Source: Thermalbibacter longus
GTDB lineage: Bacteria; Chloroflexota; Chloroflexia; Thermomicrobiales; Thermomicrobiaceae
Direction of reading: 5' to 3'
Assembly (NCBI RefSeq): GCF_023806485.1
Contig: NZ_JAMSLR010000006.1
Location: forward strand, 62,001 to 126,000
Length of the DNA stretch: 64,000 nucleotides
Numbering within the stretch: position 1 is the first letter of the stretch; each line of letters opens with the position of its first letter. Of this stretch, positions 1 through 64,000 are shown piece by piece. Made by a program: the position numbers and the translations under genes. Under the pieces are notes generated by a model that was not told where the DNA came from, did no database searches, and worked only from the letters and a program-made list of their open reading frames with translations.

Positions 1-368
1 GCCCCTCCGAGCGCGACTCGCAGTCCCAGCAGAGGCGAACTATCCTTCGCCCACTCGGCTGACTCCGCGATCTGGCCGAGCGTCTCCGCAGCCTGCTGCG
101 CAAGGTCGCGGGCCAGCGCGGCGAGTTCGGGCAGGCGGGCACGCTCGCCCTCGCTCAACCACCGTACCGGGAGTTCAGGCACCTCGCCCTCGATGTGGAA
201 CACCTGCTCCGGCGCGATGACGACGAGCGCCGGCTCCTCGCCGACCGGGCCAGGCACCGCGACCCACTCGCCCGTGCGGAGCAGCTCGGCAACCCGGCCG
301 ATCTCGACCCGCGCGGAGCCTAGCCTGCGTACACCAGCGATCAGCGCGTGCGCTCGGGGGACGGCCAT
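1..368 (-). CDS. PSP1/RicT-like protein, partial (runs off left edge)
   Basis: An open frame without stops runs from an ATG at 368 to the left edge, giving about 122 residues. It overlaps the end of holB by 28 bp, and translational coupling of this kind is strong evidence that it is real. It begins MAVPRAHALIAGVRRLGS, followed by a segment with a beta-rich look (VEIGRVAELLRTGEWVAV) and a helical stretch rich in Ala and Leu. In many bacteria the gene after holB encodes the PSP1-domain protein YaaT/RicT, a partner in RNA-processing and phosphorelay complexes. The position fits, but the sequence similarity I can judge by eye is weak and the conserved C-terminal part lies outside the window. The coding call is firm; the family is a guess from context. 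Confidence 0.55.
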   Translation of the reverse strand, partial: MAVPRAHALIAGVRRLGSARVEIGRVAELLRTGEWVAVPGPVGEEPALVVIAPEQVFHIEGEVPELPVRWLSEGERARLPELAALARDLAQQAAETLGQIAESAEWAKDSSPLLGLRVALGG

Positions 369-1405
369 TGCGTCACCAGCGCGTCGAGTGCCAGCCGAAC
401 CTGCACGTTGGTCTCCAGATCGACCATTGCCTGGCACGTTGCGCGCAGGCCCTGCACGATCTCGTCAGGCGACCAGCGTCGGGCCAACCGCTCCAACCGC
501 TCGCGCAGGCCGGCATAGCTCACCCGGTCATCCAAACCGTAGCGGAGCAGTAGCAGGTCACGCCAGAGCATCGCCAGCACGGCGAGCTGGGCCTCGACCT
601 GTGCCCGGCGGCCGCGCCGGTAGGACTCGGCGAGCTGCCGCGCCCGGCCTAGCGCGACGAGTGGATCGGACAGCATCTGGAGCCCGGCCTCGGCCAGTTC
701 CTGGTGCCTGGCCAGCTCCTCCGGGTCAGCCGCCATCCGGAACGCCTCCCCGATCCGGCCCCGGGTCAGGCTGGCAATCAGAGCCGCCTGCGGTGCCCCG
801 ACCCCGCGGGACTCCAGCGCCGCCCGGACGGTGGCGACCGGAACCGGCCCCAGCCGGATCTGCTGGCAGCGGGAGCGGATGGTCTCGGCCACGCTGGCGA
901 TATCCTCGACGATGAGGATCAGCACGGCGAAGGGGGGCGGCTCCTCGAGTGTCTTCAAAAGCGCATCGGCCGCGTCCCGCGAGAGCCAGTCGGCATCGTC
1001 GATGACGACGACGCGCCAGTCGCTCTCCAGCGGCCGAAGGGCGAGCGTGGCACGAAGCTCGCGGATGGCATCGATCGAGATCCGGGTCGGCCGGGCCTCG
1101 CGCTCGCCCCCGACCGCCTGCAAGCTGAGGACGGTGAGGTCCGGGTGCATGGCTCGTTCGACCCGGTGACAGCTCGGACAGCTCCCGCAGGGACGCCAGT
1201 GTGGCGCTGCCTGGCAGAGCAGCGCTCGAGCGAAGGCGAGCGCCAGCGCGCGGCGTCCAACACCCGCCGGGCCGCTGATGAGGTAGGCATGACTGACCTG
1301 GCCTCGCCGCACTGCCCGGTCAAGCGCTGCCACCGCAGCCTCGTGGCCGATGACCGGCCAGAGGGCCGGCCCTTCACGTTCGGTCTCGTGCAGGGGCTCA
1401 CGCAA
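341..1405 (-). CDS. holB: DNA polymerase III subunit delta' (clamp loader)
   Basis: This is the delta-prime subunit of the replicative clamp loader, which helps open the beta clamp and place it on primed DNA. The 354 residues show an AAA+ fold with a P-loop GPAGVGRR (about residues 45-52), in which the Walker lysine is replaced by Arg as in subunits that do not hydrolyse ATP. A four-cysteine zinc module follows (Cys64, 73, 76, 79; the last three are in CGSCPSC), then a degenerate Walker B (VVVIDDADWLS) and the SRC motif (SRCQQIRL). Its start overlaps the upstream NERD gene by 8 bp and its end overlaps the PSP1-like gene, so the three form one operon on the minus strand. Confidence 0.93.
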   Translation of the reverse strand: MREPLHETEREGPALWPVIGHEAAVAALDRAVRRGQVSHAYLISGPAGVGRRALALAFARALLCQAAPHWRPCGSCPSCHRVERAMHPDLTVLSLQAVGGEREARPTRISIDAIRELRATLALRPLESDWRVVVIDDADWLSRDAADALLKTLEEPPPFAVLILIVEDIASVAETIRSRCQQIRLGPVPVATVRAALESRGVGAPQAALIASLTRGRIGEAFRMAADPEELARHQELAEAGLQMLSDPLVALGRARQLAESYRRGRRAQVEAQLAVLAMLWRDLLLLRYGLDDRVSYAGLRERLERLARRWSPDEIVQGLRATCQAMVDLETNVQVRLALDALVTQWPSPERTR

Positions 1406-2162
1406 CCCTGGCCTTCTTCCTTCCCGGCTCGCGCGCCGGCAGGGCCACCGGCCCCTCGACCTCGTCTCCCGCGGAGAGGGCCGCGACGACCTCGTCGCAC
1501 TCCCTAGCGCTGAGCCGCCGCTCGGTACCGTAGGCGCGGATCGCCTCCGCCAGCTCCCGGCGCGTCACGACGGTGATGCTCGACTCGATGACCTGGAGGT
1601 TCACCCGGTCATTCAGGAACACGACCAACCCATCGATCGCGTCGACTCCCGGCAGGTCGCGCTGGCTCAGGAACTCGCGCAGCGCCTCCTGCTGGCGCTG
1701 GCACTCGATGGTCGGGTTGCCCAGCGGGGGGCCACCGAAGGTGAAGATCCGGATCAGCCGGCTATCGAGCCGGCGCCAGCGGGTACCCTGCACCTGGATA
1801 TGGCCGGCCATCTCTCGGGTGGTGATGACTAGCAGCCCGCCGGGCCAGATCAGCACGTGCTCGGGGCGCCACCCTTGGGAAACGTCCGGATAGTGGACGA
1901 GCGTATAGCGGTCGTTGAGACGGCGCAACGTCGCGTCGAGCAGCTCATCGGGGCGCGGGCTCCGGTTCCATTTGGCCCACTGCTGCATGCCGGCGTTGAA
2001 GAGGAGAAATCCGACGATCAGCGCGAAGTAGGCCCAGAGGATCAACTGGGGCTGGAAGGTCAGAGCGATCGATGATCCCAGGCCGGCCAGCCCACCGGCG
2101 ACCATCAGCCGCGCTGCTCGCTGCCGACGCTTGAGATACCCGACGTTCCGGACGACGCGCAT
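1398..2162 (-). CDS. NERD-domain membrane protein
   Basis: A 254-residue protein with two hydrophobic segments near the N-terminus (starting LMVAGGLAGLGS and LILWAYFALIVG), followed by a cytoplasmic nuclease-related (NERD) domain. Visible NERD features are the strand-turn HVLIWPGGLLVITTREMAGH, a downstream Trp (GTRWRR) and a basic/acidic C-terminal tail ending RKKARVA. NERD domains resemble restriction-endonuclease folds and are thought to act on nucleic acid, but the role of membrane-anchored versions is not established. The frame is open much farther upstream, but the ATG at 2162 is preferred because purine-rich GGAGAAAGGCGGGAGG lies just before it and the upstream translation looks non-coding. 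It precedes holB in the operon. Confidence 0.85.
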   Translation of the reverse strand: MRVVRNVGYLKRRQRAARLMVAGGLAGLGSSIALTFQPQLILWAYFALIVGFLLFNAGMQQWAKWNRSPRPDELLDATLRRLNDRYTLVHYPDVSQGWRPEHVLIWPGGLLVITTREMAGHIQVQGTRWRRLDSRLIRIFTFGGPPLGNPTIECQRQQEALREFLSQRDLPGVDAIDGLVVFLNDRVNLQVIESSITVVTRRELAEAIRAYGTERRLSARECDEVVAALSAGDEVEGPVALPAREPGRKKARVA

Positions 2163-2608
2163 CGCCTCCCGCCTTTCTCCGCCCCCTCCCGCGCCGCCGT
2201 GGCTCGCCCGTATGCCCGTCCAGTCTAGCACACCGTATGCCCCCAGCTCGCTCAGCAGGTCTCTCGCTCTCTCGAAGCTTCGGGAGCCGCAGCACGGGCG
2301 AGGGCTGCATCCTGAGGGTCGATCACTTTGCCCGCCGTGTTCGTCTCGACCTCCCAGCATCGCCGGGCGTGGGACTGCTGCCCCGCGCGCCTGCCAACGC
2401 CGGCTCGACGCCGGCTGGTCGGGGGATGAGGTAGGGGCGACCGGCCGGTCGCCCCTACATCGGATTCGGCGCGTGCGCATCGGGCGCCACCAGCGCTGGC
2501 CCGACGTGTGGGGGAAACTGTTCAACCCTCAGGGCCGCGCCTCCTTGACAAGGCGGCCTGCGCCTGGCGCAGAATCGTGTGCGATGGCTCGCTGGGAGCG
2601 AGGTGGGC
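2163..2608. other. Intergenic region between divergent operons
   Basis: About 450 bp separate the minus-strand NERD/holB operon from the plus-strand glycosyltransferase operon, so promoters for both must lie here. I could not pick a convincing -35/-10 pair. The only clear element is the perfect 28-bp palindrome at 2431-2458. Frames running through this region look like random high-GC translation. Confidence 0.6.
2431..2458. repeat. Perfect 28-bp palindrome (GTAGGGGCGACC family)
   Basis: Each 14-base arm reads GTAGGGGCGACCGG and its exact complement follows without a spacer. The same core recurs at 49530-49559 as a stem with an 8-nt loop, and as half or decayed copies near 19023 and 20086-20097. 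The dispersed intergenic placement fits a small REP-like family or repeated terminator hairpins. No T-run follows. Confidence 0.8.
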
Positions 2609-3550
2609 ATGAGCGGGGAGCGCGTGGATCTCTCGGTCATTGTCGTGTCCTGGAACATCCGGGATCTGCTCGAGGGTTGCCTCGCCTCGCTGGCCGAGGA
2701 GATCCATCGCTCCGGGATCGAGACCGAGGTAATCGTCTTGGACAACGGCTCGACCGACGGCTCGGTCGAGCTGGTGCGCGAACGGTTCCCCTGGGCCAGG
2801 CTAATCCCGCTGGGTGAAAACGCCGGGTTCTCGCGGGCGAACAATCGGGGCATCGCCGAGAGCCAGGGCCGAGCACTCCTGCTGCTCAACCCCGATACGG
2901 TCGTCCTACCGGGAGCGCTGGCGGCGCTCTGGCGGGCGCTTCACGCCGCCCCGCACGTGGGCATGGTCGGTGCCCGGCTGCTGAACGGCGATGGGAGCTT
3001 GCAATCGGCCGGCTACCGCTTCCCTGGCCTTGTGCAGAGCTTCTTCGACTTCTTTCCGGTGCACCCGCGGATCATCGGATCCCGGATCAACGGCCGCTTC
3101 GGCCCTGGCGACGGTCTGAGCCCGTTCGCGATCGATCACCCGCTAGGGGCCTGCATGCTGGTGCGCCGGGAAGTGATCGACGAGGTGGGCGGGCTCGACG
3201 AGGGCTACTTCTACTACAGCGAGGAGATCGACTGGGCTCGCCGGATCAAGGCGGCCGGCTGGACGGTGCTGACGGCGCCGGCCGCGCAGGTGATTCACTA
3301 CGCTGGGCAGAGCACCGGCCAGATCTCGGAGGCGAGCCTGCTCCAGCTCCATCGCAGCCGCGTCCGGTACTTCTGTCGCTGGCACTCGCCCCGCTTCGTC
3401 CGGGTGCTGGCCCTGATGGCGTGGGCCGCCGCCGGCTGGGCGAGCCTGCGGGCCCTGCTGGCTCCGGCGAGCGCCGAGCGCCGCGAGCGGCGAGCGCGGA
3501 TGCGGCGGGTGGCCCAGCTCTACCGGGAGGCGCCGTGCCTGTATGAGTGA
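2609..3550 (+). CDS. Family 2 glycosyltransferase (rhamnosyltransferase-like)
   Basis: A 313-residue GT-A fold enzyme expected to move a sugar from a nucleotide donor to a cell-surface glycan acceptor at the inner face of the membrane. It shows LSVIVVSWN at the start, the donor-binding DNGSTDGS, the metal-binding region LLLLNPDT, and the acceptor-side motif GLDEGYFYYSEEIDWARR typical of WbbL-like rhamnosyltransferases. The C-terminus carries a hydrophobic stretch (VLALMAWAAAGWASL) that may attach it to the membrane. I chose the ATG at 2609 over the in-frame GTG at 2579 because homologues begin just before the SVIVVS strand. Its stop overlaps the next glycosyltransferase by 8 bp. The donor sugar cannot be read from sequence. 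Confidence 0.9.
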   Translation: MSGERVDLSVIVVSWNIRDLLEGCLASLAEEIHRSGIETEVIVLDNGSTDGSVELVRERFPWARLIPLGENAGFSRANNRGIAESQGRALLLLNPDTVVLPGALAALWRALHAAPHVGMVGARLLNGDGSLQSAGYRFPGLVQSFFDFFPVHPRIIGSRINGRFGPGDGLSPFAIDHPLGACMLVRREVIDEVGGLDEGYFYYSEEIDWARRIKAAGWTVLTAPAAQVIHYAGQSTGQISEASLLQLHRSRVRYFCRWHSPRFVRVLALMAWAAAGWASLRALLAPASAERRERRARMRRVAQLYREAPCLYE

Positions 3551-5306
3551 ACCGCTGCCGCTCTCCGTCATCGTCCTGACCCTGAACGAGGAGCGCCACC
3601 TGCCTGGCTGCCTGGCGAGCGTTGCCGGGCTCGCCCGCCAGATCCTGGTCGTGGACTCGGGGAGCCACGACCGCACGGTCGAGCTGGCTCGGGCCGCCGG
3701 AGCCGAGGTCGTCCACCGCCCCTTCACCGGCTTCGCTAGCCAGCGCAACGCTGCCCTCGAGCTGGCACGACAGCCCTGGGTGCTCTTCCTCGACGCCGAC
3801 GAGCGCGTCACGCCGGAGCTGGCCGCCGAGATCCGCCAGGCCATCGATGGGGCGACGGACGCGACCGCCGGCTTCTGGATCCCGACCCAGAACTGGATGT
3901 TCGGTCGCTGGATCCGCGGCGGCGGCTGGTGGCCGGACGAGCACCTGCGCCTCCTGCGGGCCGGCCGGGCGCGCTACCGGCCGGACGTGGAGGTACACGA
4001 GGTCGTCGAGCTGTCAGGAGAGGCCGGCCGGCTGGCCTACCCGCTCGTGCACATCAACTACGAGTCGTACCTGGAATTCCTGGCCAAGCAGGCCCGCTAC
4101 GCCCGCATCCGCGCCGAGATGCTGGCGCGTCAGGGGCGACGACCGCGGCGCCGTACCTACCTCGGCCAGCCCGCGCGCGAGCTCTGGCGACGCTTCGTGA
4201 CGCTGCGCGGCTATCGCGACGGCCCCACCGGTCTCTTCCTCGCCCTCGCCATGGCCTGGCACGAGTTGCACACTTGGCTCCTCGTCCGCCGGCTCTGGAA
4301 AGCCGCCAGCCAGCAGAACCCTGGCAAGCCAGACGCGCCTGCCGGGGTAGAACTTCCGGACGCCTCGCTCGACCTCTCGGTGGTCATCGTCAGCTACAAC
4401 GTGCGCGAGCACGTGCTGGGTTGCCTGGAAACGGTCTATGCCAGCCTGAGGGGCAGCGGACTGCGCGGCCAGGTCATCGTGGTAGACAACGCATCGAGCG
4501 ACGGCACGGTCGAGGCGGTGCGGGCCGCCTTCCCCGGCGTGGAGGTAATCGCGAACCGGGAGAACCGTGGCTTCGCGGCGGCCAACAATCAGGGGATCCG
4601 TCGGGCGCGCGGCCGCGTCGTCGTCCTGCTCAACCCCGATACCCGGGTCGCGGGCGACGCGCTCGGGCGACTCGTCCACTACCTCGATGAGAATCCGGCC
4701 GTCGGCGTCGTCGGCCCGAGGTTGGTGTACCCAGATGGGAGGACGCAGCCCTCGCGCCGCCGGTTCCCGACGCTGCTCACCGGCTTCCTCGAGAGCACCG
4801 TCGTGCAGGACTACTGGCGCGACAACCGCGTGCTCCGCCGCTACTACGTGGCTGACCGCTCGGACGCCGAGACACAGGAGGTGGACTGGCTAGTGGGCGC
4901 GTGCCTGGCGGTGCGGCGCGAGGCGATCGAGACGGCCGGGCTGCTCGACGAGCGCTTCTTTCTCTACTCCGAGGAGGTCGAGTGGTGCTGGCGGATCCGC
5001 CGGGCCGGCTGGCGCGTGGTGTACCTGCCCGAGGCCACGGTCTACCACCACGAGAGCGCCAGCGCCGGCCAGGAGCCGGCTGCGCGCCAGATCGCTTTCG
5101 ACACTGCGAAAGTGCAGCTCTACCGGCGACTCCACGGACGGCCGGCCGCCGAGATCCTGCGCGCCTTCCTGCTCGTGAATTACCTGGCCCGGATCGCCAT
5201 CGAGGGTTCCAAGTGGCTGCTCGGGCACAAGCGGGCGCTCCGGCGGGAAAGGATCGCGCGTTACTGGCGGGCCTTCGGCTCGGGCCTGCGGCCCTCGCGG
5301 CCATGA
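3543..5306 (+). CDS. Two-domain fusion of family 2 glycosyltransferases
   Basis: A 587-residue protein made of two complete GT2 domains. Residues 1 to about 260 resemble the WaaE/KdtX type (SVIVLTLNEERHLPGCLAS, VDSGSHDRTVE, LFLDADERV, NWMFGRWIRGGGWWPDEHLR). Residues from about 275 onward resemble the rhamnosyltransferase type encoded just upstream (LSVVIVSYNVREH, VDNASSDGTVE, VLLNPDT, LLDERFFLYSEEVEWCWR). The linker is a short hydrophilic stretch after KAASQQNPGKPD. Fusion suggests two successive additions on one glycan, which is inference. It overlaps its neighbours on both sides (8 bp and 4 bp), so all three transferases are translationally coupled. Confidence 0.92.
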   Translation: MSEPLPLSVIVLTLNEERHLPGCLASVAGLARQILVVDSGSHDRTVELARAAGAEVVHRPFTGFASQRNAALELARQPWVLFLDADERVTPELAAEIRQAIDGATDATAGFWIPTQNWMFGRWIRGGGWWPDEHLRLLRAGRARYRPDVEVHEVVELSGEAGRLAYPLVHINYESYLEFLAKQARYARIRAEMLARQGRRPRRRTYLGQPARELWRRFVTLRGYRDGPTGLFLALAMAWHELHTWLLVRRLWKAASQQNPGKPDAPAGVELPDASLDLSVVIVSYNVREHVLGCLETVYASLRGSGLRGQVIVVDNASSDGTVEAVRAAFPGVEVIANRENRGFAAANNQGIRRARGRVVVLLNPDTRVAGDALGRLVHYLDENPAVGVVGPRLVYPDGRTQPSRRRFPTLLTGFLESTVVQDYWRDNRVLRRYYVADRSDAETQEVDWLVGACLAVRREAIETAGLLDERFFLYSEEVEWCWRIRRAGWRVVYLPEATVYHHESASAGQEPAARQIAFDTAKVQLYRRLHGRPAAEILRAFLLVNYLARIAIEGSKWLLGHKRALRRERIARYWRAFGSGLRPSRP

Positions 5307-6454
5307 GCGAGCGCTGCGTGCTCTTCATCACCGGGGAATACCCGCCGATGCACGGCGGGGTGGGCGACTACACGGCACGCCTGGCCGAGGCGCTGGCAAG
5401 GCAGAGCTGGGAGCCCGCCGTCCTGACCAGCCAGCGTGCGGCCGGGTCACGCTACGTCGCTGCCACGGTCGAGCGTTGGGGCTGGGATCTTGCCAGCCGG
5501 GTACGCCAGGCCGCGCGGGACACGGGCGCGCTGTTGCTCCACCTCCAGTACCAGACCGGCGCCTTCGCGCTCCACCCGGCGGTCAACGTGCTCCCCTACC
5601 GGGTGCGCGAGCGGCCGCTGCTCACCACTTTCCACGACCTGCGCGCGCCGTATCTCTTCCCCAAGGCCGGCCCACTCCGGCCGGCGCTCAACCAGTTGCT
5701 GGCCCGCGGCAGCGCCGCCGTGATCGCCACCAACCCGGAGGACTACGCCGCGCTCGAGCGCGATCCCCGGCTGCGGGGCCGGCTGCACCTCATCCCGATC
5801 GGCAGCAACCTCCCGGAGCCGTCGGGCGCCGACCCTGCTGAGACCCGCCGCCGGCTGGGCGTGCCGGTCGACCGGGCCGCGGTCGGGTTCTTCGGCTTCT
5901 TGACCCGGGACAAGGGGATCGACCTGCTGCTGGTCGCGCTCGAAGCGATGCCGGAGCCGCGACCAGCCCTAGTGCTGGCCGGCGGCGGGCTGGCCGACAC
6001 CGACCAGGCCAACGCCGGCTATCTCTCCTGGCTCGACAGCCGCTTGGTCGAGGCAGCCGTCCCGGTGATCCGCATCGGCTACCTGCCGCCTCAGGACGCG
6101 GCAGACCTGCTGTGCGCGCTCGACCTGGTCGTCCTGCCCTTCCGCGCTGGGGCGAGCCTGCGCCACGGCACGTTGATCGCGGCCCTGGCCTGCGGGGCAG
6201 CCGTCGTCACCACCAAGCCGGCGCGGCTGGAGTGGCTCCACCCGCTACGCGACCGCGAGCACCTCTGGTTGGTTCCGCCAGGCGATCCCGAAGCGCTGAG
6301 GTCGGCCATCGCCACGCTGCTTGCCGACCGCGCGGCGCGCGAGCGCCTGCGTCGAGCGGCCCGGCTGGCCAGTGGCGCTTTCGGCTGGGACGAGATCGCT
6401 CGCCGCCACATCGAGCTCTACGAGGCGATCCTGGGGAGACGAGCGCGCGTGTGA
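5303..6454 (+). CDS. Family 4 glycosyltransferase (GT-B fold)
   Basis: A 383-residue retaining-type glycosyltransferase. The N-terminal Rossmann half has the glycine-rich acceptor loop (GEYPPMHGGVGDY); the C-terminal half has the donor domain (FFGFLTRDKGIDLLL, then RIGYLPPQDAADLL and PFRAGASLRHGTLIAALACG). The usual E-x7-E signature is weak, with the loop reading RAGASLRHGTL. The start is the ATG that overlaps the preceding stop (ATGA). It closes the three-gene surface-glycan operon; no flippase, polymerase or sugar-nucleotide synthesis gene lies nearby, so the product remains unknown. Confidence 0.9.
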   Translation: MSERCVLFITGEYPPMHGGVGDYTARLAEALARQSWEPAVLTSQRAAGSRYVAATVERWGWDLASRVRQAARDTGALLLHLQYQTGAFALHPAVNVLPYRVRERPLLTTFHDLRAPYLFPKAGPLRPALNQLLARGSAAVIATNPEDYAALERDPRLRGRLHLIPIGSNLPEPSGADPAETRRRLGVPVDRAAVGFFGFLTRDKGIDLLLVALEAMPEPRPALVLAGGGLADTDQANAGYLSWLDSRLVEAAVPVIRIGYLPPQDAADLLCALDLVVLPFRAGASLRHGTLIAALACGAAVVTTKPARLEWLHPLRDREHLWLVPPGDPEALRSAIATLLADRAARERLRRAARLASGAFGWDEIARRHIELYEAILGRRARV

Positions 6455-6468
6455 GCCGCTCGTTGCCG

Positions 6469-7344
6469 TCACCCCTCGCGGTCTTCGTCGCCGGCGACGC
6501 TCTCAGCGAAGTACTGCCTCAGCCCGGCCTCGATCGCCCGGGCGATCTGCTCCTCCCGCCACCGCGTGCTGTCCTCCTGACCATCGGCGAACGCCCTCGC
6601 CTCCCACGGGTGGGAGAGGAAGACAGCCTCGACCAGGACAGCCGGCATCTCGGGCAAGCGAAGCAGGATCGAATCGAGCCGCTCGTGGCGCGCAGTCTCC
6701 TGGCTGATCGGGTTCGGGGCGCCGGCATAGCTCTCTGGCGTCGAGAGCTCAGCGGCGAGCGTTTCGAGCAAGACCTCGGCGAGCCTAAGGTCTTTCTCCT
6801 CTTCGCCCCACATCGTCATCGTGTGATCCACTCGCGGATCCTCGTACCGGTTGAGGTGGATCGAGACGAAGACGTCGCCGTCCTGCTGGTTCGCAAATCT
6901 GGCACGCTCCTCGAGCGGGACGTTCACGTCCACGAGGCGCGTCAGGCAGACCGTCGCGCCGGAGGCGACGAGGCGGTCACGCAGGCGCTCGGCGATCGAG
7001 AGCGTGATCTCCGACTCGAAGAGGCCGAACTCCAGGTTGACCGTTCCCAGGTCGTCACCGCCGTGGCCGGGGTCGAGGATGACGGTGTGGCCGGCCAGCG
7101 GTGACTGCACGCCGTCCGCGCCCCGCGCGCACCGCTCGTCGAGGGGAGCCGGCGTAGGCGTGACCGGTATCGGTGTCGCCATCGCACGTCCGCTGCTGGG
7201 CGTTGGGCTGGGAAGCGGAGTGGCCGAATTTGCGAGCTCACGGTGGAAGCTCAGCCGCTCGTCGGCCCGACCGGCCAGGGTAAGGATCGACACGGCCAGT
7301 ACCAGCAGTGCACCGAGCAGAAATCGGATTCGATCGGAACCCAT
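6469..7344 (-). CDS. N-acetylmuramoyl-L-alanine amidase (Amidase_3)
   Basis: A secreted or membrane-tethered zinc amidase that cleaves the bond between MurNAc and the stem peptide of peptidoglycan. The 291-residue protein has an N-terminal membrane segment (FLLGALLVLAVSILTLAG), a Pro/Thr-rich linker (residues about 40-70) and a catalytic domain with zinc ligands in DPGHGG, a Glu in FGLFESEITL and SIHLN, plus the catalytic Glu in VLVEAVFLSH. ATG at 7344 is preferred because the signal sequence follows directly; the longer open frame upstream is Arg-rich and unlike a protein. It lies 29 bp downstream of the propeller gene and may be co-transcribed with the sigma-factor genes. Confidence 0.92.
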   Translation of the reverse strand: MGSDRIRFLLGALLVLAVSILTLAGRADERLSFHRELANSATPLPSPTPSSGRAMATPIPVTPTPAPLDERCARGADGVQSPLAGHTVILDPGHGGDDLGTVNLEFGLFESEITLSIAERLRDRLVASGATVCLTRLVDVNVPLEERARFANQQDGDVFVSIHLNRYEDPRVDHTMTMWGEEEKDLRLAEVLLETLAAELSTPESYAGAPNPISQETARHERLDSILLRLPEMPAVLVEAVFLSHPWEARAFADGQEDSTRWREEQIARAIEAGLRQYFAESVAGDEDREG

Positions 7345-7373
7345 CCCTCGCCCCCTGACCCCGACGTCCTGCC

Positions 7374-9611
7374 TTAACGATGCCACGAAAGCACCTGCCG
7401 TGGGTCGACCATCGGCCGGCCGTGGCCGTCGAGCGCGGTATCGCCGGCGAGCTCGACGAGCATGACGGGCTGCGGGTTCCGCACATCGATCGCCCAGACT
7501 GCGTGATCTCGCAGGAAGACGAGGCGGTTGCCATCGCGCGACCACGCCGGCGCCTGCACGCCTGCCCCACCTGTCTGAGCCGCGTCCAGCACCTGCTCAC
7601 TGAGGCTATCAGGGTTGGCGATCACGAGCGTCCAGGTACTCAGCCAGGCCCGGAGCGCTTCGCCGTCGTTCGGATACTGGCCCGGCGCCTCGGCCCTGAT
7701 GAAGGCCAGGCGGCCGTCCGGCGACCAGGCCGGGTAGAGCGAGACCGTACCATCTGGCTTCGGCAGCCGCTGGCACGTGCCGGTCCGGGCATCGCAGATG
7801 GCGATGGCCTTGTCGCCGCTCCAGAGCTCCCGCCCCTCGCCCTCGACCATGACCAGCCGTCCGTCAGTCGACCAGTCGAGGAAGGCGCGCTCCGGCAGCA
7901 TGACGCCGAGCTTGACGGGGTCACCGGCATCTAGCGGCAGGCTGAACAAGGTCATCCCATCCATCGCGATCGAGGCCGAGCGGACGCCGAGCCAGAAGAG
8001 AATTCCCTGGCCGTCCGGCCACCAGCCGGCGAGCACGATCTCGACCCCCTCGGCGAGATAGCGCTGCTGTGGCTCGCCGCCGGAGACCGGGACGGTAAAG
8101 ATCGCGGCGCTGGCGCTCTCCGTGCTCCCTGAGGGCAGGGTCGTTGCGTAGGCCAGCGTCTGGCCATCAGGCGACCAGGCAAACTGGGTGACCAGGCCAT
8201 CGGCCAGGAGACGCACGTCACCACTCGGGGTGACGAGGTAGAGTCCGCCGTTCGATGGCGCGATGGCCAGAATGTCCTCAGCCGGTGACCAGGCGAAGTT
8301 CTCCGTGAACGGCCCGTTGGGCACCTCCGGCATCGGTACCGGAGTGCCGTCGCTGCCGACCAGCCCGATCGAGCGCGAGCCGAGGTCGAGATAGGCGAGC
8401 CACTGGCCATCCGGGGACCAGGCAGGGAAGGCGACGGCGCTCTCGGACGGTACGGTCACCGCGCGCCCGGACTCGAAGTCGATCAGGTCGAGGCCTTCCG
8501 CGGTCACCACGGCCATTTTGCCCATGCCCGGAAACGGCTTCCCTTGCCTGGCGGAGGGGCTGGCCGTCCCCGGAGTCGGTATCTCCGTGGGGGTCGGAGT
8601 CACGAGCTGGGGCATGTCCTGGTCGGGCGTGTTGCTCTGGGGCTCGAGCCGGCGGAAGGTCGAGACGATCGCGGTGAAGACCTCGGACTCCCTGGCGGCG
8701 TCGAATTCTGGCGGCGGAGTCGTGTAGTTCTGCGGCACGGCCGAGTGCAGCACGAAGTCGAGGACGACGCACGTTCCTGTCGCGTCAGTCCAGTAGCTCG
8801 TCGCCTCGTAGCGATTGCCGGCTGCGGCGCCGTCGATGATGGCCCTGGTGAACTCCACGCCGTCGACGAGCACGCGCTCGGTCGGAATCGTCCCCGGTTG
8901 GTACCCCGCGAGCTGCGGGCTCGTGCAGCCGCCGGCCGGCGGCGGCTCGGCGGTGACAGTGACATATTTCTCCACCAGGTTGGTGCCAGGCGCGAAGGGC
9001 AGGTCGATACGGGTTGATCCGTCCTGTGCCGTGAGCTTGGCATCGGGCGGGTACTTGAGCTCGAAGCCGGCTCGCTCGTCGCGGTAGGTCTGCCAGGCCG
9101 AGGTGTCGATGCCCGGCGGCGGGGTGACGATGCTCATCGGGCCAGTGGACGGCGTGCCGGGCGGCGTGGGCGCCGGCGTAAGTGCCGTCGTGGGGTCCGG
9201 CTGGGCCAGCGGGCCGGTACGCTCGTCGATCCGGCTGCCCAGCACGGTGACGAGCAGCCAGGTGAAGAGCACCAGCACCATTCCGGCAGCCAGCAGCTCG
9301 GAGGTCGACCGGAGCCAGGTGCGCGGTCGCCGGCCCCTCCGGCGCTCGCCCGGCCAGGCGATGACGTTCGTCGGCCTCGGCGCTTCGGGCTCTCCGGCCT
9401 GTGGCTCCCAGACCGGCTCTGCTGGCGCCACAGCGATGCTGGAACGCCGTGCCTGCGTTCGGGCCAGACCGGAGATGGCAGTGCGTAGCTCGGCCGGTGG
9501 CTCGGACGACGCCAGCAGCGCGTCGAGCCCGGCGACCAGGCGTGCCAGCTCGGCGTCGTGCCCATCGAGGAGATCGGGGTAGTGCTCGGTGATGCGTCGC
9601 CTACGTGCCAC
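7374..9611 (-). CDS. Single-pass membrane beta-propeller protein, possible anti-sigma factor
   Basis: A 745-residue protein with a cytoplasmic N-terminus of about 105 residues, one membrane helix (SELLAAGMVLVLFTWLLVTVLGS is split across residues about 104-126), a Pro/Thr-rich stalk and a large outer domain. That domain contains repeated AWSPDGQ/PAWSPDG motifs, as in TolB/WD40-like propellers. Its GTG start overlaps the stop of the ECF sigma gene by 11 bp. Tight coupling to an ECF gene, with an inner part, a single helix and a sensory outer domain, is the usual layout of a membrane anti-sigma factor. I do not see a clear zinc-binding anti-sigma motif (H-x3-C-x2-C), so that role is inferred from context. 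Confidence 0.82.
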   Translation of the reverse strand: MARRRRITEHYPDLLDGHDAELARLVAGLDALLASSEPPAELRTAISGLARTQARRSSIAVAPAEPVWEPQAGEPEAPRPTNVIAWPGERRRGRRPRTWLRSTSELLAAGMVLVLFTWLLVTVLGSRIDERTGPLAQPDPTTALTPAPTPPGTPSTGPMSIVTPPPGIDTSAWQTYRDERAGFELKYPPDAKLTAQDGSTRIDLPFAPGTNLVEKYVTVTAEPPPAGGCTSPQLAGYQPGTIPTERVLVDGVEFTRAIIDGAAAGNRYEATSYWTDATGTCVVLDFVLHSAVPQNYTTPPPEFDAARESEVFTAIVSTFRRLEPQSNTPDQDMPQLVTPTPTEIPTPGTASPSARQGKPFPGMGKMAVVTAEGLDLIDFESGRAVTVPSESAVAFPAWSPDGQWLAYLDLGSRSIGLVGSDGTPVPMPEVPNGPFTENFAWSPAEDILAIAPSNGGLYLVTPSGDVRLLADGLVTQFAWSPDGQTLAYATTLPSGSTESASAAIFTVPVSGGEPQQRYLAEGVEIVLAGWWPDGQGILFWLGVRSASIAMDGMTLFSLPLDAGDPVKLGVMLPERAFLDWSTDGRLVMVEGEGRELWSGDKAIAICDARTGTCQRLPKPDGTVSLYPAWSPDGRLAFIRAEAPGQYPNDGEALRAWLSTWTLVIANPDSLSEQVLDAAQTGGAGVQAPAWSRDGNRLVFLRDHAVWAIDVRNPQPVMLVELAGDTALDGHGRPMVDPRQVLSWHR

Positions 9612-10170
9612 GGAACTGCTCCTTCAACTGGTGGACCACGCGCTGGAGCTGCTTGCGCACGGCCGCCTCGCGCTTGCCGACGACGGCAGCGATCTCGGGT
9701 ACGGTCAGCCCGGCGGCGAAGCGGAGCGCCAGCAACTCCTGCTTGCCTGGATCGAGCCTCTGGTAGAGCGCCTGGAGCAGCGCCAGCTCCTCGCACCTCA
9801 GGACGACGCTCTCCGGTGACTCCTCACCCGCGCCCCAGGTCACCTCCGGCACCAGGTCGAAGGCGACAGTGGGCCGCCGGCGCCGGTAGAAGTCGGCGAC
9901 TGTGTTGCGGGCGATGCGGAGTAGCCAGGTGATGAACGGCCTCCCGCAGGGCCGGTAGCTGGGCAAGGCAGCGAGGGCTTTCAGGAACACCTGCTGGGTG
10001 AGATCGGCCGCGTCGTCGGCGTTCCCGGTGCGGGCCCGGAGATACCGATAGATCTGCGGGAGGTAGCGCTGATAGAGCACGCCGAACGCCTCCGGATCTC
10101 TCCGTGCCGCCTCGACCAGCGCCTCGTCGTCGCCTTCGGACAGGTCAACTGGAGGCTGGGGATGCTTCAC
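9601..10170 (-). CDS. ECF-type RNA polymerase sigma factor
   Basis: A 189-residue group 4 sigma factor. Region 2 reads FGVLYQRYLPQIYRYLRART...DDAADLTQQVFLKAL and continues into LLRIARNTVADFYRRRR; region 4 carries LALRFAAGLTVPEIAAVVGK followed by the recognition helix EAAVRKQLQRVVHQL. It would direct RNA polymerase to a small regulon, probably under control of the membrane propeller protein encoded immediately downstream (11-bp overlap). Its own start lies inside the end of another ECF gene (26-bp overlap), an unusual pairing of two sigma factors in one transcript. Confidence 0.93.
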   Translation of the reverse strand: MKHPQPPVDLSEGDDEALVEAARRDPEAFGVLYQRYLPQIYRYLRARTGNADDAADLTQQVFLKALAALPSYRPCGRPFITWLLRIARNTVADFYRRRRPTVAFDLVPEVTWGAGEESPESVVLRCEELALLQALYQRLDPGKQELLALRFAAGLTVPEIAAVVGKREAAVRKQLQRVVHQLKEQFRGT

Positions 10171-10858
10171 TCTGCTGTCCCCCTCGAACGCCGGCCATCT
10201 CGATCAGCTCCCGTGCCCCCTCGTCGGCCAGCAGCAGGGCACGCAGTCGCGCTCTGCCGCGGGAGAGCCGGGACTTCAACGTCCCGGCGGGAACCGCCGT
10301 CATGGCTGCCGCCTCGTCGTACGTCAACCCCTCGATATCCACCAGGACAACTGCCACCCGCTGATCTTCCGGCAACTGCTCCAGCGCAGCCAGCAGTCGC
10401 TGCCGGAGCTCGACGCGGGCCAGATGCTCGGCAGGCTGGCTGCCTGGACAGGTCGCGGCTGGGTCCAGGGCGTCCACCAGGCCGGACGCAGCCTGGGCGT
10501 CCAGCGAGAGGAGCGGGCGCCGCCGCGCTGCCCGCAGCCGGTCGAGCGCCCGGTTACGGGCGATGCGCATGAGCCAGGCGAGGAAGGGCGCACCATTCGG
10601 CCGGTACCCCGGCAGCGCGACCATCGCTCGGAGGAAGACATCCTGCGCCAGGTCGTCCGCCTCGTCAGCATCGCCGACCCAGCCGCGAACGTAGCGGTAG
10701 ACTCGTGGCCAGTAGAGCTGGTAGAGGGCACCGAACGCCTGGGGGTCGAGGCGCGCAGCATCGCTCGGATTCTCCTCGCCACTCAGAGCGAGATCGGTCA
10801 GGCGGAACGTCTCCACGCCTCGATCCTCTCCCTGGCCATGCCGGCTCCCGTTCGCCAC
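10145..10858 (-). CDS. ECF-type RNA polymerase sigma factor
   Basis: A 237-residue group 4 sigma factor. Region 2 includes FGALYQLYWPRVYRYVRGWV, DEADDLAQDVFLRAM and LMRIARNRALDRLRAARRR; region 4 includes LPEDQRVAVVLVDIEGLTYDEAAA and the helix PAGTLKSRLSRGRARL, closer to the RpoE/SigW consensus than its partner downstream. It is the first gene of a set: ECF, ECF, propeller protein, possibly amidase. About 40 residues precede region 2, so the true start may lie a little downstream of the ATG at 10858. The two sigma factors are clearly different in sequence and not a recent duplication. Confidence 0.93.
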   Translation of the reverse strand: MANGSRHGQGEDRGVETFRLTDLALSGEENPSDAARLDPQAFGALYQLYWPRVYRYVRGWVGDADEADDLAQDVFLRAMVALPGYRPNGAPFLAWLMRIARNRALDRLRAARRRPLLSLDAQAASGLVDALDPAATCPGSQPAEHLARVELRQRLLAALEQLPEDQRVAVVLVDIEGLTYDEAAAMTAVPAGTLKSRLSRGRARLRALLLADEGARELIEMAGVRGGQQSEASPASS

Positions 10859-11021
10859 TCATATGAACGCCGGAGGGACTGGAAGTGGGACATCGAATGT
10901 GGGAACGCCTCCGTGCTGCGCGACAGGCCGGCGTGCCGTCCGGCGCGGCGTAGTACACTAGGATGAGCGCCATAAACGGCCTGCGCTCGCGTCACTGTAC
11001 AGGCGGCGATGGAGGGATAGT

Positions 11022-11411
11022 GTGCGGTACTTCCTGAAGACACAGCGTGGCCAGCCGGCGACCGAGCTCGACGAGGCCACCGGCGCCGCCATCCTCGACC
11101 GCGGCCGGCACGAGGGCCGGCGCGTCGTCGAGGTCTTCGTGCTCCATCCGGACGGGCGAATCGATCGCTATCAGGAGCGTGCCCGGCGCAAGCTCGGCAG
11201 CAACGCGATCATCAGCCGGACATGGCTCTGCGAGACGTATTTCCCCGACCGGCCGGATCGGTGGGGCGACGACCGGTATATCCCTTCGCCCGAAGAGGCG
11301 ATCCGGGAGGCGGAGCCAGCGCCGGAAGCCGTTGTCCTCGTCCTGATCGGGGCTGAAGAGGACGATGCCCCGGTACTCGAGCAGTTGACCGGCCTGCAGG
11401 CGCGCCGGTAG
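11022..11411 (+). CDS. Conserved-looking small soluble protein, function unknown
   Basis: A 129-residue protein I do not recognise. The GTG start at 11022 is supported by GGAGGGA six bases upstream. It begins MRYFLKTQRGQPATELDEAT and has a central strand-rich part (VVEVFVLHPDGRIDRYQER), a middle section rich in aromatic and charged residues (TWLCETYFPDRPDRWGDD), then an acidic tail. There is no signal peptide or membrane segment, so it is probably cytoplasmic. It is transcribed away from the sigma-factor operon and 100 bp ahead of the gamma-glutamyltransferase-like gene; the spacing gives no clear functional link. Confidence 0.72.
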   Translation: MRYFLKTQRGQPATELDEATGAAILDRGRHEGRRVVEVFVLHPDGRIDRYQERARRKLGSNAIISRTWLCETYFPDRPDRWGDDRYIPSPEEAIREAEPAPEAVVLVLIGAEEDDAPVLEQLTGLQARR

Positions 11412-11512
11412 CCGGTACAGCTACCGGCGTCCGCGACCGGCGCGACACGTCTCGATGGCCGATTTCAGCCTGACTTCGGAGCTCCTCGTCGAGCAGGAAG
11501 GATCGGTTGACC

Positions 11513-13252
11513 ATGCCGGTTGACGCGATGTCGCCTCGCCCGTCGTCTCTCACCTCCTACCGCCCAGCGATCCAGGCTCGTCACTTCGCCGTCGCCAGCG
11601 GCCACTACCTGGCCACCGCGGCAGCCTTTCGCATCCTCGCCCAGGGCGGCAACGCCATCGATGCTGGCGTCGCCGCTGGCATCTGCCTGAACGTCCTCCT
11701 GCCCGACCTGACCAGCTTCGGCGGTGTGGCGCCGATCATCGTCTATCACCGGGCGAGCGGAGAACTGCGCAGCATCAGCGGGCTGGGCTGGTGGGGGAAG
11801 CGTGCCTCCATCGACACCTTCCTTCGAGAGGAAGGCGGGCAGATCCCGCTCGGCGTCCGTCGCTCGATCGTGCCGGGGGCGCCAGCAGCCTGGTTGACGG
11901 CGCTGGCCCGCTACGGCACCAGGTCGTTCGCCGAGGTCGTGGCTCCGGCGCTGGAGCTGTGCGAGCAGGGGTTCCCGGTCTACCCCTCGCTTCGCCGGAA
12001 CCTGGCGCGAGAGGCCGAGCAGATCGCGCGCTGGCCATCGACCGCCGCCATCTTCCTGCCCGGCGGCACCGTGCCGGAGATCGGCGACGTGCTCTACCAG
12101 CGCGACCTAGCGCGCACCTTCCGCCGGCTGATCGCCGCCGAGGAACAGGCGTCTCACCGCGGGCGGGTCGCCGGCATCGAGGCGGCGCTCGACGCCTTCT
12201 ACCGGGGCGACATCGCGAAGGAGATCGTCGCCTTCGTCCAGCAGGAAGGCGGTTTCCTAGACGAGGACGACTTCGCCGACTTCGCCGCCGAGGTCGAGGA
12301 GCCACCCTCGGTCACCTATCGCGACATCGTGGTCTACGGCTGCGGGCCCTGGTGCCAGGGGCCGGTGCTGCTCGAGGCGCTCAACATCCTGGAGGGCTTC
12401 GACCTCAAGGCGATGGGACACAACACGCCGGACTACATCCACACGGTGATCGGCGCGCTCGACCTCGCCTTCGCCGACCGCGAGGCGTACGTCGGCGACC
12501 CGCGCTTCGTCGATGTGCCGCTGGCGACCCTCCTCTCCAAGGAGTACGCTGCCCGGCAGCGTGGCCGGATCCGCTCGGATCAGACCTGGACAGAGATGCC
12601 AGCACCCGGTCTCGGCGCCGGAACGCGCCAGGCGCTGGCAGCGGGTGGAGCGGACACCCCGCCCCAACCAGACACCAGCTACGTGTGCGTCGTCGACGCC
12701 GAGGGGAACGCCTTCTCGGCCACGCCGAGCGATGGGATCGGCAGCACGCCGGTGGTGCCTGGCCTCGGCCTGATCTGCTCGGGTCGTGGCTCGCAGAGCT
12801 GGCTCGACCCCGATCACCCGTCCTCGCTCCAGCCGCGCAAGCGGCCACGGCTGACACCCAACCCGGCGATGGCGTTCAAGGACGGCCAGCTCTTCATGGT
12901 CTTCGGCACGCCCGGAGCCGACGTGCAACCGCAGTCGATGATCGAGGTCTTCCTCAACATCGTCGAGTTCGGGATGGATCCACAGCAGGCCATCGAAGCC
13001 CCGCGCTTCGCCACCTACAACTACCCGGAGTCGTTCTGGCCACACACCTACCGTCCCGGCCTGCGCCAGATCGAGAGCCGCGTGCCCGAGAGCACGATCG
13101 AGGAACTGCGCCGGCGTGGTCACCAGATCGAACCCTGGCCCGAGTGGACGCGCGTGGCCGGCAACGTCTGCGTGATCCTGGTCGACCAGGCACGGGAGAC
13201 CCTGACCGCGGGCGCGGACGCCCGGGCCGAAGCCTACGCGCTGGGCTGGTGA
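11513..13252 (+). CDS. Gamma-glutamyltransferase family Ntn-hydrolase
   Basis: A 579-residue member of the gamma-glutamyltranspeptidase family. These proteins are made as a precursor that cuts itself, and the freed Thr becomes the nucleophile. Here the cleavage site reads PDTSYVCVVDAEGNAFS, making Thr388 the likely nucleophile. True GGTs have TTH at this place, so the substrate may be another amide rather than glutathione. Other family features are QGGNAIDAGVAAG near the N-terminus, GLGLICSGRGS and PRLTPNPAMAF. I see no signal peptide, so it is probably cytoplasmic. ATG at 11513 is preferred over TTG at 11507. The DUF1015 gene follows after 5 bp, suggesting an operon. Confidence 0.9.
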   Translation: MPVDAMSPRPSSLTSYRPAIQARHFAVASGHYLATAAAFRILAQGGNAIDAGVAAGICLNVLLPDLTSFGGVAPIIVYHRASGELRSISGLGWWGKRASIDTFLREEGGQIPLGVRRSIVPGAPAAWLTALARYGTRSFAEVVAPALELCEQGFPVYPSLRRNLAREAEQIARWPSTAAIFLPGGTVPEIGDVLYQRDLARTFRRLIAAEEQASHRGRVAGIEAALDAFYRGDIAKEIVAFVQQEGGFLDEDDFADFAAEVEEPPSVTYRDIVVYGCGPWCQGPVLLEALNILEGFDLKAMGHNTPDYIHTVIGALDLAFADREAYVGDPRFVDVPLATLLSKEYAARQRGRIRSDQTWTEMPAPGLGAGTRQALAAGGADTPPQPDTSYVCVVDAEGNAFSATPSDGIGSTPVVPGLGLICSGRGSQSWLDPDHPSSLQPRKRPRLTPNPAMAFKDGQLFMVFGTPGADVQPQSMIEVFLNIVEFGMDPQQAIEAPRFATYNYPESFWPHTYRPGLRQIESRVPESTIEELRRRGHQIEPWPEWTRVAGNVCVILVDQARETLTAGADARAEAYALGW

Positions 13253-13257
13253 ATCGA

Positions 13258-14649
13258 ATGAGCGAGGTTCCACCGGGCGGGAGTTCCGGCTCGACCGCCG
13301 GTTGCCGGCTCCTGAACCATCCCGAAGCGGATCGGCTCGACGCAGCCGACGCCCGGCCGTTCAGGGGACTGCGCTATCACCTGCCCCAGATCGGCGACCT
13401 GGGTGCGGTGCTCGGCCCGCCGGACGACGTGCTTTCCCGGCCAGCGGCGCTCGCGCTGGCAGCCGCTCATCCGCGGCACAGCCTCTATCTGGAAGTGCCC
13501 GACCCCGACGGTGCCCACTTCACCGAGGCTGCCTCGCGCCTTCGCCGCTGGCAGGCCGAGGGGATCCTCCGCTTCGACCCAGCTCCAGCGTTCTATCTCT
13601 ACGAGCACAGCTATCGCTTCAACGGCGAACACTATCGGCGGCTAGGGGTGTTCGTGGCGCTGCGCCTGGACGAGCCGGGCCGGCGGAGCGTCCTGCCCCA
13701 CGAGAGCATCACGCCAGCGGTGCTGGCACAGCGGCTCTCCCTGCTCCGCACCGCGCGCGCCAACCTGAGCGCCGTCTACGCGCTGGCACCAGCGAGCGGG
13801 CGACTCGCGGCGCTGCTCCGAGAGATCGCCGCAACCGAGCTGGCAGCGGTGACGGCCAGCACGGAGTCGGGAACTCACCGGCTCTGGGTACTGGCGGAGC
13901 CGCCGGCCATCGACGCGGTGCGGCAGGCGCTTGCCGGTTTCCCCGTCGTGATCGCCGATGGGCACCACCGCTATGCCGCCGCCCGGCGTTACCGCCAGGA
14001 GCTGCGGCAGGGCGGCCGCGAGCCTGGGCCCGCCGACTTCGCCTTGGCACACGTCGTCGATGCCGACGACCCGGGCATCCTGGTGCGGCCGATCCACCGG
14101 GTGGTGCGCGCCTTCGGCGAGGTGAGCTGGCCCGAGTTCCTCACGCACCTGCAACGCCACTTCGCCGTCGAGTCGATCGCGCTCCCTGCCCCAGGCGACG
14201 CTGCAGCCGTAGAAATGGCAGTGCGCGCGCTGGCCGACGAGCGGGGCATGCCGGTCTTCCTGGCGCTGGCGCCGGGAGGGCAGGAACTGCTCCGGCTGCG
14301 CCTGCCCGACTGGTCTGCCGCAGACGGCCTGCTGCCCCGGCAGCGGTCGGAGACCTACCGGCGGCTGGACGCGACGGTGTTCGAGTCGGTCGTGCTCCAG
14401 CACCTGCTGGGGCTCGATGGCGCGCTGCGCGAGGCGGCGGTCGAGTTCACCCCCGACGTCGGCGAGGCTGTCCGGCTGGTGAGCCGTTTCAAGGCGCGCT
14501 CCGCGTTCTTCCTACGACCGACACCGCTCCGGGACGTGCTGGCGGTAGCGCGAGCCGGCGAGGTGATGCCGCCCAAGTCCACCTACTTCTACCCCAAGAT
14601 CCCGGTCGGCTTGGTTTTTTACGACCTGGCCGGCCCGGCGCCGGAGTAG
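13258..14649 (+). CDS. DUF1015 family protein
   Basis: A 463-residue protein of the DUF1015 family, whose molecular function is not settled. The family hallmark IADGHHRYAAARRYR is near the middle, preceded by FPVVIADG and followed by ALAHVVDADDPGILVRPIHRVV. The N-terminal part contains FRGLRYHL and YLYEHSYRFNG, also typical. The C-terminus ends with MPPKSTYFYPKIPVGLVFYDL, which is strongly conserved in the family. The ATG at 13258 follows the previous stop by 5 bp; a GTG at 13249 is an alternative that would overlap it. In some bacteria DUF1015 genes sit next to serA; here serA is 30 kb away. Confidence 0.87.
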   Translation: MSEVPPGGSSGSTAGCRLLNHPEADRLDAADARPFRGLRYHLPQIGDLGAVLGPPDDVLSRPAALALAAAHPRHSLYLEVPDPDGAHFTEAASRLRRWQAEGILRFDPAPAFYLYEHSYRFNGEHYRRLGVFVALRLDEPGRRSVLPHESITPAVLAQRLSLLRTARANLSAVYALAPASGRLAALLREIAATELAAVTASTESGTHRLWVLAEPPAIDAVRQALAGFPVVIADGHHRYAAARRYRQELRQGGREPGPADFALAHVVDADDPGILVRPIHRVVRAFGEVSWPEFLTHLQRHFAVESIALPAPGDAAAVEMAVRALADERGMPVFLALAPGGQELLRLRLPDWSAADGLLPRQRSETYRRLDATVFESVVLQHLLGLDGALREAAVEFTPDVGEAVRLVSRFKARSAFFLRPTPLRDVLAVARAGEVMPPKSTYFYPKIPVGLVFYDLAGPAPE

Positions 14650-14711
14650 CGGGCACGCTGCTCCCTCCGCGCGAGCGCGCCCTCAGCGCCAGGGCATAGT
14701 TGCTCTCAATC

Positions 14712-15497
14712 TCAGAGTGCCAGCGGCTCCAGGTCGAGCTGCCGCCGCAGCTCAGCCAGCCGGGCTAGCCCCCGCGCGAGCTGCGCGCGGTTGGCCGGGT
14801 CGTTGTGCCAGCGGTTGATCCCCGAGGGATGGGGCAGCGGTAGCACTAGGACGCCCACTTCGCCAGGCGCGCTGCCCGTCCCGCACTCCAGCCGCCCGAC
14901 CTCGCACCCTGGCGTCGACGAGAGCCACGGGGCCGGCCAGGTGAAGGCCTCGCCCACCAGCTCGCTCAGCGGTCGATCGCCGAGGAACCAGCGCGCCGCG
15001 AGACGCCCCAGGGTGATGATGAGCGCAGGCCGCACCAGCTCCAGCTCACGCTCCAGGTGTCGCCGGCACAGCGCGACCTCGGCGGCCGAGGGCGCGCGAT
15101 CGCCCTTCCCGCTCCGGCTCGGGCCCGGGAAGCACTTGGTGACTGAGGTCAGGTAGCAGCAGGTCTCCAGCTCCTGTGGCGGGAAGCCGGCCTGCGCCAA
15201 CCAGGAGCGCAGCGTCCGGCCGCTCGCGCCGGAGTAGGGGCGGGGGTGCTCGCTCCGAGGCTGCGCCGGCGCCTGGCCGACCACCATGATCCGCTGCCCG
15301 GCATGGCCGCGGAAGACCGGCCGGGCCGCCGGCAGGTATCCCGCCTCGACGCAGGCTCGGCAGCCGCGGATGGCTTCCTGGTATGCCTCGAGCTCGCGCT
15401 GGCGGGTCGCCAGCTCTCCCGGCCTGAGCGGCTGGTTACCCGCGCTCGAGGTTGCCGGGAAGCGGTCGGGCGCGAGGAGGACATCGAGACTTACCAT
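14712..15497 (-). CDS. Uracil-DNA glycosylase superfamily protein (Fe-S type)
   Basis: A 261-residue DNA-repair glycosylase of the thermostable iron-sulfur group (families 4/5). It shows the water-activating motif VVGQAPAQPR, four cysteines placed like [4Fe-4S] ligands (Cys46 and Cys49 in GCRACVEAGY, Cys122 in TKCFPG, Cys144 in VALCRRHL), the strand LIITLGRLAARWFLG, and the substrate-binding loop LPHPSGINRW. It would remove uracil produced by cytosine deamination, which is frequent at high temperature and GC content. Its start overlaps the stop of the upstream acetyltransferase by 7 bp, so the two are co-translated. Confidence 0.88.
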   Translation of the reverse strand: MVSLDVLLAPDRFPATSSAGNQPLRPGELATRQRELEAYQEAIRGCRACVEAGYLPAARPVFRGHAGQRIMVVGQAPAQPRSEHPRPYSGASGRTLRSWLAQAGFPPQELETCCYLTSVTKCFPGPSRSGKGDRAPSAAEVALCRRHLERELELVRPALIITLGRLAARWFLGDRPLSELVGEAFTWPAPWLSSTPGCEVGRLECGTGSAPGEVGVLVLPLPHPSGINRWHNDPANRAQLARGLARLAELRRQLDLEPLAL

Positions 15498-16009
15498 GAC
15501 GTCCGGTCGCCCCGGCGCTTCTGCATCAGGATGCCGTGCCGGTTACGACCGTAATAGTGGCGCAGCTCGCTGACCGGCAGGTAGCCGGAGCGCCGGTAGA
15601 GCTCCTGCGCTCCGGCGTTCTTGTCCTCGACCATCAGCGTGAACTGCTCGGCGGACAGCACGAGCTCGATCGCGTCGAGCAGCGCCGCGCCGATCCCCTG
15701 GCGCCGGAATTCCGGCGCTACGCACAGGTTGAGCACTCGTCCCTGTGACCGGTGGGCATCGCCGACGACGCAACCGGCCAGGCGCTCGCCGATGCGAGCG
15801 ACCAGGATCTCCACGCTCGGCCACCAGTAGAGCACCAGCAGCGTGGCCAGGCCGTAGGCCTGCCCATCGGGGAAGCACTGGCGCTGCAGCCGGGCGATCG
15901 TCGGTAGGTCGCGCAGTGCCGCGCGCTGGATCCATACCTGGTTGCCAGCCACGTCGTGCGTCGCGATCAATCGAATGGTGTAGCCTGCCACCGCGCGCCC
16001 AGCTCCCAT
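15491..16009 (-). CDS. GNAT family N-acetyltransferase (RimI-like)
   Basis: A 172-residue acetyl-CoA-dependent acetyltransferase. The acetyl-CoA binding motif A is RRQGIGAALLDAIE; the flanking strand VLNLCVAPEF and the C-terminal AGAQELYRRSGYLPVSELRHYY match RimI-type enzymes that acetylate protein N-termini, as does PTIARLQRQCF near the start. The substrate cannot be fixed from sequence; several GNATs look alike. It heads a two-gene unit with the uracil-DNA glycosylase. The first 20 residues are variable, so the start could be slightly downstream. Confidence 0.87.
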   Translation of the reverse strand: MGAGRAVAGYTIRLIATHDVAGNQVWIQRAALRDLPTIARLQRQCFPDGQAYGLATLLVLYWWPSVEILVARIGERLAGCVVGDAHRSQGRVLNLCVAPEFRRQGIGAALLDAIELVLSAEQFTLMVEDKNAGAQELYRRSGYLPVSELRHYYGRNRHGILMQKRRGDRTSW

Positions 16010-16160
16010 CGAGGTTCCACCGGCGCTGATGATACCCCGATTGTCCAGCCAGTCACAGCTGGCCAGATACGCCCCTGTGTGGCAGGCGCTCGCGTCCGGT
16101 CGCGTGCGGAAGCCGCTGGGAAGCCCGAAAGCGGCGGAGAAGCGGATCCGACCGGGATAC

Positions 16161-16637
16161 TCAGGAGAAGAGCAGGAGGAGGGCTTGCAGGGCTGCGCTG
16201 CTGGTCACCAGCGCCAGCACCAGCACCGCCACGAAGATGACCGTGACTACCAGGATCTGGAGGAACGCCTGCCCGTTCGGCTGCTGGGCCCGCAGCGTCG
16301 CCGCGCGAGCCGGCCGAATAGCTGGGTTGCCCGACCACCCCGGCACGTTGCCGGTGTAGCGCTGGAAGAGCAGGTCGGCCAGCGCCCGCTGGCGCAGGAG
16401 CTGGTCGTACTCCCGTCGCAGCTCGGGCCGCGCAAGCACAGTGTAGGCGGCATTGAGCAGTTTGGCCCGCTCCTCGGCCTTGCGCCGCTCGTCGTTGTCC
16501 ATGAAGCGGTCAGGGTGGCAGTAGCGGATCAGCCGGCGATAGGAACGGGTGATCTCCTCCCGTGTGGCGTGGAAGGGGACGTCCAGCACCTCGTAGTAGT
16601 TGATCGTCGGATCCAGGTCGGAACGGCCCAGCGGCAT
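16161..16637 (-). CDS. Membrane-anchored J-domain protein
   Basis: A 158-residue co-chaperone-like protein. The J domain covers residues about 13-80 (NYYEVLDVPFHATREEITRS), with the HPD tripeptide that stimulates Hsp70 ATPase at residues 41-43. A short polar linker follows, then a C-terminal membrane helix (about 128-152, rich in Val, Leu and Ala), so the J domain faces the cytoplasm. It lacks the Gly/Phe region, zinc-finger and substrate domains of DnaJ itself, so it probably recruits DnaK to the membrane. It is not tightly linked to either neighbour. Confidence 0.88.
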   Translation of the reverse strand: MPLGRSDLDPTINYYEVLDVPFHATREEITRSYRRLIRYCHPDRFMDNDERRKAEERAKLLNAAYTVLARPELRREYDQLLRQRALADLLFQRYTGNVPGWSGNPAIRPARAATLRAQQPNGQAFLQILVVTVIFVAVLVLALVTSSAALQALLLLFS

Positions 16638-16762
16638 AGGCTCCCTCGCGGGGCTGCATGCGCGCGCTTCGGGTCACATTCTACCGCATCCGGCGCCGGA
16701 GCGGCCCTCTTCCCCTCGACTCCCTTCTCCCGTGGGAGGAAGGGGAACGAGTCTCCCCGTCC

Positions 16763-17542
16763 TCACAGCGAGCGCTGGTAGGCCACGAAGGCGCGGGTGG
16801 CGAAGACACCGCAGACGACCGCGAAGAGCGCGAGCAGGCTCGCTCGCCCCAGCACCATCGTCCAGTCGCTTCCCAGCACCGCCTCGCGCGCGGCCTCGAC
16901 CGCCCAGTTCACCGGGTTGAAGCGGGCCACCGAGCGGATCCAGCCCGGCATCAGCACCGAGGCGATGAAGGCCGATGAGAGGAAGGTGAGCGGCAGCCCG
17001 AAGAAGTTGACCACCGAGATCAACGTCTCCTCGCGGCGCGTCAGCAGTGCCAGGCCGTTCGAGATAGCCGAGAAGCCCGAGCCGAGCAGTGCCGCCACCA
17101 ATACAACCGCCAGACTGCCCACCAGCCCGTTAGCGAACGATGCTCCGAGCACGAAGCCGAGCGCCAGGATCAGCGAGCTCTGCACCACCACTGTCAGCGC
17201 CGCATGCAGCACCCGCGCCGCGATAATCGCGCCCCGCGAGACCGGTGTGGCCAGTAGCCGGCTCATGACACCCTCGTTCAGGTCGCTCAGCAGCCCCATG
17301 CCCGACCATGCCGAGCCGAAGAAGGCGGTCATGATCACCACGCCCGGCGTCAGGAAGTCGATGTACGACGCTACCTGGAAGCCCGGAAGGTCGACGATGC
17401 GCCGGAAGAGCTGGCCGTAGAGCGCCAGCCAGATGACCGGCTGCACCAGCGTTACCAGGATCCAGATCGGGATGCGCAGCGTCGTCCGGATGTGCCGGAG
17501 CAGGAGCTGGAACGTATCGCTGATGAACGGTCCCATCGTCAT
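16763..17542 (-). CDS. ABC-2 type transporter permease (DrrB-like)
   Basis: A 259-residue inner-membrane protein with about six hydrophobic segments, including IWILVTLVQPVIWLALYGQL, VVIMTAFFGSAW and FFGLPLTFLSSAFIASVLMP. The pattern YIDFLTPGVVIM followed by LLATPVSRG and the late FNPVNWAVEAAREAV is typical of DrrB/NodJ-type ABC-2 permeases, which export drugs, lipids or polysaccharides with a partner ATPase. Its ATG overlaps the stop of the ATPase gene by 4 bp. The substrate is unknown. Confidence 0.93.
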   Translation of the reverse strand: MTMGPFISDTFQLLLRHIRTTLRIPIWILVTLVQPVIWLALYGQLFRRIVDLPGFQVASYIDFLTPGVVIMTAFFGSAWSGMGLLSDLNEGVMSRLLATPVSRGAIIAARVLHAALTVVVQSSLILALGFVLGASFANGLVGSLAVVLVAALLGSGFSAISNGLALLTRREETLISVVNFFGLPLTFLSSAFIASVLMPGWIRSVARFNPVNWAVEAAREAVLGSDWTMVLGRASLLALFAVVCGVFATRAFVAYQRSL

Positions 17543-18537
17543 GACCTCCTCGCGGCCCCGGCGGCGAGGCTCGCCTCCTCGGGTTCGCCCTCGCCGCGGT
17601 AGCGGTGTCCGGTGTAGTGCAGGTAGACGTCGTCGAGCGAGGGCCGGCTCAGCGTCACGGCGCTGACCGCTGCCCCGGCCCGTTCGAGCGCCGTCACCAG
17701 AAGCGGGATCGCTGTCGCCCCCTCGCTGACCCGTGCCACCACCTCGCTCCCGTTGGACACGGCCTCTAACACTCCAGGCAACCCGTCCAGCGCGCGCACC
17801 GCCTGCGAGGCGTCCCCCTCGATCTCCAGCGTCACCCGGTCGCCCTGGAGCTCCGCCTTGAGCCCGGCCGGAGTGCCTTCGACGATCACGCGCCCGTGGT
17901 CGATGATCGCCAGCCGGTCGCAGAGCCGGTCGGCCTCCTCCAGGTAGTGGGTGGTGAGCAGGATCGTGACCGAGCCCTGGGCGCGCAGCCGCTCGAGGTC
18001 GGCCCAGAGCAGGGCGCGCGACTCCGGGTCGAGCCCGGTGGTCGGCTCATCGAGGAAGAGCACCGCCGGCCGGTGGACGAGACCCATGGCGATGTCGAGC
18101 CTCCGGCGCATGCCGCCCGAGTAGGTGTTCACCAGCCGGTCGGCCGCCTCCTCCAGCCCGAGCTGCTGGAGCAGCTCGTCCACGCGCCGGCGCAGCTCGC
18201 GGCCGGGCATCCGCTCCAGGTGACCCTGGAGCAGCAGGTTCTCCCGGCCGGTTGCCCAGCGGTCGACGCCGGACGCCTGGGCCACGTAGCCGATCTTCCG
18301 GCGCACCTGGCCGGGCTCGCGGAGCACGTCGTGCCCGGCGACGACGGCCCGGCCGCTATCGGGGCGGGTGAGGGTGGCCAGGATGCGCACCGTGGTGCTC
18401 TTGCCTGCCCCGTTCGGCCCCAGCAGCCCGTAGATCTCCCCTTCACGCACCGTGAAGGAGACGCCGGATAGCGCCTGCACCCCTCCGCGGTAGCGCTTGG
18501 TCAACTCCTCGACCACGATCGCGTCGGATGCTCGCAT
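17539..18537 (-). CDS. ABC transporter ATP-binding protein (DrrA-like)
   Basis: A 332-residue ATPase that powers the adjacent permease. Walker A is GPNGAGKST, the Q-loop region is KIGYVAQASGVD, the signature is YSGGMRRRLDIAMGL, Walker B is AVLFLDEPTTGLD, and the switch His is in LTTHYLEEADRLCDRL. A C-terminal regulatory extension of about 90 residues (ending near SRPSLDDVYLHYTGHRYR) matches the daunorubicin-resistance DrrA subgroup. The gene is first in a two-gene operon; a possible operator lies about 205 bp upstream. Confidence 0.94.
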   Translation of the reverse strand: MRASDAIVVEELTKRYRGGVQALSGVSFTVREGEIYGLLGPNGAGKSTTVRILATLTRPDSGRAVVAGHDVLREPGQVRRKIGYVAQASGVDRWATGRENLLLQGHLERMPGRELRRRVDELLQQLGLEEAADRLVNTYSGGMRRRLDIAMGLVHRPAVLFLDEPTTGLDPESRALLWADLERLRAQGSVTILLTTHYLEEADRLCDRLAIIDHGRVIVEGTPAGLKAELQGDRVTLEIEGDASQAVRALDGLPGVLEAVSNGSEVVARVSEGATAIPLLVTALERAGAAVSAVTLSRPSLDDVYLHYTGHRYRGEGEPEEASLAAGAARRS

Positions 18538-18741
18538 CGCTCATCACCGCCACTTCGCTCGGCGAGGGACATCCCCGCCAGCACTGTATGCCTCCGGCCG
18601 CCGCCTCTACCCCGCAGGGCGACCAGTCTGCCACGCGCCGCCACGAGATGCCAGGCATGCCAGGAGCCGGTCGACCGGCCGGAGTAACCCGGCTACACCA
18701 AGATACTCTTCATCCTGGCAGATGTCAACCCATTGCTGAGA

Positions 18742-18765
18742 ATCAGTACATTTTGCTTTACTGAT
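18742..18765. promoter_or_regulatory. Inverted repeat, possible operator
   Basis: ATCAGTA and TACTGAT form 7-bp arms with a 10-bp AT-rich spacer, in one of the few AT-rich patches of the window, upstream of the DrrAB-type operon. It could be a repressor site (TetR or MarR size) or part of the promoter. There is no regulator gene beside it, so this is a weak call. Confidence 0.35.
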
Positions 18766-18986
18766 CGTTATGAATTCATCGGTCTCCGGCTCTGCCATCG
18801 ATCTCCCGGCATGCTGCTGCGCGCCTGCCCGGGCGTGGCCGGGCTCGCTGCTCGTGCCGCAGTCTGCGCGCGGCACGGCCGCTCAGTGGCGCACAGCCCG
18901 CCTGCCGGTCAGGCGCGCAGCGCGGGGCAAGCGCTCGGCCGAGACCCCGCGCGGGGAGAAGAGGGTCAGGACTTAACTACGCAACG

Positions 18987-19012
18987 GCGGCTCGCGCGTC
19001 CGCGCGAGCCGC
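18987..19012. terminator. Hairpin downstream of the capsid gene
   Basis: A perfect 12-bp GC-rich stem (GCGGCTCGCGCG and its complement) with a 2-nt loop starts 48 bp after the capsid stop codon on the minus strand. It is likely the terminator of the capsid cassette, although no U-run follows. Confidence 0.6.
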
Positions 19013-19059
19013 GACCACCGACCGTAGGGGCAACCCCCAGCGATTGCCCATGGTCACTG

Positions 19060-19947
19060 CTAGTTCGCGGTGATCCCCTGCAGCCGTGCCACGCCGAGCT
19101 CCGAGAACACCGCCAGGCTCACGTACCACTTCACCCGCCAGCGGCTCGCGTCCTTCGTCTCCAGGTCACCCACGCGCACCACCTGGATCCCGCCGTTCTC
19201 CAGACCCATCACCCCGGCCGAGCCGAACTTCACCGCGTAGATGCTGCTCAGGTTCGTCCCCGTCCCCAGCGTCTCGTTGTCCGGGATGAAGTCGTCCACC
19301 AGGATCGGGATGCCGTCGTAGAACAGCGCGCGCCGGCCGAACTGGTCGACGTCCGTTTCCAGCAGGTTCCCCGAAGCCCGCCGCAGAGCCGACAGCTTCC
19401 GCCGCGTCCGCTTGCTCATCAACAGCGCGTCCGGCTTCCCCGGCTTCACCAGGTCGATGAGCTGATCCATCAGATCGAGCGTCAGCGAACCGCCGTTCGC
19501 CCCCGGGCTGATCGTCTGCGCCGCCGGCACCAGCTTCCTCAGCCCGTCGAAGCTCTTCGGGTTCGCCGTGCTGTCCCCGATGAAGAAGCTCTCCGTGAAG
19601 GCGTACGCCACCGCCTTTGCCCGGCTCTCCAGTACCACGGCCTCCAGGTCGTTCGGGTTCGCGTACGTCTGTTGCAGGAAATTGTCGATGTCCGCGTCAC
19701 CGCCCAGGATGCGCAGCGGCACCGTCACCTGGGTGAACGTCGGCGTCGCCTCGGCCCAGGTGTCCCCCACGTCGTAGAACTGGGCCTGCGGCATCGTCGC
19801 TTCGCGGTTGTACGTCAGCGCCGTCCCCGTCACCTCCATGAACGGCAGCATCAGCAGTACCGAGGACTCCTTCACGATCGTCTCGATCACCCCGCGAAGC
19901 AGGAGATCGTTCGTCAGCTTCGCGGCCTCCACCTTCGTCATCGCCAC
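19060..19947 (-). CDS. HK97-fold phage-type major capsid protein
   Basis: A 295-residue shell protein. It begins with the helical N-arm TKVEAAKLTNDLLLRGVIET, then LPFMEVTG and an extended-loop region LTYNREATMPQAQFYDVGDT, a long spine helix region (NDLEAVVLESRAKAVAYAF), SFDGLRKL, and a C-terminal strand ending GVARLQGITAN. This order matches tailed-phage coat proteins lacking the ~100-residue delta domain of HK97 itself, which usually depend on a separate scaffold. The gene before it encodes a scaffold-like protein. GTG at 19947 follows AAGGAG by 9 bases. No portal, large terminase, protease or tail gene is present, so it may be a domesticated capsid, an encapsulin-like shell or a prophage remnant. 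No encapsulin cargo gene lies alongside. Confidence 0.88.
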   Translation of the reverse strand: MAMTKVEAAKLTNDLLLRGVIETIVKESSVLLMLPFMEVTGTALTYNREATMPQAQFYDVGDTWAEATPTFTQVTVPLRILGGDADIDNFLQQTYANPNDLEAVVLESRAKAVAYAFTESFFIGDSTANPKSFDGLRKLVPAAQTISPGANGGSLTLDLMDQLIDLVKPGKPDALLMSKRTRRKLSALRRASGNLLETDVDQFGRRALFYDGIPILVDDFIPDNETLGTGTNLSSIYAVKFGSAGVMGLENGGIQVVRVGDLETKDASRWRVKWYVSLAVFSELGVARLQGITAN

Positions 19948-20093
19948 GGCTCAGTCTCCTTCTCCATCCGTCTCATCCTCGATCCGCCTCCCCCCGTTGA
20001 TGGGGGGACGAACCTTCGCAGGCGACCATAGGGGATCGTCCCTCTCTCCGCGCACGTTGCAGAACCCTGCTGGGCAACCACAGGGGGTCGCCC

Positions 20094-20498
20094 CTACTCC
20101 GCACGCCGCCGCAACCCCTCGGCGATCTTCGCCGCCGGCGAGAGCGCCTCCACGTTCACCAGGTACGTCTGCCGCCCCGGCTGCCCTGCCGGCACCGACG
20201 CCGCCGCCTCCCGAGCGACCGCCTCCCGCACGCTCTCCGCGATCCGCCGGTACACCTCCGTCGCCAGCCGAGCCGAGGCCTCTAGCTCCTCTAGCGTCTC
20301 CCCCTGCACCAGCTCGGGGATCGCCTCCGGATGAGCCCGGAGCACCAGCTCCCGCAGCCGCGCCGCGTCCACGCCCGCCGGGACCGCCCCCGCTTGCGGC
20401 GTCACCTGCTCCCCAGCCGCCGGCTCTCCGGCGCCGGACAGGTCGGCCCCGCTCGCCGTTCCCATCGCCTTGCCCTCACCGCCAGCCACGGCCTCCAC
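20094..20498 (-). CDS. Scaffold-like protein upstream of the capsid gene
   Basis: A protein of up to 134 residues. The N-terminal third is low complexity (Gly, Ala, Glu); the remainder is predicted largely helical, with a charged segment (QGETLEELEASARLATEVYR) followed by RIAESVREAVAREAAASVP and a C-terminal basic tail ending GLRRRAE. Size, helical character and position directly before the coat gene match phage scaffolding proteins, which direct shell assembly from inside through a basic helix. No protease catalytic motif is visible. Start choice is uncertain: GTG 20498, GTG 20489 or ATG 20465. The scaffold role is inference from context. Confidence 0.65.
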   Translation of the reverse strand: MEAVAGGEGKAMGTASGADLSGAGEPAAGEQVTPQAGAVPAGVDAARLRELVLRAHPEAIPELVQGETLEELEASARLATEVYRRIAESVREAVAREAAASVPAGQPGRQTYLVNVEALSPAAKIAEGLRRRAE

Positions 20499-20540
20499 CT
20501 CCTCGTCACTCGACCCGATACGGGTGTCTTGCGCTGTGTC

Positions 20541-20786
20541 CTAGCCCAACCCGGTCACCCGGAGCAGCACCTCCAGCGTGATCGCTCCGACGATCAGCGA
20601 GGTGAGCTGGTTCAGCCGAGCCCGGATCTCAGCGAGCTCCCGCGCGACCTCCTCCACCATCTGCCGGGTGACAACCTCGTAGGTGCTGCTCGGCTCCAGG
20701 TTCACCGTCCGGCGCCGCGAGCGGGCTAGCGCCTCGCGCAGCGCCGACCCGTCCCGATAGGCCGTCCGCCGCTCTTCTCCCGCCAT
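20541..20786 (-). CDS. Small coiled-coil protein with C-terminal membrane helix
   Basis: An 81-residue protein starting with ATG at 20786, two bases after the preceding stop and with GAGAGGAG just upstream. The N-terminus is polar, the middle (VTRQMVEEVARELAEIRARL) is a short amphipathic or coiled-coil helix, and the C-terminus (LTSLIVGAITLEVLLRVTGL) is a single membrane helix. The layout resembles small phage XhlA/holin-associated proteins. In this cassette it could tether or release the particle, but no function is shown by sequence. Confidence 0.7.
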   Translation of the reverse strand: MAGEERRTAYRDGSALREALARSRRRTVNLEPSSTYEVVTRQMVEEVARELAEIRARLNQLTSLIVGAITLEVLLRVTGLG

Positions 20787-20788
20787 CG

Positions 20789-21187
20789 CTACTCCTCTCC
20801 GAGACCCAGCTCGATGAGCACTTGGGTCAGCGCTTCGGTCAGGTGCTCGGCCATCACCCCGCTCAGCGCCCGCTGCGCGCGTACAGCCCTCACGACCGTG
20901 TCGACGATGCGCGGGATACTCGTCGCCAGCCGCTCAGGGTCGTCCTCCTCGGCCAGCACCCGCGCAAGTACCAGCCGCAGCGCGCCGATCTCCTCGGCGA
21001 GCGACTGGGCGCTCCCGGCCTGCTCGAGCATTGCCGCGATCCGCTCCTCGAGCCGCCCCCGCAGCAGCGCCTCGTCGCGAGACGGCGGCTCGCGGCCACC
21101 GGTCCGGTGCATCCGGCAGAAGTCATGCCCGCGCATCGCCCAGGCCCGGCAACCCGGGCGAGCGCAACGGCGTCTCTGTCCCTTCAC
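20789..21187 (-). CDS. Zinc-knuckle protein resembling small-terminase-associated phage proteins
   Basis: A 132-residue protein with the N-terminal motif RCARPGCRAWAMRGHDFCRM followed by His: C-x4-C, about nine residues, then C-x2-H. Short motifs of this form followed by a basic Gly-rich turn occur in phage proteins encoded near the small terminase. The rest is helical (LEERIAAMLEQAGSAQSLAE; IVDTVVRAVRAQRALSG) and could oligomerise. GTG at 21187 is supported by GGAGG six bases upstream. It is the first gene of the four-gene capsid cassette and lies 150 bp after the HD-GYP gene. A DNA-binding packaging role is inferred, not shown. Confidence 0.68.
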   Translation of the reverse strand: MKGQRRRCARPGCRAWAMRGHDFCRMHRTGGREPPSRDEALLRGRLEERIAAMLEQAGSAQSLAEEIGALRLVLARVLAEEDDPERLATSIPRIVDTVVRAVRAQRALSGVMAEHLTEALTQVLIELGLGEE

Positions 21188-21336
21188 CGCATTCCTCCGC
21201 GTTCCCTCGCACCCGGTCGAAGAGGGCGGGAACGCCGGGAAGGGACACCTTCCCCCGCCGTGTTGAATGGGACGCAGCGAGATACCCGGGAATCAGGGAA
21301 ACGCAGCCTGCGCCGCTGTTCGGTCGAGCGAGCCGG

Positions 21337-22971
21337 TCAGGCGATGACCGGCTGGTCTTCCAGCTCGAGAGGCAGGGAAGTGGCCGCCGTTTCGACCGGC
21401 CAGCGCACCGCGACGACCTGCCGCAAGGCGCTGACGCACTCGGGATCGAGGCGAGTCCCCGCCTCCTGATCGAGCACGGCCAGCGCCTCTTCGAGGGATA
21501 GCGGGGCACGGTAGGGGCGGAGCGAGGTGAGCGCGTCGAAGACGTCGGCAACCGCCATGATCCGGGCGTCGAGCGGGATCTCGTCCCCAGCGAGCCCGTC
21601 CGGATACCCGCTGCCGTCGAGCCGCTCGTGATGCCAGCGCACTGCTGGCACAATCGGCGCGAACGAGCGCACGTGCCGGATAATCTCGTGGCTGCGCACC
21701 GGGTGCTGCTTGATCAGCGCGAACTCCTCGTCGGTGAGCCGTGCCGGCTTGTGCAGCACCGCGTCGGGAATACCGATCTTGCCGATGTCGTGCAACAGGC
21801 CGGCCTGGTAGAGGATGCGCAGTCGCTCCGGTGGCAGCCCCAGCTCCTGGCCGATCAACGCCGCCAGCATGGCGACCCGGGCGCTGTGGCCTCGGGTGTA
21901 CACGTCCTTGGCCTCGACTGCGGAGCAGAGCGCGGCGATCACCTCGACGTACTCGCGCTGCAGGTGTTCGATCGTGTCGCGCAGCAACAGTCCCTCTACC
22001 ACGCCGCGCAGCGACCCGCGCTCGCCGTACTCGCGCGCCAGCCCCGCCAGCGCGGTGAGAAACGCCGCCAGCAACAGGGCGTGATACTCCCACCAGCTCA
22101 GATGCCAGGCCGGCGCGACCGCCATCGATACCTGTGCCTGGAACAGAAAAATGGTCGAGAGGAGCATGCTCCGAACCAGCGGGCCGTTCCAGCGTCCATA
22201 GGCTCTCCAATAGTGCACTCCCACCACGCCGAGCAGCGCCAGCGTCACCCCGGCCAGCAGTCCACCAGCGGGCTCTCCCGCAAGCCGCGACGAGACCTGT
22301 CCGAGCACACGCCGCCACTGGCTCGTGCCTGCCGCCGTCTGGGCGACTGCTTCGTCCGTCACGCTGCCATAGACCGGGCTGTACGCGTCGTAGCCACTCG
22401 AATGGTTACCCCCGTGCCCGGTGACCGTACCAGATACAGAACCCATACCTGCCGGCGCCCCCTGGGCGCTCACTAGGGCCACGAGCCCGTAGAGCGCGAA
22501 CAGGAGGAAGGCAGCGAGGATGATCCAGCCACGGTGCCGGAGGATCCATCGCTGGATCACCGGCTGGGCCTCGAGCGTGCTCAGCGCCAGCATCACCGCG
22601 CCGATCAGCAGGCTGAGCCGAGCAGAGGCGCCTACCCAGCCATTCGCTCCAGGCACCAGTACCCCGGGAGTCGTCAGCGCGTGAACCAGAAAGATGCTCG
22701 AGATGCCCAGGAAGGCGAGCGCTAGGAAGAGCACTCGCACGTTGTCGATCTGCGACGCCGCCAGGGTCATCGCCAGTGCCAGCAACAGCGCCAGGAAAGA
22801 GACGAGCGAGACCAGGTAGAAGTGGAAGACAGGCACCTGCCAGACCGGGTCAGGCAGCACCTGGCCGAGGAGCAGCCCAAGCAAAGCGAGCGGGAGCGCC
22901 CCTGCCACCCCGACACGCCAGTGGACGCGCGCCAGGCGGGACAACTGTCCGAGCAGGTGCATCTTTGTCAA
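21337..22971 (-). CDS. Membrane HD-GYP cyclic-di-GMP phosphodiesterase
   Basis: A 544-residue protein. The first 300 residues hold about eight hydrophobic helices (for example VGVAGALPLALLGLLLGQVL and FYLVSLVSFLALLLALAMTL), interrupted by a polar loop with Gly/Ser/His. The cytoplasmic C-terminus is an HD-GYP domain: HSARVAMLAALIGQELGLP, LLHDIGKIGIPDAVLHKP, KQHPVRSHEII, HHERLDGSGYPDGLAGDEIP and ADVFDALTS. These include the metal ligands and the GYP signature, so activity against c-di-GMP is expected. It starts 16 bp after the diguanylate cyclase gene ends, giving a synthesis/degradation pair in one transcript. Confidence 0.92.
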   Translation of the reverse strand: MTKMHLLGQLSRLARVHWRVGVAGALPLALLGLLLGQVLPDPVWQVPVFHFYLVSLVSFLALLLALAMTLAASQIDNVRVLFLALAFLGISSIFLVHALTTPGVLVPGANGWVGASARLSLLIGAVMLALSTLEAQPVIQRWILRHRGWIILAAFLLFALYGLVALVSAQGAPAGMGSVSGTVTGHGGNHSSGYDAYSPVYGSVTDEAVAQTAAGTSQWRRVLGQVSSRLAGEPAGGLLAGVTLALLGVVGVHYWRAYGRWNGPLVRSMLLSTIFLFQAQVSMAVAPAWHLSWWEYHALLLAAFLTALAGLAREYGERGSLRGVVEGLLLRDTIEHLQREYVEVIAALCSAVEAKDVYTRGHSARVAMLAALIGQELGLPPERLRILYQAGLLHDIGKIGIPDAVLHKPARLTDEEFALIKQHPVRSHEIIRHVRSFAPIVPAVRWHHERLDGSGYPDGLAGDEIPLDARIMAVADVFDALTSLRPYRAPLSLEEALAVLDQEAGTRLDPECVSALRQVVAVRWPVETAATSLPLELEDQPVIA

Positions 22972-22987
22972 ATCCCTACCCTTCCCC

Positions 22988-25900
22988 CTACACTGCCACC
23001 ATGTAGCGGGCCTTACCCGCGCGCTTCGCGGCGTAGAGCGCCTGGTCGGCCGCCAGCAACAGCGCGCCGGGATCGGTCATCCCCGGGCGGCTATCGGCGA
23101 TGCCGATGCTGGCCGAGATCCGTACGCCCTGCCCCGCGACCACGAACGGCTCTTCGAGCACCTGGATCATCCGCTCGGCCACGATGACTGCATCTTCCAG
23201 TGCCTGGAGATCTTCGAGCAGCACGGTGAACTCGTCACCGGCGAATCGAGCTACGGTATCGCCGGCACGGACGGCTGACTGGAGCCGTCTTCCCACCTGG
23301 ACGAGGAGGTCATCACCAGCCTGGTGGCCGAAAAGATCGTTCACCAGCTTGAAGCCATCCAGATCGACGAACAGAACCGCGATCCGCCGAGATGACCGGC
23401 TCACACGAGCCAGCGCATGCTCCAGGCGATCGAGGAAAAGGGCACGGTTCGGAAGTCCGGTCAGCGCGTCGTGACCGGCTTGATAGCGAAGCTGCTCTTG
23501 CTCGCGCCAGCGCTCGATCGCTAGCCCGGCGAGCTGGGTGGCCAGCTCGATCAGCGTCCACTCACGGTCGTCAGGCCCGCGGGGCTCCCGCGCGTAGAGC
23601 GCGAAGGTGGCCAGCACCTCGCCAGTGCTTCCGAAGACCGGCACCGACCAGCAGGCGCGTAGCCCGTGCGGCAACCCCAGGTGACGGTAGGCCGCCCAGC
23701 GGGGGTCAGTCGCGATGTCCCTCACCATGACCGGTTCCCGGAGGTACGCAGCCGTCCCGCAGCTCCCCTGGTCGGGGCCGATCGGCAGCCCCTCGATCGC
23801 CGCGATGTAGTCCGGGGGCAAGCTCGGGGCGGCTCCGTGGCGCAGGCGTCCCTCCTGGTCGAGGAGCAGAACCGAGGCGAGCAGTTCAGGAGCCTGCTCC
23901 TCGACCAGCCGGCACAGTTGTTCCAACACCTCGCTGAGCGGCGCTTGCTGAGCGATCCGCTCGAGGATGTGAAGTTGCCCGCTCAGCAGGGTCTCCGATC
24001 GCTTGCGCCCGGTGATATCGGTGAGCAGGCCGTGCCAGTACAGCGGCTTCCCTTCCTGATCGCGCAGCATGATCGCGCTGTTCTCCAGCCAGACCCAGCG
24101 ACCGTCCTTGCGCTGGAAGCGGAACTCTACCTTGAACGGCTCGCCCGTCTCGTCGGTACGGGCAGCCTCCACGGCGACCGATGGTTTGTCATCGGGGTGG
24201 ATCCGCTGGAACCAGAGCGCGGGTGTCGATCGGAACTCCTCAGGAGTGAAGCCGGTCACCTCGGTGATCCGCGGGCTGACGAAGAGAATGGGATAGTCGG
24301 GATCGCCAGAGGGCAGGTAATTCGGTTGAGCCGCTGTCACGATAACGGCCGCTGGCAATTGTTCTGCCAGGGTCTGGTAGCGCACTTCCGCTTCCCGGCG
24401 CGCGAGCTCCACGAGCTTCTGCTCGGTGATATCTACGAGCAGTCCTTGCCAATACAGCGGTCGCCCGGCCTCGTCCCGCAGCAGCTCGGCACTGCTCAAC
24501 ACCCAGATGATCCGCCCATCGCGGTGAAGGATGCGGTATTCGACCCGGAACGGCTCTCCGGTCCGATCGGTACGCTCGATCTCCGCCTGGACGCGATCCC
24601 GGTCATCTGGATGGACCAGCCTGACCCACAGGCCGGGATCCGCCAGGTGCTCTTCCGGGGCATAACCGGTAATCGCCTCGATCTGCGGGCTCATGTAGTA
24701 GATCGGATACACGAGTTCGCCATCGTCCCCCCGCACCGGCTCAGCGGCACTGGCATACACCGCAGCCGGGAGCTGCTCGACAAGCGTGCGGTACCGGCGC
24801 TCCGCTTGCTGGAGCGCTGCCTCCACCTGCTTCTGCTCGGTAATATCGACGAGTATCCCCTGCCAGTACAGCGGCCGGCCGGCCTCGTCCCGCGCCAGCT
24901 CGGCGCTGTTGAGCACCCAGACGACACGACCGTCGCGCCGGATCAGCCGGAACTCGATCCGGTACGGCTCTCCGGTACGATCGGTACGCTCGATCTCCGC
25001 AAGCCGTCGCTCTCGGTCGTCCGGATGAACCAGTTTCGGCCACAGCGTGGGATCGTTTTGGAGCTCTTCGGGCGAGTATCCGGTGATCGCGGTGACTTGC
25101 TGGCTGAGGTAGAGGATCGGGTAGACCTGCTGGCCGCTGGGGAGCGTCACCGGCTCGGCTGCGTTGAGGTAGACGGCGGCCGGGAGCTGCTCGACCAGGT
25201 TCCGGTAACGCCGCTCAGCTTCGCGAAGCCTGTCCTCCACTTCCTTCTGCGAGGTGATGTCGAGCAGAAGCTGATGGAACAAGTGTGGTTGTCCGGCTTC
25301 GTTTCGTACGAGCCAGGAATCGTGCAGCACCCAGACCACCCGGCCATCTTTGCGGATCAGCCGGTACTCGACGCGGTAGTTCTGGCCAGCATGCGCAGCC
25401 CCCTGCACGACGGAGAGAACCCTCTCCCGATCCTCCGGGTGGATCGATCGCATCCAGATCCCCAGCGTCGCCCACTCTTCTGGGGTGTACCCGGTAATCG
25501 CCTCGATCTGCGGGCTCACATAGTGCGTGTGGAATCCCAGCACTCCGTCGCTCTGGAGCACCGGCTCGGCATCGACGATTACCAGAGCCGCCGGGAGCTG
25601 CTCGACCAGCGTCCGGTAGCGTTCCTCCGCCTCGCGCAGCCGCGACTCGACCTCCTTGCGCTCAGTGATGTCGAGCAGCAATCCATGCCGATAGCGTGGT
25701 CTCCCAGCCTCGTCTCGCACCACGGCGCTGTCGTGCCACAGCCAGACGACCCGCCCATCCTTGCGGATGAACCGGTACTCAAGGTGGAACTCCTCGCCGG
25801 CCTGCGTTGCACGATCCACGAGTGCCAGCACGTGCTCCCGGTCTTCTGGATGGATCGAGCGGGCCCAGATGCCTGGCGTCTCCCACTCCTGGGGACTGTA

Positions 25901-27664
25901 GCCCGTGACGACCTCGATCCGAGGACTCACGTAGTAGGTGAACCAGCCGGGCACACCATCAGGCTGGAGCTCTGGTTCCGCACTCACGACGATCAGCGCC
26001 GCCGACAACTGCTCGGCGAGGGTCTGGAAGCGGGCCTGGGCCTCGCGGAGCCGGGCCTCGGCTTCCTTCTGCGCGGTGATGTCGATCATCACCCCGTGGA
26101 TGACCTCGGGCTGGTCTGGATCGGGTCGCAGCAGCACCCCGTGGTCTTGCACCCATACCACCCGGCCGTCCTTGCGCCGCATACGGTATTCCAGCGTAAA
26201 ACGCCCCTCGGATGCGAGCGCCTGCTCGATCGCGGCCTCCACCCAGCCACGGTCTTCCGGATGAAGATGCTCGGCCCAGCTCCCCGGAGTCTCCAGCCAT
26301 TCGGCCGGCGTATAGCCCAGGAGTTGCTCCATCTGCGGGCTTACGTACGCGGTCTGCCTAATATCGTCCGCCGGGACCTGGTACACCACCACCGGCGACT
26401 GCTCGACCAGGAGCCGGTACCGCGCCTCGGCCCGCCGCAGGGCGGACTCAGCTTCCTTTCGCGCTGTGATGTCCAGTATGAGTCCCTGCACGTAGAGCGG
26501 CCGCCCGGAGTCGTCTCGGACGAACCGGCCCTCGTCGCGTACCCAGAGCACTCGGCCGTCCCGGGCGATCAGCCGGTACTCCAGCGACTGATCGTGGCCC
26601 TGCTCGACCGCGTGCCGGATCTCTTCCTGCACCCGCGCCGCGTCCTCCGGGTGAAGATGGCGCTTCCAGTTGTCCGGATCTGCCATCCACTCTTCCACGG
26701 TGTAGCCCAGCAGCGGTTCGACCTGCGGGCTCACGTACAGCGGCGCGATGCCGTCGGCCGCGCTGGCGCGGTAGACCACGGCCGGGAGCATCTCGACCAG
26801 CTCGCGGTAACGGGACTCCGCCTCCTGCAGCCGCCGCTCGGTGCGCTTGCGCTCCGTGATGTCTTGATAGCGCCAGAGGTGGCCGATCGGCCCGTCCGGG
26901 CCGTCCAGCGGGACGTAATCGCGCTCCAGCACGCGGCCATCGGCCAGCTCCAGCTCTTCCAGCAGAACGGGCTGGCGCATCCGCACCAGTTCCTCGATCC
27001 GGCTCACGAAGCCCTCGGGGTCGACGAACAGGTGCTTGACAGACGTCGCCGCCTGACGGCAGTCCGCCCCGATGACCGCGTCCGGTTCGGGGATACCGAA
27101 GAGCTCGCAAAACGCCCGGTTCACGCGCACGATCCGCCGGTGCATGTCTTCGAAGAGGATGCCGACTGGCAGAGACCTCAGGAGGAAACCTGTCTGCGCT
27201 CTCGCATCCCGCGTTGCTCTCGTTGCCGAGGATGGGAGCAGCTCGCCCGCCGCTGCTCGTATGTGAGAGGAGCCGGGCACGACCGGCCGATCTTCCAGGG
27301 CCGATGGCCACAGGAGCCACCAGGCGCCAGCAACCCTCCCGTCCGCCAGGACGGGCACGCTGACTACGTCCCAGCAGGTCGAGCCGCTGCGCCCTCGCAG
27401 CAGGAGCGTCCCCCGCTGCGGGGTGCCCCGCAGCGCCGCATCCAGAAGCCGCTCGGCACTATCGTAGTCCGGTGGCGCTACCAAGTCGGCGAGCGTCGGC
27501 CAGGCCGACCTCGATTCATCCAGGTCCAACCGGTCTGCGGCCTCGCCCTCGACGGCGACGACTCGTCCGTCCGGATCCAACCGGATTTGCAAGGGGGCGG
27601 AGCCAGAAAACGATGTATTGTTAGTCTCCTCAAACACCCCTACCCCCCCCCCCTGACCAAACAT
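22988..27664 (-). CDS. Multi-PAS, GAF and GGDEF diguanylate cyclase
   Basis: About 1558 residues. A degenerate PAS-like N-terminus and one PAS domain (LRSLPVGILFEDMHRRIVRV) are followed by seven consecutive PAS_3-type domains, each with YVSPQ or similar, HPEDR and a linker of the ITEQK or ITERK type. Next come a GAF domain and a GGDEF domain with DALTGLPNRALFLDRL, LFVDLDGFKLVND and the active-site loop RFAGDEFTVLL (AGDEF, a variant that is often active). No upstream inhibitory RxxD is evident. The domain copies are similar at DNA level, implying tandem duplication. I chose the ATG at 27664: AAGGAG lies 13 bases upstream, whereas upstream translation looks non-coding. An 11-base G run occupies codons 4-8. 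Confidence 0.9.
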   Translation of the reverse strand: MFGQGGGVGVFEETNNTSFSGSAPLQIRLDPDGRVVAVEGEAADRLDLDESRSAWPTLADLVAPPDYDSAERLLDAALRGTPQRGTLLLRGRSGSTCWDVVSVPVLADGRVAGAWWLLWPSALEDRPVVPGSSHIRAAAGELLPSSATRATRDARAQTGFLLRSLPVGILFEDMHRRIVRVNRAFCELFGIPEPDAVIGADCRQAATSVKHLFVDPEGFVSRIEELVRMRQPVLLEELELADGRVLERDYVPLDGPDGPIGHLWRYQDITERKRTERRLQEAESRYRELVEMLPAVVYRASAADGIAPLYVSPQVEPLLGYTVEEWMADPDNWKRHLHPEDAARVQEEIRHAVEQGHDQSLEYRLIARDGRVLWVRDEGRFVRDDSGRPLYVQGLILDITARKEAESALRRAEARYRLLVEQSPVVVYQVPADDIRQTAYVSPQMEQLLGYTPAEWLETPGSWAEHLHPEDRGWVEAAIEQALASEGRFTLEYRMRRKDGRVVWVQDHGVLLRPDPDQPEVIHGVMIDITAQKEAEARLREAQARFQTLAEQLSAALIVVSAEPELQPDGVPGWFTYYVSPRIEVVTGYSPQEWETPGIWARSIHPEDREHVLALVDRATQAGEEFHLEYRFIRKDGRVVWLWHDSAVVRDEAGRPRYRHGLLLDITERKEVESRLREAEERYRTLVEQLPAALVIVDAEPVLQSDGVLGFHTHYVSPQIEAITGYTPEEWATLGIWMRSIHPEDRERVLSVVQGAAHAGQNYRVEYRLIRKDGRVVWVLHDSWLVRNEAGQPHLFHQLLLDITSQKEVEDRLREAERRYRNLVEQLPAAVYLNAAEPVTLPSGQQVYPILYLSQQVTAITGYSPEELQNDPTLWPKLVHPDDRERRLAEIERTDRTGEPYRIEFRLIRRDGRVVWVLNSAELARDEAGRPLYWQGILVDITEQKQVEAALQQAERRYRTLVEQLPAAVYASAAEPVRGDDGELVYPIYYMSPQIEAITGYAPEEHLADPGLWVRLVHPDDRDRVQAEIERTDRTGEPFRVEYRILHRDGRIIWVLSSAELLRDEAGRPLYWQGLLVDITEQKLVELARREAEVRYQTLAEQLPAAVIVTAAQPNYLPSGDPDYPILFVSPRITEVTGFTPEEFRSTPALWFQRIHPDDKPSVAVEAARTDETGEPFKVEFRFQRKDGRWVWLENSAIMLRDQEGKPLYWHGLLTDITGRKRSETLLSGQLHILERIAQQAPLSEVLEQLCRLVEEQAPELLASVLLLDQEGRLRHGAAPSLPPDYIAAIEGLPIGPDQGSCGTAAYLREPVMVRDIATDPRWAAYRHLGLPHGLRACWSVPVFGSTGEVLATFALYAREPRGPDDREWTLIELATQLAGLAIERWREQEQLRYQAGHDALTGLPNRALFLDRLEHALARVSRSSRRIAVLFVDLDGFKLVNDLFGHQAGDDLLVQVGRRLQSAVRAGDTVARFAGDEFTVLLEDLQALEDAVIVAERMIQVLEEPFVVAGQGVRISASIGIADSRPGMTDPGALLLAADQALYAAKRAGKARYMVAV
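27643..27653 (-). repeat. Poly-G tract (11 G on the coding strand) at gene start
   Basis: Eleven consecutive C on the plus strand, read as G in the diguanylate cyclase mRNA: CAG GGG GGG GGG GTA at codons 4-8. Gain or loss of one base would shift the frame of an otherwise 1558-codon protein. Confidence 0.85.
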
Positions 27665-28240
27665 TATTTCAAATTTTCTCCTTGTTCGAGGATTGGGTTG
27701 AGCCAAACGGCAAGGGGGCATTGCCAACGGGCACATCCCGAACAGTAAGGCTCTATCCACACCTACCTCCGTGGCCGGCTGCGAGGAAGGATTGAGGTAG
27801 GGCCACTTGACAATGAGTCTCGGCAGCATCATCAGACCGCGTTTCTGAAACAGGGCGCGGGCATCCTCGTTGCACATCAGGTCATCCCTTCACAGGACGA
27901 ACCGAGTGCTCACGGTTATCGATCGAGCTGATCGGACAGGACCTCCCACATACAGGAACCCCTTGGTCCACGCTGTCTCACGCGTGCGTTTGGCGGGTCT
28001 CTCACCTCTCCGACGAGACTGTCAACGACGGGCAGCACGTGTGAGAGTCCTACGTACCCATCTTCGGCAATAGCTTTTCGCGTCACCCTAGCCACTTGGT
28101 CCCGAGTGCCCAATAGGCATGTAGGGGGAGGACATATTCGCGCTCCCCGAATCAGCCCAGCTCGGCGACTACCTATTCAGCTACAATCGAGTGAGTGCGG
28201 GCGAACCGGTGAGAGACCAGGCGCTCGCCGAGAGCTTACA
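27665..28240. other. Divergent intergenic region, c-di-GMP operon / CCA-adding enzyme
   Basis: About 575 bp between the minus-strand diguanylate cyclase and the plus-strand CCA-adding enzyme gene. It is less GC-rich than the coding DNA. Frames are open on the minus strand up to 27877 but lack protein-like composition. I found no confident promoter and no clear riboswitch. Confidence 0.5.
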
Positions 28241-29713
28241 ATGATCGCATTTTCTCAGGGAGTGTCGGTGTCCGACCAGGATCAGCAGGTGAGAGCCACG
28301 ACGGCAGAGCGCGACACCATCCTCGATCGCCTGCCCTCACCGCTGCAGGACATCACCCAGCGGCTGGCCGCGACCTTCGCCGCCCATGGACAGGAGCTCT
28401 ACCTGGTCGGCGGCGTCGTCCGCGACCTGCTCCTCGGTCGGCCGGTCACAGACCTCGACCTGACGACCTCGGCCGAGCCCCCTCAGACCAAGCAGCTCGG
28501 CCAGGAAGCCGGGGCCGAGGCGATCTACACCGTCGGCGAGGCCTTCGGCACCATCGGCCTGGTCTTCGATGGCGTCACCGTCGAGATCACCACCTTCCGC
28601 GAGGAGCACTACCCGACGCCCGACCGCCACCCCGAGGTGCGCTACGGCACCACTTTGCACGGTGATCTCGCTCGCCGCGACTTCACGATCAACGCGATCG
28701 CGGTCGACGTGAATTCCGGGGAGATCATCGACCCGTTCGGCGGTCGGGAGGATCTGGCCCGCCGGCTGATCCGCGCCGTCGGCTCGCCTCGCGAGCGCTT
28801 CGCCGAGGACCCGCTGCGGATCCTGCGGGCTGTGCGCTTCGCCGCAGAGCTCGGCTTCCATATCGAACCGGCTACGCTGGCGGCGATGAAGGAACTCGCG
28901 GCCGAGCTGGAGAGGATCAGCGTGGAGCGCATCGCGGCCGAGATGAACCGCCTCCTGGTCGCCCCCGACGCCGCGCACGGCCTGCGCCTGCTCCACGAGG
29001 CCCGGCTGCTCCCTCATGTCCTGCCGGAGCTCATGCCGCTCGCGGAAGACCCTGGCCGCGGGCGACACAAGAACATCTGGAATCACACCCTTCAGGTAGT
29101 CAGCCAGGCGCCGCCCCGGCTCGCTGTCCGCTGGGCCGCGCTGCTCCACGACGCCGCGAAGCCGATGACCCGTAGCGTCGATGAGCTGGGCGAAGTGCAC
29201 TTCTTCGGACATGAGATCGAGGGTGCTAACCTGGCCCGGCGCACCTTGCGCCGGCTCCGCCAGGACAAGGCGCTGATCGAGCGCGTGGCGAGGCTGGTCG
29301 AGCTCCACCTTCGCCCGGCCGCCTACGATGAGACCTGGACGGACAGCGCAGTCCGTCGCTTGATGGTCGAGGCGGGCGATCTGCTCGAAGACCTGCTCGA
29401 TCTGGTGGCAGCCGACGTGACCAGCGCCCGCGCCCACCGGCGCCAGCGGGCTGCCCGACGGATCGCTCGGCTGCGGGAGCATATCCGGCGGCTCGAGGAA
29501 CAGGCGGCGCTGGCCGAGATCAAGAGCCCGCTCGACGGCCACGAGCTGATGGCGATCTTCGGCCTGCCGCCTGGACGCTGGATCGGTGAGCTGAAGGCTC
29601 ACCTCCGTGAGCTGGTCATCGAGGGCGTGATCGCGCCCGGCGACAAGGACGCGGCGCTAGCCGAAGCGCGGCGCTGGATGGCTGAGCACTACCCGCCTGC
29701 GCCTGAGCGGTAG
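28241..29713 (+). CDS. CCA tRNA nucleotidyltransferase / poly(A) polymerase family with HD domain
   Basis: About 490 residues. The nucleotidyltransferase head reads LVGGVVRDLLLGRPVTDLDL with the metal-binding DLD, then RYGTTLHGDLARRDFTINAI and the RNA-binding segment RFAEDPLRILRAVRFAAELG. An HD domain follows (KNIWNHTLQVV, RWAALLHDAAKP, FFGHEIEGANLARR). It adds or repairs the 3' CCA of tRNA. HD-containing bacterial versions may also have phosphohydrolase activity. Start is uncertain: ATG 28241 or GTG 28268, the latter with AGGGAG six bases upstream; I give the longer form. Confidence 0.92.
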   Translation: MIAFSQGVSVSDQDQQVRATTAERDTILDRLPSPLQDITQRLAATFAAHGQELYLVGGVVRDLLLGRPVTDLDLTTSAEPPQTKQLGQEAGAEAIYTVGEAFGTIGLVFDGVTVEITTFREEHYPTPDRHPEVRYGTTLHGDLARRDFTINAIAVDVNSGEIIDPFGGREDLARRLIRAVGSPRERFAEDPLRILRAVRFAAELGFHIEPATLAAMKELAAELERISVERIAAEMNRLLVAPDAAHGLRLLHEARLLPHVLPELMPLAEDPGRGRHKNIWNHTLQVVSQAPPRLAVRWAALLHDAAKPMTRSVDELGEVHFFGHEIEGANLARRTLRRLRQDKALIERVARLVELHLRPAAYDETWTDSAVRRLMVEAGDLLEDLLDLVAADVTSARAHRRQRAARRIARLREHIRRLEEQAALAEIKSPLDGHELMAIFGLPPGRWIGELKAHLRELVIEGVIAPGDKDAALAEARRWMAEHYPPAPER

Positions 29714-29890
29714 TCCGGGCGCTGAGCCCTCGAGCTCGCAACGATTGCGTGCTTGCCCACCGTATGAGACGATCATGATCATCGGGCGTGGGAGGGAACG
29801 TCGCTCCTCGCTGTTTCCAGCGGGCACAGTTGCCTGGCGTATCCTCGTGTCGTCGAATGAGCACCCTGGAGTGTGAGGTTTTCGGGCTCG

Positions 29891-30919
29891 ATGGGCGGCC
29901 CGCTCAGGCAGTTTTCTACTCAGCTCCGGACCCGGCGATCCCTGATGCAGGCACTGGTCATGGCGATGTACCTGCCTGTCTTGCTGGCGCACAGCGCGGC
30001 CAATACCCACGTGATCCGCGTGGCCGAGCCACGCGTCGAAGTCCGGAGTATGGGGAATCCCGCCCGCGCACTCGAGCGCATCCGCGACGGGAGCTTCACC
30101 ACGGTCGAGCACCTGAACGACCTGGCAGAGAATCCAGACCTGCGGCCGATCGAGCGCCTCGTCTACGCGAATGCCCCGCTCATCCTCGAGCAGTCCCGTA
30201 TCCTGAACCAGACCCAGAACGTCCTGCTCGGTCTCTTTTACACGACCTCCGTCTCCACGCTGGAAGGGAGCCCAACCCGTACCACGATCCGCTATTACCT
30301 GCACTTCTCCAACGAGCGCGATGGGATGCCGCTCGGGCGTCGCATGGCCCGCTATGGCCACCCCTTCGACGCTGAGCTCGTCTATGCCGCGACGTTCGAG
30401 GGCGAGCGCGTCCTCTCTGCCTACTACCAGGCGCCGAATCACCGGCTAATCCCGTTCAGCCACGAGTACGGGCAGCACCCCGTGTTCGCGATCGCCAGCC
30501 CCAACCACAACTTCCGCCTTGTCCGCCGTGACGACTTGCCCGTGCTAGCCCTGCTTCCCCAGAACGATCTGATCGCGAACTGCTTCCACGACCCCGACTT
30601 CGTCGCGCTGGCGGCACTCGACGCGCTGGCCCAGCACCGGATCGACATCAGCGAGTACGTCTATGTCGCCTTTCAGAATCCGATCCCCCGGAGGGAAGTA
30701 ACCGTCTCGGTTCGCGTACGCGGCAGATGGTACCACCTGCACGAGAAGCTCGGCACCGGCGTTACGGTCCAGGGATATCACCAGATCGGTATCTGGGTCG
30801 GCTTCCAGCCGCAGCCGGACGATATCGAGGAACTGCGAATCACGATCCGTGGGCAACCCTACCCGCAGCCCGAAGTCTTCGCCGTCTATCTCTACGCGCG
30901 GCCGTTCGTCCCCGCGTAG
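29891..30919 (+). CDS. Exported protein of unknown function
   Basis: A 342-residue protein with a basic N-terminus (QLRTRRS) and a hydrophobic core (LMQALVMAMYLPVLLAHSA) that look like a Sec signal peptide with cleavage after HSA. The mature part is strand-rich, with RTTIRYYLHFSNERDG, VLSAYYQAPNHRLIPFSHEY and a C-terminal VFAVYLYARPF. It has few cysteines and no catalytic motif I can name. Start is unsure: GTG 29873 is also possible. It is convergent with the thioredoxin-like gene. I do not recognise a family. Confidence 0.75.
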   Translation: MGGPLRQFSTQLRTRRSLMQALVMAMYLPVLLAHSAANTHVIRVAEPRVEVRSMGNPARALERIRDGSFTTVEHLNDLAENPDLRPIERLVYANAPLILEQSRILNQTQNVLLGLFYTTSVSTLEGSPTRTTIRYYLHFSNERDGMPLGRRMARYGHPFDAELVYAATFEGERVLSAYYQAPNHRLIPFSHEYGQHPVFAIASPNHNFRLVRRDDLPVLALLPQNDLIANCFHDPDFVALAALDALAQHRIDISEYVYVAFQNPIPRREVTVSVRVRGRWYHLHEKLGTGVTVQGYHQIGIWVGFQPQPDDIEELRITIRGQPYPQPEVFAVYLYARPFVPA

Positions 30920-30942
30920 CGCCGGGGTGGCCAGGGGCAGTC

Positions 30943-31509
30943 TCACGGAACGCGGGCCGCCCAGATCGAGCCGGGGAAGCGATCGAGCAGCCGGCCCCAG
31001 ACACGGTAGAGCTCGTCGTTGGAGTGCGTCTTCAAGTAGACCGCTACACCCCACCAGTACAGCGCCTCCGGCGCGAGCGGTCCATCGGCATCGCGCTCGT
31101 AGGCCCGGCGCAGCAGCTCTATGGCCTCGTCCGTCCTCGCCCACCGCATCGCGACGTGCGCTTCGCCGATGTCGAGCAGCGTCAGGAATAGATCCGGTGG
31201 GAGGAAGTTGACGCTCTGGTAATGCACCGTGCCACGACGATCGGCGAAGAGGATCGTCGGTGTCCAGATCACGTTGAGCGGCCGCAGCACCTGGCGGGGA
31301 TCGGCGAAGAGATCGAGCTGCAGCGGAACGAAGCGGCTCTCTACCGCTTCGATAACGCGGGCATCTGGATACGTCACGGCATCCAGCTTGTCGCAGCCGC
31401 GTCAATCTGGCTTGCGGACGTCGATCAGCACCGGCTTTCGCTCTCGCAGCGATCGCTCGAGCGCCCGGCCGAAGTCCCGTTCCCAGGTGATCGCCCGCTC
31501 GTCACTCAC
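30943..31509 (-). CDS. Thioredoxin-fold protein with in-frame UGA at redox position (candidate selenoprotein)
   Basis: The frame from GTG 31509 (AGGAAGG seven bases upstream) to the stop at 30943 codes for 188 residues, with one TGA at 31402-31404 (codon 36). Around it the protein reads KPVLIDVRKPD-UGA-RGCDKLDAVTYPDARV, then VPLQLDLFAD, WTPTILFAD and a C-terminal TPR-like helical part. This is a thioredoxin-type fold in which the first residue of the C-x-x-C motif falls exactly on the UGA, giving U-R-G-C with Cys39. Only the region after the UGA forms an uninterrupted ORF (from GTG 31377), but that piece lacks the first strand and half the active site. A Cys-to-stop mutation or sequencing error is the alternative. 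Confidence 0.6.
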
Positions 31510-31663
31510 CCCACACCTTCCTCACTGCTGGTCGTGGTACATCGAGGATACAACGCCGGCAGGCGTTCGAACCGATCCGCAAGAGCACCCGAGCTGAGCA
31601 GGGCAGGGGCGCTCGACGGAGAGCCATAGCGCGCTCCCGTGTTGCAGCTTGAACTGCATGTTA

Positions 31664-31684
31664 CGATGCAGCGTGAATGCATCG
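31664..31684. promoter_or_regulatory. Inverted repeat between divergent genes
   Basis: CGATGCA and TGCATCG form perfect 7-bp arms separated by 7 bp, between the thioredoxin-like gene and the MetE-like gene, 50 bp before the latter's start. A related TGCAT lies just upstream. This could be an operator for either gene; no regulator is encoded nearby. Confidence 0.35.
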
Positions 31685-31734
31685 TGAATGACCGGTCATC
31701 CAAGGGGCCGGTCGGTGCATGGAGGAGGTACGGG

Positions 31735-32829
31735 ATGATCTACCGGAGCGACGTAGTCGGGAGCCTGCTCCGGCCGGAGTACCTGAAGGAGGCGCGTCAA
31801 CAGTTCGACGCCGGCACGTTGAGCCCAGCCGAGTTCAAGCGCATCGAGGACCGGGCAGTCGATGAGGCGATCCGGATCCAGGAGGAGGCGGGGCTCGATG
31901 TCGTGACCGACGGGGAGCAGCGCCGCCTCACGTTCTTCGGCCAGCTTCTGGAGGCGTTCGAGGGGTTCGATCGTTCAGGTGGCGTACTGGTGACCTTCCG
32001 CGACGAGGAAGGTCGCGAGATGAGCTTTCGCCGCCCGGCCGTGGCGAGCAAGCTCCGCTGGCGACGGAACATGTGCGCCGAGGAGTTCACGTACCTGCGG
32101 GCGCGCACCACACGCCCTGGCAAGGTGACGATGCCCAGCACCGAGCAGGCCGCCGCGTACTGGGACCCCGAGCGCTCGGCGGATGCCTATCCCACTCTCG
32201 AGCGCTATCTCGCCGACGTCGTCGATCTCCTGCGGGCAGAGATCGAGGAGCTCTACCGGCTCGGCTGCACCTATGTCCAGTTCGACGCTCCCCAGTACGC
32301 GGCGCTGCTGGATCCCCAGATCCGTGAGTCCTATCGCCAGCGCGGTCTCGACCCGGACCGGATGATCGATCTCGCGATCGAGCTGGACAATGCGGTTATC
32401 GAGGGATTCGACCGCCGCGGGATGGTCTTCGGCCTGCACATCTGCCGTGGCAACAACGAGAGCATGTTCTACGCCAGCGGCGGGTACGAGCCGATCGCAG
32501 AGAAGATTTTCCGCAAGGCACGGTTTCATCGCTTCCTGCTCGAGTACGACGACGAGCGGTCGGGGGGCTTCGAGCCGCTGCGCTATATCCCAGATGATCG
32601 CGTGGTCGTCCTCGGGCTGGTTTCGACGAAGCGCATGCGCCTCGAGACGGAGGAAGAGCTGGTGCGGCGCATCAACGAGGCGAGCCGGTACGTGGCATTG
32701 GAGCGGCTGGCCATTAGCCCGCAGTGTGGATTCGCCTCTACCTGGCCCGGCAATCGGGTAACGCCGGAAGTGCAACGGCAGAAGCTGGAGCTCGTTGCGC
32801 GCGTGGCCCGCACGGTGTGGAGCGACTAG
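31735..32829 (+). CDS. MetE C-terminal-like / cobalamin-independent methyltransferase family protein
   Basis: A 364-residue (beta/alpha)8 protein related to the catalytic half of cobalamin-independent methionine synthase. It starts with IYRSDVVGSLLRPEYL, contains AGLDVVTDGEQRR and TYVQFDAPQYAAL, then the zinc-site regions FGLHICRGNNES, LLEYDDERSGGFEPLR, LGLVSTKRMRLETEE and ISPQCGFAS. The His/Cys/Glu/Cys ligand pattern of the family is therefore present. It lacks the N-terminal half of full MetE, so it may use a different methyl donor or thiol acceptor. ATG 31735 has a strong GGAGGAGG eight bases upstream. The start of the longer open frame is not protein-like. Confidence 0.88.
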   Translation: MIYRSDVVGSLLRPEYLKEARQQFDAGTLSPAEFKRIEDRAVDEAIRIQEEAGLDVVTDGEQRRLTFFGQLLEAFEGFDRSGGVLVTFRDEEGREMSFRRPAVASKLRWRRNMCAEEFTYLRARTTRPGKVTMPSTEQAAAYWDPERSADAYPTLERYLADVVDLLRAEIEELYRLGCTYVQFDAPQYAALLDPQIRESYRQRGLDPDRMIDLAIELDNAVIEGFDRRGMVFGLHICRGNNESMFYASGGYEPIAEKIFRKARFHRFLLEYDDERSGGFEPLRYIPDDRVVVLGLVSTKRMRLETEEELVRRINEASRYVALERLAISPQCGFASTWPGNRVTPEVQRQKLELVARVARTVWSD

Positions 32830-32985
32830 CCAGTGCGCAGGGCGGGACCGTGGCATGCCTGGCCCGGGTCTCCAGAACCTTGAACAGGAGGCCACGGCCT
32901 TCCCTGTCGTGCTGCCCATGTGGTTCGTGCGGGCAACATTCCAGCGGTGAGCTGGCATGCGTGGCGAGCGGCGCGAGGGGGAGAT

Positions 32986-33759
32986 ATGGGATCCACCGAG
33001 CGGCAGGGGAAGTGGCCAGCCGGGACCCGGTGGAAAGGCCGGGAACCTGAACCGGTTCGCGGCCGCTGGACGCTGCCGCTCGCTGTTGGTCTCCGACAGC
33101 TCGGGACGCTCGTTGCCGGGCTGTTTCTCTTCGCGCTCGGAGTCGTGCTCGGCCTCCAGAGCGGGCTGGGGGCTATCTCCTGGACGGTCTTCCACGAGGG
33201 GCTGGCCCGGCATACCCCATTGACCATCGGACAGGCAACGATCCTCACGAGCGTCACCATGGTCGGCGCGAGCTGGATCGCCGGTGTTCCACCCGGGCTG
33301 GGCACGCTGCTCAACATGCTGCTCGTAGGGCTCTTCACGGACCTGATCCTCTGGTCAGGGGTGATCGAGCGCCCAGAGAGCTGGCCTGGGGAATGGGCGC
33401 TCCTGGTCAGTTCGATCGCCGTGCTGGGCGTGGCCACCGGCATGTACATCAGCGCCGGCCTGGGAGCCGGTCCGCGAGACAGTTTCAACCTGGCGCTCAG
33501 CCGCCGCAGTGGCTGGTCGATCGGCCTCACGCGCTGGCTGATCGAGATGATCGTCTTGGGGATCGGCATTCTGCTGGGTGGGAGCTTCGGTATCGGTACG
33601 ATTCTCGCCGCGCTCCTGATCGGCCCGGCGGTAGGCCTCGGGTTCCGGCTGTTCCGGCTCGAGGCCGGTGGTAAATCGACAGGCGAGCGCGATCTCGGCC
33701 ATACTGAGAGAAGGAAGTGGGCTCGAGCCGGTGGCAGGGGCACAGAGGAGCAGGCATGA
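32986..33759 (+). CDS. YitT/YczE-type integral membrane protein
   Basis: A 257-residue protein with about five or six membrane helices after a hydrophilic N-terminus. Recognisable family features are the early LFLFALGVVLGLQSGLG, TIGQATILTSVTMVGASWIA, GLGTLLNMLLVGLFTDLIL, the pattern MYISAGLGAGPRDSFNLALS and FGIGTILAALLIGPAVGLGF. Members of this group have no established transport substrate. ATG 32986 is preceded by GAGGGGGAG. Its last codons overlap the next gene (ATGA), so the pair is co-translated. Confidence 0.88.
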   Translation: MGSTERQGKWPAGTRWKGREPEPVRGRWTLPLAVGLRQLGTLVAGLFLFALGVVLGLQSGLGAISWTVFHEGLARHTPLTIGQATILTSVTMVGASWIAGVPPGLGTLLNMLLVGLFTDLILWSGVIERPESWPGEWALLVSSIAVLGVATGMYISAGLGAGPRDSFNLALSRRSGWSIGLTRWLIEMIVLGIGILLGGSFGIGTILAALLIGPAVGLGFRLFRLEAGGKSTGERDLGHTERRKWARAGGRGTEEQA

Positions 33760-34169
33760 GCGAGTCGACGCCGAGGTCGGGGATACGACAGGAGCTGCGG
33801 GAGCTTCGCGACCGGATGGTGCCGATGCTGCGGGAGCTGGCCAGGCAGTTCCGGGGCAGAGTTGCCCCTGGCTACCCAGTCATCGTGGATGACGTCGAGA
33901 GTGGGGGCTACTTCGGCCTGGCGCTGGCGCCCGAGTACGGCCTGTACGTCCTGGCCGAGGGCGAGCGGCTGGTCGTGCAGCTCCAGACGGTCTTCTGGAG
34001 GACGGATGTCCACTCGAGCGCGGGCCGGGAACGCTTCGGCGCGACGCCACGTGTGTCGACACTTCCGATCTCGACCACGATGAGCGACGCGCAGATCAGA
34101 GACCTCCTCGCGAGAGTGCTGGCCAACTGGCACAAACAGCCGCTGCTGATCCACCAGAGCGACAGCTAG
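33756..34169 (+). CDS. Small cytoplasmic protein of unknown function
   Basis: A 137-residue protein whose ATG overlaps the stop of the YitT/YczE-like gene by 4 bp and follows GAGGAG. It has an N-terminal helical region (QELRELRDRMVPMLRELARQ), a strand-rich middle (PVIVDDVESGGYFGLALAPE; GLYVLAEGERLVVQLQTVFW) and a C-terminal helix (QIRDLLARVLANW). No signal peptide, membrane segment or catalytic motif is visible. The coupling suggests a partner of the membrane protein, which is inference. Its stop lies 24 bp before the parS site. Confidence 0.72.
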   Translation: MSESTPRSGIRQELRELRDRMVPMLRELARQFRGRVAPGYPVIVDDVESGGYFGLALAPEYGLYVLAEGERLVVQLQTVFWRTDVHSSAGRERFGATPRVSTLPISTTMSDAQIRDLLARVLANWHKQPLLIHQSDS

Positions 34170-34193
34170 TCTCGCTTTGCCGGCTCGCGGGCG

Positions 34194-34209
34194 TGTTTCA
34201 CGTGAAACA
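34194..34209. other. parS: parS centromere site (ParB-binding)
   Basis: TGTTTCACGTGAAACA is an exact match to the 16-bp bacterial parS consensus, and the palindrome extends to 26 bp (34189-34214). It lies in the 67-bp gap between the convergent ends of the unknown gene and ndk, not inside a gene. A half-site, GTTTCACG, follows at 34219-34226. ParB nucleates here to organise the origin region; parS sites usually cluster near oriC. No parA or parB gene is in the window. Confidence 0.92.
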
Positions 34210-34236
34210 CGCCCGGCCGTTTCACGCGCCTTCCGC

Positions 34237-34692
34237 TCAGCCAGCTACCCAGCGGTCGATTGCGCGCTCGTACGACAGAATCTCCTCAGGCCGGAAGAAC
34301 AGGGCCACCTCCCGCTGCGCAGCTTCCGGCGAACTGGAGCCGTGGATCACGTTCTGGCTGATCGTCAATGCCAGATCGCCGCGGATCGACCCCGGCGGCG
34401 ACGTCGCCGGGTTCGTCTCACCCATCATCGTTCGCGTCACCTCGATCGCGTTGGGTCCTTCCACCACCCCCACGACGACCGGCCCTGAGGTGATAAAGCG
34501 CACAAGGTCGCTAAAGAACTCCTTTTCCCGATGCTCGGCGTAGTGCGCCTCAGCCAGCGATTCACTCATCCACATCATCTTCAGCGCCACGAGTTTCAAC
34601 CCGCGTCGCTCCAGTCGCGCGAGCACCTCCCCAATCAGCCCTCGCTGCACCGCATCCGGCTTCACGATGATCAGCGTACGCTCGAGGCCCAT
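34237..34692 (-). CDS. ndk: Nucleoside diphosphate kinase
   Basis: A 151-residue enzyme that transfers phosphate from ATP to other nucleoside diphosphates through a phospho-histidine. The active-site His117 is in NVIHGSSSPEAAQRE; ERTLIIVKPDAVQRGLIGEV, GPVVVGVVEGPNAI and RTMMGETNPATSPPGSIRGD are all conserved. The ATG at 34692 follows GAGGTGGAG and matches the usual start of the family, so the nine upstream codons are dropped. The length is normal. It is transcribed toward the parS site. Confidence 0.96.
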   Translation of the reverse strand: MGLERTLIIVKPDAVQRGLIGEVLARLERRGLKLVALKMMWMSESLAEAHYAEHREKEFFSDLVRFITSGPVVVGVVEGPNAIEVTRTMMGETNPATSPPGSIRGDLALTISQNVIHGSSSPEAAQREVALFFRPEEILSYERAIDRWVAG

Positions 34693-34768
34693 CCACTCCA
34701 CCTCCACAAGACACAGCAACGCCGGCTCACAGCCGGCGCCTCAGCGTATCACAACCATTCTCTATCCT

Positions 34769-35116
34769 CTACCCCTCAGGAGGTCGGACCCATCCCTCCA
34801 TCTCCACGACCAGCGGCTCGAGCATCGCGGTAACCTCCTGGCCGTCCACCTCGTCCTCCACCAGGGCCGCTACCACGAGCATCTCTCCCGCGGCAACGCA
34901 CACCCTCCCGCCAGACACGGCCAGCATCCCGGACGATTCCCCTGAGCTACGCAGCGACCGCGCCAGCAACGACGCCACTGCACCGACCGCGTCCGCATCC
35001 TCGTCGACCATCGCCAGCGAACCCATTACCAGCCCGTCTAGCGTTGCGACGACCGCGCCCACAACCCCCGGCCGGGCAACGACGCCTTCCAGCAACTCCT
35101 CCAGCGGTGGGGTCAT
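34769..35116 (-). CDS. Roadblock/LC7-domain protein (MglB-like)
   Basis: A 115-residue single-domain protein with the roadblock/LC7 pattern: an N-terminal helix (PPLEELLEGVVARPGVVGAV), strand VVATLDGLVMGS, a long helix (DAVGAVASLLARSLRSSGES), then strands GRVCVAAGEMLVVAALVED and a C-terminal helix. Such proteins regulate small GTPases of the MglA/Ras-like group, often as dimers. No MglA-like GTPase gene is in the window. It lies 33 bp after the TPR gene and is probably co-transcribed with it. Confidence 0.82.
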   Translation of the reverse strand: MTPPLEELLEGVVARPGVVGAVVATLDGLVMGSLAMVDEDADAVGAVASLLARSLRSSGESSGMLAVSGGRVCVAAGEMLVVAALVEDEVDGQEVTAMLEPLVVEMEGWVRPPEG

Positions 35117-35149
35117 CGTTCAACTCCCCTGCCGGCGGCGCGCATCCCG

Positions 35150-37084
35150 CTACTTCCGTCGCAAAGACCGCTCGTAGTGGCGGGCAGCCAGCGCCTGGGT
35201 GCCTCGTCGACGGTAGATTGCCCCCAGAAGCCGATCCGCCTCCGCCGCACCCGGCCCGCCAGCATCCGCGATCGGCGTCAGCTCCGCGATCAAGGCATCA
35301 TCGAACGCTCGCCCGGCGCGGTACAGCGCCCGATAGCAGGACATCGCTTCCTCGATCCGCCCAGCCTGGAACAGTCGCCGCGCCTCAACCAGCCGATCCT
35401 CCGGCTCACCCTCGCCTCGCGCCACCGCCTCAGGCACCGGTTCGCCTTCCTCAGGATGCTGGCCCAGACGCCCCGTCGCCACCAGCTCTTCCTTCACCGC
35501 GCGCGATCGCTCGAAGAGTTCCGGACCGATTCCCAACCGCTCCGCCGCAGCGGACAGCGCCTCCCGCTCGTCCGGCTGCTCTCCCGATACCGGCACCCAC
35601 TGCTCCGGAACGATCTCATCTGTCGCGCCTCTTCCAGGAGCAGGCGCCGGCTCGCCCACCTCCTCGAACGCCTGCGGCGCCCGCTCTTCCGCGTACCACT
35701 CCTCGAATGCCGGCGGCTCCACCTGGCCTACTCCAGGCACCAGCTCCTGGTCGATCACCGCATGCTCCAACCACGAGCCGGTATCCTCGACGCCCCCCAC
35801 CGCCTCCGCTGCCTCACTCGCCGGGCCCACACTCTCCTCAGCAGCAACCGCCTCCGCTTCCACAACGTCTCCCACGCCGGCTTGCTGAGGTTCCGCGCCC
35901 GCCTCGACCGTCTCTCCCGCCGCGAATACCTCCGGAGTGAATGGCTCTAACCCTTCCAGTTCGTACGACTCGAGCAAGCCTGTCCACCCCGGCTCGAGCT
36001 CACCGCGCGGCCGCGCCGCCTCGATCTCGTCATCGCTGGGAAGTTGCAGCAGCGGCTCCTCAACCGACTCCGTCAACGCATCGTCCGCGCCCTCTGCCGG
36101 CGAGAACGGCTCCAGTCCCTCTCCCTCGAGCGACCGCAGCAGGCTCGTGTAGCCCGCTGTCCCTGTCTCCGCGGGACGCGCAGCCTCCAGCTCCTCGTCC
36201 GACGGCAGCTCCAGCAGTACCTCGTCCCGCTCTTCCGCTGGCGCCCTCACCTCGCGCGCGGGGAACTCCGGCGCTGCTGCTTCAGCAGCCACCATCTCGC
36301 CGGCCAGCACTCCCTCATCCACTTGTGGGATCGCGGCGGGAAGTAGCGAGGCCTGCAGATCCTCTTCCCCGGCCAGCACCAGGGTGGCTGCTCGTCGACC
36401 GTCCACGTCGATCCGGCATGCCCGCTCCCGCAGCGCCGCAGCCTCATGGGTCTCCCCTCGCTCCTGCTCGATCTGCGCCAGGATGAGCAGCGGTACCACA
36501 GCGTCAGGCAGAGCCTGCAACACCGATTGGCACACCTGCGCCGCAGTATCCAGTTCACCCCGTCGCCACAGCGCGACCGCAAGCCGCTGCTGCACGTCTA
36601 CTCTCTCAGCCGTCTGGCTGAGCACTGCCCGGCACTCGTTGGCGGCTCGCGACCAGCGCCCGCCACGGCTGTGTTGGGCTGCCAGCGCGGCACCAGTCAG
36701 GAAGAGCTGTCCCTCGCCGTAGCAGGCCTCTGCCAGGCGGGCCACCCGCTCCCGTAGCTCCCGATCCCATGGCGAGCACTCCCAGACGGCCTGGCAGAAT
36801 GCGAGCGCAGTTTCTAACTCGCCGCGCTGCTCCGCGATCTGGCTGAGACCCAACGCTGCCTCCCGATCCTCTGGATCGAGCTGCCGAACTGCCTGGAACG
36901 CCTCTTCAGCCAGCCCGATTTCGCCAGCGTGAAGCGCCGCTCGCCCCAGCAACCGGTGCGCCGCAAGATACTTCGGAAACTCCCGGAGCAGCGCCTGGCA
37001 CAGCCGCATCGCCTCGCGATAGCGACCATCTTGGAGCGTCGCCTCTGCCCGCTCGATTACCGTCGTCACCGGGAGGGTACTCAT
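35150..37084 (-). CDS. Large TPR protein with internal acidic repeats
   Basis: A 644-residue cytoplasmic scaffold-like protein. Residues 1 to about 240 form TPR helices (for example DGRYREAMRLCQALLREFPK and GEIGLAEEAFQAVRQLDPED). The middle is acidic and low complexity and contains two copies of a segment of about 45 residues, each opening LPSDEELEAARP or LPSDDEIEAARP and closing GLEPFSP or GLEPFTP. The last 100 residues return to TPR-like helices (RLFQAGRIEEAMSCYRALYR). It would serve as a protein-binding platform; the adjacent roadblock protein is a candidate partner. Confidence 0.82.
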   Translation of the reverse strand: MSTLPVTTVIERAEATLQDGRYREAMRLCQALLREFPKYLAAHRLLGRAALHAGEIGLAEEAFQAVRQLDPEDREAALGLSQIAEQRGELETALAFCQAVWECSPWDRELRERVARLAEACYGEGQLFLTGAALAAQHSRGGRWSRAANECRAVLSQTAERVDVQQRLAVALWRRGELDTAAQVCQSVLQALPDAVVPLLILAQIEQERGETHEAAALRERACRIDVDGRRAATLVLAGEEDLQASLLPAAIPQVDEGVLAGEMVAAEAAAPEFPAREVRAPAEERDEVLLELPSDEELEAARPAETGTAGYTSLLRSLEGEGLEPFSPAEGADDALTESVEEPLLQLPSDDEIEAARPRGELEPGWTGLLESYELEGLEPFTPEVFAAGETVEAGAEPQQAGVGDVVEAEAVAAEESVGPASEAAEAVGGVEDTGSWLEHAVIDQELVPGVGQVEPPAFEEWYAEERAPQAFEEVGEPAPAPGRGATDEIVPEQWVPVSGEQPDEREALSAAAERLGIGPELFERSRAVKEELVATGRLGQHPEEGEPVPEAVARGEGEPEDRLVEARRLFQAGRIEEAMSCYRALYRAGRAFDDALIAELTPIADAGGPGAAEADRLLGAIYRRRGTQALAARHYERSLRRK

Positions 37085-37296
37085 CGCCCACCCTCCGTCT
37101 CATCCGCTGCACGTCCTCGACGCCAGCTTCAGCGTGGTCGCCGTTGGAACTGCCGCCGACGCCAGTATACCCAACCTACGCCGGCACAGCCCTAGCCGAA
37201 TCCTCCTAGCTTTCCAGTCGACCTGCCACACCGCATGCTATAGTTCCCGCCCAGGGCATACGGCTGTCCTAATCGATATCGACACGGGAGATCGCG

Positions 37297-38265
37297 ATGC
37301 AGCGGCCCGATCCGCTCGGCGTGCTCGAAACCACGCGCTTCGTCCTCCAGCAGGCACAGTCCGTCCACCTGAGCCCTGAGGGGCTCGACCGCGTCGCTGC
37401 GGCGCTCCTCGCCCAGCCGGCCGGTAGCCCGAGCTGGGAGCACCCGCTCCACTGGCGCGGTGAGCGCGAGCAGACGGCCAACTACGTCCTCGTGCTCGAC
37501 GCTCTGAACTTCTGCTTCTGGCCTGAGCCCCGCTGGCGCGTCGACTACCGGGGACAGGTGTACGACGGTTACTGGGCACTGGCTGCCGCGCTCCGCCGCG
37601 CTATCGAGCAGGGTGAACCGCTCTGGGACGCTGCCTACCTGGCCCGCATCACGGCCGAAGGCCTCGCTCGACTGCTCGCCGGCGACGGCAACGTCCCGCT
37701 GCTCGCCGAGCGCGCCGCGAACCTGCGCCAGGTCGGGGAAGGGCTCTTGGCCCACTTCGGTGGCTGGTTCAGCCAGGCCATCGAGCAGGCGGGACGCAGC
37801 GCGGTGGCACTGGTGAAGCTGGTCGTGCAGCACTTCCCCTCCTTCGACGATGTCGCTCGCTACCGCGACCAGGAGGTTCGCTTCTACAAGCGTGCCCAGC
37901 TTCTTGCTACGGACCTCGCCGGCGCGTTTCGAGGACGCGATCTCGGCGAGTTCCGCGATCTCGACCAGCTTACCGCGTTCGCTGACTACAAGCTCCCGCA
38001 AGTGCTGCGCTATTACGGCGCGCTCACATACTCGCCGGCGCTGGCGACCCGGATCGACCGGCGCGAGGAGCTTCCCGCCGGCAGCCAGGAGGAGATCGAG
38101 ATCCGAGCAGCGACCGTGTGGGCCGTCGAGGAGCTCCGTCACCGGCTCGCGGCCGCGGGCCGGCCGATGCCGCCCTGGCAGATCGACTGGGCCCTCTGGA
38201 ATCTCGGCCAGGCTTTGCCGCCCGACGCCCCGCCGTACCACCGTACCCTGACGATCTTCTACTGA
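37297..38265 (+). CDS. Queuosine 5'-phosphate N-glycosylase (Qng1/DUF2419)
   Basis: A 322-residue salvage enzyme that releases queuine from queuosine-5'-phosphate. Family landmarks are the early [20 protein letters not shown] followed by [12 protein letters not shown], where the Asp just before ALNF helps form the active site, [26 protein letters not shown], and [19 protein letters not shown]. The C-terminus has [15 protein letters not shown] and a Trp-rich end. The bacterial versions are patchily distributed; one from Sphaerobacter has been studied. No queuosine synthesis gene (queA, tgt) is in the window. The gene converges on the oxidase gene with a 7-bp overlap. Confidence 0.92.
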
Positions 38266-39419
38266 CCGCCCGTCCCGCCGACGCTGACGCCGCCATTGGC
38301 GAACCGGCGCAGCGAGAGAAAGTCGATCGGGTGCCGCGTCCTCCCTTGCAGCGCCAGGTCGGCCAGGATCTCGCCGACCACGCTCGCGAACTTGAACCCG
38401 TGCCCGGAGAAGCCACAACCGATCAACACTTGCGGCCACTCCGGGTGTCGGTCGATCACGAAGTGCGCATCTGGCGTCATCGTATACATGCAGGTCAGCG
38501 TCCAGAGCACGCGATCCGCCGCGCCCGGCAGGTACCGGTTCAAGACGGCCTGCAACGAGGCGACCTCCTCGCCCGAGACCTCGCGCCGGATCGTCTCGGG
38601 GGTGCAGGCCTCGCCGGCGTCGTGACGCCCGAACTTGATCCCCTGCCCAGGCAGGGCCGGAAAGCCGTAGTAGTCGCCTTCTGGCACGTCGAGCAGGTAC
38701 ACCGGGAGGCGGTCGGCCTCGAAATGCGCCGGCTGACTGGGTGCGAAGTGGACATTCACGACGCGCTGAACCTCGAGCGGCACAGGCAGCCCGGACAGCA
38801 CCTCGGGGGCCCAAGGCCCGGGTGTCAGGACAAGTCGATCCGCGCGCTCGATACCGCCGTCGCTCTCGACGACGACGCTACTCCCCTCCACTGCCCAGTG
38901 CCTGGCAGGTTCGTTGAAGCGCAGCACAGCCCCCCGGCCTCGCGCGACCGACTGGAACGCCTCGATGCAGGCCTCAGGATCCAGCACGCCGGCGTTCGAC
39001 TCGTAGACAGCAACGAAGTCTTCAGGCAACCTGAGCGCCGGGAAGCGCCGAGCAGCCGAGGCGGCGTCCAGCACCTCGTGCGGGATCCCGTGCCGGCGCG
39101 CACTCTCCAGCGCCCCGCTGACGAACGCGCTCTCCGGTCGCCCGATGTTGAGGCCTCCAGTGATGCGCAGCAACCGGCGGCCACTGATCTCCTCGAGCTC
39201 TCGCCAAAGCTCGTACGCCCGCCGCACCAGCGGCACGTACTCCGGCGACTCGAAGTAGGCCTCACGGATGATCCGGCTTCTGCCGTGTGACGAACCTCGG
39301 GTATGCAGCGGCTCGAACGCTTCCAGCCCCAACACCCGTGCTCCCTGGCGGGCCAGCATCGCAGTGGTGGCGCTGCCCATCGCTCCGAGGCCTACCACGA
39401 TGACGTCCCAGTGCCCCAT
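38259..39419 (-). CDS. Monomeric sarcosine oxidase / N-methyltryptophan oxidase-like flavoenzyme
   Basis: A 386-residue FAD-dependent amine oxidase. The FAD-binding motif [19 protein letters not shown] is at the start, followed by [18 protein letters not shown] typical of MSOX/MTOX enzymes. Near the C-terminus are [17 protein letters not shown] and [19 protein letters not shown], where a Cys like that at [10 protein letters not shown] covalently holds FAD in the family. It oxidises an N-methyl amino acid with release of formaldehyde and peroxide; the exact substrate is unclear. ATG 39419 has GGGAGGAGG five bases upstream. It is the last gene before the DnaA-box region. Confidence 0.92.
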
Positions 39420-40160
39420 ATCGACCTCCTCCCGGTACCCGCGATCGCCCACGCTGAAGCGCACGTCGATTCCAGAACAGGCGGCTCGTCGTGTCCATCA
39501 TCGCAGATGGGCGGCACTCTGAGACGACCGACCCCAGTCATCACTCCTCACCGCGGCTGGTGCCGCGGTCACCGGCGATGCTCGGGTGCAGGGTAGTTTC
39601 CGATCAACGAAGCCTTGGTCTCCGAGGGCTGGCGGGTCCCGTGTTGGGGAAAGTATGTGCTCGATAATCTGGAGAGATCGCCGCAGGTAGTAGCGGCTCT
39701 GGAGAATGGGGAATCTCGGCGAGAGCCTCGTCAGTATCGGCCGAACAGCCCCGCGCCGTTGTGGAGAAAGCGTCCGTGGCTGCCGTGGAAATCCAGGCGC
39801 GTACCTGTGTCTCGTCGTCGCGGGCCGGGTTATCCCCGATTCCCGGACCGCCTCGCGGCTCGTTGTCCTCACACCAGCATCGACGTATACCCGGAAGTAG
39901 TGGACAACGGGAGGGAGTTATCCACAACTGGCAACGAGTTATCAACAGCCGTGGATAACTCGCACATCGGTTCTGACGGGACGGTGCCATTCAGGCAAGG
40001 CGGATCAGCAACGCTGCTGATAGCCCGTGTCGGGTAGCGGGAGGTGAACCATCTCGCGTGGCTCATCCTCCGTTTGCCGCGCCGGAGAGATTCCAGTACA
40101 CTGCGGATGAAAATAGGACTCATTCTCAGATTCCTGACCGAGACAGGAGCAGCAGGAAGA
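39420..40160. other. oriC: Candidate replication origin (DnaA-box cluster) in a 741-bp gap
   Basis: The largest non-coding gap of the window. On both strands it contains boxes matching TTATCCACA: an exact one at 39918-39926 (+), one-mismatch boxes at 39939-39947 (+), 39950-39958 (-) and 39760-39768 (-), and two-mismatch boxes at 39830-39838 (+) and 39899-39907 (-). Three of them lie within 41 bp. A perfect parS site is 5.6 kb away. I do not see a strong AT-rich unwinding element, and dnaA or dnaN is not in the window, so this is a candidate. Frames through it have no protein-like composition. Confidence 0.65.
40108..40128. promoter_or_regulatory. Possible metal-responsive operator upstream of the P1B ATPase
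   Basis: TGAAAAT and ATTCTCA form an imperfect inverted pair with a 7-bp centre, 33 bp before the ATPase start codon in an AT-richer patch. The halves resemble Fur-family half-sites, but the centre is longer than the common 7-1-7 arrangement. A weak call based on position. Confidence 0.35.
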
Positions 40161-42497
40161 ATGACCGACCTCGATGAGCAGCCGAAGACGTGCCGCGAAG
40201 TGCTCGAATCTGCTATCGACGGCGTCGCCGGCATAACCAGCGTGATATTCGACCCCACGGCAGCGCTGGTAACCGTCGAGTATGACGCAGCCCGGATCGA
40301 CCACCAGCAACTGCACGCTCCGATCGCTAGACTGGCTGACGCTCTCGGTGAGCACCTGGCTCTCCGTTCGAACGGCGCTGAGGATATCCCATGCCACGAG
40401 TGTCAAGCACGCGCGCCAGTACGCGTGACACGACCCGCGCAACAGAGCCCAGCGACGACCCTACGGAAGGTGACGGTACCGCTTCGCATACCCGTGGTAC
40501 CTGTCCCTCCGGCCGCGCGCACTGCCGAGCGACGGGAGGAGCAAGCTCTCTGGTGGCGTGAACACGGTCTACTCATCGCCACCGGGATGACAGCCGTCTT
40601 CTTGCTCGCAGCCTGGTTACTCGAACGCTCCGCTGCTGTCGTACCGTGGGTACCGATCTTCCTGTACGTGTCGGCCTACGTAGCGGGTGGAGCCTACGCG
40701 ACCTACCGCGCGGCCGTAGCCCTGCTCAAGAAGACCGTCGATATCGATCTGCTGATGATCGTCGCTGCGGCTGGCGCCGCGTATATCGATGCCTGGGTCG
40801 AGGGCGGCCTGCTCCTCTTCCTGTTCTCCCTCGGCAACGCGCTCGAACACTACGCGCTCGGACGCACTCACCGCGCCGTGCGCTCGCTGATCGAGCTCCG
40901 GCCTGACTCAGCGCTCGTCGTCCGCGATGGAGTAGAGATGGTCTTGCCGGTCGATGAGCTGGTCGAGGGCGATCAGGTGGTGGTGAAACCAGGCGAGCGA
41001 CTCCCGGTCGACGGTACCGTCCTCGCTGGTGAGTCTAGCGTCGACCAGTCGCCCATCACCGGAGAGTCGATCCCCGTGCACAAGCGACCCGGCGATTCAG
41101 TTTTCAGTGGCACGATCAACACCAGCGGCCTGCTGCGTATCCGTGTGGATCGAGTGGCCAGGGAGAGTACCCTGGCCAAGATCATCCGCATCGTCGAGGA
41201 GGCCCGGCAGGAGAAGTCGCGTGCCCAGCGATTCACGGAAAGGTTCCAGGGCAAGTACGCGGTCGGCGTCCTGGTGGCCGCGGCCGTCGCCGCACTGCTG
41301 CCGGTGGTGGTGCTCGGCGAGCCGTTCGAGCCCGCCTTCTACCGCGCGATGACGCTGCTGGTGGCCGCCTCACCGTGCGCTCTCGTCATCTCGACGCCGG
41401 CCTCCATCTTGTCGGCGCTCGCGAATGCCGCGCGGCGTGGCGTGCTCTTCAAGGGCGCGCTCCAGCTCGAAACACTCGGCGTCGTCGACGCCGTCGTATT
41501 CGACAAGACCGGCACGCTCACCCGCGGTGCACCGTTCGTGACGGATGTCGTGACGGTGCCGGGCGTCGATCCAGAGGAGCTTATTCGCCTGGCCGCGCCG
41601 GTCGAGCATCGCTCCGAACATCCGCTCGGCTTGGCCGTTGTCGAGTACGCCGTGTCACGCGGCTGGTTCGATTCCGCGGACGCCGAGGCGGTCACGGCAC
41701 TCGAGTCCATCCCGGGGCACGGCGTGCGCGCGCTCCTCCGGTCAGAATCCATCCTGATCGGCAACGAGCACTTATTCGCCCGTGCTGGCGTGCTGCTTCC
41801 CCCGGAGCTGCGAGATGCCGCTGAGGCGCTCCGCGAGCAGGCGCGCACCGCGGTCTACGTTGCGGTCGGCCAGCGCGTTCTCGGGCTCATCGGTATCACC
41901 GACGTCGTCCGGCCGGTCGCTCCATCCGTCGTCGCAGCCCTCCGCCAGCTCGGGATACGCCGCATGCTGATGCTCACCGGGGATAACGAGCGTGCTGCGC
42001 GCGCGATCGCTCGCCAGGTCGGCATCGAAGAGTGGCATGCTGGTCTCCTGCCGGAGCAAAAGGTGGAAATCGTGCGCCAGCTCCAGCGATCCGGCTTGCG
42101 CACCGCGATGGTGGGCGATGGCGTGAACGATGCCCCAGCGCTCGCGACCGCCGACGTCGGAATCGCAATGGGTGCTGCGGGTAGCGACGTCGCGCTGGAG
42201 ACGGCCGACGTGGTGCTGATGGCGGACGACCTCGAGAAGTTGCCGTATGCGATCGAGCTCTCGCGGCGCGCGCGCCGAGTCATCGTTCAGAACCTCGCGA
42301 TCGCGCTGGCCGTCATCGCAGTGCTGGTTGCCAGCGTGCTCATCCAGGGTCTGCCGCTACCGGTCGCTGTGGTTGGACACGAGGGGAGCACGATCGTGGT
42401 GGTGCTCAACGGCCTCCGTCTTCTGAGTTTTCGCCCCCGCGTGGTCTCGGGAGGCCCAGCCGGCCGGTCGGGCATCACTCCTGTGCCTGCTGGCTGA
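40161..42497 (+). CDS. P1B-4 type heavy-metal transporting ATPase
   Basis: A 778-residue metal efflux pump. The N-terminus has a degenerate ferredoxin-like metal domain without the usual GMTCxxC, then a CHECQ motif. The core shows the actuator TGES (SPITGESIP), the SPC metal motif in the membrane (LVAASPCALVIS), the phosphorylation site DKTGTLTRG, HP (SEHPLG), and the hinge MVGDGVNDAPALATADVG. The last membrane pair contains HEGST. SPC together with HEGS/T defines the P1B-4 group (CtpD/CoaT/PfeT), which exports cobalt or iron. ATG 40161 follows AGGAAGA. It may be controlled by the inverted repeat upstream. Confidence 0.93.
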   Translation: MTDLDEQPKTCREVLESAIDGVAGITSVIFDPTAALVTVEYDAARIDHQQLHAPIARLADALGEHLALRSNGAEDIPCHECQARAPVRVTRPAQQSPATTLRKVTVPLRIPVVPVPPAARTAERREEQALWWREHGLLIATGMTAVFLLAAWLLERSAAVVPWVPIFLYVSAYVAGGAYATYRAAVALLKKTVDIDLLMIVAAAGAAYIDAWVEGGLLLFLFSLGNALEHYALGRTHRAVRSLIELRPDSALVVRDGVEMVLPVDELVEGDQVVVKPGERLPVDGTVLAGESSVDQSPITGESIPVHKRPGDSVFSGTINTSGLLRIRVDRVARESTLAKIIRIVEEARQEKSRAQRFTERFQGKYAVGVLVAAAVAALLPVVVLGEPFEPAFYRAMTLLVAASPCALVISTPASILSALANAARRGVLFKGALQLETLGVVDAVVFDKTGTLTRGAPFVTDVVTVPGVDPEELIRLAAPVEHRSEHPLGLAVVEYAVSRGWFDSADAEAVTALESIPGHGVRALLRSESILIGNEHLFARAGVLLPPELRDAAEALREQARTAVYVAVGQRVLGLIGITDVVRPVAPSVVAALRQLGIRRMLMLTGDNERAARAIARQVGIEEWHAGLLPEQKVEIVRQLQRSGLRTAMVGDGVNDAPALATADVGIAMGAAGSDVALETADVVLMADDLEKLPYAIELSRRARRVIVQNLAIALAVIAVLVASVLIQGLPLPVAVVGHEGSTIVVVLNGLRLLSFRPRVVSGGPAGRSGITPVPAG

Positions 42498-42564
42498 GAC
42501 ACAGGAGGATCCGCTCTCCTGCCTCCACTGCCCGTGGTAGCATCCTTGCCGGCAGGAGGGAGTC

Positions 42565-43800
42565 ATGGGCGACGTGCAGAAGGTGACGATCTTCACCAAC
42601 GAGTACCCGCCGCACGTCTATGGTGGCGCCGGCGTGCATGTCGAGTACCTGAGCCGGGCGCTCGCCCAACTGATCCAGGTCGAGGTTCGCTGTTTCGGGG
42701 ATCAGGATCACCAGGAAGGCAACCTGCGCGTCAAGGGCTACGTCGGCTGGGACGAGGTGCGGCGCAACACCGACCCGCGCTTCATCGGCGCGCTCGACGC
42801 GCTCTCGCGCAGCCTGGCGATGGCCAAAGATACGATCGACGCCGAGGTCGTCCACTGCCATACCTGGTACACCGATTTGGCCGGGTTCTGGGCCCGGCTA
42901 CTCTGGAACGTCCCGCTCGTCGTCACCATCCACTCGCTCGAGCCGCTGCGCCCGTGGAAGGCGGAGCAGCTCGGAGCGGGCTACCAGCTCAGTAGCTGGA
43001 TGGAGCGCACCGGGATCGAGCACGCTGACGCCGTGATCGCAGTCTCTCGCTCGACCCGCGAGGACGTGCTGCGTCACTTCGCCGTGCCGCCCGAACGTGT
43101 GCACGTGATCCACAACGGGATCGACGCCGACGAGTACCGCAAGACCCATGCCGTCGACGCGCTCGTCCGCTACGGGATCGATCCGGCACGTCCCTACGTC
43201 CTCTTCGTCGGCCGGATCACCCGGCAGAAGGGGATCATCCATCTCGTCAACGCGATCCCCTACCTCGATCCGGCGCTCCAGGTCGTCCTCTGCGCCGGCG
43301 CGCCCGATACCGAGGAGATCGGACGGGAGATGACGGAGCGCGTGGCCGCGGTGAGCTCCGGCCGGCCTGGCGTCATCTGGATCCAGGAGATGCTGCCACG
43401 CCGCGAGGTCATCCAGCTCTACTCGCATGCGACCGTCTTCTGCTGCCCCTCGGTGTACGAGCCGTTCGGCATCATCAACCTCGAAGCCATGGCGTGCGAG
43501 ACGCCGGTCGTGGCCTCGAACGTCGGCGGCATCCCGGAGGTCGTCGTCCCTGGCGAGACGGGCTTCCTCGTCGACCTCGAATTGAAGCCGGGCACGTTCG
43601 AGCCGATCGACCAAGATGGGTTCTCGCGCGCGCTGGCCGAGGCGATCAACCGGATCGCGCGCGATCCCGTGTTGAGAAAGCGGATGGGCCAGGCCGGCCG
43701 CCGGCGGGTCGAGGAACACTTTAGCTGGGCAGCGATCGCGCGGCGGACGCTCGACCTGTACCGCGATGTCGCAGCGGCTGCGCGTCAGGCGTCCGGCTGA
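42565..43800 (+). CDS. glgA: Glycogen synthase-type family 4 glycosyltransferase
   Basis: A 411-residue GT-B enzyme of the actinobacterial/Chloroflexota glycogen synthase type (GT4). Seen: NEYPPHVYGGAGVHVEYLSR, HCHTWYTDLAGFW, IHNGIDADEYRKT, FVGRITRQKGIIHLVNAIPY, and the C-terminal donor site PSVYEPFGIINLEAMACETP with VVASNVGGIPEVV. It elongates alpha-1,4-glucan or makes maltose-1-phosphate from ADP-glucose. ATG 42565 follows AGGAGGGAG. No other glycogen genes are nearby. Confidence 0.9.
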   Translation: MGDVQKVTIFTNEYPPHVYGGAGVHVEYLSRALAQLIQVEVRCFGDQDHQEGNLRVKGYVGWDEVRRNTDPRFIGALDALSRSLAMAKDTIDAEVVHCHTWYTDLAGFWARLLWNVPLVVTIHSLEPLRPWKAEQLGAGYQLSSWMERTGIEHADAVIAVSRSTREDVLRHFAVPPERVHVIHNGIDADEYRKTHAVDALVRYGIDPARPYVLFVGRITRQKGIIHLVNAIPYLDPALQVVLCAGAPDTEEIGREMTERVAAVSSGRPGVIWIQEMLPRREVIQLYSHATVFCCPSVYEPFGIINLEAMACETPVVASNVGGIPEVVVPGETGFLVDLELKPGTFEPIDQDGFSRALAEAINRIARDPVLRKRMGQAGRRRVEEHFSWAAIARRTLDLYRDVAAAARQASG

Positions 43801-43856
43801 GCCACCCGCCGCGACATCCGGGCGGCAACCGGGAGCTGCGCGAGCGGCGCGGCTCC

Positions 43857-46109
43857 TCAGTCCGCCGGCTGGCTGAGCGCGGCTCTCACCGGGCGCCCGG
43901 CCATCTGCGGCGCTGGCTCGGGCAGCGAGACCACGTAGGCCGTCGAGATATGCGGGATGGTGAGGATCTCGGCTAGCGCCTCCTCGGGGATCGGGTCGTC
44001 GACGTTGAGCACCATGATGGCTTCGCCCCCGCGCTGGTGCCGGCCGACCTGCATCCCGGCGATGTTGACCTCGTAGCGACCCAGGATGGTTCCGATCTGC
44101 CCCACGATCCCCGGACGATCCCGGTGGTGCGTGATGAGCATGTGCCCGGCCAGCGGCCGCTCCAGTGAGAAGCGATCCACCTCCATGATGCCGGCGTCCT
44201 TGCGATCCCAGCGCACGGTCACGTGGTGGGGCGACTCGCCGTCGACCTCGAAGCTGAACTCCGGGATCGCTGCCGCGCTCGAGTCGAAGCGCACGCTGAC
44301 GAGCAGGTTCAGCTCGGCAGCCACGAGCCTCGCGTTGACCGGCGTCACCCGGCGATCTGACCAGCGGCGGAGCGCTGAGCTGAGCGCCGCCGCTGTGACG
44401 TGCTCGGCCACGTCAGGCGCGACCTGCCCCCGCACTGTCACGGCGAACGTGCTCGGACGGTTGGGTTGGAGGACGGCGATCAGGTGCCCGGCCGCGTCGG
44501 CTACCTGAGTGAGCCGCAGCAGCTCCGGCGCGCGCAGCGAGGCCGCGGGCAGGTTGACCGCGTTCGGGACGATCTCGCCACGCAGAGCAGCCAGTGTGGT
44601 CGTGCTGATAATCTCGCCGACAGCCTCCAGGGCCTCCCGGCTGGAGCCCCCGATGTGCGGCGTGAGGACAACGTTAGGCAGGCCGAAGAGCGGGCTGGCG
44701 TAGGCAGGCTCCTCTGGGAAGACATCGATGCCGGCGGCGGCCACGTGCCCGCGCTGGAGGGCCTCCGCCAGCGCCACCGGATCGACGACTTCGCCGCGGG
44801 CACAGTTGATGACGATCGCCCCGGGCCGGAGCCGGGCGATCGCATCGGCATCGAGCATGTGGTGCGTCTCCGGGGTCGCTGGGACGTGGAAGGTGATGAT
44901 GTCGACATTCTCGAGCAACGTCTCGTAGTCGACCGGCTCCACGCCGAGCTGAGCGAACCGCTCGCGCGTGATGTACGGGTCGTAGCCGAGGAGCCGAACC
45001 TCGAAGGCGCGCAGGCGCTGCGCGACCACCGACCCGACGCGCCCCAGCCCGACGATGCCGACCGTCTTGCCCTTGAGGTCGAAAGGCTTGAAGCGCTTGC
45101 GCTCCCAGCGGCCGGCGTGCGTGCTGGCGTTGGCCTCGGGCACGCAGCGGGCGATGGCCAGCATCAGCGCGATGGTGTGCTCGCCGGCTGAGACCGCGTT
45201 CGCGCCAGGCGCGTTGAGGACGAGGATCCCTGCCTGGGTAGCCGCCTCGAGGTCGATATTGTCGACTCCGCTTCCAGCGCGGGCGATGACCCGAAGCCTT
45301 GGAGCAGCCGCCAGTACCTCGCGCGTCACCAGCGTCTCGCTGCGCACGATCAGCGCATCGGCGTCCTGGACGGCCTTCAGCAGCGCCGCGCGGTCTCGCC
45401 CGTCGATGTCGACGATATCGGCTTCTGCCGCCAGCCGCTGGCGCGCCTTCTCATCGATCAGGTCACTGATGACGATGCGCCTGCGTCGTGGCTCGGCATC
45501 TTCGGGCTCGTGCCAGCGGGCGTTCGCCTGGGGAAGCACAGGCCCGATCTCACCGGCCAGGCTGAGGATCCGCTCGATCGCCTGTGCCAGATCCGGTACC
45601 CGGACGACGAGAGGTGACTCATCGGCCGGGGCAGGCTCGCTGCTGAGGAGGAAACAGGTGATGCCGGCACGGGCGTAGCACGTCGCGTGGCGCAGGCTGT
45701 CCTCGATCGCGTGCGTCACACCCAGGGCGCGCGCGACTTCGACCTTGTCGTCGGCGAACTCGATCCGGCAGGCCGGGAAGCGATGACGGCGGAGCCAGTC
45801 CTCGGCTACCGCCCGGGAGCGAGCTGGCCGAGCAGTCACGATCCAGACGTTCTCGGCGCCGAGAGTATCGAGTAGTCGCTGCAGCAGCTCTTGCGCCCGC
45901 GGGGCGGCCTCTAGCAGGCTGGCCGGGCCGCCTGGCCCGTAGACCCACTCGCGAACCGCATCGGGCACGTTACAGCCGGCCGAGTCGACGAAGGCATGGT
46001 CGGGGAGTTGCATCCCCAGCGCCCGATTCGCCGCCTGGGCGAGTGGCGCCGGGTGTTCGGTCAATACACCGTCAAGATCGAGCGCGAGCCGGATCGTTAG
46101 CTTCTCCAC
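43857..46109 (-). CDS. serA: HAD-phosphatase-like domain fused to D-3-phosphoglycerate dehydrogenase
   Basis: About 750 residues. The first 200 or so form a HAD-like domain with LALDLDGVLTEHP (nucleophile Asp), VTARPARSR, and the late acidic pair ADDKVE and IEDSLRHA. From about residue 215 a full long-type SerA follows: IVRSETLVTREVL, RAGSGVDNIDLEA, the NAD motif VGIVGLGRVGSVVAQ, NCARGEVVDPVALAEAL, LTPHIGGSSREA, an intervening domain and a C-terminal ACT domain (HHRDRPGIVGQIGTILG). It oxidises 3-phosphoglycerate, the first step of serine synthesis; the HAD part is an unusual fusion. Start is GTG 46109, with GGAGGG six bases upstream; a longer start at 46133 is less likely. Confidence 0.9.
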   Translation of the reverse strand: MEKLTIRLALDLDGVLTEHPAPLAQAANRALGMQLPDHAFVDSAGCNVPDAVREWVYGPGGPASLLEAAPRAQELLQRLLDTLGAENVWIVTARPARSRAVAEDWLRRHRFPACRIEFADDKVEVARALGVTHAIEDSLRHATCYARAGITCFLLSSEPAPADESPLVVRVPDLAQAIERILSLAGEIGPVLPQANARWHEPEDAEPRRRRIVISDLIDEKARQRLAAEADIVDIDGRDRAALLKAVQDADALIVRSETLVTREVLAAAPRLRVIARAGSGVDNIDLEAATQAGILVLNAPGANAVSAGEHTIALMLAIARCVPEANASTHAGRWERKRFKPFDLKGKTVGIVGLGRVGSVVAQRLRAFEVRLLGYDPYITRERFAQLGVEPVDYETLLENVDIITFHVPATPETHHMLDADAIARLRPGAIVINCARGEVVDPVALAEALQRGHVAAAGIDVFPEEPAYASPLFGLPNVVLTPHIGGSSREALEAVGEIISTTTLAALRGEIVPNAVNLPAASLRAPELLRLTQVADAAGHLIAVLQPNRPSTFAVTVRGQVAPDVAEHVTAAALSSALRRWSDRRVTPVNARLVAAELNLLVSVRFDSSAAAIPEFSFEVDGESPHHVTVRWDRKDAGIMEVDRFSLERPLAGHMLITHHRDRPGIVGQIGTILGRYEVNIAGMQVGRHQRGGEAIMVLNVDDPIPEEALAEILTIPHISTAYVVSLPEPAPQMAGRPVRAALSQPAD

Positions 46110-46278
46110 GTTGTTCCCTCCGGTCCAGTACATCCTTGACGATCAGGTCCGGGAACCCCGGACGGCGACTGGATCCGGAGGGACTACTGGCGCCGCGACC
46201 GGAGCTGGAGGAGGCCGACCACGATCCGCTGAGCGACGTGCGGGCGGGCAGCGAGACATGGAACCGGTGGCGGTGCAT
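46072..46278 (-). CDS. Serine-rich upstream ORF, candidate serA leader peptide
   Basis: A 68-codon ORF starting with ATG 46278, five bases after a perfect AAGGAGG and so with one of the best ribosome-binding sites in the window. Residues 9-37 contain 14 serines, including four in a row. It ends at 46072, inside the next gene and in another frame. The codons for Pro33-Ser34-Gly35-Ser36-Ser37 are the strand that can pair with the serA ribosome-binding site. Serine codons placed before a serine-synthesis gene suggest a leader peptide sensing charged tRNA-Ser. Caution: GC-rich non-coding frames often look Ser/Arg-rich, so the start signal and pairing carry more weight than composition. Confidence 0.55.
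   Translation of the reverse strand: MHRHRFHVSLPARTSLSGSWSASSSSGRGASSPSGSSRRPGFPDLIVKDVLDRREQRGEANDPARARS
46116..46182 (-). promoter_or_regulatory. Stem-loop that can sequester the serA ribosome-binding site
   Basis: On the transcript, CCCUCCGGAUCCAGU (46182-46168) can pair with ACUGGACCGGAGGG (46129-46116), giving 14 base pairs with one bulged A. The second strand contains the serA Shine-Dalgarno sequence GGAGGG. Between the arms lies a further perfect 7-bp hairpin with a 3-nt loop (46147-46163). Folding would hide the start signal; a ribosome on the upstream serine-rich ORF would open it. Confidence 0.7.
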
Positions 46279-46337
46279 TCGATCCTCCTTGCGGTCGTCC
46301 AGACGATGCGCCAGTAGCGCGCTCATCCTTGACGATC
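46131..46337 (-). repeat. Exact 14-bp direct repeat in the serA leader
   Basis: GATCGTCAAGGATG (minus strand) occurs at 46144-46131, in the loop next to the serA start, and at 46337-46324, near the predicted 5' end of the transcript. Each copy carries an AAGGATG start-like signal. Two exact copies 193 bp apart are unlikely by chance and suggest a duplicated regulatory element. Confidence 0.7.
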
Positions 46338-46354
46338 GGCAATTGTCGAGCCGG

Positions 46355-46384
46355 AGTATAGCCGATTTCCTCCCCGCTGGCCAA
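46355..46384 (-). promoter_or_regulatory. Predicted sigma-70-type promoter for the serA leader
   Basis: Minus strand: TTGGCC at 46384-46379, an 18-bp spacer, then TATACT at 46360-46355. The -10 is near-perfect, the -35 moderate. Transcription would begin near 46348, giving a leader of about 240 nt before the serA start. Confidence 0.55.
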
Positions 46385-46439
46385 GTGAGTCGTGCAGCCT
46401 CGCGGGGGCCGGCTCAGTCTGCTCCGCCTCATGGACAGG

Positions 46440-46898
46440 TCAACGCCTGCTGGTGATCGACTGAACCCAGGTTGCGCCCGCTCGCCGAGCGCTCGCGGCC
46501 AGACGCTGATCTGCGCACCAGAGTTCAGCCCCCAACTCCTCGGCGAGCGCGAGGTAGAAGGCGTCGTAGGCCCGCCGTTGCTCGAGTCGCGTGGCCCATT
46601 CAAACGCAGCGCGCGTTTGCTCAGGTGTCATCGGCAGGAGCTCTACCTCCAACGCCAGCAGGTCGTGTAACGCGCGACGGCCTTCTTCCAGGGAGATGGC
46701 GCCAGTGTGCACGAGCGCCCGCAGTGCCGATGCGCTATCAGCCAACCAGAGTATCGGCGCCACCACCCTCGCCCTCTCGCGCCGCCACTGGATCAGCAAA
46801 TCGAGCGGGTCAACGCGAGAGACGACCGGCACCACGACGCAGATCGCGAGGCTGGCGTCAACGACGATCGTCCGTCGAGCCGGCCAAGATGTCTGCAT
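46440..46898 (-). CDS. PIN-domain protein (VapC-like toxin)
   Basis: A 152-residue PIN-fold protein, probably a ribonuclease toxin. The first catalytic Asp is in IVVDASLAIC; later acidic positions are in RRAYDAFYLALAEELGAEL and CADQRLAASA. The usual second acidic residue (often in an LxxEV helix) is replaced by LADSASALRAL, where Asp may serve. The ATG at 46898 is preferred; its start overlaps the antitoxin gene by 41 bp, the usual toxin-antitoxin coupling. It lies about 50 bp upstream of the serA promoter. Confidence 0.82.
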   Translation of the reverse strand: MQTSWPARRTIVVDASLAICVVVPVVSRVDPLDLLIQWRRERARVVAPILWLADSASALRALVHTGAISLEEGRRALHDLLALEVELLPMTPEQTRAAFEWATRLEQRRAYDAFYLALAEELGAELWCADQRLAASARRAGATWVQSITSRR

Positions 46899-47184
46899 CG
46901 TGCTCCTCCCGCTCCGCCGCGACGAGTGCCGCAATGTCGATATCGAGCGGCACGCCACCGCGACGCTCGAGTACCGCCTGCCGGTGCTGACGGATCCGCT
47001 CGAGGGCGGCCATTTGCCGTGCCAGGATCACGTCGGCAGCCTGATCCCGCTGAGCCAGGTGCTCGCGAACCAGCTCCCTCAGCAGCTCGGACAGGCTGCG
47101 CCCCTCTAGCCGGGCCAGCTCGACCAGTGCTCGATACTGCTCCGGCTCCAGCAGAATCTGCGTCCGGTGCATCCGCTGCCTCAC
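46858..47184 (-). CDS. Ribbon-helix-helix antitoxin (VapB-like)
   Basis: A 108-residue protein with an N-terminal CopG/ribbon-helix-helix DNA-binding unit (HRTQILLEPEQYRALVELAR followed by LEGRSLSELLRELVREHL) and a charged C-terminal part that would wrap the PIN toxin. It represses its own operon and neutralises the toxin in known systems. Start is either GTG 47184 or ATG 47172. It is the first gene of the pair. Confidence 0.85.
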   Translation of the reverse strand: MRQRMHRTQILLEPEQYRALVELARLEGRSLSELLRELVREHLAQRDQAADVILARQMAALERIRQHRQAVLERRGGVPLDIDIAALVAAEREEHDADILAGSTDDRR

Positions 47185-47369
47185 GCTCTCACCCCTAGTG
47201 GTGTATACATCTCCATTTCAACACCGATTGTACGGAGCGGTCGTGAGCAAGGTGAGCGAGTAGCCCGCGCCTGGAGACAGGGAAGCGACCGACAGGCCAG
47301 AACGGGCCCTGGAGCTCACGAGCAATCCATAAAGCCGGGCTAGCCTTCACCGTTCCGCGCCTTGACTGA

Positions 47370-47398
47370 TTGACACCGGTCGGGTCGCTGACTATGCT
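47370..47398 (+). promoter_or_regulatory. Predicted promoter of the E1 dehydrogenase operon
   Basis: TTGACA at 47370-47375, a 17-bp spacer and TATGCT at 47393-47398 form a near-consensus sigma-70-type promoter. A start near 47405 leaves about 53 nt before the E1 alpha start codon. Confidence 0.75.
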
Positions 47399-47457
47399 GG
47401 GGGTAGAGCCCGGCTACAACGCAAGAGCGGTGTCCACGCCAGCGAGGGAGGTGAGGC

Positions 47458-48495
47458 ATGTGGAAACCGGAGCCGAGTCTTGCGGATCTCCAGTACCTCG
47501 TCGAGAAAGCTGGCCTGACCCGCGACGCGCTCCTCTCCGCCTACCGCCAGATGTGCCTGATCCGCCACTTCGAGGAGACCATCGCTGACCGTTACTACAT
47601 CGGCAAGACCCCGGAGTTCAACATGGCGGCCGGGCCGATTCGGGGTGAGATGCACCTGGCGGTCGGGCAGGAGGCGGTCGCGGTCGGCGTCTGCTCGCTG
47701 CTGGAGGCTGAGGACGTGGTGGTGAGCACTCACCGGCCTCACCACCATGCGCTCGCCAAAGGCGTCGACCCGAGCAAGCTGGCGGCCGAGATCTTCGGCA
47801 AGCAGACCGGCCTCTGCCGCGGCAAAGGCGGCCACATGCACCTGTTCGACAAGGAGAAGAACTTCTCCTGCAGCGGCATCGTGGGTGCCTCCTTTCCCCA
47901 GGCAGCCGGCGCCGCCTTCGCCTTCCGGCAGCGCGGCCAGCGGAACGTCGCGGTCGCGTTCTCCGGTGAAGGCGCGGCCAACCACGGCACCTTCACCGAG
48001 ACGCTCAACGCGGCGGTGCTCTGGCAGCTCCCGTTGATCATCGTCGTCGAGGACAACATGTATGCCGACTCCACGCCCAAGTGGGCGGCGCTCTCCCAAC
48101 CGCACCAGTTCCAGCGGGCGCTGGGCTACAACGTGCCCGCGTATCTGGTCGACGGCATGGACGTAATCGACGTCTACCGCGCGGCGCGGGCGGCGATCCA
48201 GCGGGCGCGCGAGGGCCAGGGGCCGGCGCTGATCGAGGCCGTCTGCTACCGCTATCGCGGGCACTTCGAGGGTGATGCCGAGGAGTACCGGACGAAAGAG
48301 GAAGTCGAGCTCTGGCGCGCGCTCGATCCGATCCCGCGCCTCGGGAACCGGCTCAAGAAGCTGGGCTGGGCCGACGACGCGACGCTGGAGGCGCTCCGCG
48401 CGGAGGCGCAGCGCGCCGTCGAGCAGGCAGTGGCCTTCGCTGAGCAGAGCCCGCTACCGGATCCGGCTGAAGCACTGACGGGGGTGTTCCGATGA
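47458..48495 (+). CDS. Thiamine-pyrophosphate-dependent dehydrogenase E1 component, alpha subunit
   Basis: A 345-residue alpha subunit of a pyruvate, acetoin or branched-chain 2-oxo acid dehydrogenase. The TPP-binding motif runs from GEGAANHGTFTETLNAA to VVEDN. The phosphorylation-loop-like region GKGGHMHLF and STHRPHHHALAKG match the family. It decarboxylates the 2-oxo acid and passes the acyl group to the lipoyl arm of E2. The substrate cannot be fixed by eye, and no E2 or E3 gene is in the window. AGGGAGGTGAGGC precedes the start. It overlaps the beta subunit by 4 bp. Confidence 0.93.
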   Translation: MWKPEPSLADLQYLVEKAGLTRDALLSAYRQMCLIRHFEETIADRYYIGKTPEFNMAAGPIRGEMHLAVGQEAVAVGVCSLLEAEDVVVSTHRPHHHALAKGVDPSKLAAEIFGKQTGLCRGKGGHMHLFDKEKNFSCSGIVGASFPQAAGAAFAFRQRGQRNVAVAFSGEGAANHGTFTETLNAAVLWQLPLIIVVEDNMYADSTPKWAALSQPHQFQRALGYNVPAYLVDGMDVIDVYRAARAAIQRAREGQGPALIEAVCYRYRGHFEGDAEEYRTKEEVELWRALDPIPRLGNRLKKLGWADDATLEALRAEAQRAVEQAVAFAEQSPLPDPAEALTGVFR

Positions 48496-49511
48496 GGACG
48501 ATGAAAGGGATCGCCTTCGCGATCGCCGAGGCCATCGACCAGGAGATGGCCGAGCGGCAAGACATCGTGGTGCTGGGCGAGGACGTCACCTACTGGGGCG
48601 CCGTCTTCGGCTTCACCATGGGCCTCCACCAGAAGTATGGCCGTGACCGCGTGGTGGACACTCCGATCACCGAGCAGACGTTCTTCGGCATGGCCGTCGG
48701 TGCGGCGGCCGTCGGGATGCACCCGGTGGTCTCGCTCATGTTCGTCGACTTCCTCGGCGCCGGCTTCGACCAGATGTACAACCACATGGCCAAGAACCAC
48801 TACATGTCCGGCGGCCAGTTCGCCATGCCGGTCACGGTGCTCACCGCGATCGGCGGCGGCTACGGCGACGCCGAGCAGCACTCGCAGGTGCTCTATGGCC
48901 TGTTCGCTCACGTGCCGGGGTTCAAGGTCGTCGTGCCCTCGACGGCCTACGACGCCAAGGGGCTCACCATCAGCGCGCTGCGCGACCAGAATCCGGTGGT
49001 CATCTTCGGCCACAAGCTGCTGACCGGCCTGCCCTTCTTGCCGTTCGAAGGCGAGGAGGAGGAAGTCCCCGAAGAGCGCTACACGGTCGAGTTCGGCAAA
49101 GCCGCGGTGCGCCGCGAGGGCTCTGACCTCACGATGGTCAGCGCTGGGCTCATGGTGCACCGCTGCCTGCGTGCCGCCGAGCGGCTGGCGCAGGACGGCG
49201 TCGCCGCCGAGGTGATCGACGTGCGCACGCTGGTGCCGCTGGACGCCGACACCCTCGTCGCGTCGGCCCGGAAGACCGGGCGCGTGCTGATCGTGGACGA
49301 GGACTACCGCAGCTACGGCATGACCGGCGAGCTGGCCTTCCGGATCCAGGAGGGCGCGTTCGACGCGTTGAAGTCCCCGATCCGCCGGCTGGCTGTGCCC
49401 GACGTGCCGATCCCGTTCTCGGAGCCGCTCGAGCGCGCGGTCATCCCGAGCGTGGATCGGATCTACGAGGAGGCTCGGGCGCTGGTCGGCGCGCCGGCTC
49501 GCACCGCGTAG
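48492..49511 (+). CDS. Thiamine-pyrophosphate-dependent dehydrogenase E1 component, beta subunit
   Basis: A 339-residue beta subunit that completes the E1 heterotetramer with the gene just upstream (ATGA overlap). Family features are MAERQDIVVLGEDVTYWG, RVVDTPITEQTFFGMAVGAA, HSQVLYGLFAHVPGFKVVVP, the transketolase C-terminal domain starting EGSDLTMVSAGLMVH, and EVIDVRTLVPLDADTLVAS. It contributes part of the TPP site at the interface. A hairpin at 49530-49559 probably ends the operon. Confidence 0.94.
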   Translation: MRTMKGIAFAIAEAIDQEMAERQDIVVLGEDVTYWGAVFGFTMGLHQKYGRDRVVDTPITEQTFFGMAVGAAAVGMHPVVSLMFVDFLGAGFDQMYNHMAKNHYMSGGQFAMPVTVLTAIGGGYGDAEQHSQVLYGLFAHVPGFKVVVPSTAYDAKGLTISALRDQNPVVIFGHKLLTGLPFLPFEGEEEEVPEERYTVEFGKAAVRREGSDLTMVSAGLMVHRCLRAAERLAQDGVAAEVIDVRTLVPLDADTLVASARKTGRVLIVDEDYRSYGMTGELAFRIQEGAFDALKSPIRRLAVPDVPIPFSEPLERAVIPSVDRIYEEARALVGAPARTA

Positions 49512-49529
49512 GATCCGGCAAGAAAGCGC

Positions 49530-49559
49530 GAGGGGCGACCACGTTGCCGGTCGCCCCTC
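49530..49559. terminator. Hairpin between convergent operons, GTAGGGGCGACC-family repeat
   Basis: An 11-bp stem (GAGGGGCGACC and complement) with an 8-nt loop starts 18 bp after the E1 beta stop and ends 26 bp before the universal-stress gene stop on the other strand. It can serve as a terminator for both. It belongs to the same family as the palindrome at 2431-2458. Confidence 0.7.
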
Positions 49560-49584
49560 CGCTTCCTTGTTGTTCCGGCCTGAA

Positions 49585-50460
49585 TCAACCGTTCTCCTCC
49601 GGCTCCGCCGGGCGCACCAGCATGACCGGGGCGTTGCCCTCGCGGAGCACATGCTCGGCGACGCTGCCGAAGATGACCCGGCTGAGCCCACCGCGTCCAT
49701 GCGTGGCCATCACCACCAGATCCGGCTGGCGCTCCCGCTCGAACGCGAGAAGCTGCTCGATCGCCAGCCCCTCGAGCACATGACTCTCCACCCGGACTCC
49801 CTCGGCGCGCAGCCGCTCGGCCAACTCGTTCAGGTAGTTCGAGGCGTCATCGATCATCTGCTGGGCAATCTCGGCGAGTACCTCTCCTGAGGCGGCGGCC
49901 TGCGCATGAGTGCCGAGCAGCGCGTAGATCTCGGGAGTCTCGACGACGCGCACCAGGTGCAGCTCGGCGTCGAACCGCCTGGCGAGCTCGACGGCGTAGG
50001 GCAGGGCTGCCTCGGCGAGCGGCGAGCCATCGAGCGGTACCATAATGCTGCGAACCTCGCCCAGCGCGCGCTGGGGAAGCCCAGAGCGGATCAGCAGCAC
50101 CGGTACCCCCGCCCCACGGACGACGCGGTCGGCGACGCTCCCGTACAACCAACGTCCTAGCCCGCCGCGCCCGTGCGTGGTCATCACGATAATCGGGTCG
50201 GCCAGCTCCTGGGCCAGGTCGATGATCTCGGCAGCCGGATGGCCGTATCGCACGCTGAGCTGGACGCGGTCTCCGAGTTGCCCGGCCAGACGCGAGAGAT
50301 ACTCGCGCGCTTCGGCGGCCTCGTCTGGTGGCGCGTCGATCGGCACCACCCGGACGAGATGGAGAACCGCGCCCGTCCTCTCGGCGATCCCCTTCGCGTT
50401 CGGAAGCGCCTCCTCCGCCAGCTCCGAGCCATCGAGCGGGATCAGTACCGTGCCGAACAT
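49585..50460 (-). CDS. Tandem universal stress protein
   Basis: A 291-residue protein with two UspA domains. Each opens with IPLDGS or VPLDGS and ends with an ATP-binding loop, THGRGGLGRWLYGSVADRVV in domain 1 and THGRGGLSRVIFGSVAEHVL in domain 2 (G-2x-G-9x-G-S type), so both are likely to bind ATP. These proteins support survival under stress. ATG 50460 is preferred, with GGGAG six bases upstream; ATG 50466 is possible. Convergent with the E1 operon. Confidence 0.92.
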   Translation of the reverse strand: MFGTVLIPLDGSELAEEALPNAKGIAERTGAVLHLVRVVPIDAPPDEAAEAREYLSRLAGQLGDRVQLSVRYGHPAAEIIDLAQELADPIIVMTTHGRGGLGRWLYGSVADRVVRGAGVPVLLIRSGLPQRALGEVRSIMVPLDGSPLAEAALPYAVELARRFDAELHLVRVVETPEIYALLGTHAQAAASGEVLAEIAQQMIDDASNYLNELAERLRAEGVRVESHVLEGLAIEQLLAFERERQPDLVVMATHGRGGLSRVIFGSVAEHVLREGNAPVMLVRPAEPEENG

Positions 50461-50632
50461 CGTCATCTCCCGTCGCTTCCGTCTAAGCCGATCTTCTCGT
50501 AGCATGGTACCATGTCGACGCTTCTGCTCTCGGAAGAGCGCGTCATCAGGACGGCTCGCTCGAGTCTGGTAGCCTTCGAGCCACGTCGTGGTCGCTCGGC
50601 GATGAAGCAGCGGCGGGTAGTGGGAGGGAACG

Positions 50633-51700
50633 ATGGCACAGAGCACGGTGCGCGTCCCGGTATCGGCGCTCGGAGCGTTCGTCAACGACGTCTTCCTTCA
50701 CCTCGGTGCGAGCGAGGAGGAGTCCCGGATCACGACCGAGGTCTTGATCGCTGCCGATATCCGCGGCATCGACTCGCACGGCATCGCTCGACTGCGCTAC
50801 TACGTCAATCGAGTCCGGAGAGGGCTCGTCAACCTACGCCCGAACTTCAGGGTCATCACCGAAACTCCCTCCACCGTCGCCTTCGACGCCGACAATGGCC
50901 TGGGCCATCCGGCAGCCTATCGCGCTATGCGTCGCTGTATCGAGAAGGCCAAGGAAACGGGCCTCTGCATGGCGACGGTTCGCCAGAGTAACCACTTCGG
51001 CATCGCCGGCTACTACGCGACCATGGCGCTCGAGGAGCCGGGACTTTGCGGCCTCGCGATGACGAACGCGACGCCGCTCGTCGTGCCGACGAACGCTCGA
51101 GAGCCGTACTTGAGTACGGCGCCGATTGCCGTCGCCATCCCGGCCGGCAAGGAGCGCCCCTTCGTGCTCGATATGGCGACCAGCACGGTTGCCTGGGGCA
51201 AGATCGAGAATGCCCAGCGCGCTGAGAAGCCGATCCCAGCCGGCTGGGCGCTCGACCGCAACGGGGAAGTCACGACCGATCCGTTCGCCGCAGTCGCCCT
51301 GACGCCGCTGGGCGCGTTCCCTGAGCTCTGTAGCCACAAGGGGTATGGTCTCGCGCTCTTCGTCGAGGTACTCTGCGGGCAGCTCGCCGGCGCCGCCTGG
51401 GCGAGGTACGTGTCCGGCTCGCGGGGCGAGGCCCGTCCATCGAACACCGGGCACGCGTTCATGGCCTGGCGCATCGACGCCTTCCGCCCGCTCGACGAGT
51501 TTCTGGCTCATATGGACGAGATGCTGCACGAGCTGCGTACCGCTGAGCCGGTCGCCGGAGCCGAGCGCGTGCTCGTGCCGGGGGATCCTGAGTTCGAGGC
51601 GGAAGCCGACCGGCGGGCCAACGGGATCCCGGTGCACCCGAAGGTTCTTCAGGATCTGCGGGCGCTGGCGAACGAGCTCGGGGTACCAGCCGCGTTCTGA
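50633..51700 (+). CDS. Malate/L-lactate/ureidoglycolate dehydrogenase family (LDH2) oxidoreductase
   Basis: A 355-residue NAD(P)-dependent dehydrogenase of the type II malate/lactate family, unrelated to Rossmann-fold LDH. It shows ADIRGIDSHGIARLRYYVNR with the catalytic His, DNGLGHPAAYRAM, RQSNHFGIAGYYATMA, LDMATSTVAWGKIE, and the late HKGYGLALFVEVLCGQLAGA. Members act on malate, lactate, sulfolactate or ureidoglycolate; the substrate here is undecided. ATG 50633 follows GGGAGGGAACG. Divergent from the stress-protein gene. Confidence 0.92.
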   Translation: MAQSTVRVPVSALGAFVNDVFLHLGASEEESRITTEVLIAADIRGIDSHGIARLRYYVNRVRRGLVNLRPNFRVITETPSTVAFDADNGLGHPAAYRAMRRCIEKAKETGLCMATVRQSNHFGIAGYYATMALEEPGLCGLAMTNATPLVVPTNAREPYLSTAPIAVAIPAGKERPFVLDMATSTVAWGKIENAQRAEKPIPAGWALDRNGEVTTDPFAAVALTPLGAFPELCSHKGYGLALFVEVLCGQLAGAAWARYVSGSRGEARPSNTGHAFMAWRIDAFRPLDEFLAHMDEMLHELRTAEPVAGAERVLVPGDPEFEAEADRRANGIPVHPKVLQDLRALANELGVPAAF

Positions 51701-51818
51701 ACCGCGAGCCCGTGCACAGAGTCCGGACCAGTACGCATTGCGAGCGGTTATGGTTTGATTGGCCTCACGGCTCCGCCGGGTGAGCTGATCCGTTCACCGG
51801 TCACCTGGAGGTGCGCCC

Positions 51819-52361
51819 ATGCAGGCACGATCTCGATCCTGGTCTCGACAGCTCCGCTCGTTACTCCCGTTCGTGGCCGCCAGCTACGGCGCTGCCGCGC
51901 TCGGCAGTCTCTTCACCGCCCGCTCTCTCGGCCCGTGGTACCGGAGCCTGCGCAAGCCTCGCTGGACACCTCCGGATCGCCTCTTCGGCCCGGTCTGGAC
52001 GGTGCTGTACGGCATGATGGCCGTCTCTGCGTGGCTGGTCCGGCGTGCGGCACACGCCTCGCCCGGGCACGACCGTGCCGGTCGGGCTGCGCTGCTGAGC
52101 TGGTGGCTGCAGCTCGTGCTCAACGTCCTCTGGTCGGCCGTCTTCTTCGGCCGACGCAGCCTCTCCGGTGGACTCGCGGTGATCGCGCCCCTCTGGGGGA
52201 TGATCGCGAGCACAGCGGTTCTAGCCGCGCGCGCTCGGCCGCTGGCCGGGCTGCTCCTGCTGCCGTACCTGGCCTGGACTGGCTTCGCTGCCGCCCTGAA
52301 CTACCGCATCTGGCAGCTCAACCGCCGCCGCCCCCTGCTCCGGCGAGCGTTGCCGAGCTAG
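51819..52361 (+). CDS. tspO: TspO/MBR family protein
   Basis: A 180-residue membrane protein of the tryptophan-rich sensory/translocator family, which binds porphyrins and affects tetrapyrrole and stress signalling. The five helices are visible, with the family signatures WYRSLRKPRWTPPDRLFGPV and WTVLYGMM, NVLWSAVFFG, and WTGFAAALNYRIWQLN. An N-terminal basic extension of about 15 residues precedes helix 1. No carotenoid or tetrapyrrole gene is adjacent. Confidence 0.93.
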   Translation: MQARSRSWSRQLRSLLPFVAASYGAAALGSLFTARSLGPWYRSLRKPRWTPPDRLFGPVWTVLYGMMAVSAWLVRRAAHASPGHDRAGRAALLSWWLQLVLNVLWSAVFFGRRSLSGGLAVIAPLWGMIASTAVLAARARPLAGLLLLPYLAWTGFAAALNYRIWQLNRRRPLLRRALPS

Positions 52362-52395
52362 GCGCCGCGCGTTTCGGCAGGCCCGGGATCGGCCT

Positions 52396-53247
52396 CTAAA
52401 TCGAGAAGAAGAGCGACCGGTAGCGGTCGGCGACCTGTTGATCGCCGTAAGCGGTGCCGGCGCGCACCCGCCCGAAGGCGGTCAGGACGAGGCTTCCCGG
52501 ATCGAACTCGAACACGGTCGGCGCGTTCAGCTCATCGGGCGGGCAGGGCTCGTAGGCGTAGCCGCTCGCGTTGACGGTGACGCGCCAGGTTCCGCCGTTC
52601 CGGCCGGACACCCGGAAGCCGACTTGGATCGGCTCCGAGCCGACCCGCTCGGTGTCCGTCGTCACCTGCCACAGGATGAACATGAACGGCGCGAGGAAGT
52701 CGGCCACGTCGCCCGGCAGGCCATTGGGCAGGCCGAGTCCCTCGCGAATATCCCAACCGTGCACCCCGTAGTCCATGAGCTGGAAGACAGGGTAGATGAA
52801 CGCCGGCAGCGGGCCCATGTAGGCATGCGGTACCTGCAGCCCGGTCCACTCGTCGGCGCTCAATCCCTCGAAGATCGCCATGACCCGCTCGAAGTCGTCG
52901 CGCAGGCGCCGAAGCAGCTCGGACTGTGGCACCGAGCGGAAGGCTTGCGCGCGCTCGTCCAGCCGCTTGGCCATCACGCGCAGTCCCAGGGCCGGCTCCG
53001 CCTGGCCGCCGCTGCGCGCGATGTCGAAGTCCTTCAGATAACCCTCGGTCACATCGACCATATGGCCGACGATATCCCGCACCTACCAGTGACCGCAGGC
53101 GGTCGGCGCCTCCCAATGCTCCGGGCGCTCGGCCAGCTCCATAACGCGCCTGGCCTCTTCGCGCACTACACGCAGGAGTCGATCCTTGTTGCTGTAGTTG
53201 GTGGCATCCCACTGGGCGCGGTCCGGAACCTGCTCGACAGTTGCCAT
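52396..53247 (-). pseudogene. Maleylpyruvate isomerase/DinB-like gene interrupted by an amber stop
   Basis: The frame from ATG 53247 (AAAGGGGG just upstream) to the stop at 52396 spans 283 codons but contains one TAG at 53083-53085 (codon 55). Before it the protein reads WDATNYSNKDRLLRVVREE to WEAPTACGHW; after it VRDIVGHMVDVTEGYLKDFD. This is the continuous N-terminal helix bundle of the mycothiol-dependent isomerase/DinB superfamily, where a W-x-V-R-D-I-V-x-H segment is normal. The TAG replaces one residue (GAG to TAG is one change), with no frameshift. A GTG follows directly and could restart translation, but without the first helix. Recent nonsense mutation or sequencing error are the simplest explanations. 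Confidence 0.72.
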
Positions 53248-53586
53248 GGGACCCCCTTTCGGCGAACAGGCTACCGACGACGTGCTGTGACTTGCGCGGC
53301 ACCAGCCGGATCGTGCGGCTAGTCGCTGTGGTGGGAATCACACGCTCATACTAGTCCCTGCGGGCGTATCTGGCAACTAGTGGATCGTCACTTTTACCTC
53401 AACGCTAGGGTGCGTTTGCGCGAGCCGAGTGTCCCAGTCCCCGCGTGCTGGCCCGCTCCATGGCCAGCGAGTGTAGGCGCGCCTCGCGCCTCTTGGCCGG
53501 CCACCCCGTGTGCGGCATGCTGTGCGACGAGGCGGGCCTGGCAGCACGACACTGCCGGGCGAGCACGCGACCGGAAAGGGGGAGCC

Positions 53587-54384
53587 ATGAGCGGCAGCGC
53601 GCGAGGGTTCGGGCTTGCGGCAACGACGCCGGCCACCGTCATCAGGGCAGCGGCGGCCGCCGCCGAGGAGCACGGCTACCGCACCTTCTGGGTGAACGAC
53701 ACACCGGACGGTGACGGGCTGGCCGCGCTGGCGCAGGCGGCGACGGCCACCGAGCGGATCGGCTTGGGGGTGGGGGTGATCCCGCTGTCGCGCCGTACGC
53801 CGGAGAGCATCGTCGAGCAGGTGCGCCGGCTAGGACTGCCGCTCGACCGGCTGAGACTCGGAGTCGGCAGCGGGTCGGGGCCGGGTGCCCTGAGGCGAGT
53901 CCGGCAGGGCATCCGGGCGCTCCGGGAAGCGCTACCGGCGGAGCTGGTGGTTGCGGCGCTGGGGCCGAGGATGTGCCGGCTCGCTGGCGCAGAGGCCGAT
54001 GCCGTGCTCTTCAACTGGCTTACGCCTGAGCACGCGCGCGTCTCCGCTGGCTGGCTGCAGGAAGGGGCCGATCAGGCTGGCCGTCCGCGGCCGAAGCTCT
54101 ATGCCTACGTGCGCGTCGCCATCGGCCCCGCGGCGATCCAGCGGCTGGAGCAAGAGGCTGGGCGCTACGAGCGCATCCCGGGCTACTCGGAACACTTTGC
54201 CCGCATGGGCGTGAGCGCCAGGCAGACGGCGATCGCGGTGGAACGCCCCGAGGAACTACCGGCGGCACTCCAGCCGTGGGACGGCGTGCTCGACGAGCTG
54301 GTGGTGCGGGCTATCACGGCGGCCGACACCGAGGAGCAGGTACTGGAGCTGGTGCGGGCCGCTGCTCCGAGCAACCCGTACTAG
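53587..54384 (+). CDS. LLM-class (luciferase-like) flavin or F420-dependent oxidoreductase
   Basis: A 265-residue (beta/alpha)8 enzyme. It shows GFGLAATTPATVIRAAAAAE-like opening helices, RTFWVNDTPDGDGLAALAQA, TERIGLGVGVIPLSRRTPES, RLGLPLDRLRLGVGSGSG, and VLFNWLTPEHARV. It is shorter than typical members (300-350 residues) because the insertion regions are reduced. Cofactor (FMN or F420) and substrate are not evident. ATG 53587 follows GGAAAGGGGGAG; upstream frame is Arg-rich and not protein-like. Confidence 0.85.
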   Translation: MSGSARGFGLAATTPATVIRAAAAAAEEHGYRTFWVNDTPDGDGLAALAQAATATERIGLGVGVIPLSRRTPESIVEQVRRLGLPLDRLRLGVGSGSGPGALRRVRQGIRALREALPAELVVAALGPRMCRLAGAEADAVLFNWLTPEHARVSAGWLQEGADQAGRPRPKLYAYVRVAIGPAAIQRLEQEAGRYERIPGYSEHFARMGVSARQTAIAVERPEELPAALQPWDGVLDELVVRAITAADTEEQVLELVRAAAPSNPY

Positions 54385-54559
54385 GTCGCCTCTCCCGCCC
54401 TCCAGCGCCTGTCCGATCCGGTGCACCGAAAGGTGTCCAGGGATCGCTGTGTGTCCCTCCTCGAGGGTGGGGCAACGCTTCCTCGAGATGGGAACCTTCG
54501 CGGTCTGCGCGTTGTAGTACCGGTGGGTAGTCGAGGTCGCACACCGACGGAGGTTCTCC

Positions 54560-56821
54560 ATGATCTACCGTGTCCGCTCGCTCGTCGCCGTCGTCTTGAT
54601 CCTGGCGCTCGTTGCCGGGCTGAGCATCGTCGCCGCAATGGCCGCCGGCAGGCATGAGCTCAGGGAAACTGTGGCCGAGGCCGAGCCGGTCGCGCTCCCT
54701 GATACCCTGCTCTTCAGTCTCTATGATCAGCAAACCGGCCGCTCGTCGCTGGCCGCTCTGGTGCCAGGGCACCGCTTGCCGCAGCCGATTCTCGAGACAG
54801 CCGGCTTCTACCCGCCCACGGATGCGGCGATCTCGCCGGATGGTCGCCAGCTCGTCGTTCGCCAGGTCGAGGACGTCGGAGGCCGTCAGGTCGGCTCCGT
54901 CATAGCGCTCGCGACTGACACGCTCGAGACGCAGTGGCGCGCGGAGGTCATGGAGTGGGCCGCCTCAGCCGGTGCCGCGACGCCGGACTCGGGCCCGGTC
55001 GACGAGCGCCCGCAGCTCATGCTCGACAGCGTGGCGGTCACGGCCGATCGCGTCTACGTGGCCGGCCATGTCTGGCAGGGGACGAATTCGATCACGGTCG
55101 CGGTACTCGATCGCGCGACCGGCGCGGAGGTCGCGCGCTGGGTGGTCGATACCGGAGAGCGGGCGCCAGGGTACGCCCGCCTGCTCGCTTCCCCAGACGG
55201 CGGGAGGCTCGTTGTCCTGGCGTCGACGTGGGACGCGCTCCCGACAGACCGAGACCCCGCTGGCGAGGAAGGGCCGATCCTCTACACCCGACTGCGGCTC
55301 CCCGAGGGTATCGTCGAAGCGCGCACGGTCGTCGAGGCGCAGCCGGGCACGGTACCCCTCTGGGATGGCCGGCCGACGCCTGACGGTCGCTGGCTGTACG
55401 GGCTCGTCTACACTGGGGGCAGCGAGATCCTGGTGAACTTCTTCGACCTGGCCTCTGGGGAACTCGGCCCCTCGCTGGATCTCGCGTTCTCCGGAGCCGG
55501 AGGCTTTCCCATCTCACAACATGCCGTCTCGCCCGACGGACGCCGGCTCTACGTCTTCTCGCCGGCCACCGGCGAGATGGCGATCGTCGACCTGGAGCGC
55601 CAGCAGATCGAGGGGAAGGTCGTCGTCGAGACAGGAGCCGAACCAGCCGGCACTTCCCGGCTCGAGCGCTTCCTCGCCGCGCTGCGCGGCTTGCTCGTCC
55701 GGGAGGCCGCAGCCAAGGTCTCCTTTGCCGGTGGCGGGATGCAGCTCTCGCCGGACGGGAGTCGACTCTACGCGATCGGGTTTGAGGGGGAGGCGTATCA
55801 GGAGAGGGTGGACGGGATCTGGGTGATCGATACAGCGTCGTGGCGCATCGTTGGTCACTGGTTGCCCGGCGCGAGCCCGGGCGAGATATTCCTCAGCCAG
55901 GACGGCCGCTTTCTCTACGCCCAGATCTGGGATACCGGCGCAGCGCAGAGCCAGAGCGAGCTGAGCGTGATCGACACGATAACCGGTTTCGAGGTCTTCA
56001 CGGTGCCGATCGGGGCGTCGAGCGTGACCACGTTGAACGAGCTCTACCGCCAGTCCATCGGGCGCGCTCCGGCCGGCGGCACGCTCCCGCGGAGTGCGCC
56101 GGCCGACGCCCGGCCGATCGCCGCCCTGGCAGCGTCGGTCGAGCCAGCCAGGGTGCCCATCCGTCAGCCAGTGACGATCGAGGCGCGCTTCGTCGACCCA
56201 GCGACGGCCCAGCCGCTCCGCCCCGGCCAGGATGACGTCCGCTACGACCCACCTGATCGGGTGACCGCTTCTCTGAGCTACCGCGGAGCGGACGACCTGG
56301 TGACCGTCGAGCTAGAGCCAGCCGGCTACGCGCGCTACCGGGGACAGGTCGCGTTGGAGAAAGCCGGCCCCTGGACGCTGACGGTGGTCGCCGAGCGTGT
56401 CGACTCGTTCAACAGCCGCGCGTATCGAGAGGCGGCCGTGACGGTACTCCCGACGTTCAACGGCACTGACGGGCGAGCCTACCTGCTCCGGATCACGACA
56501 GACCCCGAGCGGCCGCTCGCGCACCAGCGCGTCGTATTTCGCCTAGCCTTCGTGGACGCCGAGACCGGCGAGCCGCTGCCGCCGGACGTCACCGTCACCG
56601 AGGGGCTCTCATCGGAAGCCTTCGCGCCGCTCGCCAGCTTCTACCTGGGCATTGACGGCGGGGCGACGACTGGTCGGCTCGAGCCGGTCGGGCATGGCGT
56701 GTACGAGGGACAGGTAACGTTCTGGGAAGCCGGCACCTGGTCGGTCGAGGTGAGGATGCGCCGCGCCGATGGCCACCTCGTGCCGCTCATAGTCGGCACG
56801 ATCGAGGTCGATAAACAGTGA
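54560..56821 (+). CDS. Secreted beta-propeller protein with C-terminal Ig-like domains
   Basis: A 753-residue protein with an N-terminal signal or anchor (VRSLVAVVLILALVAGLSIV). Residues about 45-510 form a propeller with repeats such as AAISPDGRQLVVRQ, LLASPDGGRLVVLAS, AVSPDGRRLYVFSP and QLSPDGSRLYAIGF. The C-terminal 240 residues look like two Ig-like or YtkA-type domains (VRIPIRQPVTIEARF-like and RPLAHQRVVFRLAFVDAETG). It is likely outside the membrane. ATG 54560 follows GGAGG. Function unknown; it resembles the propeller protein near 8 kb only in architecture. Confidence 0.83.
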   Translation: MIYRVRSLVAVVLILALVAGLSIVAAMAAGRHELRETVAEAEPVALPDTLLFSLYDQQTGRSSLAALVPGHRLPQPILETAGFYPPTDAAISPDGRQLVVRQVEDVGGRQVGSVIALATDTLETQWRAEVMEWAASAGAATPDSGPVDERPQLMLDSVAVTADRVYVAGHVWQGTNSITVAVLDRATGAEVARWVVDTGERAPGYARLLASPDGGRLVVLASTWDALPTDRDPAGEEGPILYTRLRLPEGIVEARTVVEAQPGTVPLWDGRPTPDGRWLYGLVYTGGSEILVNFFDLASGELGPSLDLAFSGAGGFPISQHAVSPDGRRLYVFSPATGEMAIVDLERQQIEGKVVVETGAEPAGTSRLERFLAALRGLLVREAAAKVSFAGGGMQLSPDGSRLYAIGFEGEAYQERVDGIWVIDTASWRIVGHWLPGASPGEIFLSQDGRFLYAQIWDTGAAQSQSELSVIDTITGFEVFTVPIGASSVTTLNELYRQSIGRAPAGGTLPRSAPADARPIAALAASVEPARVPIRQPVTIEARFVDPATAQPLRPGQDDVRYDPPDRVTASLSYRGADDLVTVELEPAGYARYRGQVALEKAGPWTLTVVAERVDSFNSRAYREAAVTVLPTFNGTDGRAYLLRITTDPERPLAHQRVVFRLAFVDAETGEPLPPDVTVTEGLSSEAFAPLASFYLGIDGGATTGRLEPVGHGVYEGQVTFWEAGTWSVEVRMRRADGHLVPLIVGTIEVDKQ

Positions 56822-56854
56822 GCTGTCCTCGGTCGAGAGCCTGAGCGCCTCTCG

Positions 56855-56900
56855 GGCCTACCCAGCGAGCGGAGGACACGAGCCGCTCGGTGGGTAGGCC
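56855..56900. terminator. Strong hairpin terminator between convergent genes
   Basis: Two 18-base arms (GGCCTACCCAGCGAGCGG and CCGCTCGGTGGGTAGGCC) pair with one mismatch around a 10-nt loop, between the propeller gene and the convergent DinB gene. It can end transcripts from both sides. Confidence 0.75.
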
Positions 56901-56949
56901 GTGTCTATCGCAGGCTTCCTGTAGCCGGACGGTGACTGGTGCCGGTTCT

Positions 56950-57405
56950 CTACCCGCCCAGCAGGTGCTGGATCTGGTCGAGATGCTCTCGGTCGTGCTG
57001 GATCAGGTCTTCGATGATGTCCTCGATCGTGATCTCGTCGCGCGTCTCGTGGATAGCCTTTCGACCCCAATCCTTCGGGGCCAGGTTCATCAGCACCGAG
57101 AGCGTCTCGCCGCGCTCATGCCCGAAGGCCTCGAGGACGTCGTGCAGGCTGCGACTGGCGTAGTCGCCTGCCCGCGCCAGCTCGAGCTGGTTCATGGCCC
57201 GGAAGTAGGGGGTGTCTTCGGCCAGCATCCGCACGATCCGCTCGCGGGATAGCCGCTCTGCGTCGACCATATGGGCGATGACCTCGATCGGGCCCCAGTC
57301 CTCGTTCGACCGCTGCGCGGGGAGTTCCCGGCCCTCGACGAGGTTCTGGAGACGCTTTGGCGTCTCGGCGAGGAGATCGATGAGTTCACGGTACGCATCC
57401 AGCAT
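56950..57405 (-). CDS. DinB-family protein
   Basis: A 151-residue four-helix-bundle protein. The three metal-binding histidines typical of DinB/YfiT-like proteins are present, one in VIAHMVDAERLSRERI and two in IQHDREHLDQIQHLL. The family includes thiol transferases and proteins of unknown role; a specific activity cannot be assigned. It starts at ATG 57405; the longer open frame upstream is not protein-like. No obvious operon partner. Confidence 0.85.
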   Translation of the reverse strand: MLDAYRELIDLLAETPKRLQNLVEGRELPAQRSNEDWGPIEVIAHMVDAERLSRERIVRMLAEDTPYFRAMNQLELARAGDYASRSLHDVLEAFGHERGETLSVLMNLAPKDWGRKAIHETRDEITIEDIIEDLIQHDREHLDQIQHLLGG

Positions 57406-57550
57406 CGGGCACGTGCTTTCGATCGAAGGGCCGACGAGGCGAAGCCGCTATCACAGTGCATCACCGGGCCGGCTCCGCGTGAACGGTGCACCCTCAGCTA
57501 CGCCATCCAGGTGTGCTCGACCTCTACGGTAACATCTGCCAGGAGACGCG

Positions 57551-58123
57551 TCAAATCCGGCTCTCGTGTTCGTCTGGCCCAGCGTGACCGTCGGTCAGAT
57601 GCCAGGTGATCCCGAACGGGTCGCGGAAGACGAACGAGTGGCGCTGGTCTTCGCTGACAGCGTATCCCCTCGCCAGGGCCACGCCGCGGAGCTCGACCAG
57701 CGACTCGGGGGCGACCCGCAGGCTGATGTGCTGAAGCCGCGGCTCCACGAACACTGTGCCTCGACCGGCCGCCTGGATCAGAAGCGCCAGAGGCCCATTG
57801 CGGAGGTAGCAGTACTCCGGGTAGATCCCCTGCCGCAGCCCGGTGTCCCAGTCGAAATCGGCGGGCAGGAACTCCCATCGCTCGCCTGCCCGGCGGGCCC
57901 GGAAGACGACGTCCATGCCGAAGAAGTCGTGGTAGAACGCCTCGGCCCGGCGGATATCGGCAACGCGAACGGCAATGTGCTCGACTGCCTCGATCGCTGG
58001 TCGGCGCTCGGCCGGCACCAGCGGGCTACCCGCAGGAACTGGCAGGCCGAACGGCAACGGGGCCGGAACGCCTACCGTCTGGACTGCCGGCGTCTGCGCT
58101 GCCGGCTGCTCACGCTCGGACAT
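57551..58123 (-). CDS. Vicinal oxygen chelate (glyoxalase/dioxygenase) family protein
   Basis: A 190-residue protein with a disordered Pro-rich N-terminus of about 40 residues and one VOC module pair: AVEHIAVRVADIRRAEAFYH with metal-binding His, GIYPEYCYLRNGPLALLIQ, LQHISLRVAPESLVEL with a second His, and SFVFRDPFGITWHLTDG. It could be a glyoxalase, isomerase or dioxygenase; the substrate is not evident. It lies 32 bp upstream of the stop of the glycosidase gene's neighbour, and could be read after that gene. Confidence 0.85.
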   Translation of the reverse strand: MSEREQPAAQTPAVQTVGVPAPLPFGLPVPAGSPLVPAERRPAIEAVEHIAVRVADIRRAEAFYHDFFGMDVVFRARRAGERWEFLPADFDWDTGLRQGIYPEYCYLRNGPLALLIQAAGRGTVFVEPRLQHISLRVAPESLVELRGVALARGYAVSEDQRHSFVFRDPFGITWHLTDGHAGPDEHESRI

Positions 58124-58155
58124 CGCGCCCGTCTCCCTCCGTCCCCCTCACGCGC

Positions 58156-59949
58156 TCAACGGTACCAGCTCATCGTGCTCAGAACCTGATTGCCGAGCAG
58201 GCCGAGCTGCACTTCGTGCTCGGTGCCGGCATGCTCTGGATGGTACTCGAACCGGGCACGCTCGAAGTACTGTACCGTGTAGGTCTTGCCGTCCGCGGGG
58301 TTGACCTCGGTCAGCTCGCCGCTGATCGGGTAGCCGAAGATGGCGAGCCCGCCGTGCTCTTCCCAGTAGCGCTTGAAGGCGCCGCCCAGGTACTGACCGG
58401 TCTCCGGAAAGTAGACGCGGTTCGGGTCGGGCGGCTGGTCGGGGCTCGGCGGCGGTTGCCGCTCGAACTGGCGTCCCCGCGCCACGTACCAGCCGAGCAG
58501 GCCGAGTTGCACCTCGTAGGGGGTGCCTCGGAACTCCGGCCAGTACTCGAAGCGCGCGCGCTCGAAGTACTGCACTGCCCGGCCGGCCACGAAGAACACC
58601 TCGGTCTTGGGGTAGCCGAACAGCGCGAGACCTCCATGCTCGAGCCAGTAGCGCAAGAAGGGACCGCGCAGCGTGTGGCCTGTCTCCGGGAAGTACCAGA
58701 CGTCGGGGCCGGCGTTGAGCGGTGGCGGAACGGGAGCGGTAGGCAGCATCTCCGGCCGCGCCAGCGATTGGTAGACCATGTAGGCCGGCTTGCGTGGCCA
58801 CGGCGTCGCCTCGCGGCCATAGCGGAAGGCGGAGTCCCGCAGCCGGACCAGCCCCCAGTTGGCGTAGTCGTGGCCGTCCCCGAAGTCTTCGTACTTGAAC
58901 CAGAAGACGCGGTCGACAAACGGCGTCTCGTCGCGCAGCTTGGTGTAGACCTCGCGCAGGAACTCCGCCTGCCGGATCTCCTGCTGCGTCGGGTCCATGA
59001 TGCCGGAGACCGACCACTCCGGCGGGGCAGCCGGGTAGCCGATCTCGGTTACCCAGACTCCGGAGGTGTCGCCGAACTCTGTCTGGAGGGCGCGCAGTCT
59101 CCGCAGGTCAGCCAGGGTCTCCTCCGGTGGCAGGTTGTAGGGGTGGATCGAGACGCCGTCCCAGGGATGGCGCCCGGTGCGCTGCACGTAGTCCCGCACC
59201 GCCTCCGACTCGTAGACCGCGCGCAGCCAGTCGAGATGATCGGTCTGGCCGCTCTCGCGATCGTGGAGCAGGGAGCCGGCCACGAACTGCACCGATGGGT
59301 GCGCCGGCTTCACCGTCTCGTAGAGGTCGACCGCGATGCGGCCGTAGATCTCGGGGTCGACGGCCTTCTCCTGGCCGAGCGTCTCCCAGTGCAGGATCTG
59401 GTTCGCGTTCGGCTCGTTGAGGATCTCGATCGCGCCGAGCCGGTCGCCGTAGCGGTCGACGATCTCCTTCACCCGCTGGACGAAGGCGCGGCTATATCGA
59501 TTGCGGCCATCGGCACCGGGCCGGTCGTTGATGTGCCGGAACCGGTAGGTCTGATCCAGATCGGCCAGGATCCCGGAGCCCATGACGGCCAGCACCTTGA
59601 CCCCGTAGCGCGGTGCCAGCTCCTGGATGTACCAGTCGTGCTTGACCGGATCGATCCAGCCGGGCCCTTCTGGCTGGTCGTACTCAGCGTGGAACTCGAT
59701 CCGCACCCAGCCGGCCCCCATAGCCGCGATGTCGGCCATCATCCCCTCGAGGAACGTGCGGTTCACGTCGAGCGGGTGACGCTCCGGGTCAGTGTTGTAC
59801 TCGTACCACGGGTCCCTGCCGACGATCCCGAAGAAATCCCGGGGATTGGCTGGATCGCGAGCTGCCGACACGAGCGAGGGCTGTCCGAGAAGCGTTAGGC
59901 TGAGGAGCGCGACGAGGAGCAGGCGCTGGTACCGTCCAGCGAGAGCCAC
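58156..59949 (-). CDS. Secreted glycoside hydrolase (TIM barrel) with YFPETGH repeats
   Basis: A 597-residue exported enzyme. The signal peptide covers about residues 1-30 (LLLVALLSLTLLGQPSLVSA). The (beta/alpha)8 domain has the acid/base Glu in IEILNEPNANQ and a likely nucleophile Glu in GVWVTEIGYP, as in clan GH-A (GH5/GH39-like). The last 200 residues contain two copies of a Chloroflexota-type module with YFPETGH or YFPETGQ, HGGLALFGYP or HGGLAIFGYP, VQYFERARFEY and EVQLGLLG, probably binding surfaces. GTG 59949 is chosen because GGGAAAGGGAAGGG precedes it and the signal peptide follows. The substrate is unknown. Confidence 0.88.
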   Translation of the reverse strand: MALAGRYQRLLLVALLSLTLLGQPSLVSAARDPANPRDFFGIVGRDPWYEYNTDPERHPLDVNRTFLEGMMADIAAMGAGWVRIEFHAEYDQPEGPGWIDPVKHDWYIQELAPRYGVKVLAVMGSGILADLDQTYRFRHINDRPGADGRNRYSRAFVQRVKEIVDRYGDRLGAIEILNEPNANQILHWETLGQEKAVDPEIYGRIAVDLYETVKPAHPSVQFVAGSLLHDRESGQTDHLDWLRAVYESEAVRDYVQRTGRHPWDGVSIHPYNLPPEETLADLRRLRALQTEFGDTSGVWVTEIGYPAAPPEWSVSGIMDPTQQEIRQAEFLREVYTKLRDETPFVDRVFWFKYEDFGDGHDYANWGLVRLRDSAFRYGREATPWPRKPAYMVYQSLARPEMLPTAPVPPPLNAGPDVWYFPETGHTLRGPFLRYWLEHGGLALFGYPKTEVFFVAGRAVQYFERARFEYWPEFRGTPYEVQLGLLGWYVARGRQFERQPPPSPDQPPDPNRVYFPETGQYLGGAFKRYWEEHGGLAIFGYPISGELTEVNPADGKTYTVQYFERARFEYHPEHAGTEHEVQLGLLGNQVLSTMSWYR

Positions 59950-60118
59950 TACCCTTCCCTTTCCCCTGAACCAATCATGTTGCGTCCCGGAGGTATTCCT
60001 ACAGGAGCTGGGCTCTGCGAGCAAGGGCTGTTACCGAGTGCCGCGGCGGGTAGCCTCCTCTCTCAGGCGAACAGGCGAAACGCCGGGTAGGGTACCGAGC
60101 CGGCCACTCGCTGGCTCT

Positions 60119-61000
60119 TCAGTCTGACCGCCGGAGCGGGAGTGGCCTGCCACTCTCTCGAAGCGGCTGCAGGACGAAGCGCTCGATCGCCTCGGCTACC
60201 CCGTCCTCGTCGTGCCCGCGCACGACGGCAGCCGCCCGGGCTTTGACGTGCGGCGCCGCATTCCCCATTGCGACGCCGAGCCCGGCAGCTTCGAGCAAGG
60301 GTAGATCGTTTTCCCCATCCCCCACGGCGAGCACGTCCGCGAGCGTGATCCCCAGGCGCTGCGCGAGCATGGCAACTCCGCTGGCCTTGCTCGTTCCCGG
60401 CATGTGGACGTTCGCTGCCCAGTACGGCGGGTTCGCGTCCCACTCGAGCGGCCCCGCGTGGTAGAGCTCGAGACCGCGCTCGGCGAGCATCGCGCTGACT
60501 GGGCGCAGTCGCTCTTCCGGCGCGAAGAGGTCGATCGTCAGCACGTCGGGCAGATCGGGGAGCGCGTCCGGCGGCAGGCGTTCGCTGTCACCCGGACGGG
60601 TCGCCAGAGCCGCCTCCAGGAGCGCGCTCGCCTGGCCAGGAGTGTCGGTGAGCACGATGCGCTCCCCCGATTGAGGGCTGCGGATCAGCATCAGGCCGAG
60701 TTCGTGCTCGCGCGCCGTCTGCGTGACCAGCGCGAGCGTCGGGCGGTCGAACGGAGCCTGGTGGAGCGGCCGGTCGTGTGCGGTATCCCATACCAGCGCG
60801 CCGTTGTGGACGACCAGCGGCAGCGCAATGCCCAGCTCTTCGACCACTGGGCGAGTCGAGCGGAGACGCCGCCCGGTGGCGAGCGCCACCTCGACCCCGA
60901 GCGCTCGGGCCTGGCTGATCGCATCGCGGACAACTGGCGTCACGATATCCGAAGGGTCGAGGAGAGTTCCGTCGATATCGAGGACGATGAGCCGGAACAT
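60119..61000 (-). CDS. HAD-superfamily Cof-type hydrolase
   Basis: A 293-residue phosphatase with motif I LIVLDIDGTLLD (nucleophile Asp), motif II ALATGRRLRSTRPV, the cap domain of the Cof/type IIB kind, motif III region with Lys in MPGTSKASGVAMLAQ, and motif IV VLAVGDGENDLPLLE. These enzymes dephosphorylate sugar phosphates or cofactors such as FMN and pyridoxal phosphate; the substrate is not evident. ATG 61000 matches the family start. No clear operon partner. Confidence 0.92.
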   Translation of the reverse strand: MFRLIVLDIDGTLLDPSDIVTPVVRDAISQARALGVEVALATGRRLRSTRPVVEELGIALPLVVHNGALVWDTAHDRPLHQAPFDRPTLALVTQTAREHELGLMLIRSPQSGERIVLTDTPGQASALLEAALATRPGDSERLPPDALPDLPDVLTIDLFAPEERLRPVSAMLAERGLELYHAGPLEWDANPPYWAANVHMPGTSKASGVAMLAQRLGITLADVLAVGDGENDLPLLEAAGLGVAMGNAAPHVKARAAAVVRGHDEDGVAEAIERFVLQPLRESGRPLPLRRSD

Positions 61001-61219
61001 CGAGTCGAATACCTCTCCGCTCTCGAGCGAGCCCCGTCATCGCTCACGGTGCGGGGTGTCGCTGTCAGAACGATTCCACCCGGGTCTGAAAGCCCTGGGC
61101 GGTGCTCTCTGGTATACCATACGGCATGCGCCTGCCCCGGCACCTCGAGCGGACATGGGCCTGGACGTCTCCCCTGACAGCGGCTAGGATCGCAGCAGAG
61201 AAGGTCGAGGAGGCGACTC

Positions 61220-62032
61220 GTGTACCTGACGCGTCATGCCACGCCTAGTGGGCCGCGCTGGGCCAGGGACGGTCACTATCTCCCGGCCAGCTTCAACCTG
61301 AGGCTGGCCCTGGAATTGCCCGCCGCAGCCGCTCGCGAGCTCCTGGCGGTGCTGCCGGCCGGCGAGCCGGCCACCGATCCGACCCTGCCGCCACTGGAGC
61401 CGGAGCAGGAGGTCTGGGCCAGCGGGGTGACGTACCTGCGGAGCCGAGATGCCCGCATGGCCGAGTCCGTGGTCAAAGATATCTACGACCTGGTCTACGA
61501 GGCCGAGCGGCCAGAGCTCTTCTTCAAGGCCGCTGGCTGGCGCGTCGCCGGGCCTGGCGAGCCGATCCGCGTCCGGCGAGACAGCGCCTGGAATGTGCCG
61601 GAGCCCGAGCTGGTGGCCGTCTTCACGCGCACGCTGGAGATCGTGGGCTACACGGCCGGCAACGACGTGTCCTCGCGCTCGATCGAGGGGGCGAATCCGC
61701 TCTACCTGCCGCAAGCGAAGATCTACGACGGGGCGACGGCGCTCGGTCCGGGTATCGTGATCCACGAGTTCGCGCAGTCCCCAGCGCTACCGATCCGGCT
61801 GGTGATCCGGCGTGGCGACGCTGTCGTCTTCACCGGCGAGACCTCGACAGCGCAGATGAAGCGCTCGCCCGACGACCTGGTGCGCTGGCTCGGACGGGAG
61901 CTCGCATTCCCCTGGGGTGGTTTCCTCATGACCGGAACCGGTATCGTCCCGCCGGACGACTTCACGCTCCAGCCTGGCGATCGCGTCCAGATCACAGTCG
62001 GCCAGCTCACGCTGGAGAACCTGGTTATCTGA
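61220..62032 (+). CDS. Fumarylacetoacetate hydrolase-family protein
   Basis: A 270-residue protein of the FAH fold. The C-terminal catalytic domain shows the metal-binding stretch with VASGV- or WASGVTYLRSRDARM, FKAAGWRVAGPGEPIRV, VGYTAGNDVSSRSIEGANP, YLPQAKIYDGATALGPGIV, and PWGGFLMTGTGIVPPDDF. This combination resembles 2-dehydro-3-deoxy-pentonate dehydratases such as those of sugar-acid pathways, but other hydrolase activities are possible. GTG 61220 is supported by GAGGAGG eight bases upstream. Confidence 0.87.
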   Translation: MYLTRHATPSGPRWARDGHYLPASFNLRLALELPAAAARELLAVLPAGEPATDPTLPPLEPEQEVWASGVTYLRSRDARMAESVVKDIYDLVYEAERPELFFKAAGWRVAGPGEPIRVRRDSAWNVPEPELVAVFTRTLEIVGYTAGNDVSSRSIEGANPLYLPQAKIYDGATALGPGIVIHEFAQSPALPIRLVIRRGDAVVFTGETSTAQMKRSPDDLVRWLGRELAFPWGGFLMTGTGIVPPDDFTLQPGDRVQITVGQLTLENLVI

Positions 62033-62130
62033 GCGCTCGCCATCTCACTGTCCCTTTATGCTCAGATGCCTGAGCACGGGCGTTGGGAGCTGATTGACCG
62101 GAGTACGCTGGCCACTGGGAAGGTGAATCC

Positions 62131-64000
62131 ATGTCGATGACGATCCCCCCTCCGGAGGCCTGGTTCGGGTTCTCGCCAGGGGACGATCGCCGGCTGGCTC
62201 GCTGGCCTGACCTGGTGGCCTACTTCGAGGCGGTGGCGGCTGCCAGTAACCGCGTCCTGTGCCAGCAGCTCGGGCCGACGACCGAGGGGCGGCCGCTGAT
62301 TCTGCTCACCATCTCGTCGCCAGCGAATCTCGCTCGTCTCGGCGAGCTCCAGGCGATCCAGCGGCAGCTCGCCGATCCCCGCGCGCTCGCGGAGCAGAAT
62401 GCCGAGGCACTGACCCGAGCGGGGCGCTGCATTGTCCTGCTCACCTGCAGTATCCACGCCACCGAGGTCGGATCGACGCAGATGACCCCCGCGCTCGTCT
62501 ACGAGCTGGCAACGCGAGCAGACGACGATGTGCGCGCAATGCTCGACGAGGTGGTGTTGCTCCTGATCCCCTGCCTCAATCCCGATGGTCTGGAGCTCGT
62601 CGCCGACTGGTACGCGCGCACGCTCGATACGCCGGCGGAGGGAGCCCCGCCCCCAGCGCTGTACCACCCGTACGCAGGCCACGACAACAACCGCGACTGG
62701 TTCATGTTCAATCTCGCCGAGACCCGCCTCGTCGTCGAGCAGGTGCACAACCGCTGGCATCCCCACATCGTCTTCGACCAGCACCAGATGTCGCCGGATG
62801 GGCCCCGCTTCGTCCTGCCGCCGTATATCGACCCGTTCGACCCGAACGTCGATCCCATCTTGCAGGCCGAGATCGCCCAGCTCGGCGCGGCGGTCGCCAG
62901 CGAGCTGATCGCCGAGGGAAAGGCCGGCGTGGCGATGAACGTGATCTTCGATGCCTTCAGCCCATCGCGCGCCTACCAGCACTACCACGGCGGCGTGCGG
63001 CTCCTCTCCGAGGCGGCGAGCTGCAGGATCGCCACGCCCATCGAGCTCAAGCCCGAGGCGCTGCGCGCGATCCAGGACTGCGATCCCCGCCGCGTGGGCT
63101 GGAACCAGCCGCTGCCCTGGCCCGGCGGGATCTGGAGGCTGAGCGACATCGTCGACTACCAGAAGCTCGCCGTTTATGCCTGCCTTCGCCATGCCGCGCG
63201 CTATCGCGAGCAGTGGGTGCGCAACTTCTGGCGGGTGCAGCGACGAGCGGTCTCGCGCGAGTCGCCCTACGCCTTCATCATCCCGGCCGATCAGCCAGAC
63301 CCGCTCGCCGCGGCCGAGCTGATCGAGACGCTGCTGACCGGCCTGGTCGAGGTCGAGGAGGCGACCGCTCCCTTCGAGGCTGGCGGGGTGACCTACCCAG
63401 CCGGCAGCGCGGTCGTTCGCCTGGCGCAGCCGTTCGGTGCCTTCGCCAAGACGCTCCTCGAAGTGCAGCACTACCCCGATGTCCGGCTCTACCCCGGTGG
63501 ACCTCCGAAGCCACCCTACGACACGACCGCGCACACCTTGCCCCTGGCGATGGGGGTCGAGGCTGTGCTGGCCGACCGGCCCTTCGCGGCCGAGCTCTCG
63601 CTTGTGCGGCAAGCACGCTATCCGGCGGGGGGAGTGCAGGGCAGCGGCGCCGTCGGCTACCTGATCGACCCACAGACCAACGCTGCTGTCCGGGCAGTGA
63701 ACCGGCTGCTGGACGCTGGGGCGCAGATCTGGCGCTCGGCCGGCCACTTCGAGCTGGCGGGGGCGCACTGGCCGTCCGGCACCTTTCTCGCTCGCGGGCT
63801 CGCGCCCGAAGCCGCCGAGGCCATCGCGCGAGAGACGCGCTGCCCCTTCAGCGGCCTGGAAGAGGTACCGGCGATCCCGTTCCGGCGAGTCCGCCAGCCT
63901 CGCGTTGGGCTCTACCGGAGCTGGCGCCCGAACGCGATCGACGAGGGGTGGACGCGCTTCGTCTTCGAGCGCTACCATCTCCCGTTCGCCACCGTGAGGG
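62131..64000 (+). CDS. M14-family zinc carboxypeptidase, partial (runs off right edge)
   Basis: The ATG at 62131 follows GGGAAGG, and the frame stays open to the right edge, giving at least 623 residues. The metal site HxxE is visible in [13 protein letters not shown], with a later His in [26 protein letters not shown] and [12 protein letters not shown] are typical of M14-type peptidases with NRD-like substrate-binding residues. The large C-terminal part is conserved in the group. No obvious signal peptide. The true end is outside the window. The long opposite-strand frame here is a shadow. Confidence 0.88.

Follow-up and report, generated by a model that had tools for sequence, protein, structure and literature searches.

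The locus lies within a 64,000-nucleotide stretch of T. longus DNA, referred to here as the window. It consists of a minus-strand gene for a thioredoxin-like protein, predicted to be a selenoprotein, with the following features:

30943-31509, minus strand: predicted thioredoxin-like selenoprotein gene of 188 aa, with a GTG start at 31509, a TGA stop at 30945-30943 and a start region common to its homologues
31516-31523, minus strand: RBS-like motif gaggaagg, lying 6 nt before the GTG and read directly from the sequence
31402-31404, minus strand: putative Sec-UGA codon (Sec36 of a U-R-G-C motif), conserved as TGA by 14 of the 15 homologues within the family and by 47 of the 56 relatives from genome_contigs
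31393-31395, minus strand: codon for Cys39, the presumed resolving cysteine, invariant across the 55-row alignment A3
31365-31386, minus strand: candidate SECIS hairpin R1, CUGGAUGC-(CGUGAC)-GUAUCCAG, with arms at 31386-31379 and 31372-31365 and a loop at 31378-31373

Read from the GTG, the frame contains a single internal TGA, at codon 36, followed by Arg-Gly-Cys. A prior sequence-only reading had proposed a GTG start with a ribosome-binding site, protein-like sequence on both sides of the TGA, and a TGA at the first cysteine position of a C-x-x-C motif. Our analysis bears out all of these points: the gaggaagg stretch precedes the GTG, homologues in 15 of the 21 genomes of the family maintain the protein on either side of the codon, and the frame reads U-R-G-C. 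Because the standard code yields only a 35-residue fragment and a shorter internal-start ORF (30943-31377), annotation pipelines may miss the gene or shorten it.

The surroundings of the gene are not conserved. Across 57 loci (the T. longus one and 56 others), any given cluster of neighbours occurs in 9 at most, and the neighbours thus provide no functional clue. In the window, a 348-aa ORF with no Pfam match (29873-30919, plus strand) lies tail to tail with the selenoprotein gene, and a protein with a cobalamin-independent methionine synthase catalytic domain (PF01717; 31639-32829, plus strand) is encoded divergently from it. Farther away, a 1629-aa ORF (22988-27877, minus strand) contains, as judged by eye, many similar PAS-like repeats and a GGDEF-like end.

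The internal TGA is strongly conserved. Within the family, 14 of the 15 genomes with the protein have TGA at this codon and one has TGC (G002, locus L016). A class search covered 158 genomes. In 39 of them it found a relative of full or almost full length, whose Sec36 position is TGA in 29 genomes and Cys in 10; the other matches of this search are weak and short and lie mostly inside larger proteins. One scan of genome_contigs yielded 56 relatives, 47 with UGA and the remaining nine all with Cys. The sequence-only reading had suggested looking for Cys among the homologues at the UGA position, and it is indeed found there (TGC in L016; L087-L093 and others). Judged from these sequences, the recurrence of TGA with intact flanks is far beyond chance. 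On the tree, relatives carry the labels of about nine phyla, as deposited and in many cases for metagenome-assembled records: Thermomicrobiota, Chloroflexota, Planctomycetota (Brocadia, Jettenia), Thermodesulfobacteriota (Geobacter, Desulfobacca), Myxococcota, Acidobacteriota, Gemmatimonadota, Armatimonadota and Actinomycetota. The gene is dispensable, since three genomes (G005, G019 and G020) have selA and lack it. The Cys orthologue of G002 (L016, also L081) sits within the Sec forms. Its genome still has both selA and selB, the SECIS stem persists in weakened form, and the gene looks like the product of a recent change from Sec to Cys.

The host genome does not lack selA, selB or selC, an absence that would have spoken against the sequence-only reading. 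The search for selA, selB, selD and tRNA-Sec found all four: selA at 531 bits (cut-off 267.9), selB at 322.7 bits, or 346.2 with a second piece (cut-off 242.25), selD at 376.3 bits (cut-off 125) and a tRNA-Sec with anticodon TCA. Among the class-search genomes, selA scores above its cut-off in 27 of the 29 with the UGA form versus 3 of the 10 with the Cys form, a difference (Fisher p 2e-4) that is indicative only, because the genomes are related and kinship is uncorrected. Two UGA-form genomes give no full selA match: G129, where a 164-bit piece borders the end of a contig, and G148, which is 64% complete. Other genes with in-frame UGA codons were also observed. In the host, selD itself has one (L045, G000:C1:375586-376518), and two formate-dehydrogenase-like genes have one before His-Ser-Ser (L140 and L141, on G000:C1 and C80), the former with a hairpin bearing a GGUCU loop 3' of the UGA. 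A second thioredoxin-like frame, in genome G136 (L138, G136:C113:3581-3775, minus strand), has an in-frame UGA (NPLGLT-U-NNG) and a weak match to the VPGUxxT family, and it is possibly a further selenoprotein.

Downstream of the UGA, the T. longus gene can form hairpin R1, an 8-bp stem (19-26 with 33-40, counting the T of TGA as 1) closed by the loop CGUGAC. R1 starts 15 nt after the UGA, with 23 nt between UGA and loop, and its folding energy is -11.5 kcal/mol (24 nt folded). The bacterial SECIS model set out in PMC13188914 has a loop of 3-9 nt, a stem of 4-16 bp, a G at loop position 1 or 2, a spacing of 16-37 nt and an MFE of at most -7.5. R1 fits this model with its 6-nt loop, 8-bp stem, G in second position followed by U, spacing of 23 and energy of -11.5 kcal/mol. 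In 36 distinct relatives, assigned to R1 before pairs were counted, the six inner pairs form in every one (36/36), whereas the two outer pairs are often broken (19/36 and 22/36). Pair 23-36 is G-C in 22 relatives and A-U in 14; for pair 22-37 the counts are 30 G-C, 4 A-U and 2 G-U. The covariation score of R1 exceeds those of all 500 shuffles and of all slid versions of the stem, and RNAalifold recovers the six inner pairs unprompted. The number of R1 pairs with two-sided changes (two) is not above shuffles, because few pairs vary; the number of cells with such changes exceeds all 500 shuffles both for R1 and for the second group of sequences described below.

Because the hairpin lies inside coding sequence, part of its conservation reflects protein constraint. 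Pair 23-36, however, links an amino-acid change (Asp/Gly) to a synonymous one (Tyr TAT/TAC), a coupling that, judged from the alignment, is beyond protein constraint alone. Randomising synonymous codons while preserving the protein gave p=0.002 for the T. longus gene region, and some single-sequence randomisations gave p values of only 0.05-0.13. Among distinct Sec sequences with Thr in the loop region, the codon is ACG in 46 of 49, compared with 3 of 9 Cys sequences.

Some relatives form a different hairpin at the same codon. This second register, R2, pairs positions 14-19 with 25-30 and presents the loop UGGAW (UGGAG in one row, L127) 16 nt after the UGA, seven nucleotides upstream of the R1 loop. 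The two hairpins overlap and, because they share nucleotides, are mutually exclusive. Folding energies separate the 47 UGA rows: in 11, R2 is strong (-9.5 to -12.4 kcal/mol) and R1 reaches only 0 to -6.5, whereas the remaining 36 have energies of -6.8 to -13.1 kcal/mol for R1 and of 0 to -2.2 for R2. When alignments A4 and A5 were split by register before pair counting, the 11 R2 rows showed three pairs with two-sided changes (as many or more in 13 of 500 shuffles) and a covariation score that none of the 500 attained; RNAalifold again recovered the hairpin unprompted. Taking both registers together, R1 (at least six of eight pairs) or R2 (at least six of seven) is present in 61 of 61 distinct UGA sequences versus 1 of 10 Cys sequences. 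Nine of the ten Cys-form genes have no hairpin, the exception being L081.

On the protein tree, register requires three changes. Placing all R2 rows in one clade is rejected (p-AU 8e-8), and uniting the two R2 groups of Thermomicrobiota is rejected less firmly (p-AU 0.026). Since a single R2 clade is rejected, the SECIS probably changed register at least twice. We see an even chance that, within one family and at one codon, the SECIS jumped at least two times independently between overlapping, exclusive hairpins (CGUGAC at 23 nt and UGGAW at 16 nt). If so, what SelB requires would be a loop motif whose distance can vary, and not a single invariant structure. Some R2 rows also have a fair R1, among them L118 (-6.5 for R1, -11.4 for R2) and L085 (-6.1 and -12.4). 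In L118, from Gemmatimonadota, both hairpins are fairly stable, and such sequences would show how an in-gene recoding signal can move while its function is kept. By pair counting, five distinct sequences had seemed capable of folding either way, but folding energies put the re-folded ones in R2. A bulged form of R1 can be drawn for Thermomicrobium; at -1.9 to -6.1 kcal/mol it is weak beside R2 (-10.9 to -12.4). We found no report of a SECIS register change in a literature search that took in mainly titles and the openings of abstracts, with most subscription journals outside its reach. With Sec and Cys orthologues at one site and a well-resolved SECIS, the family offers a natural series for probing what SelB requires of hairpin position and loop sequence.

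The sequence-only reading had drawn another structure after the UGA, a 6-bp stem (CGCGGC/GCCGUG) around a 15-nt loop. This stem can form, and 85.6% of its cells are paired in 15 close relatives, but it is very unlikely to be the SECIS. No two-sided changes occur in it among those 15 relatives, 56.5% of cells are paired in the 36 distinct relatives, which is not above shuffles, and neither set shows covariation. Its loop also exceeds the 3-9 nt of the model in PMC13188914, and the predicted fold of the T. longus sequence draws its GCCG into R1. The stem therefore stands as something that can be drawn but, being unconserved, fails as a SECIS; R1 is the conserved hairpin instead.

Two further alternatives concern the codon itself. 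The host genome is an 80-contig draft and one related genome has TGC, so that the TGA might reflect an error in sequencing, or a nonsense mutation that recently made a pseudogene of a Cys gene. We give this explanation hardly any credence: the identical TGA appears with intact flanks in independent genomes of many phyla, and an error is excluded because it cannot recur at one codon. The continuation of homologues past the UGA means that the codon must be decoded, and this would also hold if it were read as another amino acid, such as Trp, or by unspecific readthrough. Such decoding seems highly improbable, however, given that the residue replacing it is Cys in 10 of 10 non-UGA class-search genomes and never Trp, that the gene's own terminator is TGA, that the host has tRNA-Sec(UCA), SelA, SelB and SelD, and that a SECIS-type hairpin lies 3' of the UGA.

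The proposal that the in-frame UGA of this thioredoxin-like protein encodes Sec is thus supported by the conserved UGA at the catalytic position, Cys in relatives, the machinery and a hairpin that fits the SECIS model. We consider it almost certain that the UGA at 31404-31402 is decoded as selenocysteine in a soluble thiol-disulfide oxidoreductase by way of the R1 hairpin, with Sec insertion itself inferred from sequence. SelB carrying Sec-tRNA-Sec would bind the hairpin at 31386-31365, and Sec would be inserted at the UGA instead of termination. From what is known of the thioredoxin family, Sec36 would be the attacking residue and Cys39 the resolving one, with selenenylsulfide chemistry. The enzyme would probably reside in the cytoplasm.

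The read-through protein scores above the Pfam cut-offs for Thioredoxin_7 (35.4 bits, cut-off 27) and Thioredoxin_2 (PF13098; 31.9 bits, cut-off 27), and TPR matches from residue 116 are weak. An AlphaFold model (pLDDT 96.6, pTM 0.92) shows a thioredoxin fold and, after residue 104, about five C-terminal helices. As modelled, the protein is soluble and joins a thioredoxin domain resembling DsbD gamma to a short, helical TPR-like tail. The likeness to DsbD gamma is seen both by profile (E 3e-16) and by structure comparison (Z about 14-14.6, 2.2-3.0 A), and we take the domain cd02953 to be DsbD gamma. It extends to fold and sequence of the C-terminal thioredoxin domain of DsbD (PDB 2fwe, 1uc7), but the T. 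longus protein differs from DsbD in having no membrane domain, Sec in place of Cys, and extra C-terminal helices. The transmembrane beta domain of DsbD is absent from the 188 aa; the thioredoxin domain begins at about residue 8, and the model leaves no space for it.

Two NCBIfam families, TsoB (NF045694) and VPGUxxT type 2 (NF041383), match the thioredoxin domain in part, with scores of 43.1 and 27.6 bits that lie far under their curated cut-offs of 805 and 275 bits. No NCBIfam model scored above its cut-off for the T. longus protein or eight diverse relatives. The chaperedoxin CnoX/YbbN (PDB 3qou, 3qdn) likewise has a thioredoxin domain followed by TPR-like helices. In Foldseek, YbbN/CnoX gave the best E-values, yet the structures superpose poorly (TMq 0.42, rmsd 10-12 A), and none of the 50 matches listed by VIA-align is a CnoX entry, although there may be a likeness. 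According to PMC8129009, the TPR part of CnoX comprises two subdomains with five helices apiece, whereas the T. longus tail has about five helices in all. Were this tail chaperone-like, the family would also count as a selenocysteine version of chaperedoxin-like proteins.

The closest parallel is a selenoprotein family that has already been predicted. PMC13188914 (Table 1) gives a 'Thiol:disulfide interchange protein' family with PF13098, a UxxC motif and WP_011366075.1 as its representative. The same predicted family appears in Geobacter metallireducens, G. uraniumreducens and Syntrophus aciditrophicus in Table 3 of PMC1794560, and 'Trx-like 2' (domain cd02953) is a name for the thiol:disulfide interchange selenoprotein in PMC2398784. 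The T. longus protein shares with it PF13098 above cut-off, the UxxC motif (here URGC) and the likeness to DsbD gamma, and differs from the published members in coming from Thermomicrobiota. Our search of the literature, at the coverage given above, found no report of this protein in Chloroflexota or Thermomicrobiota. We found relatives in Geobacter sp. OR-1 and in a Syntrophaceae genome, which makes a common family likely. The T. longus protein thus probably belongs to this family, to which it is likened by domain, motif and taxa. Its identification places a conserved selenoprotein, probably from a family predicted before, in Thermomicrobiota and several other phyla.

Follow-up and report, generated by a model that had tools for sequence, protein, structure and literature searches.

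A serine-rich leader ORF overlapping serA as a probable translational attenuator in a family of Chloroflexota

Introduction

Surveys of leaders preceding amino acid genes report control by Trp, Leu, Ile/Val, Cys and His leaders alongside T-boxes, with no mention of serine or of serA (PMC1262725, PMC2965389). In one large survey, leader genes are stated not to overlap the structural gene (PMC4833913); overlapping ORFs were excluded there, so that a leader of the design described below would have been missed. The serA gene of Paenibacillus polymyxa is controlled by a serine T-box riboswitch (PMC8002221), and ribosomes of E. coli and B. subtilis are stated to pause at serine codons upon serine starvation (PMC4117421).

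The systems closest in kind to the leader studied here are the cysteine-rich leader sORFs of mycobacteria (Canestrari et al. 2020, as summarized in PMC9094748; predicted in PMC1262725). As far as that summary goes, both comprise an amino-acid-specific short ORF placed before the biosynthetic genes of that very amino acid, and both lack an obvious transcription terminator. The mycobacterial sORFs, on the same account, respond to their amino acid, a behavior that is proposed for the serA leader. Relative to what is summarized of them, the latter differs in its use of serine instead of cysteine, its occurrence in Chloroflexota, its length of 59–79 codons, the placement of an anti-Shine-Dalgarno sequence inside the run and the continuation of the ORF for 29–38 nt into the gene. 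Moreover, the mycobacterial sORFs are leaderless by the title of that work, whereas the serA leader ORF is preceded by a 5′ leader as well as, in most genera, by a ribosome-binding site: the codons that form its run are for serine, in an ORF located together with its Shine-Dalgarno (SD) sequence well below the −10 box.

As in classical transcription attenuators (trp, his, leu, ilv, thr), a codon run read by the ribosome would decide the RNA structure, but the serA leader has no terminator, and its alternative structure is predicted to hide the ribosome-binding site of the gene. Stalling within a leader ORF likewise frees a sequestered SD in erm-type translational attenuators; there, however, an antibiotic causes the stall, whereas low Ser-tRNA is the proposed cause here, and the serA leader overlaps its gene. 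The P. polymyxa T-box (PMC8002221) acts on the same gene, as a cis-acting RNA and with tRNA-Ser charging as its signal. The serA leader, in contrast, is proposed to sense this signal via the ribosome and not by tRNA binding. Compared across related genomes, the element described below is very probably a serine-specific translational attenuator.

Results

Organization of the serA leader locus

The gene proposed to be regulated lies within a 64,000-nt stretch of DNA, which is referred to as the window (Table 1). Its product matches the PGDH model TIGR01327 at 532 bits over the cut-off and carries the Pfam domains 2-Hacid_dh and ACT, identifying it as SerA, the first enzyme of serine synthesis. 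The N-terminal domain of the fusion protein (45489–46109, minus strand) displays HAD-type motifs (DLDGVLTE/TARP/K/ED) that are invariant in 13 relatives; searches of this domain against Pfam and PDB returned no significant match. It could represent a phosphoserine phosphatase-like module, in which case two steps of serine synthesis would reside in one protein.

Table 1 Features of the serA leader locus (positions refer to the window).
Feature	Position	Strand	Remarks
Sigma-70-type promoter, TTGGCC-N18-TATACT (predicted)	46355..46384	minus	identified by sequence; above leader start
Promoter boxes	TTGGCC 46384-46379; 18-nt spacer; TATACT 46360-46355	minus	
AAGGAGG ribosome-binding site of leader ORF	46284..46290	minus	identified by sequence; 5 nt before ATG 46278
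Leader ORF, 68 codons, serine-rich	46072..46278	minus	ends 38 nt inside serA
Serine run, leader codons 9-37, 14 Ser	46168..46254	minus	proposed sensor of Ser-tRNA charging
5′ arm GUCCCUCCGGAUCCAGU, anti-Shine-Dalgarno within leader codons 32-37	46168..46184	minus	predicted pairing
3′ arm ACUGGACCGGAGGGA, holding serA Shine-Dalgarno	46115..46129	minus	predicted pairing
HAD-like domain fused to D-3-phosphoglycerate dehydrogenase (SerA), C-terminal ACT domain	43857..46109	minus	start GTG 46109

An initial annotation, made from the letters of this stretch, had described the promoter-like element, the 68-codon ORF five bases after AAGGAGG with its 14 serines in residues 9–37, and a pairing between this ORF and the serA ribosome-binding site. 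All of its coordinates were reproduced here, and the pairing was recovered as a prediction, the duplex joining GUCCCUCCGG-A-UCCAGU (46184–46168) to ACUGGA-CCGGAGGGA (46129–46115) with core pair probabilities of 1.0. Measured from the serA GTG at 46109, the leader ORF and serA overlap by 38 nt, a point to which the initial annotation had given no emphasis. By eye, no terminator-like hairpin with a U-run was visible in the sequence between the serine run and serA; the intrinsic terminator between leader and gene that defines the transcription attenuator subtype was not seen, and the leader runs into the gene.

A leader ORF conserved throughout the family

The leader was compared across the Thermomicrobiaceae/Sphaerobacteraceae family of the Chloroflexota, in which the serA 5′ region was readable in 19 of 21 genomes (L042 being one of the 19; G013 and G020, lacking a HAD-serA match, were left out of the count). 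These 19 fall into six genera (g1–g6), with serA about 60–95% identical, and represent one family and not 19 independent events. Every one of them contains a homologous leader of 59–79 codons with 11–18 serines, whose frame with respect to that of serA is constant and whose stop lies at +29 to +38 of serA. Between positions −75 and +3 of serA, no stop codon interrupts the leader frame in 19/19, as compared to one genome for the serA frame and four for the other frame. A leader-frame stop inside serA occurs in 19/19 family members versus 9/24 outside the family (p ~ 1e-5, relatedness ignored).

Signals for expression are conserved along with the frame. A TATACT or TATCAT box lies 67–102 nt above the leader start in all 19 genomes, extending the promoter assignment to the relatives, and this conserved, predicted promoter makes a transcription start below 46182, which would have spoken against the leader, less likely. 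The ribosome-binding site reads AAGGAGG in the four genomes of the genus and GGAGG in g6, g3 and g5, while the leader SD is weaker in g2 and g4. By sequence, then, most genera have an ATG plus SD, i.e. a translatable short ORF with initiation signals of its own. Taken together, the comparison indicates that the leader ORF is real and conserved in the family.

Outside the family, no such leader was found at 26 loci belonging to other families in the order (24 HAD-SerA and two unfused SerA loci). Leaders were sought at chosen genes; upstream of serS in the family, none was apparent. Away from serA, all occurrences of the motif TCCAGTAGTCCCTCCGG contained mismatches and were about as frequent as those of a reversed control; copies identical to the conserved motif were confined to serA.

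A conserved frame that, in most genera, carries a ribosome-binding site of its own would also be expected if the region ahead of serA encoded a small, serine-rich protein with a function. Such a product is highly improbable, as the peptide outside the serine run is hardly conserved between genera and matches no Pfam family. A structured RNA, be it a riboswitch or a protein-binding site, might instead regulate serA, with the serine reading being incidental, and the stretch around CCAGUAGUCCCUCCGG indeed hardly varies across g1 and g6. In g4, g5 and g2, however, frame and serines are retained on a different underlying sequence, the leader frame alone is stop-free throughout, and searches of the window and of the 46000–46480 stretch against Rfam, including the T-box model (RF00230), gave no match. 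Regulation by a structured RNA therefore seems very unlikely.

Serine identity is retained while codons turn over

The initial annotation had warned that GC-rich non-coding frames are often serine-rich, and for one genome this caution is apt: eight of the 514 ORFs in the 64,000-nt window that encode at least 40 aa contain at least 13 serines per 30 aa, and serine content alone was rejected as evidence, about 2% of window ORFs being a match. Dinucleotide shuffles rarely reproduced the serine content of the window leader (p = 0.001; 0.003 for any frame), and for representatives of each of the six genera p ranged from 0.0002 to 0.016. Across the 19 genomes, the leader frame holds 10–17 serines versus 1–7 in the other two frames; codons for the pathway's own amino acid are thus over-represented. 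The single-sequence evidence is suggestive; it is the conservation of frame, serine, overlap and position in 19 genomes that settles, at the level of sequence comparison, that the leader is not a product of chance. That a GC-rich non-coding frame merely happens to be serine-rich, as those eight ORFs might suggest, consequently retains almost no credibility, the more so as the leader is absent at the 26 loci outside the family.

Serine was preserved even though the underlying sequence was not. Between genera, leader sequence and serine codons have both changed, in favor of codons that are locally rare: AGT accounts for 0.20–0.40 of serine codons in the leader but for 0–0.06 in serA in five genera, and in genus g4 TCA makes up 0.54 of them in the leader as opposed to 0.09 in serA. 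Serine identity is hence what is kept. The conservation expected of a genuine leader was accordingly found for the ORF start and the serine run (19/19) and not for the serine codons themselves. A sensor of charging would call for both this retention of serine through turnover and the bias toward rare codons; judging from codon usage, these rare serine codons are presumably read slowly here.

The serA Shine-Dalgarno is predicted to pair with the serine run

Most genomes yield minimum-energy folds in which the serA SD is base-paired to the central portion of the serine run, usually at leader codons 28–38. The position of the anti-Shine-Dalgarno inside the run is conserved in 19/19, and the paired sequences differ by genus: predicted pairs include CCUCCGG/CCGGAGG, CCUCCAGUC/GACUGGAGG, GGGCUCCAG/CUGGAGGUCCC and GGACCUC/GAGGUCU. 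For the window leader, about 1% of codon-order permutations gave an SD duplex this strong. The duplex exceeded such permutations at p ≤ 0.075 in 15 of the 19 genomes (p 0.0025–0.075 in g1, g6, g3, three of the four g4 genomes and L014); it was not above this null in L015, L016, L021 and L042.

Where genera could be aligned (g1, g3 and g6), nine core pairs form in 11/11 sequences, in the correct register only. Seven of these nine are invariant and a single double change was seen, so that classical covariation support is modest, and strict covariation was set aside as proof of the stem. Of the covariation that the initial annotation had proposed to look for, pairing with altered bases thus materialized in most genomes, while compensatory change within alignable genera amounted to that one double change.

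To model stalling, a ribosome was moved stepwise through the leader, and only the RNA downstream of it was folded. In most genomes, exposing the serA SD becomes less costly in this model once the A-site reaches the latter half of the run, with its conserved Ser-Ser-Pro-Ser part. The earliest serines precede the position at which a stall would open the stem, which speaks against the attenuator reading. For the window leader, the modeled cost drops from 19 to about 5 kcal/mol at Ala30-Ser31, and in L013 and L016 it never settles below half. When RNA upstream of the ribosome was also allowed to pair, which was calculated for the window sequence only, release of the SD was weaker (18.4 to 8.7 kcal/mol).

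A model for serine-dependent control of serA

We consider it likely that the serA leader is a ribosome-mediated translational attenuator, with the serine-coding leader peptide sensing charged tRNA-Ser. The serine-sensing leader proposed in the initial annotation gains support from the frame, the serine run, the position of the anti-Shine-Dalgarno, the promoter and the overlap, each present in 19/19 genomes. Sequence comparison provides the basis for the coding frame, the serine identity, the overlap, the promoter and, in most genera, the pairing; translation of the leader, the direction of the response and occlusion by passing ribosomes we infer.

Transcription would start below the TATACT box at 46355, and ribosomes would load onto the leader at 46278. 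With ample Ser-tRNA, they would cross the serine run quickly and the run would fold back onto the serA SD; in addition, leader ribosomes would traverse the serA start region and stop 38 nt inside the gene, resulting in poor serA initiation. When Ser-tRNA is short, ribosomes would slow down in a run rich in locally rare serine codons and cover the anti-Shine-Dalgarno, leaving the serA start free and allowing for more SerA and more serine synthesis. More SerA when serine is scarce would be the physiologically sensible direction, and it follows from the modeled geometry. Counting against an attenuator, ribosomes that finish the overlapping leader ORF would also briefly disturb the stem.

This last point touches on a simpler possibility, namely that translation of the overlapping leader only couples to serA, opening the stem and re-initiating from the stop without any sensing of serine. 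The overlap and the nearby stop, 29–38 nt inside serA, are kept in 19/19, and re-initiation at leader genes has been proposed to raise expression (PMC4833913). Yet coupling accounts neither for serine and rare serine codons being kept through turnover nor for the SD partner lying in the serine run; it predicts less SerA under serine shortage, and re-initiation 29–38 nt backwards, albeit possible, is not the usual arrangement. We regard coupling on its own as unlikely.

If the serine-responsive attenuator holds, its design would have two parts: the serine run itself would serve as the anti-Shine-Dalgarno strand, and the leader frame would run through the serA ribosome-binding site, such that fluent leader ribosomes would occlude serA and stalled ones would both open the stem and halt the traffic. 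The initial annotation knew of no such leader for serA in this group, and no serine leader at serA was found in the literature searched either; most subscription papers lay outside that search, and novelty is unproven. If the model is true, this would be the first serine-sensing leader peptide, going by the searchable literature. That the two-part design is indeed this first case, and the first such translational system in Chloroflexota, where it would stand beside T-boxes, we put forward tentatively, with rather less than even confidence. The serA leader in any case offers a testable candidate for a serine-responsive control element in this phylum.

Amino acid control elsewhere in the family and neighboring features

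A T-box riboswitch at serA was considered and rejected, there being no covariance-model match at this locus and T-boxes elsewhere in the same genome. Well-assembled genomes of the family contain 6–11 T-boxes each, including ones directly upstream of trpE (G000:C34:361431-361706) and leuA (G000:C12:174706-174932). The ilvB genes (L120–L137, e.g. L127 at G000:C12:104706) are preceded by a conserved Ile/Val/Leu-rich ORF, such as RSLILLIVGILIILRASGLGG; a GC-rich hairpin, e.g. GAGCCTCCCGAGACCGGGAGGCTC, and a short T-rich stretch follow in all genera checked. Such a region resembles a transcription attenuator of the ilv leader-peptide kind, here within Chloroflexota. With T-boxes at trpE and leuA, a leader with a terminator-like hairpin at ilvB and the serA leader, the family appears to use three RNA devices for its amino acid genes, a division relevant to the question of how one RNA control system comes to replace another.

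Two further features were observed around the serA leader. A 14-bp direct repeat, GATCGTCAAGGATG, occurs at 46131–46144 above the serA ribosome-binding site and at 46324–46337 above that of the leader (both minus strand); its lower copy is not retained in relatives, so that the repeat is probably due to chance or local copying. Directly upstream of the serA promoter (46440–47184, minus strand), tandem genes encode PIN-domain and CopG/ribbon-helix-helix proteins, likely a toxin-antitoxin pair.
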